DNA of 41,994 nt, from NCBI GenBank assembly GCA_009692005.1, contig SHZZ01000031.1, positions 1-41,994 on the forward strand, in the 5' to 3' direction. This document shows positions 1 to 41,994 of the stretch, piece by piece. The stretch comes from Gemmataceae bacterium. GTDB lineage: Bacteria > Planctomycetota > Planctomycetia > Gemmatales > Gemmataceae. Position 1 is the stretch's first letter. Every line of letters starts with the position of its first letter. The notes beneath the pieces were generated by a model. It was not told the DNA's origin and made no database searches. It worked only from the letters and a program-made list of their open reading frames with translations. The translations under genes and the position numbers were made by a program.

Positions 1-95
1 AGCGGTTTCCAAAGCGCATCCAACGGCTTATGCCTTCCCCGGGTCGGGAAATTCCATTACAATTTTTCAAATCCCATAAACGAGGAGGGCGGGCG

Positions 96-1355
96 ATGCG
101 GGAAATTAACCGGATGGTGTTTTTGAGTCTGGGCTGGCTGGGTTTGGGCATGTTTGCCAGCACGGCGGAACCGCTGAGCCCGGAGCAGTTCGCCAAGGCG
201 CAAGCTTTAATCAAGCCCAGCCCAGACGAGGAAGCCTGGGCCAAGATCCCCTGGCTAACCGGCCTGTGGCAGGCGCGGGAAATCGCCGCCAAGGAAGGCA
301 AGCCGATCCTCCTTTGGGAAATGGACGGGCATCCGCTCGGCTGTGTCTGAAACAACGGAGTCGCGGGCCGTGCGCTCGCTTTTTCCGATCCCGAAATCAT
401 CAAAATGGCCACAGAAGACTTTGTGGCGGTAAGCGCTGACGACTGGTACCAACGGAGGCGCAGCGACGCCGAGGGGGAATTCTTCCGCAAGGTCGCTGAC
501 CAGGGTCCGCGCAAAGGCGCGGGCGGTTCCACCCGGCAGGGGATTTACTGCCTGACCGCGGATGGGAAACTGCTGGCCTACAAAAACGCAGGCCAGTCCC
601 CCGAGGTGATGAGGGAAGCGCTTCGCCAAGGTTTGAAGGAATGGAAAAAACTGCCGGCGGAACGGCGCAAGCCTGGCGCGGCTCAAGTGGGCGAGGCGGG
701 CAAGGTCGATGCCCGCTATGACCGCCAGCCGCCCCCCGGGGGGTTGATCGTGAATGTTTACACCCGCATTCTCGGGCGGGAGAAAGGCGAGCTCTGCCGG
801 GGAACTTGCAAATCGGTGGTGGGGGAGCAAGCAGCCCGCGACCATTTATGGCTGACCCAGGCGGAGTGGCAAGGGCTGATCCCGAACAACCCATTCGAGG
901 GAAACCAGGCTCCGTTGGCCCCGGCCGTGGCCGAGCGTATTCTTCGTTTTCACCTGATCGACAACACGCGTGGCGAGCCGCCCATGTGGCGGCGGGAGGA
1001 TATCCGTTCGCAGAAGCTGACGCTGACGGTGGTGTTAGTCACGCCATTAGAAGTGCGCTTAAAGTTACATGGCCAGGTTTTGCTGGCTAACGGAGCAGAT
1101 GCGGCCAAGGCCGAACGGGGCTTCGAGGCGCAAGTGCAAGGCGAGATCCTCTACGATCGGAAAAAGCAGGCAATCACCAGGTTCGACGCGGTGGCGTTGG
1201 GGGAGCATTGGGGCGAAAGTTCCTTCACGCGTGAAGCCCGTGCGGGGCGTCAGCCCTTGGGGGTTTCCTTCCATCTGGCGGGTAAAGATCCGGCCGACCT
1301 GGTGCCGCCCCAGGCCGCGCGTGAGATCGGCCTGTACCTGGGCCGATACAAGTAG
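96..1355 (+). CDS. Candidate secreted selenoprotein with thioredoxin-like domain, in-frame UGA at codon 85
   Basis: The start at 96 has a strong Shine-Dalgarno (GAGGAGGG, 82-89) and begins a signal peptide (MREINRMVF then a hydrophobic core to about residue 24). The frame stops at TGA 348-350 and then continues open, without a frameshift, to TAG at 1353-1355, giving 419 residues if TGA is decoded. Residues 50-113 resemble a thioredoxin-like fold of the kind that begins with a phrase like AREIAAKEGKPILLW; the UGA falls where the redox motif lies, giving GCVU (Cys83, Sec85). Downstream are FSDPEIIKMA, FVAVSADDWY, a CRGTC pair (Cys234, Cys238) and a C-terminal region I do not recognise. The ATG at 405 has no ribosome binding site, which argues against two separate genes. 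TGA is a normal stop in neighbouring genes, so the code is not reassigned. Alternatives are a nonsense pseudogene or a sequencing error. Sec decoding is inference. Confidence 0.7.
348..386 (+). promoter_or_regulatory. Candidate bacterial SECIS hairpin directly after the UGA codon
   Basis: After TGA 348-350 the RNA can form a six-pair stem, GCGGGC (363-368) with GCTCGC (374-379), including one G-U pair, closed by the five-base loop CGTGC (369-373). A lower stem is possible: GGA 357-359 with TCC 384-386. The apical loop begins 18 bases after the UGA and has G as its second base. The published bacterial SECIS model expects a small apical loop 16-37 bases downstream with a G among its first two bases, so the geometry fits. 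The fold was worked out by eye, and GC-rich sequence forms hairpins easily. Confidence 0.5.
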
Positions 1356-1377
1356 GGAATGTGATCTGGTTTGCCCT

Positions 1378-1401
1378 GCGGGGGACATAAGTCCCCCCCG
1401 C
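1378..1401. repeat. Intergenic GC-rich hairpin
   Basis: GCGGGGGAC (1378-1386) and GTCCCCCCCGC (1391-1401) pair around the loop ATAA with two bulged C residues. It lies 22 bases after the stop of the candidate selenoprotein gene. No T-run follows on the plus strand, so it is not a textbook intrinsic terminator, though it may act as a transcript end or RNA stabiliser. The remaining intergenic sequence to 1520 is A/T-rich without a clear promoter. Confidence 0.4.
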
Positions 1402-1520
1402 GTTGTGAAAAAATGGAATAATTAATCATGGGGCCGAGGCACTCGGCTCGCCCGTATCAATTCTTTCTTGAATCCCCTATGCTATGCCCTTTGCGAAACA
1501 CCCTGGATGGGATTTTCATC

Positions 1521-4500
1521 ATGAAATTCAAACGCTGGATGATCTGTCTGTTGTTGTTCACGGGCTTGCAAGGGGTTTGCGCCCAGGAGAAAATTCCCGA
1601 CACGCAAGTAGGGAATGAAAAGCTCATGGCGCCAGCGGAAGCGCTGAAAAGCCTGCGGTTGCCGGATGGTTTTTCCGCCACCCTCTTTGCCCACGAGCCA
1701 GCGGTGATTCAGCCAATTGGCATGTCCTTCGACTCGCGCGGCCGCCTGTGGATCAGCGAGTGCCTGACCTACGCTGAGACCAAGCTCAATTTTGATTTAA
1801 CATTGAAAGACCGGGTGGTGATTCTGGAGGACACCGATGGGGACGGCTTGCACGACAAGCGAAAAGTCTTCTGGGATCAAGGTCAGAAAGTGACGAGCGC
1901 CTTGCCGGGATTTGGCGGGGTGTGGGTTCTGGCGGCGCCCAAGCTCCTGTTCATCCCCGACCGCGATGGCGACGATAAACCGGATGGCGAGCCGGAAGTT
2001 GTGCTGGATGGATTTGATGCCGGCCCGATCCGGCACAATATCGTCAACGGCCTGGCCTGGGGCCCGGACGGCTGGCTCTACGGTCGGCATGGCATTCAAG
2101 CCACTTCTTTTGTGGGCCCCCCGGATACACCGGCCAGCAGGCGCGTGCCGCTCAATTGCGGCATCTGGCGCTACCATCCCACGCGCAAAGTTTTCGAAGT
2201 GGTCAGCAGGGGAACGACCAATTCCTGGGGCCACGACTGGGACGCGAACGGGGAATGCTTTTTCATCAACACGGTGATCGGCCACTTCTGGCACGCCATC
2301 CCGGGCTCGTACCTCAAGCGCATGTATGGCGAACACTTCAACCCGCGCCTCTATGAACTGATTGATCAGCACGCCGACCATTTCCACTGGGACCGCGCCG
2401 AGAATTGGAGCGATGTGCGCCAGAAAGGCGTGACGCCCACTTCCGACAAAGCCGGGGGCGGCCATGCCCACTGCGGGTTCATGATCTATCAGGGTGACAA
2501 CTGGCCCGAAAAATACCGGGGTAAAGTGTTCACCGTCAACTTTCACGGCAGGAGAATCAACAGCGACCGGATCGAGCCGCATGGCAACGGCTTTTTGGCC
2601 AAGCACGAGCCCGATTTCATGCACATCGGCGACCCGTGGTTTCGCGGCATCGAACTCGCCTACGGGCCCGATGGCGGCGTCTTCCTACTCGACTGGTCGG
2701 ATACAGGCGAATGCCATGAAAATGATGGCGTCCACCGCAACTCCGGCAGGATTTACAAGATTGTCCATGGCAAGGTGAACCCCTTGAAGCCCTTCGACCT
2801 GGCCAAACTTTCCGATCTTCAGCTTGCCCAGATGGTGAAGAGCGCCAATGAATGGCACTACCGCCAGGCCCGGCGGATTCTGCAGGAACGGGCCAGCGGC
2901 GGCGCGGCCATTGCCCCTGCTTGCCGCCAGACACTTCTAAGTTTCCTGAGCCAGGGCGCCACGGTGCAGGAAAAGCTGCGGGCCTTGTGGATGTTGAACT
3001 CGCTGAAGCCTCTTACGGAAGAGTTTCTTTTGAAGCTGCTTGAAGACGCGGAGCCGGCGATGCGAACCTGGGCCGTGCGCCTGCTCATGGATGGCGACGC
3101 GGTTTCCCAGCCGGCGGTGGCGAAGTTGCAAGTTATGGCCAGCAGGGAACAATCTCCTTTGGTGCGGCTCTACCTGGCCTCGGCGCTGCACAAGATTCCC
3201 TTGAACGCGCGGGGCGAACTGGCCCTTGCCCTGGCAAAACGAACTGAAGATGCCAACGACCACAACCAACCTTTGATGATTTGGCACGGGGCGGAGCCGC
3301 TGGCGTCGGCGCGGGCAGATTTCGCGGTGAGGCTGGCGCTGGAATCGCGCATGAAACCGCATGCTCGCTTTGCTTCGCGGGTGCTGGCCGAGGAAATCAC
3401 CACCCGGCCTACGGGCCTCGCGGCTCTGTTGCAACAGGGGGCCTCGCGGGATCCGGGCACACGGTTGGAAATCGCCCTGGGGATGCGCGATGGCATGCGC
3501 GGATTGACAAAAGCCACGCCCCCCGCTTCCTGGCAGGGCTTTCTACAAAAATTGAACGAAGGAAAAGAGGATGCCAGGCAACTGGGACGGGAGCTGGCCG
3601 TGGTCTTTGGCGATGGGCGGGCCTTGGCCGAGATCCGCAAGATCGCCCTCGATGGCAAGGAGTCGGCGGCTGCCCGGCAATCGGCCTTGCAGACCTTGGT
3701 CGACAGCAAAGCGCCCGACCTGGCCCAGATCCTGCCCAAGTTGATTGGCGATCGAGTAGTGGCGGAGGCCGTAGTGCGCGGTCTGGCCGCCATTGATTTG
3801 AAAGAAGCGCCCAATCTGATCCTGGGGCAATTCGACCGGCTGGAACCCAACGGGAAAAAAGCGGCCATCGATACTCTATGCTCGCGCCCGGCTTACGCCC
3901 TGGCCCTGCTCAAGGCCATTCAGGAAGGGAAAGTGCAGCGACTTTTTCTCACGGGCTACCATGCCAGGCAAATCGCGCAGTTCAATGACCCGGCTTTGAG
4001 CCAGTTGTTGACCAAGGCCTGGGGCGAGGTGCGGCTGCCCTCGGAAAAGGTCAAGCTACGGATGGCGTCGCTGCGGCAGAAAATGACTCCGGATACGGTG
4101 GCCAAGGGGAACCCCTCGCACGGGCGGGCCTTGTTCAACCAGGTGTGCGCCAACTGTCATGGGCTCTTTGGCCAAGGGGGCAACCTGGGGCCAGACCTGA
4201 CCGGCTCGCAGCGGAGCAATCTGGAATACCTGCTGGAAAACATTCTGGAGCCCAACGCCACCGTGGCGGCGGATTTCCGCATGTCCGCGGTGGCCATGAA
4301 GGATGGCCGGTTGATTACGGGGTTGTTGTTCCCGCGAGCCAATAACACGGTTGAACTTGTGGGGCCAACGGAAAAGAAAACGGTGTCGCGGGATGACATC
4401 GAGAGCATCCGTGCATTGCAGGTTTCCCCCATGCCGGAAAACCTGTTCGAGAATTTGAAGGAGGAGCAGATCCGCGACCTGTTTTCTTATCTCATGGGGC

Positions 4501-4523
4501 CCGGGCAAGTGGCGCTGCCTTGA
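1521..4523 (+). CDS. PVC-type membrane-bound dehydrogenase / heme-binding domain protein
   Basis: This 1000-residue protein belongs to the large planctomycete/Verrucomicrobia family that joins a propeller dehydrogenase-like domain (TIGR02604 type) to a C-terminal heme-binding domain (TIGR02603 type). The start at 1521 is chosen because MKFKRWMICLLLF begins a clean signal peptide, whereas the frame is open further upstream to 1428 without one. Propeller phrases are visible, such as DSRGRLWISE and GPDGWLYGRHG. A helical, HEAT-like middle follows (about residues 430-830). The single c-type heme motif is CANCH (Cys876, Cys879, His880), followed by the family phrase GPDLTG. The location is probably periplasmic. 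The substrate is unknown; oxidation of a sugar or alcohol is the usual assumption for the family. It is convergent with the next gene. Confidence 0.88.
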   Translation: MKFKRWMICLLLFTGLQGVCAQEKIPDTQVGNEKLMAPAEALKSLRLPDGFSATLFAHEPAVIQPIGMSFDSRGRLWISECLTYAETKLNFDLTLKDRVVILEDTDGDGLHDKRKVFWDQGQKVTSALPGFGGVWVLAAPKLLFIPDRDGDDKPDGEPEVVLDGFDAGPIRHNIVNGLAWGPDGWLYGRHGIQATSFVGPPDTPASRRVPLNCGIWRYHPTRKVFEVVSRGTTNSWGHDWDANGECFFINTVIGHFWHAIPGSYLKRMYGEHFNPRLYELIDQHADHFHWDRAENWSDVRQKGVTPTSDKAGGGHAHCGFMIYQGDNWPEKYRGKVFTVNFHGRRINSDRIEPHGNGFLAKHEPDFMHIGDPWFRGIELAYGPDGGVFLLDWSDTGECHENDGVHRNSGRIYKIVHGKVNPLKPFDLAKLSDLQLAQMVKSANEWHYRQARRILQERASGGAAIAPACRQTLLSFLSQGATVQEKLRALWMLNSLKPLTEEFLLKLLEDAEPAMRTWAVRLLMDGDAVSQPAVAKLQVMASREQSPLVRLYLASALHKIPLNARGELALALAKRTEDANDHNQPLMIWHGAEPLASARADFAVRLALESRMKPHARFASRVLAEEITTRPTGLAALLQQGASRDPGTRLEIALGMRDGMRGLTKATPPASWQGFLQKLNEGKEDARQLGRELAVVFGDGRALAEIRKIALDGKESAAARQSALQTLVDSKAPDLAQILPKLIGDRVVAEAVVRGLAAIDLKEAPNLILGQFDRLEPNGKKAAIDTLCSRPAYALALLKAIQEGKVQRLFLTGYHARQIAQFNDPALSQLLTKAWGEVRLPSEKVKLRMASLRQKMTPDTVAKGNPSHGRALFNQVCANCHGLFGQGGNLGPDLTGSQRSNLEYLLENILEPNATVAADFRMSAVAMKDGRLITGLLFPRANNTVELVGPTEKKTVSRDDIESIRALQVSPMPENLFENLKEEQIRDLFSYLMGPGQVALP

Positions 4524-4539
4524 GGACTCTCGATCCTCA
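4521..4539. terminator. Possible short bidirectional terminator hairpin
   Basis: TGAGGA (4521-4526) and TCCTCA (4534-4539) form a six-pair stem with a seven-base loop in the 13-base gap between two convergent genes; the stem includes the TGA stop of the plus-strand gene. There is no T-run on either side, so this is a weak call based on position and symmetry. Confidence 0.25.
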
Positions 4540-5952
4540 GGGGGCTGACGCCGTCCGCTCGAGAAGGTCGAGAAGGGTGGCAGTGATTTTGCTCGAGGCT
4601 TCGACTTCCAGGTAGCTTGAGCGGGCGCGCCAGGTTTCATATCCGCCCCATTGGTGTTGCTGCGGCGTGGGCAAGTAGCCGTTGTAACCGTTGGCAAGTT
4701 CAATGGTGAAGGTTGGCTTCAACCGGCTCTTCTTTTTCAGCTCCAGGCCGATCTCGGTAAAAACCTCGCAAGGAATGGCGCAGATGCCGAGGTTGCCTAT
4801 GCGCAGCGCCTGGATTTTCACCGGCACTGTTTTTGGAAACTTGGCCAGCAGCACCGTCTCGCGGGCATAAATCTCAGGCATTGTTTCCAGCACCACTTTA
4901 TTGGCCTTGCCGAGAATCTCCTTGGCTCGGGTGATGTCCGCCGGCGACGGCAGGCGCACCCCCAGTTGCAGATCCTTTTCTGCCGCCGCCAGCGTCACAT
5001 GGCTTTGGTACTTGATGTTTTTGACGGCGGCGAGGGCGGCCTTGGCCACGCTGTCGGCCACCAGGCGGATTTGCTCCCCCGGTTCCCTTTTTCCCGGAGC
5101 TTTGCCGGAAAAGTTCACATTGTTCACATCCCCGCTGGTGCCATTGCTCATGATGCCGACGAATTCCGGCCCGGCCTCGAGAAGCACGGCAACCCGTTCA
5201 CAAAAGGCGCCGAAATAATCGGCCGATAGCGCCGGGTAGCCGCCCACATAATGCAGGCTGTAATTGGCCAGCAAGGCCAGGTGTTTTCCCTCGGAAGTAA
5301 TGACAGACAGGACGGAAACTTGGGGATCGACCGGTCCGGCTTGCAGGTCGAGTCCGGGGTTCTGGTAGCCGGGATTCATTTTGACTTTATCCGTGGTGCT
5401 GCCAAAGGGGTCTTGCAGGATCGACCCCGGTTTCATGACCCACCTTCGGTTGAATAGCTGGTTCGGTTCGTCGGCGGCGCCCCAGCCGATCTTGGCCGGC
5501 GCCAGGCGTTTGTTGGCGGCGATGATGCCCTCAGCGATTTTCCCGGCCAGGAATTTCGGGTACTCGTGTTCGGGCTCGCTTTGAAAGACCCCGGCAGCCG
5601 TGGGTGCGCTGTGGGTGTGGGTGGCGGAAAAAAGCATGTTGGCGGCTGGGATGCCGGTGGCGGCGGCGGCCTTCTTTTTGGCTTCCTCGAAAACCTCGCG
5701 AGGGATCATGCAGCTATCGCAGACGGCGAAGGCCAGGCGAGTTTTGCCGTCATCCAGCACCAGGCAGCGGGCATGCAGGCGGTCGTGTGCGACGGTGGCC
5801 TGCACATCGCGCATGTTGCCACTTACGCTGATGGGGAAGGTGGTTGGGGTAATGTCTTGGGCAAAGGCGCCAGCGCGGAAAACCGGATCGGCGGCTCGGC
5901 TGGAAGAGGAGAGAAACAGGGAAAACAAGGCGGGGATGATTACAAGGCGCAT
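4537..5952 (-). CDS. Neutral/alkaline non-lysosomal ceramidase-like hydrolase, paralog 1
   Basis: The 471-residue product starts with a signal peptide (MRLVIIPALFSLFLSSSSRA). ATG 5952 is preferred over an upstream in-frame start because GGAGG lies just before it. The N-terminal domain matches the neutral ceramidase type (FRAGAFAQDITP, RCLVLDDG, LAFAVCD, ATHTHSAP). The HTH motif (His112 and His114) is the expected zinc-binding region. Planctomycetes carry many members of this family next to sulfatases and glycan enzymes. Neutral ceramidases cleave the amide bond of N-acyl sphingosine, but these proteins lack the family's usual C-terminal domain and the real substrate is unknown. A second copy lies at 30839-32278, with the same phrases NRRW, DKVKMNPG, SNGTSGDVNN or TNGTSGDVNN, and GYLPTP. 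Confidence 0.82.
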   Translation of the reverse strand: MRLVIIPALFSLFLSSSSRAADPVFRAGAFAQDITPTTFPISVSGNMRDVQATVAHDRLHARCLVLDDGKTRLAFAVCDSCMIPREVFEEAKKKAAAATGIPAANMLFSATHTHSAPTAAGVFQSEPEHEYPKFLAGKIAEGIIAANKRLAPAKIGWGAADEPNQLFNRRWVMKPGSILQDPFGSTTDKVKMNPGYQNPGLDLQAGPVDPQVSVLSVITSEGKHLALLANYSLHYVGGYPALSADYFGAFCERVAVLLEAGPEFVGIMSNGTSGDVNNVNFSGKAPGKREPGEQIRLVADSVAKAALAAVKNIKYQSHVTLAAAEKDLQLGVRLPSPADITRAKEILGKANKVVLETMPEIYARETVLLAKFPKTVPVKIQALRIGNLGICAIPCEVFTEIGLELKKKSRLKPTFTIELANGYNGYLPTPQQHQWGGYETWRARSSYLEVEASSKITATLLDLLERTASAP

Positions 5953-5995
5953 TGTTCTTGCCTCCAAAGCGGTTTAATGGAATTGGAAATGAGAT

Positions 5996-6053
5996 TACCC
6001 CGTTGCTTGTCGATCACAAGGGGTATTTTCCTCAGGGTTGGTGTCCTGAGGAA
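5996..6053. repeat. Two adjacent inverted repeats in the divergent intergenic region
   Basis: The 175-base gap between the ceramidase-like gene and the first DUF1559 gene holds two dyads. The first pairs CTTGT (6006-6010) with ACAAG (6016-6020), extended by TACCC (5996-6000) and GGGTA (6021-6025). The second is a perfect nine-base inverted repeat, TTCCTCAGG (6028-6036) and CCTGAGGAA (6045-6053), with an eight-base spacer. They could be operators for divergent promoters or 5' leader structures. No confident -35/-10 pair is visible. Confidence 0.4.
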
Positions 6054-6127
6054 TTCAAGGCCATTTTGTCTTGATAAAAGGAAGAAAAAATGGAAGATTG
6101 AATTAGCTAGAATTGGAAGGACCAGCC

Positions 6128-7033
6128 ATGATCGCGTCTTTACGATTGCGCCAGGGCTTTACGCTGATCGAAATCCTGCTGGTGATCGCCAGCATCGCGG
6201 TCTTGATCGGGTTGTTGCTGCCTGCGGTGCAGAAAATCCGCGAGACCGCATCGCAGGTCTCTTGCCAGAACAATTTGCGCCAGATCGGTTTCGCCATCCA
6301 CGGGTATCATCGCACGCATAACTACCTGCCCTATACGCGGGTGGAAAAAGGCTGGACCTGGGCCATTCTCATTCTTCCCTATATGGAAGAGGGCAATTGT
6401 TTCAACGAATGGCTGCGCTACCCGGAATACTACAAAGCGCCCGCGGAGTTGCGGAAACATACTGTGAAGCAATATTTCTGCCCTTCCCGTCGAGGCTGGG
6501 GGCATGAAGCTTTGAGCAAGGAGGGTGATATTCCCAAGGGGGCGCCGCCAGGAACTGAGAATTTCAACGGGGCTCTTTCTGATTATGTCGTTTGTGCTGG
6601 CGACCCGCAAAGCCGTAATGATTACCACGCCGGCTACCAGGGCACTTTGGAAAAGGATGCCTGCAACGGGGCCTTCTGCATTCAGGGCAGCATGCTCGAT
6701 TTTGACAGCATTAAAGATGGATTGAGCACGACATTTTTCGTGGGGGAAAAGGCCACGGCCCACACCAAGTATGGCACGGGAAACGACACCTGCGTTTACA
6801 ACGGCGACACGCGCAACGGCTACCGTAAGGCTGGAAAAGGGATGCCCATTGTCCTGTATAATAGTTCCTCCGAGGAAAACCCCAACCGGTTTGGCTCGCC
6901 ACACGCCTCCGCCTGCCATTTCCTCATGGGGGATTGTTCCCTCCGAAAATATGTAATTAGCACGGATGAAACGGTCCTCGGCTATCTGGCCAACCGCAAC
7001 GATGGCCAGTTCGTGGAAGACCCAGGCTATTAA
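6128..7033 (+). CDS. DUF1559 pseudopilin-like protein, copy 1
   Basis: The 301-residue product has a type IV prepilin-style N-terminus: a short basic leader, then GFTLIEILL and a long hydrophobic helix to about residue 37, as recognised by prepilin peptidase. The remainder is a DUF1559 domain, a large planctomycete expansion thought to be major pseudopilins or surface proteins. ATG 6128 follows GGAAGG at suitable spacing. Near the C-terminus the conserved His-x9-Asp-Gly motif appears as [12 protein letters not shown], with Cys in place of Gly. It is clearly a tandem duplicate of the next gene (shared [10 protein letters not shown] and YFCPSRR), 53 bases downstream on the same strand, so the two are probably co-expressed. 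Confidence 0.9.
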
Positions 7034-7086
7034 AGGAATTCCCGGTTTTTTTGTTCCTCTTTACTTTTTTTTTGCGGAGTGCTCCC

Positions 7087-7989
7087 ATGTCTTTACTGGT
7101 TTTTCGAAAAGGCCCCCGCCGCGCTTTTACCCTGATTGAACTCTTGGTGGTGATTGCCATCATCGCCATTCTGATTGGCCTGCTGCTGCCGGCGGTTCAG
7201 AAAGTGCGTGAAGCGGCGGCACGGGCCAGTTGCCAGAACAACCTCAAGCAACAAGGCCTGGCGGTCCACAACTATCACGACACTTTCAAGCTCATTCCCT
7301 ACAGCCGGGTGGATGTGGGCTGGACCTGGGCTATTTTGATCCTGCCTTTCCTTGAGGAAAACTCTTTCATGGAACAATGGCGCCCTTATCCGAACTATTA
7401 CAACGCCCCTGCCAGCGTGAGAACCCGCACGGTCAAGGTTTATTTTTGCCCGTCGCGGCGGTCGCCTGGCGCTTCCACTTCCATCAGCATCACCGGCGAT
7501 GTGCTACAGGGAACTGCAAACCCAAGCACCCCCGGGGCAACCGGCGATTACGCCGCCTGCGCCGGAGACCCTAGCGGGATCATCGATTATTACCCCGGTT
7601 TCAACGCCACCCCGGGAAATCAAGCTTGCAACGGCGCCTTTTGTTATTCCGGCTCAAACTTCAGTTTTAATCATGTCACCGACGGGCTCAGCCAGACGAT
7701 TTTCATTGGCGAGCGCCATGTGCCCAACAGCAACTTCGGCTACGCACCCGATTCCTCTATTTACAATGGGGACCATGGGGCGGCGCACAGAAAAGCCGGG
7801 GTCGGCGCTCTGCTGGCCCGCGGGCCGTGGGATACCGCCAACACCCAGTTCGGCAGCTACCATTCTGGGGTTTGCCAGTTTGTCATGGGCGATGGCTCGC
7901 TCAGGATTTTAAGGAACACCGTGGATGGAACCAACCTCGGCTACCTGGCCAACCGGTTAGACGGCCAGGTGATTGGCAATATTGATTAG
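7087..7989 (+). CDS. DUF1559 pseudopilin-like protein, copy 2
   Basis: The 300-residue product has a basic leader, then [19 protein letters not shown], and the DUF1559 body. The residue before the Phe is Ala rather than the usual Gly of prepilin cleavage sites; this is tolerated in some pilins but is a departure. ATG 7087 follows GGAG; an upstream in-frame TTG would add an implausible hydrophobic stretch. The C-terminal motif is canonical ([12 protein letters not shown]). It is closely related to copy 1, indicating recent tandem duplication. It is convergent with the lipoprotein operon, whose last gene ends 54 bases away. I see no strong terminator between them. Confidence 0.9.
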
Positions 7990-8043
7990 GCGCTGTGGAT
8001 GGGGTTACCAAGTCCGAACCCGGCCGCGTCGGCAGGCTGGTTC

Positions 8044-8454
8044 TTATTTCTTGGAAACCGTCAGTTTTACTTCGGCCTTGCCTGATTCAACCGAGATGAT
8101 CAGCCCCGACTGTTGCAGATCAGCAAAGCGCGCGGGAAGAATCGATTTTATCACCACATCCCCGGAAGGGACCGGCGGAGTGATGGCCACTTTGTGTTTG
8201 CCTCCCAGCGCGCCATCACCATGGGCAAAAGTGGAAACGGTAAAAGAGCCATCCTGGCCGATCAGGCCAATGGCGGAATGTTTTTTGCCGTCTTCAGCGG
8301 GGTTTTCCGGTTCCAGGGTGACTGAATAGCCGACCAGGTCCTTGGCTGGCTGGTTGCTTTCCGCGTAGATGACCGTCCCGTTGACCGGATAGGTTTTGAT
8401 GCCGCCACAACCGGCCAATCCCAAACACAACACCAAGGCCACGAATCTTCGCAT
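8044..8454 (-). CDS. Small lipoprotein of the DUF1559-associated type, third gene of a lipoprotein operon
   Basis: The 136-residue product starts at ATG 8454, which has AAGGAG upstream; the open frame extends further but without a signal. MRRFVALVLCLGLAGCGG ends in a lipobox (LAGC), so it is predicted to be lipid-anchored. The mature part (YPVNGTVIYAES, then ARFADLQQSGLIISVESGKAEVKLTV) is a small beta-rich domain like the two lipoproteins upstream, resembling carboxypeptidase-regulatory-like beta-sandwich modules. Its start lies four bases after the preceding stop, so translation is probably coupled. Function is unknown; its position between DUF1559 genes suggests a role with those pseudopilin-like proteins. 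Confidence 0.82.
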   Translation of the reverse strand: MRRFVALVLCLGLAGCGGIKTYPVNGTVIYAESNQPAKDLVGYSVTLEPENPAEDGKKHSAIGLIGQDGSFTVSTFAHGDGALGGKHKVAITPPVPSGDVVIKSILPARFADLQQSGLIISVESGKAEVKLTVSKK

Positions 8455-8458
8455 GCAA

Positions 8459-8980
8459 TTACTCCTTGCCCTTTTCAGAAGTCTTTTCCACTTTGCCCTT
8501 AATATCACTGGCGTCGGCCTCTAGCACGATGTCGATGACATTTTCTTTTTTCTCAATGGTGAAGGAGAGTCCGCTGGTTTTGTAATCGTTGTACTTGGCT
8601 GGAATGGATGACGCGGCCTTTTTTTCCACCTTCCCTTCGATGGGGTTGCCTTCATCATCGACGGCTGGTCCGCTGCCGTGAATCAAGGGAGTAATGCGGG
8701 CCAGGGACGGGCCGGCGAAGGCGCCCTTGCCCTTGTCGAAAGTTTCCAATTCATAGGATCCATCGGGCTTGACCTTGGCCGTTGACGAGCGCCCCTTGGT
8801 CACTTCGGCCTGAGAGACAAATTCCACCAGCCCCTCGGTGACGACCTTGCCATCTTTGAATTTTACCGTGCCTTTGACAGAGTAGACAGGAATGGCGGTG
8901 TTGGGCGAGACGGAGGTTCCCTCCCCGCCACAGCCGGCCAGGGTTAAAGCCAAAAGTCCGAGGAAGCCAGTTCGAAGCAT
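8459..8980 (-). CDS. Small lipoprotein of the DUF1559-associated type, second gene of the operon
   Basis: The 173-residue product begins MLRTGFLGLLALTLAGCGG, with lipobox LAGC. A GTGAGGTG ribosome binding site precedes ATG 8980. The mature domain follows the pattern YSVKGTVKFKDGKVV, VEFVSQAEVTKGRSS, PDGSYELETFDKGKGAFAG and AKYNDYKTSGLSFTIE, which aligns by eye with the gene upstream, so the two are paralogs. The tail is charged and Lys/Glu-rich (EKTSEKGKE). Gaps to both neighbours are under ten bases. Function is unknown; a structural or periplasm-facing beta-sandwich domain is likely. Confidence 0.83.
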   Translation of the reverse strand: MLRTGFLGLLALTLAGCGGEGTSVSPNTAIPVYSVKGTVKFKDGKVVTEGLVEFVSQAEVTKGRSSTAKVKPDGSYELETFDKGKGAFAGPSLARITPLIHGSGPAVDDEGNPIEGKVEKKAASSIPAKYNDYKTSGLSFTIEKKENVIDIVLEADASDIKGKVEKTSEKGKE

Positions 8981-8988
8981 GGTTCACC

Positions 8989-9417
8989 TCACTTGGGATC
9001 AATGACCAGAGAAATGGAATTTTCCTTGGGCTCTACTTTAGCTTTTAAGCTGCTGGATTGGTAGGAGGAATATCGATTGGGAATGAAAACAGATTGTTTT
9101 TTCACATCCCCCTTTGTCGGGTCGAATTCGGAAGGTGGATTGACCAGGATAACGAGAGCATCGCCAGCGTAAGCGCCTTTGCCCCTGCCTGGGGTTTCCA
9201 GTTCAAATGAGCCATCGGGCTGGATATTGCCGCTGGAGTTTTTCCCCTTGGACTCTGGCGCTTGCGAGGTGAATTCGATAATGCCCCCTGTCACCGCTTT
9301 GCCTTGGGAATATTTAACAGTTCCCTTGACTGGATAAATAGCGGGCTCGCCCCCGCCGCAGCCAACCAGCGCCGTGATCATCAGGGCAATCAGGGCAAGG
9401 GACAGGGTTTTTCTCAT
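8989..9417 (-). CDS. Small lipoprotein of the DUF1559-associated type, first gene of the operon
   Basis: The 142-residue product begins MRKTLSLALIALMITALVGCGGG, with lipobox LVGC. The mature part repeats the family pattern: YPVKGTVKYSQGKAV, IEFTSQAPESKGKNSS, PDGSFELETPGRGKGAYAGDA, NRYSSYQSSSLKAKVE, then a final strand. It leads a three-gene minus-strand operon of related lipoproteins (9417 to 8044) that probably arose by tandem duplication. It is divergent from the DUF1559 gene at 9599 across a 181-base gap containing an 18-base dyad at 9485-9502. No strong ribosome binding site is visible before the ATG. Confidence 0.83.
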   Translation of the reverse strand: MRKTLSLALIALMITALVGCGGGEPAIYPVKGTVKYSQGKAVTGGIIEFTSQAPESKGKNSSGNIQPDGSFELETPGRGKGAYAGDALVILVNPPSEFDPTKGDVKKQSVFIPNRYSSYQSSSLKAKVEPKENSISLVIDPK

Positions 9418-9484
9418 GGCTTGGGTCGCAAAAATGAAAGTAGAAATAACCGCGAATGAGGTTGCTTTACACCCCCAACAAAGA

Positions 9485-9502
9485 CCTATACTTATCTATA
9501 GG
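9485..9502. promoter_or_regulatory. Possible operator dyad between divergent lipoprotein and DUF1559 genes
   Basis: CCTATA (9485-9490) and TATAGG (9497-9502) form a perfect two-fold symmetric site with a six-base centre, in the middle of a divergent intergenic region. The size and symmetry suit a dimeric regulator, but the A/T-rich half-sites could also be part of promoter elements. No other evidence supports it. Confidence 0.25.
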
Positions 9503-9598
9503 GAATAGGCGAGGATCTTGCTCCTTTCCGAAGCCGGTTTCCACGAATTTGTTTTTTCATTTTAATAATTGAGGAGCAGCCTATTTTGGGGAGATTTC

Positions 9599-10555
9599 AT
9601 GACGCGTTTAAAGAAAAAGGGCTTTACCCTGATTGAACTCTTGGTAGTGATTGCTATTATTGCCATCCTGATTGGTTTACTTTTGCCCGCGGTGCAGAAA
9701 GTGCGCGAGGCGGCGGCGCGGACACAATGCAACAATAATTTGAAACAGTTGGGGCTGGCTGTCCACAATTTCCAAAGCACTTATGGGAATTTTCCCCCGG
9801 CCCGCACGGAGGACCTTTACCTCACTTGGGCTGTCCTCGTGCTGCCCTATGTTGAACAGGAATCCCTGTACAAAAAGTTTGACCAAACCCAACGGTATTA
9901 CAATCAACCGACCGCCGGCGGGGACCCCCGCATCGCCGAGGTCAAGGCCTTCTTCTGCCCCTCTTTCCCCCGCACTACGCGGATCAGCGCCAGCGGCGAC
10001 GGCACCGGCGCTGGTTCCCATAACCCGGGCTCCTGCGCCGACTACGCTGGTGTCTCAGGCTCGCAAGAACGCTACAACCCCAACCCGGCGCCTGCCGGAT
10101 GGCAGAACTGGCGCGACGGCGATGGCGCCAACGGCGCCTTCAAACGCGCCATTAAACCCGGGCCCAGCATCCGTGGCGAGATCTCCTTTGCCAAATTATC
10201 CGACGGCACCAGCAACACTTTTCTCATTGGCGAAAAGCATGTCGCTCCTCAGTGGTTCGGGGTGGGCGCCGCCAGCGCCTCGGGAAATGGCGGCGATGGC
10301 TCCATTTATAATGCCGACCACGAATGGCACTTCGTTCGCGTCGCAGGGCCGGGCTATCCTTTGGCTTCCAGCCCCACCGACACTACCGCCGCCGTCACCA
10401 GCGTTCACCATTCCATATATGGCAGCTACCACAGTGGCGTTGTCAATTTCGCTTTTTGCGATGCCAGCGTCAGGGGAGTCAACAAGTCAACCAGCACCGC
10501 CACCTTGGGGCTTCTGGCCCAGCGCGACGACGGCCTGGTCATTCCGGATTTTTGA
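9599..10555 (+). CDS. DUF1559 pseudopilin-like protein, copy 3
   Basis: The 318-residue product begins [19 protein letters not shown], a canonical prepilin leader with Gly before Phe, then a hydrophobic helix and [26 protein letters not shown], broken here only by the usual family variation. ATG 9599 is preceded by GGGGAG; the frame is open upstream from a TTG but lacks a leader. The C-terminal motif is [12 protein letters not shown], with Ala replacing Gly of the usual DG. Compared with copies 1 and 2 it has extra Gly/Ala/Ser-rich segments around residues 135-190 and 225-240. It is divergent from the lipoprotein operon and convergent with the protease gene at 10602. Confidence 0.9.
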
Positions 10556-10601
10556 TCCCCAACTAATTCAGCCTTTAGCGTCACCCCTCTGACGCCTGCC
10601 C

Positions 10602-11561
10602 TCAGCGAGGAAGGTCGATCTCTTTCGCCCCTGGCCAGTGTGGGAAAGGGGCGGCTTTTTCTGAGACCAGGGTTTGGGCATTTCGAGGCAGCACATAGTG
10701 GGTGGACTGGGGTTTGAGCCAGAGTGCGTTGTGACCGATGTTGTGGCTCCCGTATTCGATCCACATGAAGCCGCTCTCTCCCCACTTTTCTCCCCAGGAA
10801 TTCTGGATCTTCCAGCAACCTTTGCCTTTCTTGTCGTCCCACCCGACAATCAGGACAAAATGGTTAATGGATTTTCCCTGCGTATTGGTTTGCAGGTGTT
10901 CGGCGAAGACGCCGCCGCGATATTTATGAAAGGCCGGGGTGGTGAAGACTCCGGCGGGGATTGGCCCGTGTTCGAGCAAGGCCTTCTTCAATTGCTCGAC
11001 TTCGGGAACCTTGGAGGAAATGCGATTCCAGGCGATGACACGAAAAGGAGTCCTAATGTTATCCTTTAACTTTGCTGGCTTGCCGGAGTAAGGGTAGTCT
11101 TTGAGTGATGCGGCGCCGTAATTGAGCAAGATGCCCATGGCGGATTCTTCGGTGTTTCCCCCAGGGTGCTGCGTGCGGTCAAGGATCGGCTGAGGCGACA
11201 AAACGGGAGCGTGTTCCGGGGTGTTGCGCAGAGCCCAGTTCCACTCGAGGGAAGCCACCGGGGCGTGAGTCCAGCAGGTGCCAAAGTGACCCTGCTGGTG
11301 AATGTAAACATCTTTGCGGAAATGGCACCAATCAAAGGCCGCCGCCGTGGCCTTGGGCAGCCGGTGTTTGACCTCCGGCAAGGTTTCGGGAAACTTCTTG
11401 TTAAAGGCATTGCGCAAGCCAATATCGATGGCCAGCAGCTCGCCACCGTTGGTCCTTGGCGTAGGAGGCTGGCCCCGAACTTTCTCCTGAACTGGAAACA
11501 AACCAAACAGTGAAAAGGACACGATGTAGACAGCCAAAACGATGAGTCGCACTCTGGGCAC
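10602..11561 (-). CDS. Exported papain-family (C1) cysteine peptidase
   Basis: The 319-residue product starts with GTG 11561 behind a good AAAGGA site and has a hydrophobic N-terminal signal (LIVLAVYIVSFSLFGLF). All papain landmarks are present: the oxyanion Gln and catalytic Cys in QQGHFGTCWTHA (Gln90, Cys96), the catalytic His in NHFVLIVGW (His234) and the Asn in QNSWGEKWGESGF (Asn254). The phrase LSPQPILD corresponds to LSEQ-LVDC of papain, with the usual Cys changed. The prosegment before the catalytic domain is short (about 60 residues after the signal) and lacks a clear ERFNIN motif, so it may not be made as a classic zymogen. It is a secreted or membrane-anchored endopeptidase; the target is unknown. 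Confidence 0.87.
   Translation of the reverse strand: MPRVRLIVLAVYIVSFSLFGLFPVQEKVRGQPPTPRTNGGELLAIDIGLRNAFNKKFPETLPEVKHRLPKATAAAFDWCHFRKDVYIHQQGHFGTCWTHAPVASLEWNWALRNTPEHAPVLSPQPILDRTQHPGGNTEESAMGILLNYGAASLKDYPYSGKPAKLKDNIRTPFRVIAWNRISSKVPEVEQLKKALLEHGPIPAGVFTTPAFHKYRGGVFAEHLQTNTQGKSINHFVLIVGWDDKKGKGCWKIQNSWGEKWGESGFMWIEYGSHNIGHNALWLKPQSTHYVLPRNAQTLVSEKAAPFPHWPGAKEIDLPR
10626..10660 (+). terminator. Possible intrinsic terminator for the DUF1559 gene, inside the 3' end of the convergent protease gene
   Basis: CGCCCCT (10626-10632) and AGGGGCG (10647-10653) form a seven-pair stem with a 14-base loop, followed after two bases by a run of five T (10656-10660). It points along the DUF1559 transcript and overlaps the last codons of the opposing gene. 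The loop is long, so confidence is moderate to low. Confidence 0.35.
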
Positions 11562-11659
11562 CTTATCCTTTCCTATTAGGAAGTAGCCACCCTCGAAAAA
11601 ACATTGTGGTGGCTCCCCGGGGGCACCGGCCGGCGGCGGGGTTGGCCAACCACGAAAGG

Positions 11660-11696
11660 GTAAAACAAATAAGGGCCAGGCCCGAAGGCCTGGCCT
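11660..11696 (-). terminator. Intrinsic terminator with UUCG tetraloop after the Gfo/Idh/MocA gene
   Basis: Read on the minus strand, GGCCAGGCC and GGCCTGGCC form a perfect nine-pair stem around TTCG (plus-strand stem arms 11687-11695 and 11674-11682), followed by the T-rich tract TTATTTGTTTTA. It lies about ten bases after the stop of the gene ending at 11706. This is a textbook rho-independent terminator. Confidence 0.8.
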
Positions 11697-11705
11697 GCGG
11701 CCGCC

Positions 11706-13013
11706 TTAAACTCCCTTGGGCACGGCCCAGTGGCCCCCTTCGCGGTATTGCCGTTTCACCCGGACATCGGCCTGGACCAGGTTGGTCACTTTTTCTTGTT
11801 CCGGGGAAAAATCAAAGCCTTGGCCGATCAGGCAGGCGGTGTTTCCCAGGTGGGCCAGCGCGGCGCTCAAGTGCCCCTCGGCAATTTCAGCGTTGGGAAC
11901 ATTCCCTGAGCGAACGCAATCGAGGAAATTTTGCTGGTGAGCGGGCAAGTCAAACTTGCCCTTCATCTCTTCGATGAGTTTATTTTTAGGTCCGAACATC
12001 TGCCATCCCGCGCCCTTGCCCAGAATAATCATTCCCTGGGTGCCATAGAAGGCGTTGCCGTTCTCGTGCCCTTCCTGCACATAAGGGGACCAGATGCGCT
12101 GTTCGAAAATAAGCTGGCGTGACTTGCCCGCCTTGCTGGCTCCGGGGTATTCAAAAACGCAGTACATGGTGTCGGGGAACTGCTGGTCGTCATCGAAGAA
12201 GGATTTGCCTCCAATGGCCGCGACCTTGGACGGGTGAGTATTGACGCCGAGCCCCCATCGTGCCAGGTCGATATCATGGACGCCGTCGTTGCCTGCGTCG
12301 CCGGTGCCGAAATCCAGCCACCAGCGCCAAATCCCGGGGAGCATGTTGGATTGATAGGGGCGCATTGGAGCCGGCCCAATCCAGAGGTCGTAGTCGAGTG
12401 AAGCGGGCGGTTGCGAGGTCTTGGTTTTGCCAATGTTGCGCCGAATCTGGCTGTTCCATGCCTTGGCCACGAGAACTTCACCAATGGCGCCGTCCTTGAT
12501 CCGTTTCATCGCTTCAATGGCGTGTGAAGAACTGCGGGCCTGCGTGCCGACCTGAACAATGCGCTTATTCCTTCGCGCTGCATCAACCATCAGCCTGCCT
12601 TCGCGGATGTTATGGCTGCAGGGCTTTTCCACATAAACATGCTTGCCTGCGTCGCAGGCGAGAATGGTGGCCGGGCCATGCCAATGGTCCGGCGTGGCGA
12701 TCCATACGGCGGCGACATTCTTATCGTCGTAAACCTGGCGCATATCCTGCACCGCCTTGGGTTCGACCCCCGTCGCGGCCTTCACGGATTTGGCCGCTGC
12801 TTCCAGCCGACCCTTGTCCGCGTCGCAGACATAATCCACCCGGACATCCTTCCGCTTCACCAGCAGGCTCAGGTGGTTGGACCCCATTCCCCCGGGGCCG
12901 ATCACACCCACCGACAGCACTTCTTCCTTGGCTTGCACGGGCCCGGCGATAAAGAATCCAGCGGTGGCCACGCTGGCGGTTTTCAGGAACTTCCTTCGCT
13001 TCGCTGATTCCAT
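11706..13013 (-). CDS. Twin-arginine-exported Gfo/Idh/MocA family oxidoreductase
   Basis: The 435-residue product carries a twin-arginine signal (AKRRKFLKTASVATAGFFIAG) ending near VQA, so it is probably exported folded with its cofactor. A Rossmann domain follows (VGVIGPGGMG, residues 35-44), with the family EKP motif at 129-131 (HVYVEKPCSHN) and the C-terminal dehydrogenase-type phrases DGVHDIDLARW and DYDLWIGPAP. The closest functional types are the glycoside or inositol-like NAD(H)-dependent oxidoreductases and glycosidases using transient 3-keto sugars. It is a single-gene unit with its own terminator and is divergent from YccF. The substrate is unknown; a periplasmic sugar is the best guess from the neighbourhood. 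Confidence 0.88.
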   Translation of the reverse strand: MESAKRRKFLKTASVATAGFFIAGPVQAKEEVLSVGVIGPGGMGSNHLSLLVKRKDVRVDYVCDADKGRLEAAAKSVKAATGVEPKAVQDMRQVYDDKNVAAVWIATPDHWHGPATILACDAGKHVYVEKPCSHNIREGRLMVDAARRNKRIVQVGTQARSSSHAIEAMKRIKDGAIGEVLVAKAWNSQIRRNIGKTKTSQPPASLDYDLWIGPAPMRPYQSNMLPGIWRWWLDFGTGDAGNDGVHDIDLARWGLGVNTHPSKVAAIGGKSFFDDDQQFPDTMYCVFEYPGASKAGKSRQLIFEQRIWSPYVQEGHENGNAFYGTQGMIILGKGAGWQMFGPKNKLIEEMKGKFDLPAHQQNFLDCVRSGNVPNAEIAEGHLSAALAHLGNTACLIGQGFDFSPEQEKVTNLVQADVRVKRQYREGGHWAVPKGV

Positions 13014-13173
13014 GGCTTTTACTCCAGGCAGGCAGGGTTCCGGGCAGTTGCCTCACTTTAACCCTTTCTTTTGGCATTTGCAAACGGGTTTGCTCCTGAA
13101 AAGTGATCCTTAACGGTTGATTCTGAAACGGTTATTCTGGCGATAGTGACTTCACCAATCTGGTTACTAGCAT

Positions 13174-13205
13174 TCCCGCCGGCCGGTGGCATCTTGCCGG
13201 CGGGA
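13174..13205. repeat. Perfect ten-base inverted repeat in a divergent gap
   Basis: TCCCGCCGGC (13174-13183) and GCCGGCGGGA (13196-13205) pair perfectly around a 12-base spacer. The element lies between divergent genes in a 264-base gap, so it is not a terminator for either. It resembles a dispersed palindromic (REP-like) element or an operator. No second identical copy is visible in this window. Confidence 0.4.
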
Positions 13206-13262
13206 GGCCAGCGCGGCCGGATGGACTAAGTTTAAGGCCGCCCCGCTGAGGCAAGTCGATTC

Positions 13263-13271
13263 TGTTATACT
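13263..13271 (+). promoter_or_regulatory. Extended -10 promoter giving a probably leaderless yccF transcript
   Basis: TGTTATACT contains TG, one base, then TATACT (13266-13271), an excellent extended -10 element. Only six bases separate it from the ATG at 13278, so transcription should begin at or next to the start codon. No Shine-Dalgarno precedes the ATG and no convincing -35 is present, which is typical for extended -10 promoters. Confidence 0.5.
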
Positions 13272-13277
13272 GTAGCC

Positions 13278-13745
13278 ATGCTAAGCATTGACGATCCCCA
13301 TGGCGTGACACGGGCCCGCAAGGCTTTGGGCATTCCCGATCAACCGGGGGCGACATGGGTACTTGGCATCGTGGGGAATATCCTCTGGTTGATCCTCGGC
13401 GGGGCCATTATCGCGGCGGCCTATTTCGCTGGCGCAGTGGCCCTTTGCCTTACCATATTTGGAATCCCCTTTGGTACCCAGCTTTTTAAATTGGGCTTTC
13501 TCGCCTTGTGGCCGGTTGGAACAGAAGTGCTCAACCAAGGAACTGCTTTTGGCTGCCTGGGCGTGTTGGGAAATGTTATCTGGTTTCTCTGCGACGGGGC
13601 GCTGGTGTCGGCCCTGCATTTGATCCTGGCCGGGCTGTTCGCCATCACGATTGTTCTTTTACCCTTCGCAGTGCAGCACTGCAAGCTGGCTACTATTGCC
13701 CTGGCGCCTTTCTCTTTTCAAATTGCCTGGCCGAATCCTGATTAA
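13278..13745 (+). CDS. yccF: YccF (DUF307) family inner-membrane protein
   Basis: The 155-residue product contains two repeats of the YccF domain, each an Asn-containing hydrophobic helix followed by a short motif. These are GNILWLILGGAI with TIFGIPFGTQLFKLGFLALWP, and GNVIWFLCDGAL with TIVLLPFAVQHCKLATIALAPF (given here in pieces and divergent in the second repeat). It is a small polytopic membrane protein of unknown function found widely in bacteria. The start is the ATG right behind an extended -10 promoter, with no ribosome binding site. Its TAA stop abuts the stop of the opposite-strand gene with no gap. Family assignment is good; the gene name is by homology only. Confidence 0.8.
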   Translation: MLSIDDPHGVTRARKALGIPDQPGATWVLGIVGNILWLILGGAIIAAAYFAGAVALCLTIFGIPFGTQLFKLGFLALWPVGTEVLNQGTAFGCLGVLGNVIWFLCDGALVSALHLILAGLFAITIVLLPFAVQHCKLATIALAPFSFQIAWPNPD

Positions 13746-14651
13746 TTAGACATCGCAAACGGCTACCGCCTGGCGCAGGCCCTCTCGCGGGTTGCGCGTG
13801 GGAATGAATTCATGCCCGACAAATCCCTTGTAGCCCAGTTCCAGCAGTTGTTTCATCACCGCCGGGTAGTGAATCTCCTGGGTCTCGTCGAGTTCATTGC
13901 GTCCAGGGTTCCCCGCCGTGTGAATGTGCCCAAGGATTTCTTTGCACTCTTGCAGCCTTCGCATGACATCGCCATGCATGATCTGCACATGATAAATGTC
14001 GAAGAGTATTTTCACGCGCGGCGAGCCAACCTTCCTCACCACCCTTGCCAGCCAGTCGAGATCGTCCCCTTGGTATCCCGGATGGCCTTTCATCGGGTGG
14101 GACGCATCCCGCGTGTTGAGGTGCTCGATGCAAAGGGTCACCTTCCATTTCTCGGCCAAGGCAGCAGCCTGTTTCAAGCTGGCCAGGCAGTGTTTTTCGG
14201 CGTCCTCAAGGGAGATAACCGCACTTTTTGGATTGTCCGGCTCGGTGAATTTGAACCCAACAAAACCAATGACACTGGGCACCCCGGCCTGTGAGCAGGC
14301 TTGCATGGTCTCGCCAGTTTTTTGAATTAACTCGTCTCGGTGGGCTGGGTTGTTAAACCCGCGCTTGAAACCGCCCGGCATGCCGTTCGAGGCGATGGCG
14401 ATTTCCAATCCCTGCTTCTTCACCGTGGCGAACTGTTCCGGGCGCAAGAGCTCAATGGAAACGCAGCCGGCGCCTTTGGCCTCCTGGCAAAGTTTGTCCA
14501 GCGTCCATTTTTCTCCCTGCGACATAAAGCACCAGGAGCAGGCCGAATGGCGGATGCGCCCTTTCCCCTGGGGGGGTTGAGCAAAGGCCAGGGAGGGAAG
14601 TGTGGCGGCGCTGGCGGTCAGCGCCTGTCGGCGGGTGTATTCTCTGGCCAT
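13746..14651 (-). CDS. Exported TIM-barrel sugar isomerase/epimerase (hydroxypyruvate isomerase-like)
   Basis: The 301-residue product is an AP-endonuclease-2-like TIM barrel close to hydroxypyruvate isomerase. Visible active-site residues are Glu176 (LCIEHLN), Asp218 and His221 (ILFDIYHVQ), His244 (GHIHTAG), Arg251-Asn-Glu and Glu281 (VGHEF), the metal and substrate positions of the family. Unusually for an isomerase it has a twin-arginine signal (EYTRRQALTASAATLPSLAFA), so it is predicted to work outside the cytoplasm, as is common in planctomycetes. A good AAAGGA-type site precedes ATG 14651. It is the last gene of a four-gene minus-strand operon, 13 bases after the sulfatase stop. Epimerase or keto-sugar lyase activity is equally possible. 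Confidence 0.85.
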   Translation of the reverse strand: MAREYTRRQALTASAATLPSLAFAQPPQGKGRIRHSACSWCFMSQGEKWTLDKLCQEAKGAGCVSIELLRPEQFATVKKQGLEIAIASNGMPGGFKRGFNNPAHRDELIQKTGETMQACSQAGVPSVIGFVGFKFTEPDNPKSAVISLEDAEKHCLASLKQAAALAEKWKVTLCIEHLNTRDASHPMKGHPGYQGDDLDWLARVVRKVGSPRVKILFDIYHVQIMHGDVMRRLQECKEILGHIHTAGNPGRNELDETQEIHYPAVMKQLLELGYKGFVGHEFIPTRNPREGLRQAVAVCDV

Positions 14652-14664
14652 AATCCTTTTCCTT

Positions 14665-16137
14665 TCAGCGGATTTTCGGGTCGGGCAGCGCCGAGCCGAT
14701 TCCTAAGTCCAACGGCATGGGGTCTTTCTCCAGCCCGAGTTCCTTCTTCAGCCGTTCCAGCTCGGCCCGCAACTCGGCCTGCCGGGTTGCCTGTCGCGGG
14801 TCGCGGGCCAGGTTCACCCGTTCCCCGGGATCGTTTTTCAAGTCGTAGAGTTCCGCCATATGCTTGTCGGGGGAACCATCGCCATGCGGGTAGTGGATGA
14901 ACTTCCACTCCTCGGTTCTCACGCCGCGGACATTTGGGGTGTAAGAGAACTGCTTCTCGTAGTTGTAATAGTAAAGGAAGGACTTGCGCCAGTTGGGGTC
15001 GCCTTTTTGCACCAGGCTCACCCAGGAGCGGCCCTGAATATTTTTCAAAGGAGGGGCCTGGCAGAGTTCCAAAATACTGGGCGCCATGTCGATGGTGAGG
15101 ACCAACTGGTTGATAGCTTTTGGCCTATCCCTTTTGCCCAGGGAAGGATGGCGGGCCAAGATGGGCACGCGAATGGAGGGTTCATGCATGGCGCGCTTAT
15201 CGACCATGCCGTGTTCGCCGTTGAGCAGACCGTTGTCGCCCATGAAGATTACCAGGGTATTTTCGAGTTCGTTTCTTTTCTCCAACAGCTTGAGCAGCCT
15301 TCCCACGCTGTCATCGACGGAGAGGATGGTGGACCAGTAGGCGCGGGTCATCGATTCAAAATCCTTGACGGCGGCGGGAGAGGAGTCGGGGAATTTCTTG
15401 CGGAAATCAAAAAGCGGTCCGTAGATGCCATGCCAGGTTCCCAGGCGCTGCTTGATCCACCCTGGCTTGTCCTCGAGTTTAAAAGCGGTGTCGGGGTATT
15501 TGACTTCGACATCATCAAAGGCCTTGGCGTGCTTGGGATGGGGCACATAAAAGCTATGAGGGGCCTTGTGGCCGAGCATGCACAACCACGGTTTTCCTGC
15601 CTCCTGCTGGTCAATCCATTGCTCCGCCATCTCTGTCACCACGGAAGTGTAATACCCTTTGACGACCTCTCTTTTGCCAGCGATGTTGAATTCGTTGTCG
15701 AAGTATTTCCCCTGTCCCTTGTGGGTGACGAAGTAATCGAAACCGGGGCGCCGGGAGTCATTGTCTTCTCCCATGTGCCATTTGCCGAAATAGGAAGTGG
15801 CGTACCCAGTGTCGTGCAAGGCTCTGGGAAAACTGGCTAGGTCGCCGGGGTATTCGGTGAAATTGTTCATTACTCCATGCGTATGCGCATACTGGCCGCT
15901 GAGGATGGAAGCTCTGCTGGGCGAGCAAAGTGAGGTGGTGCAGAAAGCGTTTTTGAAATGCACGCCTTCCCTGGCCAGGCGGTCGATGTTTGGGGTGTTC
16001 AGATGGGGGTGGCCGGCGCAACTCAGGCAGTCCCAGCGCAGATCGTCACAGAGGATGAAGAGAACATTGGGCCGCTCGGCGGCCGATGCGGGAATCCCCG
16101 CAAGAAACAGCGTTAGTATGAATATCCACCGTGGCAT
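14665..16137 (-). CDS. Secreted type I (formylglycine) sulfatase
   Basis: The 490-residue product has a signal peptide ([20 protein letters not shown]) and the sulfatase fold. [15 protein letters not shown] holds the calcium-binding Asp pair (31-32), and CSPSR (Cys71) is the C-x-P-S-R maturation site where Cys becomes formylglycine. GKWHMG and [13 protein letters not shown] complete the active site. The Cys type needs a formylglycine-generating enzyme or anaerobic maturase, which is not encoded in the window. Substrates are sulfated glycans by analogy with the very large planctomycete sulfatase families; specificity cannot be read from sequence. AAAGGTGA precedes the ATG. It lies in an operon, 45 bases after the Gfo/Idh/MocA gene and 13 before the isomerase. 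Confidence 0.93.
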
Positions 16138-16182
16138 GTTAATTCACCTTTCCGCATCAGCATACCCGAAGCGCGGGGGCGG

Positions 16183-17262
16183 TTAAAGGGGCAGCTTGAT
16201 GGCGCGGCCCTCGCGGGAGGAGCGGTAGATGGCGGTGAAGAGTTCGACGCTGGCGCGTCCGTCCTCGGCGCTGACCAGGGGCGGGCGCTTTTCCCGCACC
16301 GCCTGAATGAACTCGCGGATCTGCACCGCGTGGTAATGAACCGTGGCATCGACACGGGCGAACACCTGGCGGTCCTCTTCCTGAAAAGCGCTCAACAGGT
16401 GTTCCTCGCCGGGCACGCTCCAGAACTCGGTCAGTGGAGGCTCGGCAATGGAAGACATGCCTGCGATAAAAGTGGAACCGCGATCGGTCTCCACGCCGAT
16501 GGAGGCGCCGTTGTCACCATGCACATGAATCTTGGTGTGGATGCCCGGCTTTTGCGAGACGCTGGCCAGAATGGACCCCAGAGCGCCATTGGCAAATTTC
16601 AACGAGGCGACGGCGGTGTCTTCCACCTCCACCCCCGGGTGATTGAGGTTGCTGTAATAGCCCTGCACCTCTGCAACCGGCCCCAGGAACCAACGCAGCA
16701 AGTCAAGCTGATGAGGCGACTGATTGACCAACACGCCGCCTCCCTCGGTGTCCCATTTCCCCCGCCAGGGGTCGGAGCGGTAGTATTCCAAGCTGCGCCA
16801 GGAATACATGATGAAGTGCCCGAGAATGGGTTTGCCGATCTTTCCTGCATCGATGGCCTGCTTCATGCGCTGTACCGGTTCAAAGAACCTGCGCTGGCTG
16901 ATGACGCCGAGCGTGGCGCCAGATGACTTTGCCGCCATCAGCATGGCATTGCAATCTTCGAGAGAGGCGGCGAGGGGTTTCTCCACTAATACAGCGACCC
17001 CGGCCGCCAGCGCTTCAACCGCTGGGGCGCGGTGCAGTGGGTGAGGGGTGGCAATCAGCAAGACATCGGGGCGGGCTTCTTTTAAAGCCTGAGCCAGGCT
17101 AGTGAACGGCTTGCCGCCGAATTCATTGGCAAAGGCGCCGGCGCGGTTCAGGTCGGAATCGCACAGGGCAACCAACTCGCTCTCGCCTATTTCCCTCAAT
17201 GCCTGGCAATGGATCTTGCCGACTTTTCCGCACCCCGCCAGCGCCACCCGTGTTTTTTCCAT
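16183..17262 (-). CDS. Cytoplasmic Gfo/Idh/MocA family oxidoreductase
   Basis: The 359-residue product starts at ATG 17262, where TGATG overlaps the upstream stop and gives translational coupling; the longer open frame starts inside the upstream gene. It has a Rossmann motif (VALAGCGKVGKIH, residues 6-18), EKP at 94-96 (VLVEKPLAAS) and the C-terminal family phrases GGVLVNQSPHQLDLLRWFLG and GDNGASIGVETD. There is no signal peptide, in contrast to the exported relative at 11706. It is likely an NAD(P)-dependent sugar or sugar-acid dehydrogenase. Coupling with a TIM-barrel isomerase upstream suggests consecutive steps on one sugar. Confidence 0.9.
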   Translation of the reverse strand: MEKTRVALAGCGKVGKIHCQALREIGESELVALCDSDLNRAGAFANEFGGKPFTSLAQALKEARPDVLLIATPHPLHRAPAVEALAAGVAVLVEKPLAASLEDCNAMLMAAKSSGATLGVISQRRFFEPVQRMKQAIDAGKIGKPILGHFIMYSWRSLEYYRSDPWRGKWDTEGGGVLVNQSPHQLDLLRWFLGPVAEVQGYYSNLNHPGVEVEDTAVASLKFANGALGSILASVSQKPGIHTKIHVHGDNGASIGVETDRGSTFIAGMSSIAEPPLTEFWSVPGEEHLLSAFQEEDRQVFARVDATVHYHAVQIREFIQAVREKRPPLVSAEDGRASVELFTAIYRSSREGRAIKLPL

Positions 17263-18164
17263 CACTGCCCTTTCGTGAAATATCGCGCCGACATCTGGCG
17301 TAAGAAAGCCAGCGACTCGGCCATCTCGTCCATGCCATTCATGCCATCCTCGATGCTGATCCATCCCTGGTAGTTGTTGTCGGCCAGGATTTTGAAGATG
17401 GCGGGGTAGTCGTTCATGCCCTTGCCGGTGACACCGTGCTTGAGTTTGGCGGAATACCCCAGAGTGCCATCGGCCTCTTTGAGTTCCTCCAGGCTGGCGC
17501 CTGGTTCTAAATAGCGGTCGCTGGCGTGCATGCTGACCATGCGCGGGGCAACCTTCCTGAGCAATTCCACCGGGTCGTCTCCTGCGACGACGGCGTTGGA
17601 AGGATCATACTGCACGCCAAAGTTTTTCCTGTCCGGGATCGCTTCCAGCAGTTCCAGAAAGACATCCATCTTTTGTGCGAACTCGGGGTACTTCCAGAAA
17701 CCGTCTTTGTAGTGGTTCTCCAGACCCAAGATGATCTGGTTCTCGCGGGCCACGGGAATGAGCTGGTTGATGCAGTCGGCGGCCCAGGCGATCCCCTGTT
17801 TCCTTGCCACTTCGGGAAAGCGCTGGCCGCTGAGTACCCGGCAGACCGCGCCGGCGCCGCCCAGCCGCCTGGTGATTTCAATTCGCCTTACATGCCGGTC
17901 CACCATTTGCTTGCGCACCTCCGCATCCGGGTGGGTGAAGTCAGGCGAACAGCAGAGCATGGGCATTTCAAAACCGGCGGCGTGAATGGCCGCCCCAACC
18001 TTGTCGATGTAATCGTTGTCCAGGCTGGTGAAGAAGCCGTCGTACATTTCGAGTCCGTCGGCGTCGAGGGTTTTGGCCTGGGTGATCCAGTCAAAGACCG
18101 ACATTTCTCGGGTTCCGGCGATGGTGTCGAGGTAACACTTGGGGAAGGCGGAAATCTTTGGCAC
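17262..18164 (-). CDS. Cytoplasmic TIM-barrel sugar phosphate isomerase/epimerase
   Basis: The 300-residue product starts at GTG 18164 behind AAGGA at good spacing. It is a xylose-isomerase-like TIM barrel with metal-site residues Glu149 (LGLENHYKD), Asp187 (VQYDPSN), His213 (VSMHASD) and Glu272 (WISIEDG). It has no signal peptide. It heads the operon that continues with Gfo/Idh/MocA (TGATG overlap), sulfatase and a second, exported TIM barrel. Known relatives include epimerases, inosose dehydratases and 3-keto-sugar-acting enzymes, so the reaction is open. Confidence 0.88.
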   Translation of the reverse strand: MPKISAFPKCYLDTIAGTREMSVFDWITQAKTLDADGLEMYDGFFTSLDNDYIDKVGAAIHAAGFEMPMLCCSPDFTHPDAEVRKQMVDRHVRRIEITRRLGGAGAVCRVLSGQRFPEVARKQGIAWAADCINQLIPVARENQIILGLENHYKDGFWKYPEFAQKMDVFLELLEAIPDRKNFGVQYDPSNAVVAGDDPVELLRKVAPRMVSMHASDRYLEPGASLEELKEADGTLGYSAKLKHGVTGKGMNDYPAIFKILADNNYQGWISIEDGMNGMDEMAESLAFLRQMSARYFTKGQ

Positions 18165-18235
18165 GCGATTGGTCCTTGACAGTGATAATAATAAACAGCC
18201 GACTGACTTGGGCTGCTAAACAAAACCGGCGCATG

Positions 18236-18251
18236 GGGTGCGTCAGCACCC
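18236..18251. repeat. Short GC hairpin between the heme-protein gene and the isomerase operon
   Basis: GGGTGC (18236-18241) and GCACCC (18246-18251) pair around GTCA in the 152-base gap. There is no adjacent T-run in either direction. It could mark the end of the upstream minus-strand transcript unit or be a small dispersed palindrome. The rest of the gap is A/T-rich near 18185 and otherwise featureless. Confidence 0.3.
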
Positions 18252-18316
18252 GGTGGCTAAGAACGCCTCAAAGGCAATCGTTCATCCTATTTGAAGCGCT
18301 TGTCCCTGGGGGTCGG

Positions 18317-21292
18317 TCACGGGGCGCCGGGGATTTTCTTTGCCCCGGGAGAGCCCGGCGGCTTGTCCCAGATCAAGTACGACACCAAGTCGGCAAGTTC
18401 TTTGGGTGTGATCTGTTTCTCCACCCCCTCGGGCATGAGGCTGTTGGGGCTGCGCTTCATCTCCTCGATTTCCGCTCGGGGAACGATTTCCAGCTTCCCA
18501 CCTTGGACCTTCAGCGCCACTCTGGCGGGGCTGTTTTCCACCAGCAGACCGGACAGCAGCCGTCCCTTGGTCGTGACCACCTGGGTGGCCTGGTAGTCCG
18601 CGCCGATCACCAGGCCGGGGTCGAAAACATTGGAAAGAAGCTGATCGAAGCTGGCGCGGCCGTTGGCGGTAATGTCCGGCCCCACTTCCTGTCCTTCGCC
18701 ATGCATCTTGTGGCACTGGCCGCAAACCTTGTTGTAGACCAGCTTCCCGTTGCCCGGGTCGCCCTTGGAATTAAGAACCACAGCGCGTATCTCCTGCAAG
18801 ATTTTTTCCCGCGCTAGGTCGCGCCCCTCCCGCACCGTGCCCCAGTGCTTGGCCAGCTTCTCCTTTAGTTTTGCATCGTTGCCCGAGTTGAGCTTTCTGG
18901 CCTGCGTGATGCTGATGGCCGAGGCCGGGAGTTTCTTGTTGGCGACGGCATCGAGAAGCGTGCTGGCCCAACCCGGCCGCTGTGTCAGCAACTCCACAGC
19001 CCGCGGCTGCAGCGTCGGTTCCAGCGAAGGGTAAAGGTCGAGAACGGCGGCAGCCAAAGCTGGGCTCGTTAGTTTTCCCATCGAGCCGAGGATTCCCGCC
19101 CGCAGAGGCAGAGATTCCTTCCCTCCTTTCAAGAGGGCCAAGGCCATCTCGGTCGCCCGGGCCGGGTCGGCGAAGGTCACGGCGTCAAACGCCTGCAGCC
19201 GCAAGGACTCCTCGCTTTTTGACTGGTTAAAAAGCGTCAGCGCCTCTTGCAAACTTGGCGGATCATTCCAGGTGGCGAGGAGAAACTTGACTTCATTCCA
19301 AGAATGGACGCGGGAAAGAACCGGGGCGAGTTGCTGGCGCAGGGCATCAATTTGATCTGAGGGAATCTCACCCGACTGAGTTTTCCCTGCCAGCACCAGG
19401 CAGACCTGCTTGCCAGCTTCTTGATGGTTGTCCTTGACGAGAAGGGCCAGGAGCGAGGCAATGACGGAGTGGTTTCCCTTATCGGCCAGGAGGCGCTCGG
19501 CCAACTTGCCCAAGAGAGCCGCCTCAGTGGGAGAAGAGGGGTTGGCTTCGGCCGCCTTGATGAAGGCCTGTGCCGCCTCTTGTGAGTTCATGAGGGGGTG
19601 AAGGTTTTGCCAGACGATTTGCGGGAGGATGGGGTCGGTTTCTGAGTGGGCGACGACATCTGAGAGGACTTTGGTTGCATCGAGGGCGGTGATTTTTCTG
19701 GCGGCGATGGCCACCTGCAAGCAGACATCAGGGGAATCATCTTTGGCCAGTTGTCGAATGCGGGCGCGGATTTCTTGGCTCACTTCCCGGGTGTTCCCTG
19801 CTGCCCGAACTCCCCAGGCGCGGAACTGCTCCTCTTTGTGCCCCAGCAATCGCAGGTGAAACTCCTCGGGCAAGGGTCCGGAGCTAACCAGGGTGAACAA
19901 GGCGTGCATGCGCGCTTTGAAACCGGCCTTCTCATCGAGAACGATTTGCTCGACCTTCGGCCTGAGCCCCGGGCTTTGCGAATTAACCAGCCGTTCGTTC
20001 AACAGCCGTTGCGCCAGGTCGCGGTAGTAAACATTGGCATGGCCGAGTTTATTCAAGAGTGATTCATCGGTTTCGGAAGCGAGGTCGAACTGGCCGGCCC
20101 GCGGGGTGTTTTTGTAACGGACGCGGTAGATGCGGCCGCGCAGGCGGTCGATGCCAGCGGGATCGCGGCGGGCGTCCTGGTAGCAGTGGTAGCGGTCGTA
20201 CCAATCGAGGATGTACAGGCAGCCATCGGGGCCGGTCTTCTGGCCCACGGGCATGAACCAGGCGTCGTTGGCTGTGAGGAGGTCGTGGCGCGGCTTGGCG
20301 AAATAGGTGGCGCCATTCCGTTCCAGCTTATCGGCATTGATGCAGTTGCCATGGATGTTCCCCATGTACAGCATTTCTCTGTACTCCGGCGGGTAGGCGT
20401 CGCTGTCGAAATAGTGCAGGCCGCAATAGGCCGCCATCTGGTGCTTGTGCTTGACGATGGACATAATTTTCCAGGTGAAGGGCGGGTACACGCCCGCCTG
20501 CCGGTGGTAGTAGCCTGTTTCTACCAGGTGCCAAAGGTGGTCGATGACGCAGGCGGAGGCGAAGGCGCTGCCGTTGGTGTCAAAGGCCAGCCCCCAGGGG
20601 TTGCTGGTTCCCTCGGCGAAGATTTCGAACTGGCGGGTGCGGGGATGAATGCGGAAAAGGGCGCAAGTCAGATTTTGTTCCTTCCCCTGGTGGTTGATTT
20701 TGCTGTAGTTGAAGATGCCGTTGTAGCCATACAACCAGCCATCGGGCCCCCAGGTGAGTGAGTTGGGCAACTCGTGGGTATCGTGGCGGCCAAAACCGGT
20801 GATGACCACTTCCCGGGAATCGGCTTTGCCATCGCCGTTGGTGTCTTTCAATAAAAGGATGTCGGGGGAGTTGGCCACCCAGACCCCGCCGTGGCCGACT
20901 GCAATGCCCGAGGGAATGTTCAACCCTTCGGCGAAGATGCTGACCTTGTCGATCCTGCCATCGTTATCGGTGTCTTCAAGGATTTTGATCCGGTCCCGGC
21001 CCGGGCCCGGTTCAAAGCGAGGGTATTCCAAACTTTCCACCACCCAAATTCTTCCTTTTTCGTCGAAGGTAAAGGCCACTGGGTTGACGAGGTCGGGCTC
21101 CGAAGCGACCACCTCGACCGAGAAGCCCTCGGGGACTTGCATCTTTTTGATGGCGTCCGCGGGAGAGAGCGGGTCGTTGGGCGGGTTTTTTTGGTTGTGG
21201 GGAATCGCGGGCTTTCCCTTGTTTTGTGCCTGAGAGGAATAACCCAAGGCAATCAGGGCCAGCAGCGCCACTGCGAATAGGGAGCGCTTCAT
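18317..21292 (-). CDS. PVC-type membrane-bound dehydrogenase / heme-binding domain protein, second copy
   Basis: The 991-residue product starts at ATG 21292 (GAGG just upstream) with signal MKRSLFAVALLALIALGYSSQAQ. The architecture matches the gene at 1521: a propeller dehydrogenase-like domain (FDEKGRIWVVESLEYP, WGPDGWLYGYNG, DWYDRYHCYQD), a helical HEAT-like middle (about residues 400-830) and a C-terminal heme domain with CGQCH (Cys857, Cys860, His861) and VGPDITANGR. It ends in a Pro/Gly-rich tail. It is periplasmic by prediction. It sits directly upstream of an operon of sugar isomerases and a dehydrogenase, and downstream of GH2, consistent with a role in oxidising glycan-derived sugars; this role is inferred from position only. 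Confidence 0.88.
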   Translation of the reverse strand: MKRSLFAVALLALIALGYSSQAQNKGKPAIPHNQKNPPNDPLSPADAIKKMQVPEGFSVEVVASEPDLVNPVAFTFDEKGRIWVVESLEYPRFEPGPGRDRIKILEDTDNDGRIDKVSIFAEGLNIPSGIAVGHGGVWVANSPDILLLKDTNGDGKADSREVVITGFGRHDTHELPNSLTWGPDGWLYGYNGIFNYSKINHQGKEQNLTCALFRIHPRTRQFEIFAEGTSNPWGLAFDTNGSAFASACVIDHLWHLVETGYYHRQAGVYPPFTWKIMSIVKHKHQMAAYCGLHYFDSDAYPPEYREMLYMGNIHGNCINADKLERNGATYFAKPRHDLLTANDAWFMPVGQKTGPDGCLYILDWYDRYHCYQDARRDPAGIDRLRGRIYRVRYKNTPRAGQFDLASETDESLLNKLGHANVYYRDLAQRLLNERLVNSQSPGLRPKVEQIVLDEKAGFKARMHALFTLVSSGPLPEEFHLRLLGHKEEQFRAWGVRAAGNTREVSQEIRARIRQLAKDDSPDVCLQVAIAARKITALDATKVLSDVVAHSETDPILPQIVWQNLHPLMNSQEAAQAFIKAAEANPSSPTEAALLGKLAERLLADKGNHSVIASLLALLVKDNHQEAGKQVCLVLAGKTQSGEIPSDQIDALRQQLAPVLSRVHSWNEVKFLLATWNDPPSLQEALTLFNQSKSEESLRLQAFDAVTFADPARATEMALALLKGGKESLPLRAGILGSMGKLTSPALAAAVLDLYPSLEPTLQPRAVELLTQRPGWASTLLDAVANKKLPASAISITQARKLNSGNDAKLKEKLAKHWGTVREGRDLAREKILQEIRAVVLNSKGDPGNGKLVYNKVCGQCHKMHGEGQEVGPDITANGRASFDQLLSNVFDPGLVIGADYQATQVVTTKGRLLSGLLVENSPARVALKVQGGKLEIVPRAEIEEMKRSPNSLMPEGVEKQITPKELADLVSYLIWDKPPGSPGAKKIPGAP

Positions 21293-21484
21293 GGACAATC
21301 CTCAATCAGGTGGGATGTTTCGCCGGAGTTCATGGACTTAGGGTAATTAATTGGAATACCCCTGACAAGGATTATCTGGGGTTGACGAGCGACTGGGCCA
21401 CTGTCAACTCTTGGTCCCGCCCGCCATGCGGTTCAATTGTTGAGAGTACCGGGCACAAAAACAGACTGTGGCGTTTGCGCCTGG

Positions 21485-24400
21485 TTAATTCCTGCGGGGC
21501 AAACCCTGGCGGGCATCGTAACGCTGGTATCGCCAGGCGGATTTCCCGTAAACCTCATCGATTAGTTTGAATAACCCGGGGTCGTAGCTTGCCAGTTTTT
21601 CCCGCGTATCAATGTTGTTGTGATTGTGGTTGTTTTTGGCGTTGGTATTGAAATAGGATTGCACCCCTTCGGCCCAGTATTCCTTGTGATTGGTAGTGGC
21701 ATAAGTTTTTTCCCAGAGGCCCTTCTTCATGGCAGAGGAGAAAACTTCCCGCAACTTCGCATCAAAACCCGCATCGATGGTATTGAGGCCCATTTCATGC
21801 ATGGCGTGGGCGAATTCATGGACGAGGATGTTCTCCGTGGGGTAGCGGTCCCCCTTCAGGTTGAGCAGGTTTTCCTCGCCACAACTGACCGCCGGCCGGG
21901 ACTTGGTCGCTCCCAGGCCGCGGGCCCGTTTATCCCAGTATTCCTTCGGTTTTAGGTCGCTGTGCTCGGGAACATCCGTGGTCATTTCCTCCGGCGCCAT
22001 CACTACCACGCGCACCTTGTTTTCAATCATGGCTGTTCGAATGTCCGCCCGCCCAGCAAGCATCTGGTTGACAATCAAGGCGGCTTCTAAAAGCGCCGGG
22101 TCGGAAACCTTTTTGGAACTGACCAGGGGCAACCCTTCCAGATCGATATGCTTGGCATAAAAGGGGGAGAGGTTCCAGGCGGTGCGACGGCTGTCGGGAA
22201 CCGCGCCGGTCTTTAATCCGGTGGACACGGTTTGTACCAGGCCGGCATCAATATATTGGCCGCCGCCGGTCTGGTGACAATGGATGGCCAGGAGGTTGGC
22301 CCCTTTCTTAAGGGCCTTGGCCGCTTCAGTTGATAGGGGAATTTCCACATATTCGGTAGTGTAGCCCGCAACCCGCGCGGCCAGGATTCCATTAATAAAA
22401 ACTTCGGCGTCTTCATCGTGGTGCAGGCGCAGCCAGACCTCTCCGGTAGGAAGGTCGGCGATTTCCACCCGGGCTCGCAACCAGATATCGGGAGTTTTCC
22501 ATTCGGTGCCCATGATGGCGCCGGGGGTCATGGCTGTGCCAAAGCCACCGGGCTTGGACGGCCAGGAGGAATCATCGAACTCGAGTTTTTCCCAGCCTTC
22601 ATTTGGTTTGGATTGCTGCACTTTCCACAAGCGAGGTTTTTTCTCGGAAGTCGCAGCCAGTTCCTTGAACACCGGCGGCGGATTGAAAAGCGCCTTGTGC
22701 CAGCGGGCCGTTTCCACCACATCCAGCTTGCTCACTTCACGGTCATAAGTCAGCAAACCGTTGACTTCGACCTCGACATCGGTGGTCTGAGTGTAAACCG
22801 CGGCGGACAGACCTTTGCCAATCAGTGGGTGCAAGCGGGCCATTAACAATTGATAAGCGGAGCGCAATTCCGCGGTGGTCTTAAAAGTTCGGTAGCCCCA
22901 GTTGTTCGATTTTTGCCACAAATGCCCTTCCACCGGCAGACCCAACCCGCCGAATTCCCCCAGCACGCTGACCCGGTTATTCATAACGGGGAACATCCCA
23001 GGGCCGGGGTAGTCGTGTTTGTCTTTCAGGTCTCCAAAGTCGCGGTCGGTCCAGCCGCTGGGGCCATTCACCAGCCGCGTGGGATCGTATTCCTTCACCC
23101 ACTTGAGGATTTCATTGGTGTCATGCTGGCCCCATCCTTCGTTAAAAGGAACCCAAGTCACGATCGAGGGAAAGAAGCGCAGATGATCGATCATGGCTTT
23201 GAGTTCCTTGCGGAACTGTTTTTTCTCTTCAAGGGTGAAGTCGGCATCCTCTTTCATATTGGGTTGAACAAAATGCTTGCGGCCTGCGCCCATGCCGCTT
23301 GGCATGTCTTGCCAGACCAGCAATCCGATCTTGTCGCAATGGTGGTAAAGGCGGGCCGGTTCCACCTTGATGTGCTTGCGCAGCATGTTCATGCCGATTT
23401 TTTTGAGGTAATCGAGGTCAAAGCGCATGGCATCCTCGGAGGGCGGAGTCAGGAGTCCATCGGGCCACCACCCCTGATCGAGGGGCCCAATTTGAAACAG
23501 CGGCTTGCCGTTGAGAAGCAACCGCGGATGGCCTTGGCCATCCTTGCCGGTGGAGATGGTGCGCATGGCAAAGTAGGAATCTGCCTGGTCAGCAATGTTG
23601 GAATAGGCCAAATGGGCTATGGCCGCCACGGTGATGGGATACAAGTGAGGTAAATCGGGAGTCCACAAGCGCGGGTTGTCCACTTTCATGCGAAAGGGCT
23701 GTCCCGGTTTGCCGGAAGCGAGGACTTTCAACCCCGGGCCGCCGCGTTCGCAAACCATCACGGATTGGCACTCCCCGGCAGTATGGACAATGAATTCAAC
23801 CTCACTTTTTTGCAGGTCGGCAGTTGCTTGCAGGGCAAGGATGTGGACCGGATCGACCGGTTCCGCCCAAACGGTTTGCCAAATTCCGGTCACCGGCGTG
23901 TACCAGATCCCGCCCGGTTTGTTGACCTGCTTGCCCCGGGGTTGCGCCCCTTTATCCGTGGGATCCCACACCCGAACGGTGACTTCGCATGGGCCATTTT
24001 TCAAGGCGGGCGTGATGTCGAGGTGAAAGGGATCTGATCCGCCCAGGTGGCCGACCATTTCCTTGCCGTTGATAAAGACCGTGGCTTGCCAGTCGACCGC
24101 TTCGAAATGGAGGAGCACGCGTTTGTCTTTCCACTCAGGCGGAACCTGGAACGATTTTCTGTACCACAGGGCCTGGGAATCGCTCACCCGCTTGCCCACG
24201 CCAGAAAGGGAGGATTCAATGGCGAAAGGGACAAGGATTTTGCCGTCCCATTTTTCCGGCCGTGCCGACTCCTTGGCAACCAGGGCGTAATCCCACAGGC
24301 CATTCAGGTTCAGCCAGTCTTTGCGGACCAATTGCGGACGGGGATATTCCTGCCAGGCATTTGCCGGCGTCACCGCTTTTCCCCAGCGCGTCATCAAGGG

Positions 24401-24487
24401 GGAAGGAGCGGGCTTCCAGTCAACGGCCTGGGCGAATGGGTTTAACAGCCCCAGGAGAATAAGGCTCAAGGAAGCAGTTTGAGACAT
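21485..24487 (-). CDS. Glycoside hydrolase family 2 enzyme fused to a zinc-metallopeptidase-like domain
   Basis: The 1000-residue product has signal MSQTASLSLILLGLLNPFAQA and AAAGGA before ATG 24487. Residues 45-210 form the GH2 sugar-binding jelly roll (NLNGLWDYAL, ALWYRKSFQVP, VFINGKEMVGHLGG). Residues 320-600 form the TIM barrel, with the acid/base in WVPFNEGWGQHD (Asn449-Glu450) and the likely nucleophile in LGEFGGLG (Glu511). Residues 620-755 are a further beta-sandwich (VWLRLHHDEDAEVFING). The last 240 residues are foreign to GH2: they carry HEFAH (His890, Glu891, His894) and a downstream Glu940 in YWAEGVQSYF, the pattern of gluzincin zinc peptidases. It probably shares an operon with the deacetylase 48 bases upstream. 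GH2 function is secure at family level; peptidase activity is inferred. Confidence 0.88.
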   Translation of the reverse strand: MSQTASLSLILLGLLNPFAQAVDWKPAPSPLMTRWGKAVTPANAWQEYPRPQLVRKDWLNLNGLWDYALVAKESARPEKWDGKILVPFAIESSLSGVGKRVSDSQALWYRKSFQVPPEWKDKRVLLHFEAVDWQATVFINGKEMVGHLGGSDPFHLDITPALKNGPCEVTVRVWDPTDKGAQPRGKQVNKPGGIWYTPVTGIWQTVWAEPVDPVHILALQATADLQKSEVEFIVHTAGECQSVMVCERGGPGLKVLASGKPGQPFRMKVDNPRLWTPDLPHLYPITVAAIAHLAYSNIADQADSYFAMRTISTGKDGQGHPRLLLNGKPLFQIGPLDQGWWPDGLLTPPSEDAMRFDLDYLKKIGMNMLRKHIKVEPARLYHHCDKIGLLVWQDMPSGMGAGRKHFVQPNMKEDADFTLEEKKQFRKELKAMIDHLRFFPSIVTWVPFNEGWGQHDTNEILKWVKEYDPTRLVNGPSGWTDRDFGDLKDKHDYPGPGMFPVMNNRVSVLGEFGGLGLPVEGHLWQKSNNWGYRTFKTTAELRSAYQLLMARLHPLIGKGLSAAVYTQTTDVEVEVNGLLTYDREVSKLDVVETARWHKALFNPPPVFKELAATSEKKPRLWKVQQSKPNEGWEKLEFDDSSWPSKPGGFGTAMTPGAIMGTEWKTPDIWLRARVEIADLPTGEVWLRLHHDEDAEVFINGILAARVAGYTTEYVEIPLSTEAAKALKKGANLLAIHCHQTGGGQYIDAGLVQTVSTGLKTGAVPDSRRTAWNLSPFYAKHIDLEGLPLVSSKKVSDPALLEAALIVNQMLAGRADIRTAMIENKVRVVVMAPEEMTTDVPEHSDLKPKEYWDKRARGLGATKSRPAVSCGEENLLNLKGDRYPTENILVHEFAHAMHEMGLNTIDAGFDAKLREVFSSAMKKGLWEKTYATTNHKEYWAEGVQSYFNTNAKNNHNHNNIDTREKLASYDPGLFKLIDEVYGKSAWRYQRYDARQGLPRRN

Positions 24488-24535
24488 TGGCAAATCCTTT
24501 AGAGTCGGCTCAGGTCTTCTTGGCCGGGGGGGAGT

Positions 24536-26305
24536 TTACTCCCAATTTTTACGCAAGCGGGCGATTTCCCCTTCCAGGTTATCGCCTTCGTAAAAGGAGA
24601 TTACTCCACGCACCTTGCTGGTTTTCCCAGGCGGGCAGTCGGGAAGTTTGGGATCGGAATGCACGCAAGGGCAGGGGGCATTTCCCCAGGCCTTCACGCA
24701 GTGATCCCAACCGGTGATTATCCACTTTTTCCCGGAAGCATCCTTGCAGGCGGAAAAGGGAGGCAGAAACACTTTGTTCGCATTGGTTCGTTCCGCAAAT
24801 CCTTTCAACTCCTTTAACATCACGCACATTTGCACCCGCATTCCCGTTAGCGTTTCCTGGGAATCATTCTGAATGGAAAACTCCATGGTCACCTGGCGAT
24901 TGCCGGGCGCCACCCGCGTTAGAAAAGTGACCTGGTTGGGAAAAGTCCTGGCGGATTGCAAAACTCCATCGGGGTTGGTTTTCCATTCCAGCAGAGGCAA
25001 TTCTATCTCGCGCTTTTCCCAGTAAGTGGGAACATGGGTATGCGCCAGGTAAAGCAGTTCTCTTTGTCCCTTCGGTTCAAACCAGATCGCCTCGGGGACA
25101 TCGGCCACCGCGTAGCCACCCTCCTTCCAAGGGGCAAAAACACTGATTTTGGATTCCCGTTGCGGCCTGATGGCGCCATCGAGAAACCCAATTCGCGGAT
25201 GCCTGCCACCGGGGTAGGGAAGGACTTGAATTGGATTTTTCTCGCCATGGGGCGCTGGGCGATTATTGGGAATGCGAAACTGAGCCCGCCCGGCTTCAAT
25301 CTCTAAAGCAGTCATATTCAAGGCGGCGGCAGCTTCCGGACTCGTGAATCCATGCACCGCAGTATTCTTCAACCAATACTCAAATTCAACATCATCTTTG
25401 GGCCTTCGCCCCTCGGTCCGGTTCAAACCCTTCTTTTTTTCCAGCATCAGTTTGCGGTCTTCAATCACGCCCCAGGAGTTGTTTGGAGCGACTGATGGAC
25501 CGACATATTTACCCAGGTCGCGCAGTGCAATCACCCGGAATTTTTTTGTCACCAGGTATTCCATGTATTCCTCAAAACTCTCGCTCGAGGTGTTGACCCA
25601 GGCATGGGCGGTATCGGGAACGCCATGAAACTGCAGGACGGCAATTTTGCCCTTCTGTGCCTGGGAAACGGCCTTGATGAAATCCTTCATCCCCCAGGCG
25701 GGCCGGGCATCGCCGGTGGTGGGAATCAGCAGTGGGTGATCCAACCCGGGCTGGTAAGGGAAGCCGCCCCCTTCCTTATAAGGGACCTCAGGGCTGCCTC
25801 CCCTGCGGGCGAAACGAAAGCCCAGGTCCTTCAACACCGGCAAGGCTTCTTTCAGAATGGCGTTGCCTGGGTAAGCAAAACTCACCGGTTCCGGGATGCC
25901 ATATTCTTTGCACCTGGCATTAATCCCGCGCACTTGTGCCGGCAGGTCCACCAAGGTTTTAGCATTGACCCCGAGGTGATCCCGGGTGTGGTTGCCAATC
26001 TCGAAGCCCTCTTTATGCAACTGGGCAATTTCAGCCCAGCTCATGTAATCTTTGCGGTTGCTGGGAAAGTCGAACCCTTCGGTAATGAAAAAGGTGGCGT
26101 TGAAACCGTACTTTTTCAAAAGTGGCCGTGCCACGGTGAAATGCGATTTGCAAGAATCGTCAAAAGTGAGCACCACAAGTTTGTCGGGAATCGGTTCCAG
26201 GGCCGTAGCCTGGCAAACCAAATGAAAGCACCCCACGGAGAACAGAAACAGGGAGGTGAGGCGCACCATCCGCCATCGGCTTCTTTGAAACAGGGAAACT
26301 TCCAT
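24536..26305 (-). CDS. Secreted polysaccharide deacetylase with unknown C-terminal region
   Basis: The 589-residue product has a NodB-type deacetylase domain at about residues 40-270: VVLTFDDSCKSHF with the catalytic Asp pair (49-50), FEIGNHTRDHLG with the two metal His (106, 110), VSFAYPGN and VLQFHGVPD. These enzymes remove N- or O-acetyl groups from glycans. The start is uncertain: ATG 26305 or ATG 26269 both leave a signal peptide (MVRLTSLFLFSVGCFHLVCQA). Residues 310-589 are not recognised; they look beta-rich and end with a Cys cluster (APCPCVHSDPKLPDC) and GVISFYEGDN. It is 48 bases upstream of the GH2 fusion gene, so the two probably act on the same polymer. Confidence 0.85.
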   Translation of the reverse strand: MEVSLFQRSRWRMVRLTSLFLFSVGCFHLVCQATALEPIPDKLVVLTFDDSCKSHFTVARPLLKKYGFNATFFITEGFDFPSNRKDYMSWAEIAQLHKEGFEIGNHTRDHLGVNAKTLVDLPAQVRGINARCKEYGIPEPVSFAYPGNAILKEALPVLKDLGFRFARRGGSPEVPYKEGGGFPYQPGLDHPLLIPTTGDARPAWGMKDFIKAVSQAQKGKIAVLQFHGVPDTAHAWVNTSSESFEEYMEYLVTKKFRVIALRDLGKYVGPSVAPNNSWGVIEDRKLMLEKKKGLNRTEGRRPKDDVEFEYWLKNTAVHGFTSPEAAAALNMTALEIEAGRAQFRIPNNRPAPHGEKNPIQVLPYPGGRHPRIGFLDGAIRPQRESKISVFAPWKEGGYAVADVPEAIWFEPKGQRELLYLAHTHVPTYWEKREIELPLLEWKTNPDGVLQSARTFPNQVTFLTRVAPGNRQVTMEFSIQNDSQETLTGMRVQMCVMLKELKGFAERTNANKVFLPPFSACKDASGKKWIITGWDHCVKAWGNAPCPCVHSDPKLPDCPPGKTSKVRGVISFYEGDNLEGEIARLRKNWE

Positions 26306-26515
26306 GATAGTGTCAACCAATTTGAAATGTTTGTCCTCTGTACACAGAAGGATAGCGGATTTTCACCGAGGCTGCCCCACAATTCAGGAAGGGGCAAAGG
26401 CCGCTCAGGCGTAAAGGGGCGCGACAGGTTTCCTCCATCGACTGGTTGCGGCCTCACCTTTTCTGGGTTAATCTGTAGGTGTTCCCCCTGCCGTTTTCAC
26501 CAACTAGGCTGACGC

Positions 26516-29215
26516 ATGGCCGGCTTCACAACTACCATTGAACTACTCCTGTGCCTGGCCTTGCCTTTTCAACCGAGCGCCGACCTCGACTTTTTCGAGA
26601 AGAAAATTCGGCCCGTACTGGCCGATCATTGTTACAAATGCCATTCGGAAAAAAGCCAACCAGCCAAGGGGGGGTTAAAACTCGACACCCGCGCCGGTGT
26701 TTTAAAAGGTGGCGCCACCGGTCCAGCCATTCACCCTGGAAAACCCGAAGCTAGCCTTCTGCTCAAGGCCATTCGCCATGACTCCTCGGTTGAAGCCATG
26801 CCGCCAGGTAAACCTCAGCTTTCCCAAGAGGTGATCGCGGACTTCACTCGCTGGATCACTCGCGGAGCGCATGACCCGCGCGTCAGCGCTGCGACAAATG
26901 ACAAGACCAACACCTCTAAACATTGGGCCTTTCAACCGCTGAAGAAGCCGCCCGTGCCTGCGGGGGGCTATGCCCATGAAATCGACCGCTTTTTGCACAA
27001 AAAACTGCAAGAGGCGGGATTGAGTTTTTCAAAATTGGCCGACAAGCGCGCCTTGATCCGCAGGGCCACTTTCGACTTGCACGGCCTTCCTCCCACGCCA
27101 GAAGAAGTGGTGGCGTTTGAGAAAGACAATTCTCCCCTGGCCTATGCCCGAGTGGTAGAACGGCTGCTGGATTCGCCGCGCTATGGCGAACGCTGGGCCA
27201 GGCACTGGCTCGATATTGCCCGTTACGCCGACAACAAAGGCTATGTCTTTTTCGAGGAGCAAAGCTACCCTTGGGCCTTCACTTATCGCGATTATGTCAT
27301 CAACGCCCTTAATACCGACCTGCCCTATAACCGCTTTATTGAACAACAGCTTGCCGCCGATTTGCTGCCTCAAAGCGATGGCAAAACCCTGGCGGCGCTC
27401 GGGTTCCTCACCGTGGGGGGCCACTTCATGAACAACACCCATGACATTCTCGATGATCGCATGGATGTCATCACCCGCGGGTTGATGGGTCTGACCGCCA
27501 CCTGCGCACGCTGCCATGATCACAAGTACGATCCGGTGAGCATGGCGGACTACTACGGCTTGTACGGGGTATTGCGCAGCTCGGCGGAACCGCTGGTGCC
27601 CCCGCTTTATGAAACGCAAGCGGACAATGAGTCGGCACGCAAGATTACGGCGGAAATCGCTGCCAAGGAAAAAACGCTCCGCGATTTCGTCGTGGGCAAG
27701 CACCGTGACTTGGTTGAGGGTGGCAGAAAGCGCGCGGGGGAATACCTGTTGGCCGCCCACAAGACCAGGAATAAACCCGCTGACGATGACTTCATGCTCT
27801 TGTCCGACCCGGGCGACTTGAACCCCAGCATGACCACGCGCTGGCGAGTTTTCCTCGAGGAAACGAAGAAGAACGCCAGCCCCGCCTGGCAGCTCTGGCA
27901 TGCGTTGGCTGTATTTCCCGAGGACCAGTTTTCTCAAAAGGCGGGGCCGCTTCTTGAGGAATTTCGTGAAAAAAAGCAGGGCAATCCCGTGATCCTGGCG
28001 GCATTTTCCCAAACGCCAAAATCCATGGAAGAGACGGCGCGGGTTTATGGAAAAATCCTGGCCGCGGTAGACCAGCAATGGCGCGAGGCTTGCCAAAAGG
28101 GAAAACCCGCGGTGCTGGAAAACCCGCACGAGGAGGAATTGCGCGCCGCACTGTACGGCGCCAAGGCCCCGCCCGATGCCTCGGTTGAACTCGACTGGGG
28201 GTTTCTCTCCCTCTTCCCCGAGCGGGCCACGCAAGAGCAGTACAAAAAACTTCTCAAAGAACTGGAAACCGCGAGTATGAAAGGCCCAGCCAGGGCCATG
28301 GTCCTCAACGATTTGCCCGCGCCCTATGAACCCCGGGTATTTCTTCGCGGCAACCCGAGCCACCTGGGGATGCCCGTTTCCCGGCGGCTCCCCGTCATTG
28401 CCAACCCCAAAGCCAACCCCTTGGGGAAAGGCAGCGGCAGGCTCGAACTCGCGCGCCAAATTGCCTCCCCCGATAATCCGCTTACCGCCAGGACCATTGT
28501 CAACCGCGTTTGGCTGCACCATTTCGGCAGGGGAATCACCGCCACCCCCGATGACCTGGGCACGCGGGGCGATCCACCTTCCCACCCGGAACTCCTCGAT
28601 TATCTCGCCTCGGAATTCATGGCGCACGGCTGGTCTCTCAAATTGCTGCACCGCAGGATCATGACCTCCATCGCCTATCAACAGCAAAGCATCATGCGCA
28701 AGGAAGGATTGGAAAAAGACCCGGAGAACAAACTCCTTTGGCGGATGAACTCCCGCAGGCTGGAGTTTGAAGCGCTGCACGATTCCCTGCTGGCGGTTTC
28801 GGGTTCCTTGGATGCGCGGCTGGGCGGCCCCGCCAGTGGGTTGTTTTCCAATCGCAGGACCATCTACGCCATGGTCAACCGGCTGGAGTTTCCCAACCTG
28901 CTCACAACCTTTGATGTGCCCCACCCCGCCGCCCCGGCTGGACTGAGAAACACCACCACCGTGCCGCCCCAAGCTCTGTTTTTGCTCAATGATCCCTGGG
29001 TAAAAAAAATGGCGCAACAACTGGCGTCCCATGCCAGGGTCAAAGCAGCGCCCAAGACCGAGGAGCAAGTGGAGGCGCTTTTTTCCCTGGTGTTGCAGCG
29101 AAAGCCCGGGGCCGAGGAATTGAAAAAAGCCCTGACTCTTCTTGGGGAAAAACCCCAGATTGTTGATCTGGCACATGCCTTGTTTCTCACCAACGAGTTC
29201 ATGTTCATTGAATGA
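26516..29215 (+). CDS. DUF1549/DUF1553 protein with N-terminal cytochrome c-like (PSCyt1) domain
   Basis: The 899-residue product has a hydrophobic N-terminus (signal-like), then a planctomycete cytochrome C domain with CYKCH (Cys39, Cys42, His43) and KGGLKLDTRAGVLKGG, which is typical of PSCyt1. DUF1549 covers about residues 145-350 (IDRFLHKKLQEAGL, RRATFDLHGLPPTPEEV, RYGERWARHWLDIARYAD) and DUF1553 about residues 640-890 (NRVWLHHFGRGI, PSHPELLDYLASEF). The architecture is characteristic of Planctomycetes, where it is nearly always followed by a DUF1501 gene, as here six bases downstream. The biochemical role is not established; extracytoplasmic redox or catabolism is usually assumed. No strong ribosome binding site is seen before the ATG. 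Confidence 0.92.
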   Translation: MAGFTTTIELLLCLALPFQPSADLDFFEKKIRPVLADHCYKCHSEKSQPAKGGLKLDTRAGVLKGGATGPAIHPGKPEASLLLKAIRHDSSVEAMPPGKPQLSQEVIADFTRWITRGAHDPRVSAATNDKTNTSKHWAFQPLKKPPVPAGGYAHEIDRFLHKKLQEAGLSFSKLADKRALIRRATFDLHGLPPTPEEVVAFEKDNSPLAYARVVERLLDSPRYGERWARHWLDIARYADNKGYVFFEEQSYPWAFTYRDYVINALNTDLPYNRFIEQQLAADLLPQSDGKTLAALGFLTVGGHFMNNTHDILDDRMDVITRGLMGLTATCARCHDHKYDPVSMADYYGLYGVLRSSAEPLVPPLYETQADNESARKITAEIAAKEKTLRDFVVGKHRDLVEGGRKRAGEYLLAAHKTRNKPADDDFMLLSDPGDLNPSMTTRWRVFLEETKKNASPAWQLWHALAVFPEDQFSQKAGPLLEEFREKKQGNPVILAAFSQTPKSMEETARVYGKILAAVDQQWREACQKGKPAVLENPHEEELRAALYGAKAPPDASVELDWGFLSLFPERATQEQYKKLLKELETASMKGPARAMVLNDLPAPYEPRVFLRGNPSHLGMPVSRRLPVIANPKANPLGKGSGRLELARQIASPDNPLTARTIVNRVWLHHFGRGITATPDDLGTRGDPPSHPELLDYLASEFMAHGWSLKLLHRRIMTSIAYQQQSIMRKEGLEKDPENKLLWRMNSRRLEFEALHDSLLAVSGSLDARLGGPASGLFSNRRTIYAMVNRLEFPNLLTTFDVPHPAAPAGLRNTTTVPPQALFLLNDPWVKKMAQQLASHARVKAAPKTEEQVEALFSLVLQRKPGAEELKKALTLLGEKPQIVDLAHALFLTNEFMFIE

Positions 29216-29221
29216 GAGAAA

Positions 29222-30616
29222 GTGAGGGGTCTTTTGTTTAACCGCCGGGAAATGTTGCGACGAAGCGGCACGGGATTTGGCATGCTCGCCCTTGCGGGTC
29301 TGCTCAACGAAGAGGCAAAAGGTTCGTATATTGCTGACCCTCTTGAACCCAAGGCGCCCCACTTCACCCCCAAGGCCAAACGCGTAGTCCACCTGTTCAT
29401 GAACGGCGGGCCCTCGCAAGTCGATACCTTCGACCCCAAGCCCGCGCTCGACAAATTCCATGGCAAGGCAATTCCCGAGGGCAACCTGCGAACCGAGCGC
29501 AAGACCGGCGCACCGATGCGCTCGCCGTTCACTTTCAAAAAACACGGCCAGTCAGGTATCGAGGTCAGCTCACTGTTTGAACTGACCGCCAGGCACATCG
29601 ACGACATGGCCATCATCCGTTCCATGCACGCCGATGTGCCCAACCACGAGCCTTCCCTTTTGTTGATGAACTGCGGGGAAGGTCGGCAGCCGCGGCCGAG
29701 TTTCGGCTCGTGGGTGACCTACGGCCTGGGCTGCGAAAACCGCGACCTGCCGGGGTTCATCGTTCTCTGTCCGGGCGGGTTCCCTATCGTCACCACGCAA
29801 AACTGGCGCTCCGCTTTTTTGCCAGGCATTTTCCAGGGAACTTACCTCGACACCAAGGACATGGCGCCGGATAAACTGTTGCCCAACCTGCCTCCCCGGG
29901 GCGCTTCGCTCGCGCCGCAACGCAGGCAGCTCGACTTCGCGCAAGAACTCAACCAGACCCACTTGGCCCGTGCCGGCGGCGACCCCAGATTGGAAGCGCG
30001 CATCCGCTCTTTTGAACTGGCCTTCCGCATGCAGACCGAGGCCCAGGAGGTTTTCGATCTTTCTCAAGAGAGCCTTAAAACCCGGGAAGCTTATGGCGAC
30101 ACCGTTCATGGCAGGCAATTGCTTCTTACCCGAAGACTGCTGGAAAAGGGGGTGCGGTTCGTGCAGGTCTGGAGTGGCGCCGGTCAGCCCTGGGATAATC
30201 ATGATGGACTGGAAGCAAATCACCGCAAACTGGCCGCCGAGTGGGACCGCCCCATCTCGGCCTTCCTTTACGATTTGAAACAGCGGGGGCTTTTCGACAG
30301 CACCCTGGTGCAGTGGGGCGGTGAATTTGGCCGTACTCCGGTGGCCGAGTTCCCCGCTCTAAACGGCCGCGACCACAACCACTACGGCTTCACCTGCTGG
30401 CTGGCTGGCGGCGGGGTGAAAGGCGGCGTTGTCCATGGCGCCACCGACGAGTTCGGCTTCCAGGCCGTGGAAAATCGCGTTCATGTCCACGACTTGCATG
30501 CCACCATGCTGCATTTACTCGGCTTCGACCACACGAAACTCACATACCGCCATGCCGGCCGCGACTTCCGCCTTACGGATGTGCATGGGAAAGTCGTTCA
30601 AGGACTCCTGGCGTAA
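29222..30616 (+). CDS. DUF1501 protein with twin-arginine-like signal
   Basis: The 464-residue product starts at GTG 29222 after GAGAG; this start preserves the family N-terminus NRREMLRRSGTGFGMLALAGLL, a twin-arginine-type signal. DUF1501 phrases are clear: VVHLFMNGGPSQVDTFDPK, FGSWVTYGLG, GQPWDNHDG, VQWGGEFGRTP, GRDHNHYGFTCWLAGGG and HDLHATMLHLLG. The family has an alkaline-phosphatase/sulfatase-like fold, with conserved Asp and His suggestive of metal binding, but its activity is not assigned. The six-base gap to the preceding gene indicates one transcript and probable translational coupling. Confidence 0.92.
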   Translation: MRGLLFNRREMLRRSGTGFGMLALAGLLNEEAKGSYIADPLEPKAPHFTPKAKRVVHLFMNGGPSQVDTFDPKPALDKFHGKAIPEGNLRTERKTGAPMRSPFTFKKHGQSGIEVSSLFELTARHIDDMAIIRSMHADVPNHEPSLLLMNCGEGRQPRPSFGSWVTYGLGCENRDLPGFIVLCPGGFPIVTTQNWRSAFLPGIFQGTYLDTKDMAPDKLLPNLPPRGASLAPQRRQLDFAQELNQTHLARAGGDPRLEARIRSFELAFRMQTEAQEVFDLSQESLKTREAYGDTVHGRQLLLTRRLLEKGVRFVQVWSGAGQPWDNHDGLEANHRKLAAEWDRPISAFLYDLKQRGLFDSTLVQWGGEFGRTPVAEFPALNGRDHNHYGFTCWLAGGGVKGGVVHGATDEFGFQAVENRVHVHDLHATMLHLLGFDHTKLTYRHAGRDFRLTDVHGKVVQGLLA

Positions 30617-30688
30617 GTGAACTTTGGTGTAATCTCCTACCACTTTTTTCCACACCCTGTTTAGATGCCGTGTGGTTTAAAGAAGGTC

Positions 30689-30756
30689 TCCCTGGGAGCG
30701 CCAGGCTCCAGCCCGGCAGATTGATTTGCCGCGCTGGAGCGCGGCGATCCCAGGGA
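30689..30756. repeat. Long imperfect inverted repeat (REP-like) in the intergenic region
   Basis: Three nested paired segments make a 68-base hairpin: TCCCTGGGA (30689-30697) with TCCCAGGGA (30748-30756), GCTCCAGC (30705-30712) with GCTGGAGC (30733-30740), and CGGCA (30714-30718) with TGCCG (30727-30731). A smaller dyad precedes it, CCACAC (30650-30655) with GTGTGG (30670-30675). The element sits between two co-directional genes in a 222-base gap. Its composition is like the dispersed palindromic repeats common in GC-rich genomes. It has no T-run and no protein-coding content. Confidence 0.55.
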
Positions 30757-30838
30757 AGAACAAATCACGCTCCGGGCTCTGTTCCTGGTCAACAGCGTCT
30801 GGTACGCTTGGACCGTTCATGAAACAGGAGCAATGAAA

Positions 30839-32278
30839 ATGAAGAGTACTATCCGGCTGGTTTGGATATTAATTGTTGTGGCCATGCTTCCCGCAAGTTC
30901 ACGGGCGCAGGAAGGGGAAAAGAAAGGTGAAAAGGGTTTTCGAGCGGGAGCTGCCGCCAGCAACATCACGCCGCGGCTCGGCCGCAAGATCGTCGGCAAC
31001 TTCACCCAGCCGCCAGCCACCCATGTTCACGATGAACTGCAAGTCCGCTGCCTGGTTCTCGATGACGGGGCCACCCGGCTGGCTTTCGCCATTTGCGACA
31101 GCGTCGGCATCGACCGGTCTGTCTTTGACGCAGCCAAGCGCCTGGTGCAAAGCGAAACCGGCATCCCCATCGACAACCAGTTAATGGCCGCCACCCACAC
31201 CCATTCGGGCGTGTCGTGGAATGGCAAGGACGACGGCGATCCGGAGTACGCGGGATTTTTGTCCCGGCGGATAGCTGACGGCATCCGCAGAGCCATTAAT
31301 AACCTTGAGCCGGCGGAGCTCGCCATCGGCCGCGCCGAGGAGGCCGGGCAAGTCTTTAACCGGCGTTGGTTTCTCACTCCGGAAACCAAACTGCTCAGCC
31401 CCTTTGGGGAAATCGACAAGGTCAAAATGAACCCGGGGGTGGGCAACCAGGCTTTGCTGAAACCCGCCGGGCCCACCGACCCGGAGATTTCCTTCCTCGC
31501 GTTTCGCGCCCTCGATGGGCGGCACCTTGCACTACTGGCCAACTACTCACTGCACTATGTCGGCGGAGTGCCCACAGGGGAGATCTCCGCGGATTATTTC
31601 GCCGTCTTCGCCAACTTGATGGAGGAAAAGCTGAACGCCAAGGATAAGGCCCGGCCTTTTGTTGGCATCATGACCAACGGCACCAGTGGCGATGTTAATA
31701 ACATCAACTTCCGCCAGGCTGGCCCGCGGGTGAAACCGTATGAGAAAATGAACCAGGTCGCCACCCTTGTCGCCGACCGGGTTTATTCTGCCCTGCAAAA
31801 AGCCTCTTTCAAAAGCAACATCAAGCTTGGCGCTCAGTGGAAGGAGATCATCCTGCAAGCCCGGCAGCCCGATGCGGAGCGGGTGCAATGGGCGAAAAGG
31901 ACCCTTGCCAAGCCGGACGACGCGCCGAAGGACCATCCTTTGGAACGCTTCTATGCCCAGCGAGCTTTGAATTTACACGATGGTCCCAGCCAGGCAGCCA
32001 TTGCCTTGCAGGCTTTTCGTATTGGCGAAGTGGGCATCACCGCCATTCCTTTTGAAGTCTTCGCAGAGATCGGGTTGGAACTGAAGAAGCAAAGCCCCAT
32101 TCAGCCCTGTTTCAATATCTCGCTGGCCAACGGTTCAGGCGGCTACCTCCCCACCCCCAGCCAGCATGAATTGGGAGGTTATGAAACTTGGATGGGAACC
32201 AACAAGGTGGAGAAGGAAGCGTCGGTGAAAATTACCAACACCCTTCTTGACCTGTTGAACCGGTTGAACTCCAAATGA
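30839..32278 (+). CDS. Neutral/alkaline non-lysosomal ceramidase-like hydrolase, paralog 2
   Basis: The 479-residue product has signal MKSTIRLVWILIVVAMLPASSRAQ. ATG 30839 is preferred to ATG 30833 because CAGGAG then lies at normal spacing. The domain is the same as in the 4537-5952 gene: FRAGAAASNITP, RCLVLDDG, LAFAICDS, AATHTHSG (His120, His122, probable zinc site), NRRWFLTP, DKVKMNPG, ANYSLHYVGG, TNGTSGDVNN and GYLPTP. The two are clearly paralogs but not recent duplicates. It is predicted to be extracytoplasmic. The substrate is unknown; the name reflects the fold family. It converges with the ThuA-like gene, stops eight bases apart. Confidence 0.82.
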   Translation: MKSTIRLVWILIVVAMLPASSRAQEGEKKGEKGFRAGAAASNITPRLGRKIVGNFTQPPATHVHDELQVRCLVLDDGATRLAFAICDSVGIDRSVFDAAKRLVQSETGIPIDNQLMAATHTHSGVSWNGKDDGDPEYAGFLSRRIADGIRRAINNLEPAELAIGRAEEAGQVFNRRWFLTPETKLLSPFGEIDKVKMNPGVGNQALLKPAGPTDPEISFLAFRALDGRHLALLANYSLHYVGGVPTGEISADYFAVFANLMEEKLNAKDKARPFVGIMTNGTSGDVNNINFRQAGPRVKPYEKMNQVATLVADRVYSALQKASFKSNIKLGAQWKEIILQARQPDAERVQWAKRTLAKPDDAPKDHPLERFYAQRALNLHDGPSQAAIALQAFRIGEVGITAIPFEVFAEIGLELKKQSPIQPCFNISLANGSGGYLPTPSQHELGGYETWMGTNKVEKEASVKITNTLLDLLNRLNSK

Positions 32279-32286
32279 TCGTGAGC

Positions 32287-33147
32287 TTATTTTTTCTTGG
32301 GAGCGGGTAGGTTTTCGAGGTTTTTCTTGAGCAGCGCCGGGTCGAGCTTGCAAGGCGCGCCCCCTTCGGGAATCTCCAGCCCCGCCGACCACAAGATGCC
32401 ATTCACCACCAGTTGCCTGAGGCCATCTTTGCCCCAGTTGGAATGGATATGCCCGCCGGTGTAGGTGAAGGCGCGCCGTCCTTGGGAATTCTCAAAGGCC
32501 CAGCCGACGGTCTCCGGTTTGCCGCTGTTCTTTTTGGCCGAAGGGGTGCTGCGCATTTTCTCGGGCGGGTTGACCCGCACCAGTGGAGTCACACCTTTTC
32601 CCAAAAGGTTGAGGTGAAAGAGCCAGCCCTCGTCCACTTCGTAGGGAGTCACGCCGCGGGTGACCGGGTGTTTGCCGAAGTCGTCCACTTTGCTGACCCA
32701 GTGACCCCGGCAGGACAGGCCTTTTTCCCAAACGCCGCCCGCCCATTCCAGGGGAAGCGATTTGCGATCCAGTGGATAGTCGATGCAGTTGTGCAGGTGA
32801 ACTATGCCGGCGCCGGCCTCTACCGCAGCCTGAAGCGATTTCAGTTTCTTGGGATCGAGGTGGGGTTGCTGCCCGCTGCCGGTGAGAAAGAAGACAATTG
32901 CCCGGGCATTGGTAAAGGTTTTGTCATCCCAATTGTTGCGGACCACGAGAGTTTCAACGCCGTAGGTTTGCTTGAGCATCTCGGCGAAGAGAGAGCAGCC
33001 AGCGAAGTACTCGTGTTCTCCCAATTTGTTATCACCCTTGCCGGCGACGAGGACAATACGGGCGGCCTTTGAGGCGGGTTCTGGCGGGAAGGAAAAAAGC
33101 CATGGGGAAAACAGCCCAGCCAGTGCGAGCAACGCGAGAGATCTCAT
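32287..33147 (-). CDS. ThuA-like domain protein, exported
   Basis: The 286-residue product starts at ATG 33147 (TGGAG upstream) with signal MRSLALLALAGLFSPWLFSF. The ThuA-like, glutamine-amidotransferase-type flavodoxin fold is seen in IVLVAGKGDNKLGEHEYFAG, ARAIVFFLTGSGQQ, AGIVHLHNCIDYP, HPVTRGVTPYEVDEGW and AFTYTGGHIHSNW. ThuA proteins take part in trehalose and related disaccharide use, where ThuA and ThuB convert sugars by way of 3-keto forms. A second, divergent ThuA-like protein is encoded at 39901. Catalytic assignment is not possible from sequence. Confidence 0.78.
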   Translation of the reverse strand: MRSLALLALAGLFSPWLFSFPPEPASKAARIVLVAGKGDNKLGEHEYFAGCSLFAEMLKQTYGVETLVVRNNWDDKTFTNARAIVFFLTGSGQQPHLDPKKLKSLQAAVEAGAGIVHLHNCIDYPLDRKSLPLEWAGGVWEKGLSCRGHWVSKVDDFGKHPVTRGVTPYEVDEGWLFHLNLLGKGVTPLVRVNPPEKMRSTPSAKKNSGKPETVGWAFENSQGRRAFTYTGGHIHSNWGKDGLRQLVVNGILWSAGLEIPEGGAPCKLDPALLKKNLENLPAPKKK

Positions 33148-33281
33148 TTGCAAACTCCAGAAAGTAAGTTAGTAACCGTTCAAGTTTGATTGCCAGTCAT
33201 CCTGCGGGGCGAAAGAAGAATTGGCAAGGGGAATGTGGCTCGGAGGCGCAGCAATTGGGCTGCCGCGTTTATTCCAGCTCA

Positions 33282-34469
33282 TTAATAATTCGGAATGACA
33301 TTGCCATCAGAAGGCAGCAGGATCATCGACCAGACCTGAAGGTTAATGGAGCGGGGGATTTTCCTGACGCTGCCATCGCAGAAGGCCGCGTTAAGCACCC
33401 CATGAGCGGATTGGGCCCGCCAGCGATGGCAGCATTCGACGCCATCTGGGCAGCCATCGGAAGGGGCGGCATCCGGCTTGAGCTGAAAATGCAAAGTGTT
33501 GGGCACCCCGTAAACACCATCGTAATCTCCGGGGGGGATTTCCATGACGGTTTTCGGAACAATAAAGCGTCCGCCTTCGGTGATACCGAAGTTGTGCCGG
33601 TTGGCAGCGTAAAAAGCCGAGCGGCCCCGTCGGTCGCACTGCGCGTACCCTTCGGAAAGAAGCAAAGTGTTGGACAAGCCGTCATCAACGGCAAGAAACT
33701 TAATTGGCGGTGAAAAGAATCCCAGTTGCCTTTGGCTCCATTGGCCCATCGGTGAATTGGCATCCCCCTTGGACCCGCCAAAGACATTCCAATTGCCCAG
33801 GATGTTGGTCGGAGTCCAGCCGTCATCGGTAAGGGCCTTGGGAGGCAGGGAGGGGTCGCTCGGGCAGCGGAGAACATCCAGAGTGGTGGCCCGCAGGGCT
33901 GGGTTCCAGATGCCAATGGTGGAGGCGGGGTTAATGTTTTGCAGACCGCAGGGTGGGTTCCACTGGTTGGTTCCCGGAACCAGTGCCATGACTTGCACGG
34001 GGATGCCGCCAATGGTAATGGTTTGCAGGCGGAATTCCGGGGGCATCCAGGTCGACAGCCCGCAAGGGTCGGGGCGCAGCATCGACTGGTTGAAGATGCT
34101 AGGGCCGCGCGAGGCGACATCCGCGGCAATCAGCTTGTACAAATTCTCCTGCTCGAAATAAGGCAGGCAATGAACGATCCACGAGCCATAGACTTGGGGA
34201 ACATTCATGTTGGTGTGGCCAGGCGGAGTTATTTCAGGAAAGACGCCGTGGTAGCTGGGCAGGCGCCCGTGGGTGTCGTGGAAGTTGATGAGGGCCAGGC
34301 TAACCTGTTTGAGTCGGGCTTGGCAATTCAATGCCGAAGCGGATTCTCGCACTCGCTGCACCGCTGCAAGCAGCAGGCCGATCAATATGGCCACGATGGC
34401 AATCACCACCAGCAATTCGATGAGGGTGAAGCCAAAAGAACGCGATTTATTAATGCGAAACCCTGACAT
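33282..34469 (-). CDS. DUF1559 pseudopilin-like protein, copy 4
   Basis: The 395-residue product starts at ATG 34469 with [20 protein letters not shown], a prepilin leader with Gly before Phe, then a hydrophobic helix ([19 protein letters not shown]). An upstream in-frame ATG at 34508 would only lengthen the leader. The DUF1559 body is longer than in the other copies, with extra loops around residues 100-200. The C-terminal motif is shifted to HGVLNAAFCDG, with eight rather than nine residues between His and Asp. It stands alone on the minus strand downstream of a strong terminator, with no lipoprotein neighbour. Confidence 0.88.
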   Translation of the reverse strand: MSGFRINKSRSFGFTLIELLVVIAIVAILIGLLLAAVQRVRESASALNCQARLKQVSLALINFHDTHGRLPSYHGVFPEITPPGHTNMNVPQVYGSWIVHCLPYFEQENLYKLIAADVASRGPSIFNQSMLRPDPCGLSTWMPPEFRLQTITIGGIPVQVMALVPGTNQWNPPCGLQNINPASTIGIWNPALRATTLDVLRCPSDPSLPPKALTDDGWTPTNILGNWNVFGGSKGDANSPMGQWSQRQLGFFSPPIKFLAVDDGLSNTLLLSEGYAQCDRRGRSAFYAANRHNFGITEGGRFIVPKTVMEIPPGDYDGVYGVPNTLHFQLKPDAAPSDGCPDGVECCHRWRAQSAHGVLNAAFCDGSVRKIPRSINLQVWSMILLPSDGNVIPNY

Positions 34470-34556
34470 GCCGGTTTCCCAAGCCAGGAAACAGTCTATG
34501 GGCAACATAGTTTACCCGATCCAGCGGGGCAATAGTGGAAAGCGCTTGAAGCTGGG

Positions 34557-34593
34557 AAAAGAAAAAGCCGCCAGGAGCGTTAAACCTGGCGGC
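34557..34593 (-). terminator. Intrinsic terminator after the DUF1080 gene
   Basis: On the minus strand GCCGCCAGG and CCTGGCGGC form a perfect nine-pair stem with a nine-base loop (plus-strand arms 34585-34593 and 34567-34575), followed immediately by TTTTTCTTTTC. It lies about 27 bases after the stop of the DUF1080 gene and isolates it from the DUF1559 gene beyond. Confidence 0.87.
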
Positions 34594-34619
34594 CAATGGT
34601 ATAACCGGAACTCGAAATC

Positions 34620-36236
34620 CTACTTGGAGGCCTTGGAGTCTCCCAGCGGCTTGATCTCGATGTTGCGGAATCGCACCGGATCAGAGTGGCCAGCAAAGCC
34701 AAAATGGCCTTCTTTCAACTCTTTCCCGGGGTGCGCCCGGTTGGCCATGAATTCCTTCACCGTGGACAGGTCGGTGTCGAGAATCACGCTGCCGTTCAAC
34801 TCCACCGTGATCTTGGACCCAACAACTGTGACTTCCTGGAAGTTCCAAGTTCCAGCGGGGCGCATGTAGCCGCGGTGGGCTGGCGCCATGGCATAGGCAC
34901 TGCCGTGGTATTGCCGCGCATCGAGCTTGGCGTACTTGGGAGAATCATTGTCGAGGACCTGCAGTTCGCACATGCCTGAATATGCGGCATCGGAATTCCC
35001 GCCTGGAAAACGGATGGCCAGGCCATTGTTTCCCCCCGGGGGAACCAGGAACTCGAGCCGGGCCTTGAAGTCTGCGAACTTCTTTTCGGTGTAAAGCACG
35101 CCGCCCTTGCCCTTCTTGCACTGGATGGAGCCATCGACGACTTCATAGTTTTCCTTGGCGCCGGCCCAGCCGTTCAAGGTTTTGCCGTCAAAGACTTTGC
35201 TGAAGCCTGTTTCATTCCTGGCGGCGAGGAGTTCGTTGGCCTCAGCGGCAGGAATCTCGCGAATGAGGATGTTGCGCCAGCGGATCTCGCTGCCGTGCGT
35301 TTGCAGCTGGATGGCCCCCCTGAGCAGCAGGGGCGCTTTGCGATTGAAGTAATTTTCCAAAATGGCGTTATCAACCACCAGCTTGCCATTCAACCAGATT
35401 GTGGTCCTGGCCCCGACCTGGATGATGCGGAAGGAGTTCCATTGGCCAAAGGGTTTGTCGGCCAAAACGAGAGGATCCTTGCCGGGCTTCCCGGGTGAAT
35501 TGTTCCACAACCCGCCCGAGCCCTTGTCCGCGCCTAGCTTGAACTTCTCCGGGTCGGTGAAATCCCAGATCTGCACCTGGGGCACATACTTCAAATAAAT
35601 GCCGCTGTCACCCTTGGGCAGCATCTTGTATTCCAGCAGCAGTTCAAAATCGCCGTACTCTTTTTCCGTGGTGAGGTAAAGCCCCTTGCCGTCATTGACG
35701 ATTTCATTCCCTTCGACTTTCCAATGAGCGTGGATGTCTTCCATGGATTCGACTTTTTTCTTGGCCTGTTCAAAGGGTGAAAGGGCCTTGAATTTCATGG
35801 GGTCGGCAGTGCCAAATCCCCACCAGCCATTGAAGTCTTTGCCGTTGAAGGGTGAAGTGAACCCGGTAGGAATCTTGGTCGTGGCTGGCGTTACCTTGTC
35901 CGGTTGCCTGGCGGCAATGACATTTTTGGTGCCCGATTTAATCGTTGGGACAGGTTTCGCAACCACTGGAGCCTTAACCACTGGATCCTTAACTACGGGG
36001 GCGGGCTTAACCGCGGGAGGGAGCTTGGTTGGCTCCTTCTCCCCCTTGGGAAGCTGCTGCCCTTGGGGCTTGGGCGTCACCTTGGCGGGCGCTTTATCAT
36101 CGCAGCAAGCCGCCGGCTTCTTCTTGGAAAAAACGCGCTTGAGCAGCCCTTGCCGCTCCTCGGCGCCTTGGCTGGTAACCGTCAACAGAGAGAGCGGAAT
36201 TGCCGCCAGCATGGCAGCCGCAAATAACCTTTTCAT
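34620..36236 (-). CDS. Two-domain DUF1080 (3-keto-disaccharide hydrolase family) protein with Pro-rich linker
   Basis: The 538-residue product has signal MKRLFAAAMLAAIPLSLLTVTSQGA and AGAGGAT before ATG 36236. Residues 45-120 are a Lys/Pro/Val-rich low-complexity linker (KPAPVVKDPVVKAPVV) that may tether or span the envelope. Two tandem DUF1080 domains follow: about 126-330 (FTSPFNGKDFNGWWGFG, DFELLLEYKMLPKGDSGIYLKY, RIIQVGARTTIWLNGKLV, IRWRNILIREI) and about 342-535 (GFSKVFDGKTLNGWAG, FKARLEFLVPPGGNNGLAIRFP, RFRNIEIKPL). The family is a concanavalin-like fold named 3-keto-disaccharide hydrolase, acting on sugars already oxidised at C3. Gfo/Idh/MocA and TIM-barrel partners are encoded elsewhere in the window. 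The tandem duplication makes it about twice the usual length. Confidence 0.88.
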   Translation of the reverse strand: MKRLFAAAMLAAIPLSLLTVTSQGAEERQGLLKRVFSKKKPAACCDDKAPAKVTPKPQGQQLPKGEKEPTKLPPAVKPAPVVKDPVVKAPVVAKPVPTIKSGTKNVIAARQPDKVTPATTKIPTGFTSPFNGKDFNGWWGFGTADPMKFKALSPFEQAKKKVESMEDIHAHWKVEGNEIVNDGKGLYLTTEKEYGDFELLLEYKMLPKGDSGIYLKYVPQVQIWDFTDPEKFKLGADKGSGGLWNNSPGKPGKDPLVLADKPFGQWNSFRIIQVGARTTIWLNGKLVVDNAILENYFNRKAPLLLRGAIQLQTHGSEIRWRNILIREIPAAEANELLAARNETGFSKVFDGKTLNGWAGAKENYEVVDGSIQCKKGKGGVLYTEKKFADFKARLEFLVPPGGNNGLAIRFPGGNSDAAYSGMCELQVLDNDSPKYAKLDARQYHGSAYAMAPAHRGYMRPAGTWNFQEVTVVGSKITVELNGSVILDTDLSTVKEFMANRAHPGKELKEGHFGFAGHSDPVRFRNIEIKPLGDSKASK

Positions 36237-36359
36237 GTGTGATCCTCTGCAAATGAGATTTAATCAGGGAGGGTTAATCCTTCCGGGACTCATCAGGCTA
36301 AAGGGGGGTGGAGTGAATTGCCATAAAAAAATGAGGGAAAGCGAAGGAGCAAAGCAGGG

Positions 36360-36746
36360 TTATTGTTTGCGGGCCTTGGATAATTCCAGGTCCCACTGGT
36401 TGGGCCCGGCTTTGACCTCCAACTGGCTGGTAAAAGCATAAATAAGCGGCTGGTTGTTTCCCCCGCTTGAACCAAAGGAGACCCAATATTTTCCCGCCGG
36501 GGCTCCCTTGGTTCGCTTCCCGTTCTGATTGGTGGAAATTTCAAAAGCGCCGTCCTCGCCCACCAGCCCATTGATAATGAGATCTGGCCGGTCCTCCTCC
36601 ATGCGCAAGTATACCTCGCCATCGGCCAAGGCTTTGCTTTTAAGGGCGACCTTGCCTGTCACCGGGTGAAGCGTGGGAAGTTCCTTGGCGGGTTTGCCGC
36701 AGCCAACAACAAGAAGAAGGCAAAGCGCCAGGAGGAAACCTCGCAT
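36360..36746 (-). CDS. Small DUF1559-associated lipoprotein
   Basis: The 128-residue product begins MRGFLLALCLLLVVGCGKPA, with lipobox VVGC. The mature part (LHPVTGKVALKSKALADGEVYL, DGAFEISTNQNGKRTKGAPAGKYWVSF, QLEVKAGPNQWDLEL) is a small beta-sandwich of the type seen in the 8044-9417 operon, although divergent. It starts 25 bases after the stop of a DUF1559 gene on the same strand, so the two are co-transcribed. The gap to the DUF1080 gene (123 bases) shows no terminator. Function is unknown. Confidence 0.8.
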   Translation of the reverse strand: MRGFLLALCLLLVVGCGKPAKELPTLHPVTGKVALKSKALADGEVYLRMEEDRPDLIINGLVGEDGAFEISTNQNGKRTKGAPAGKYWVSFGSSGGNNQPLIYAFTSQLEVKAGPNQWDLELSKARKQ

Positions 36747-36771
36747 GAATGGGCCCTTTCAGGAAGGTGAA

Positions 36772-37689
36772 TTAGAAGTCGGAACCAGGAATCGCGCCAT
36801 CGCGGGGATCGTTGACGGCGGCCCAGGTGGCGGCGCTGATGCCGGAGGAAACGAAGCGCACTCCGCCATCACCCATGCCGAGGCTGACGCCCGCCAGGTG
36901 TGGCGATTGCAGGCGGGTGACATCGCAGGCGCGGATAAAATCGGGGGCGGACTGAAACATTTTGGCAGCAGGGTAGCCGGTGATGGTGCCCTTGAAATTG
37001 CCCAAGTTGAAAGCCGGGCGCCAGCCGGAATTGGCGTCGGCCCATAAGCTGCCAAAGGTGGTTGCACTATTGAGTGTGCCGCTATTCCCGCAAGTGCCAT
37101 AGACCTCGCCAAAGAAAACTGTGCTTGATGCGCCATCGGGCACATTGGATGCCAGTCGTGATTCCCCAACGGTAGTGCCTTGGCCCGGGTTGCCGAAGAC
37201 ATAGTAATTAGCTGCATAGTTGGAAATGGCCCAAGCGTTGGCCCCGCCGTTGGTCGTCATGCATTTGCCCGCGTTATTGGAAGCATCCGACGGGCAGATG
37301 AAAGTTTTCACCACCTTGTCGGTTTGCCCGCCTCCGTAACCGGCTGGATTCAGCTTGTCGTAAACGGCGGTTTGTTCCACATAGGGAAGAAGAAAGTGGA
37401 ACAAGGTGTAGTTGTGCCGACCGTAGCTGGAAGTGGCGCTGGAATAGCAAGCCGCGTTGGCCGGGTCGGCGCAATTGGAACAGAGCGGAGGCATAAGCCC
37501 GCGGGTGTCGTGAAGGTTATGAACCCCCATCACCACTTGTTTGAGGTTGTTTTGGCAGGAGGATTTGGACGCCGCTTCGCGGATCTTTTGTATCGCGGGC
37601 AATAACAGCCCGATCAAAATAGCAATGATGGCGATAACTACCAAAAGCTCGATCAGAGTGAAACCGGCACGATTCCTTTTAGGGGACAT
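36772..37689 (-). CDS. DUF1559 pseudopilin-like protein, copy 5
   Basis: The 305-residue product begins [18 protein letters not shown], a canonical prepilin leader, then a hydrophobic helix and the DUF1559 body ([44 protein letters not shown]). The C-terminal motif is canonical ([12 protein letters not shown]). GGGAG precedes ATG 37689 and a good sigma-70-type promoter lies about 40 bases upstream. It is the first gene of a two- or three-gene unit with the lipoprotein and possibly the DUF1080 gene. Confidence 0.9.
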
Positions 37690-37727
37690 GGAAATACTCC
37701 CGGTAAGAACTAACGACTTGTGCCCTA

Positions 37728-37757
37728 ATTAAAACCTTGAATGAGAGTGGGTGTCAA
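37728..37757 (-). promoter_or_regulatory. Sigma-70-type promoter of the DUF1559/lipoprotein unit
   Basis: On the minus strand a perfect -35 TTGACA (37757-37752) is separated by 18 bases from TTTAAT (37733-37728), one mismatch from the -10 consensus. The predicted transcript start near 37721 gives a leader of about 30 bases before the ATG at 37689. Confidence 0.55.
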
Positions 37758-37792
37758 TTAAAAAATAGTTTTTTTTGCGATTAGTGGTGTAA

Positions 37793-37851
37793 GCCCCTGA
37801 GGGGCCAGCTTCCTGGGTTTTGGCTCTTGCATCCCCCACGGGTCAGGAAGC
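37793..37851. repeat. Tandem hairpins between the TPR protein and DUF1559 genes
   Basis: GCCCC (37793-37797) pairs with GGGGC (37801-37805), and GCTTCCTG (37808-37815) pairs with CAGGAAGC (37844-37851) across 28 bases. They lie after the stop of the minus-strand TPR gene and before the promoter of the DUF1559 gene. They may end or stabilise the upstream transcript; no T-run follows. Confidence 0.35.
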
Positions 37852-37884
37852 AGAACTATTATCCAAGGAGCAAAGTCCCATACG

Positions 37885-39675
37885 CTATTTCCCCTGGATC
37901 AAGGCGGCCCATTGCGGGTCTTTTCTCATGGAGAGGAACTCCGGCTTCAAGTGCAAGTCGACCAGTAAACCCGGGTTGCCCCTGATCGCCTGGCGCAAAT
38001 GCTTGAATGATTTTTCCAAAAACGCCGGGGCCGAGGGAGAACTTCCCCCGGCCAGGATGGCATAAGTCCTTGCCAGTTGAACTTCCTCCTCGCTGGTTTT
38101 GTTTTCCTTTTTCAAATAGGGTTCTAACACTTTTTCTGCCTCAACCGTCTTTCCCTCTCGGGCCAAGACCCGCGACCGGTACAACTCGAGCTTGGGCCCG
38201 AGCCCCGGTTCCAACCCGGTTGTCAAGTCCGGGGAATGCACCCCTTTTTCCTGCAATCGAGATACCAGTTTCTTGTCCAGTTCCAGCCCCGCCTTTTCTC
38301 TGGCCAAGGCCTCCTTGGGGTAATCTCCTTTCCATTTTTCCAACAACCCGGCCGCTGCTTCTATCTCCTCGTGCGCCGTTTTCCAATTCCCTTCCTGGAT
38401 TGCTTGAGTAATCCGCATGTGCGAACAACGCAGCCGGGCTGAGCGGGTGTGCTGCTGTTCCAGGTCGGGCTGCGCGGAAAAAATTTGCTCCGCCTCCCGC
38501 AGCAGACCCACCACACGGACTGCCTTCCCCAACAATAAACACGCTTCCGCTTCCTGCAGGCAGGAAAAAGCCAGGCTGCGCTGGTAGTCTCCCCTGTCAG
38601 GATTTGCCAGTGCCATTTTCCGGTAATCTTGTTCATTGAGATGAAACAGTTCGAGAGCCTTTTCCGGGCCGCCCAAGTCGCCGAGCCTTAGATGAAACCC
38701 AGCCAATTGTTCTCTGGCCAGGGTCACCAGGATTTTGGCCATATGCCGGTTGGGGCTGGCCTCGGCGTTGCCCAGCGCGGTTGACAGGGCTTTTTCCAAA
38801 TACTCAAGCGCTTTTTCACGATCGCCCAACCCTAGCCAGGCTTCCCCCAGCCGGGATTGCAAATCCATCTTCTCTTCCAGGTTCCATCCCTGGGGAACAG
38901 GGCCAAGGAAATCCATCACCTCCAGGGCGAAGGTAAAAAAATCCCGCGCTTCAGTGACCTTGTTTTCTCCGAGTTCCAACCTGCCTAGCCGGGCGCAGAC
39001 GCGGATCAGGGGAAGCGCGAAGCGCGGGTCTTCTGGATTGGCGTTGTACTGCCGCTGACTGCTTTGAAAAACGCGATCGTACCTGTATTTGGCCTGCTTG
39101 AAATCCCCCCGCCCGGCATCCAGGTCGCCCAGGTGAAGCGTGATTTGGGCCACGATGGCTTCCACATCGCGGGAGGCGCTTTCCGAGGAGAGCAAAGCTT
39201 GGGCGTTTTGCCCCGCCTGCTCCAATTCCTTGCTGGCCTTCTCTACCAGCCCTGCCGCCAGGTAAAGTTCCCCCAAGGATAACGAAAGTTTCAGGGTGGA
39301 AACACTCGGCACCGCCTGCTTTCCTCTTTGCCTGGCCAACTGGTCCAAGACATTTTCCAACTGAGTGAACCAGGCCTGTTGAAATGGCGCCAAGCCCGGC
39401 TTCCCTTCCATTTCCCAGCGAATGGATTCCAGGGTCTGCCTTTGATGATCCAGCAGGACTTTCACCCGCGCCTCGGAGCTTTCCAACTCCACCGTGGCTG
39501 CTTTCCTCGCCCGGGTTTCCTTCAACCACAAAACCAGCAGCGCCCCCGCCAGCGCCAGGACAAGCAATCCCAAACCCCCTGCCAGTCTTGGCTGGCGGAG
39601 TATCCAGGACGAAAAAAAATCGCTTGGCTTCGCCGTTTGCTCCCCTGGTGAAGGATCTTTGGCATCCGGGTTCAT
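37885..39675 (-). CDS. Membrane-anchored TPR-like helical repeat protein
   Basis: The 596-residue product has a charged cytoplasmic N-terminus (about 30 residues), one transmembrane helix (LAGGLGLLVLALAGALLVLWL) and then an all-helical remainder. TPR-like units are visible: LSLGELYLAAGLVEKASKEL, ITLHLGDLDAGRGDFKQAKYRYD, RLGEAWLGLGDREKALEYLEKAL and FLEKSFKHLRQAI, followed in part by phrases like LHLKPEFLSMRKDPQW. The last phrase and the layout resemble the C-terminal sensor part of planctomycete Ser/Thr protein kinases, but there is no kinase domain here or upstream. AAGG precedes the ATG. It is probably a scaffold or protein-interaction module; partners are unknown. Confidence 0.72.
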   Translation of the reverse strand: MNPDAKDPSPGEQTAKPSDFFSSWILRQPRLAGGLGLLVLALAGALLVLWLKETRARKAATVELESSEARVKVLLDHQRQTLESIRWEMEGKPGLAPFQQAWFTQLENVLDQLARQRGKQAVPSVSTLKLSLSLGELYLAAGLVEKASKELEQAGQNAQALLSSESASRDVEAIVAQITLHLGDLDAGRGDFKQAKYRYDRVFQSSQRQYNANPEDPRFALPLIRVCARLGRLELGENKVTEARDFFTFALEVMDFLGPVPQGWNLEEKMDLQSRLGEAWLGLGDREKALEYLEKALSTALGNAEASPNRHMAKILVTLAREQLAGFHLRLGDLGGPEKALELFHLNEQDYRKMALANPDRGDYQRSLAFSCLQEAEACLLLGKAVRVVGLLREAEQIFSAQPDLEQQHTRSARLRCSHMRITQAIQEGNWKTAHEEIEAAAGLLEKWKGDYPKEALAREKAGLELDKKLVSRLQEKGVHSPDLTTGLEPGLGPKLELYRSRVLAREGKTVEAEKVLEPYLKKENKTSEEEVQLARTYAILAGGSSPSAPAFLEKSFKHLRQAIRGNPGLLVDLHLKPEFLSMRKDPQWAALIQGK

Positions 39676-39900
39676 GGCTCAACCTTGTCTTCGACCGGTT
39701 TCTGTTTTCTCGTCGATTTGAACGGGTTTTCCCTCGACAGGCAATGCCAACCCCAAGGACAGCCCTGGAAATAGCCCGTGACCGTTGTGAACCACCCCGA
39801 CCTGGGGGCCAAGGCAAAAATGTCAAGCACACTATCCCAACTCAGCCAGATCTTTGATACCCTGATCCATAAGTTCTCACCTTGTTTAATGGAGACTACC

Positions 39901-40782
39901 ATGAAATTCCTGTTCACCCGTCTGCTCGCCTTGGCTCTGGGGTTGCTCTTGGTTTCACCGGCCACCGCTGCCGAAAAGATCAAAGCGCTCATTCTCGATG
40001 GCCAGAACAACCACAACTGGAAGGCGACCTCGCCGATGTTGCAAAAGATTCTCAAGGAGTCTGGATTGTTCACCGTGGAAGTGGTGACTTCGCCCGCCAA
40101 AGGAGGCGACATTGCTCAGTTCAAACCAAACTTCAAGGACTTTCATGTGGTGATCAGCAATTACAACGGGCAGGACTGGTCCAAGGAAACCCAAAAGGAC
40201 CTGGTGGAATTCGTCAGCCATGGCGGCGGATTTGTTTCCGTTCATGCCGCTGACAACGCCTTTCCAGGTTGGGCCGAGTACAACGAGATCATTGGCGTGG
40301 GCGGCTGGGGCGGGCGCAATGAAAAGTCCGGCCCCTATATCCGCTTGAAGGATGGCAAATTCGTCAACGATATGTCCAAGGGGAATGGCGGCAGCCATGG
40401 CAGGCAGCACCAGTTCAAGGTGGTCACTCGCAATACCGAGCACCCCATTACCAAGGGCCTGCCACCCGAGTGGCTGCACAACACCGATGAACTTTACGAC
40501 CGTTTGCGCGGCCCCGCCAAGAACCTCACCGTGCTGGCCACTGCCTTTGCTGATAAATCAACCGGCGGCAGCGGCGAACATGAGCCGATGTTAATGGCGC
40601 TGGATTTTGGCAAAGGGCGCTCCTTCCACACCACTCTTGGCCACGCGGAACCGGCCATGAAATGCGTTGGCTTCGCGGTTACCCTGGTTCGCGGTTGCGA
40701 ATGGGCCGCCACTGGAAAAGTCACGCATACGGAACTGCCCAAAGACTTCCCCACCACGGATAAGGTCAGCATCCGGGAGTAA
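39901..40782 (+). CDS. ThuA-like domain protein, exported, second copy
   Basis: The 293-residue product starts at ATG 39901 (GGAG upstream) with signal MKFLFTRLLALALGLLLVSPATAA; the open frame extends further upstream but without a start supported by a ribosome binding site. ThuA-like features are LILDGQNNHNW, DFHVVISNYNGQDW, VEFVSHGGGFVSVHAADNAF, EHPITKGLPPEWLHNTDELYD and GRSFHTTLGH. It differs from the 32287 gene but has the same fold and ends with a Gly/Asp-poor tail. It is probably periplasmic, acting on sugar derivatives by family analogy. A T-run at about 40830 follows without a strong stem. Confidence 0.85.
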   Translation: MKFLFTRLLALALGLLLVSPATAAEKIKALILDGQNNHNWKATSPMLQKILKESGLFTVEVVTSPAKGGDIAQFKPNFKDFHVVISNYNGQDWSKETQKDLVEFVSHGGGFVSVHAADNAFPGWAEYNEIIGVGGWGGRNEKSGPYIRLKDGKFVNDMSKGNGGSHGRQHQFKVVTRNTEHPITKGLPPEWLHNTDELYDRLRGPAKNLTVLATAFADKSTGGSGEHEPMLMALDFGKGRSFHTTLGHAEPAMKCVGFAVTLVRGCEWAATGKVTHTELPKDFPTTDKVSIRE

Positions 40783-40860
40783 TTCCCGGGTGTAATTTGC
40801 GCAGGGATGTGGCGAACCGTGTTACGACAGTTTTTTAGGCATGCCCGGGCATAAAGAACT

Positions 40861-41994
40861 CTATTTTTTCTCCACGAATATTTCCGCCGCCTTTTTGAAG
40901 GCCGCCTGGCTTTGACCTCCATTGCCAGGGAAACCGGCGTGCTGCACCAGCCACACAGTGATTAATCCGCGAGAAGGATCGATGGCCATGTTGGTGGCCA
41001 GAGCGCCGCCGTGCCCAAAGGTTCCTCCACCCGTGGACCAGCCAATGCCATACCCTTCCTTCAATTCCCCTGTCTGTTTGCTGGTCATCGCCTTCACGGT
41101 TTTTTCCGATAAATAGCGTTTGCCTTCGAACTCTCCGCCTTGAATAACCATTTGGCAGAACCGGGTCAAATCCTTGGCGGTGGAAAACAATCCGCCTCCC
41201 GGCATCGGCTGGCGCTTGCGAGCCGTCAAGGGATAAGTCAGTTGAACGATCGTCGTTTCATCAAGGTTGTTCTTGGCAGCGTTGGGTTTGTAAGGCTTGG
41301 CCAGGCGCGCCACCTGTTCTTCATTGGGCCAGAAGGTGGTGTCCTTCATCCCCAGAGGTTCAAAGAGCCGCTTGTCCATGAAGTCCTCGTAGGATTGGCC
41401 ACTGACCACCTCTATGATGCGCCCCCCGGTATTGATACCGGCGTTGCTGTACTGGTATTTGCTGCCCGGCTCCCATTGCAACGGCTGCAAGGCATGGCTG
41501 CGGACTCCATCGCGGACGGAAATCATGTCCAGCGTTGGTTTCTCCAACGGCGAACTGAAGCGCATGCCGCTCGTGTGGCTGAGAATGTGCCTGACTGTCA
41601 TCAGCGTCTTCGCCTTTTTTAACAGAACATGATTTTCATCCTGCTCGGCAATGACCATGATTCCTTTGAATTCCGGCAGGAATTTTTCCACCGGATCATC
41701 AAGGCTGACCTTTCCTTCATCGACCAAAATCATCAGCCCCGTCCCGGTGATCGGCTTGGACATGGAGGCGATCCAGAAGAGAGTGTCGGGTTGCATCGGC
41801 TTATTGGCCTTGATGTCAGCAAAGCCAACAGTTTCCAAGTTGAGGATTTTGTCCTTATCGGCTACGACGGTGACGGCGCCGGCCAGGGTGTGGTTGTTGA
41901 CGAAGGGTTGTAGCGCACTGGCCACCGGCCTGGTTTCTTTCGCTTTTCCTGGCGCCTGGGCCAGGTGGGAAAGGGGAAGGCAAAGACAAATTGC
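40861..41994 (-). CDS. Serine hydrolase, class C beta-lactamase family (5' end beyond the window)
   Basis: The reading frame is open to the window edge, so the true start lies outside. The first visible residues (AICLCLPLSHLAQA) look like the end of a signal peptide, giving 377 visible residues. Family motifs are all present: the nucleophile and Lys in IASMSKPITG (S-x-x-K), the Tyr-Ser-Asn motif in KYQYSNAGIN, and the third motif HGG in FGHGGALATN. Such proteins include beta-lactamases, D-alanyl-D-alanine peptidases and esterases; planctomycete members of this type are usually annotated as esterases or hydrolases, and resistance should not be inferred. Confidence 0.88.
   Translation of the reverse strand, partial: AICLCLPLSHLAQAPGKAKETRPVASALQPFVNNHTLAGAVTVVADKDKILNLETVGFADIKANKPMQPDTLFWIASMSKPITGTGLMILVDEGKVSLDDPVEKFLPEFKGIMVIAEQDENHVLLKKAKTLMTVRHILSHTSGMRFSSPLEKPTLDMISVRDGVRSHALQPLQWEPGSKYQYSNAGINTGGRIIEVVSGQSYEDFMDKRLFEPLGMKDTTFWPNEEQVARLAKPYKPNAAKNNLDETTIVQLTYPLTARKRQPMPGGGLFSTAKDLTRFCQMVIQGGEFEGKRYLSEKTVKAMTSKQTGELKEGYGIGWSTGGGTFGHGGALATNMAIDPSRGLITVWLVQHAGFPGNGGQSQAAFKKAAEIFVEKK

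Follow-up and report, generated by a model that had tools for sequence, protein, structure and literature searches.

Does the TGA at 348-350 of this contig end a gene, or is it read as selenocysteine (Sec)? The window, by which we mean the whole stretch of 41,994 nucleotides analysed here, carries a forward-strand frame from 96 to 1355 that is open save for this one codon, as the preliminary description had stated and the window sequence confirms. The frame begins at ATG 96-98, 7 bases behind the ribosome binding site AGGAGG (83-88), and closes at TAG 1353-1355; it spans 419 residues, with the TGA at residue 85. The first half had been predicted to supply a signal peptide, and by eye residues 1-24 (96-167) look like one of the Sec export type, a hydrophobic leader that ends in FASTA followed by EP, is likely cut after A24 and forms a helix over residues 2-17 in the AlphaFold2 model. 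The TGA itself sits in the motif HPLG-C83-V-U85-NNG, where Cys83 (342-344) is the sole invariant cysteine among 72 proteins and the likely resolving thiol. We propose, at a probability of roughly 0.85, that the frame encodes an exported selenoprotein, with the UGA recoded through SelB and the product a thioredoxin-fold thiol/selenol oxidoreductase. A scan of the window for other frames joined by UGA gave ordinary gene ends and shadow frames, with no convincing candidate among them.

Seen in a single genome, an in-frame stop of this kind is just what a random nonsense mutation in a formerly intact cysteine gene, or a sequencing error, would leave behind. Relatives were collected in an independent scan, limited to one genome per species, whose search peptides excluded the homologous UGA codon. 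The 78 loci it yielded belong to Planctomycetota and Verrucomicrobiota, are 36-66% identical and include the isolate Limnoglobus roseus. All 78 carry TGA at the homologous codon, far more than chance would give, and none has TAA or TAG there. Homologs were found in 43 of 99 related genomes searched, and 37 of the 40 matches with E<1e-40 contain exactly one in-frame stop, again TGA; the remaining three have TGC for Cys (L021), GAC (L032) or TCC (L134). Across the phylum, 119 of 392 genomes match at E<=0.001, with one TGA in most of the matches that span the site. An identical TGA in dozens of independent genomes excludes sequencing error. The earlier expectation that the column would hold Cys or UGA was borne out for UGA; its Cys half was not, since the family is nearly Sec-only and the column almost all UGA.

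Selection on the second half bears on the same alternative. For 16 pairs of relatives dN/dS 3' of the UGA is 0.08-0.37, and invariant residues lie on both sides of it, from P41 to Y414, among them N86 and N87. By these comparative measures the frame beyond the TGA is under purifying selection, and the decay of the downstream frame that had been named as a possible refutation is not seen. Together with the uniform TGA, this leaves a pseudogene or sequencing error with a vanishingly small probability.

A genuine stop at 348-350 would instead yield an exported protein of 84 residues and a separate downstream gene with its own start. Such a gene can be drawn, as an ATG-initiated ORF of 316 residues at 405-1355, and many relatives have a GTG four or five codons past the TGA. 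Position 405 is the first in-frame ATG after the TGA, and bases 390-404 before it hold no Shine-Dalgarno sequence, in agreement with the earlier remark that the second half lacks a ribosome binding site of its own. In relatives the first in-frame starts 3' of the TGA vary in place, with no one conserved position. The residues NNG..R just past the UGA are invariant or nearly so, though two separate genes would leave them untranslated. The stop would also cut one predicted domain between its active-site strand and helix. We consider two genes very improbable here.

Reading the UGA as some other amino acid, for example tryptophan through a suppressor tRNA or a variant code, would open the frame just as well, as would any sense reading. 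In 31 of 76 genes of the family, however, TGA is also the true terminal stop, which shows that it has not taken on a new meaning; each gene has a single internal TGA, placed at the active site; and tRNA-Sec and SelA, SelB and SelD are present and co-occur with the family. This alternative is extremely unlikely.

The machinery for Sec is complete in the source genome, which has tRNA-Sec with a UCA anticodon, selA, selB about 0.3 kb from selA, and selD. A genome without it had been foreseen as a refutation; the proposed search for selA, selB, selC and selD found all of them. The selD gene (G000:C47:7588-8517) has one in-frame TGA of its own, which makes SelD a probable selenoprotein in this genome as well. 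Among the related genomes a strong SelA occurs in 38 of 43 that bear the family and 31 of 56 others (p=3e-4). Four of the five family-bearing relatives without a strong SelA have SelB and/or tRNA-Sec; in G057, which is 88% complete, strong SelA, SelB and tRNA-Sec were all not found. For the phylum the corresponding figures, which ignore shared ancestry, are 81 of 85 UGA-bearing genomes and 164 of 307 others (Fisher p=7e-15). The four UGA-bearing genomes in which no strong SelA was found (G177, G300, G350 and G365) may be incomplete assemblies. SelA is present in all 20 of the further genomes that hold loci, from both phyla.

Recoding through SelB would call for a hairpin behind the UGA, and a bacterial SECIS-like one lies at 363-379, with its stem at 363-368/374-379 and the loop CGUGC at 369-373. 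The loop begins 18 nt past the UGA. In an ungapped alignment of 79 sequences, with columns 24-31 set against 35-42, this register pairs 84.8% of the cells, where slid versions of it pair 34.6-47.6%. Both sides have changed in six of the eight pairs. The covariation score of 0.500 compares with 0.297 after shuffling (0/500). RNAalifold recovered the inner six-pair stem independently. The register is shared by two forms: 30 sequences have an eight-pair stem closed by the loop GGU, and in the second form the loop is CGUGN or near it. The hairpin lies inside coding sequence, so part of the conservation could be driven by the protein, yet both sides co-vary.

The published bSECIS model (PMC13188914) has a G among the first two bases of the loop, sets the loop 16-37 nt past the UGA and limits the free energy to <= -7.5 kcal/mol. 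A G stands within the first two loop positions in 78 of the 79 sequences, whose loops begin 18 or 19 nt past the UGA, so that the family hairpin is inside the limits of the model for loop G and distance. The window hairpin has -9.6 kcal/mol over 31 nt (stem only) and -15.0 over 41 nt, both below the model's ceiling. The family median for the 19-nt core is -6.9 kcal/mol, so some members reach -7.5 only with longer stretches. Folding of single sequences was no better than for shuffled ones (z -0.2 to -1.3); it is thus covariation alone that supports the hairpin. Rfam and tRNA scans of the window returned nothing.

The preliminary description had called the gene a probable new selenoprotein, and the conserved UGA, the covarying hairpin, the machinery and the selection support this strongly.

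What kind of protein it would be is suggested by the predicted structure. Residues 46-189 (231-662) form a thioredoxin-fold domain in the AlphaFold2 model (mean pLDDT 92.5). By VIA-align this domain matches 3f9u with Z 13.3 and an rmsd of 2.3 over 116 residues, AGR3 and 1sen with 11.7, 3ira with 10.8 and the DsbD C-terminal domain with about 9. The predicted fold spans the UGA at residue 85, which upholds the view that one thioredoxin-like domain needs both halves of the frame. Foldseek gave no significant match for the full model. A profile restricted to the close family gave no relative in the PDB; only the wide family profile, A2, gave some. A2 places Sec85 opposite the first, attacking Cys of CHWC (3ira/7tkv) and CVNC (3f9u), and in the model the active-site helix begins at residue 86. 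The UGA had been said to occupy the place of an expected redox Cys. As to the position of the first CxxC cysteine this stands; the partner, in contrast, is found two residues upstream. No CxxC motif is present: C-x-U-N-N is invariant and a downstream Cys is absent. With Sec85 as the first Cys of CxxC, the resolving thiol is probably Cys83, two residues before it.

The remainder of the protein holds a beta-barrel-like domain in the model, at residues 215-395 (738-1280), with no clear structural relative. Modelled by itself it is again confidently beta-barrel-like (pLDDT 92.8). Foldseek found nothing significant for it (best E 0.02), and VIA-align reached Z <=6.8, to the OmpA, PagL and OmpW barrels and to PsbO; we do not treat it as a new fold.

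From these computed lines we infer the steps from Sec insertion and export to chemistry, substrate and the role of the C-terminal domain. SelB and Sec-tRNA-Sec would bind the hairpin behind the UGA and place selenocysteine at residue 85, and the ribosome would then read on to TAG 1353 and complete the 419-residue protein. Once its signal peptide had been cleaved, the mature protein would be a thiol/selenol oxidoreductase working outside the cytoplasm. From its place where the active-site helix begins, the selenolate of Sec85 would attack an oxidised substrate, a disulfide or some other; Cys83 would then resolve the product, the two residues forming a selenenylsulfide of the Cys-x-Sec type. Binding of the substrate or of a partner is the probable role of the C-terminal beta domain, which is a guess.

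A redox function of the family is likely. Sec might nonetheless be inserted into a protein other than a thiol-disulfide oxidoreductase: a peroxidase, a scavenger of metals or metalloids, or a processor of a ligand held in the C-terminal domain. Three observations lean this way: (i) the downstream Cys of a canonical CxxC or UxxC is missing; (ii) GPX-like structures also match the N-terminal domain by VIA-align, at the lower Z of 5.4-5.6; (iii) a fused MsrB/MsrA-like gene, hence one resembling methionine sulfoxide reductases, lies about 1.9 kb upstream in five Verrucomicrobiota loci (L084 and four similar ones), possibly as mere shared synteny. The nearest folds are nevertheless thioredoxin-like reductases and isomerases (3f9u, AGR3 and the DsbD C-terminal domain, Z 9-13), and Sec85 lines up with their attacking Cys. 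We regard these other chemistries as unlikely, though a serious alternative, and retain the thiol/selenol oxidoreductase as the working assignment. No conserved neighbour gene across the 78 loci points to a partner or substrate.

The family behaves as though Sec were hard to replace. Cys stands at the Sec site in L021 (TGC, a close relative) and L147 (TGT, a distant one), and the partner Cys is changed in both. The other paralogs without UGA have lost both active residues or kept one Cys; in L172-L179, L032, L134 and L135 the Sec site is Ser, Asp, Arg or a gap, and several of these lack both active-site residues. In the genomes sampled here Sec thus appears to be lost along with the redox site and not swapped for Cys.

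On balance we favour a wider reading, that of a large exported thioredoxin-fold family with near-obligate Sec, an inverted C-x-Sec-N-N site with the resolving Cys upstream and an attached beta domain that lacks a clear structural relative, a family which has been overlooked because homology-based finders seek Cys counterparts. As described for deep-Sep (PMC12013277), current finders retain only candidates for which a homolog with Sec is known or several homologs with Cys exist. This requirement makes Sec-only families a systematic blind spot, and the near absence of a Cys version may explain why searches that pair Sec with Cys missed this one. If the Sec-only reading is true, it suggests that further such families are hidden. 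In the present family, a standard gene caller would presumably break the gene into a small fragment plus an orphan hypothetical protein. The family offers a concrete training and test case for selenoprotein finders, and makes testable why Cys cannot simply replace Sec in some enzymes.

Known families come close in parts. The window protein has no match at E<=1 in Pfam or in NCBIfam release 20, in which some catalogued families have no model. With the Thioredoxin_7, DsbH (DUF255) and DsbD C-terminal group (3f9u, 3ira, 7tkv) it shares the thioredoxin fold over residues 46-189, and Sec85 sits at their first CxxC Cys; it differs from them in having UNNG, a partner Cys at -2 and an extra beta domain of about 220 residues. 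Some paralogs match Thioredoxin_7 or Thioredox_DsbH weakly (best E 0.0009-0.0013), below the Pfam gathering cut-off. The VPGUxxT families (NF041382, NF041383) are likewise thioredoxin-like selenoproteins, and distant paralogs match them weakly over the N-terminal domain, the best of ten scoring 18.5 bits against cut-offs of 350 and 275; the window protein has no VPG before Sec and no matches. The Trx7/PDZ selenoprotein (NF041199) is also of the Thioredoxin_7 type, but is characterised by CxxU and a PDZ domain, and the best of ten paralogs scores 13.6 against its cut-off of 300.

The closest in spacing is the thioredoxin-like selenoprotein Sec.1 (PF13192, CxU) listed in PMC13188914, which shares C-x-U in a thioredoxin-like fold but has another domain architecture; the window protein has no PF13192 match at E<=1. 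That source, which catalogued 119 families of prokaryotic selenoproteins in 2026, does not contain the architecture of the window protein, judging by its names, domains and motifs. In the two selenoproteome reviews consulted we found no mention of Planctomycetes. According to a planctomycete genome paper of 2016 (PMC4807772), two planctomycetes use Sec and have candidate selenoproteins; a relative of the family may be among the candidates in the paper's supplement. We found no description of such a family in other literature on planctomycete or verrucomicrobial selenoproteins, a search that covered few subscription journals. The sequence evidence strongly supports a real selenoprotein gene from an uncatalogued, widespread family, one that adds to the known selenoproteins of Planctomycetota and Verrucomicrobiota.

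Several further groups are related to it. Distant subfamilies have the Cys immediately before Sec (CU), and some of the TGC codons there sit directly 5' of the TGA. In the wider superfamily of Planctomycetota, L155-L163, L150-L154 and L139-L140 show RC-U-GYA, GRC-U-NGA or SRT-U-GAC contexts and would represent several more uncatalogued selenoprotein subfamilies. The source genome has a distant paralog (L143, G000:C42:7829-8296) with the motif DERC-U-VYAG and a long additional region at its C-terminus; it is probably another selenoprotein of the family in this genome. A gene fragment 77% identical to the window gene (L115) lies on a contig binned as Rhodobacteraceae, which is probably a mis-binned planctomycete contig.

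Within the window, the gene is followed after 72 bases, on the same strand, by a large DUF7133 protein with a cytochrome c domain (1428-4523), a neighbour that is not conserved among the relatives examined. A second large DUF7133 protein, like the first of planctomycete type, is encoded at 18317-21298.
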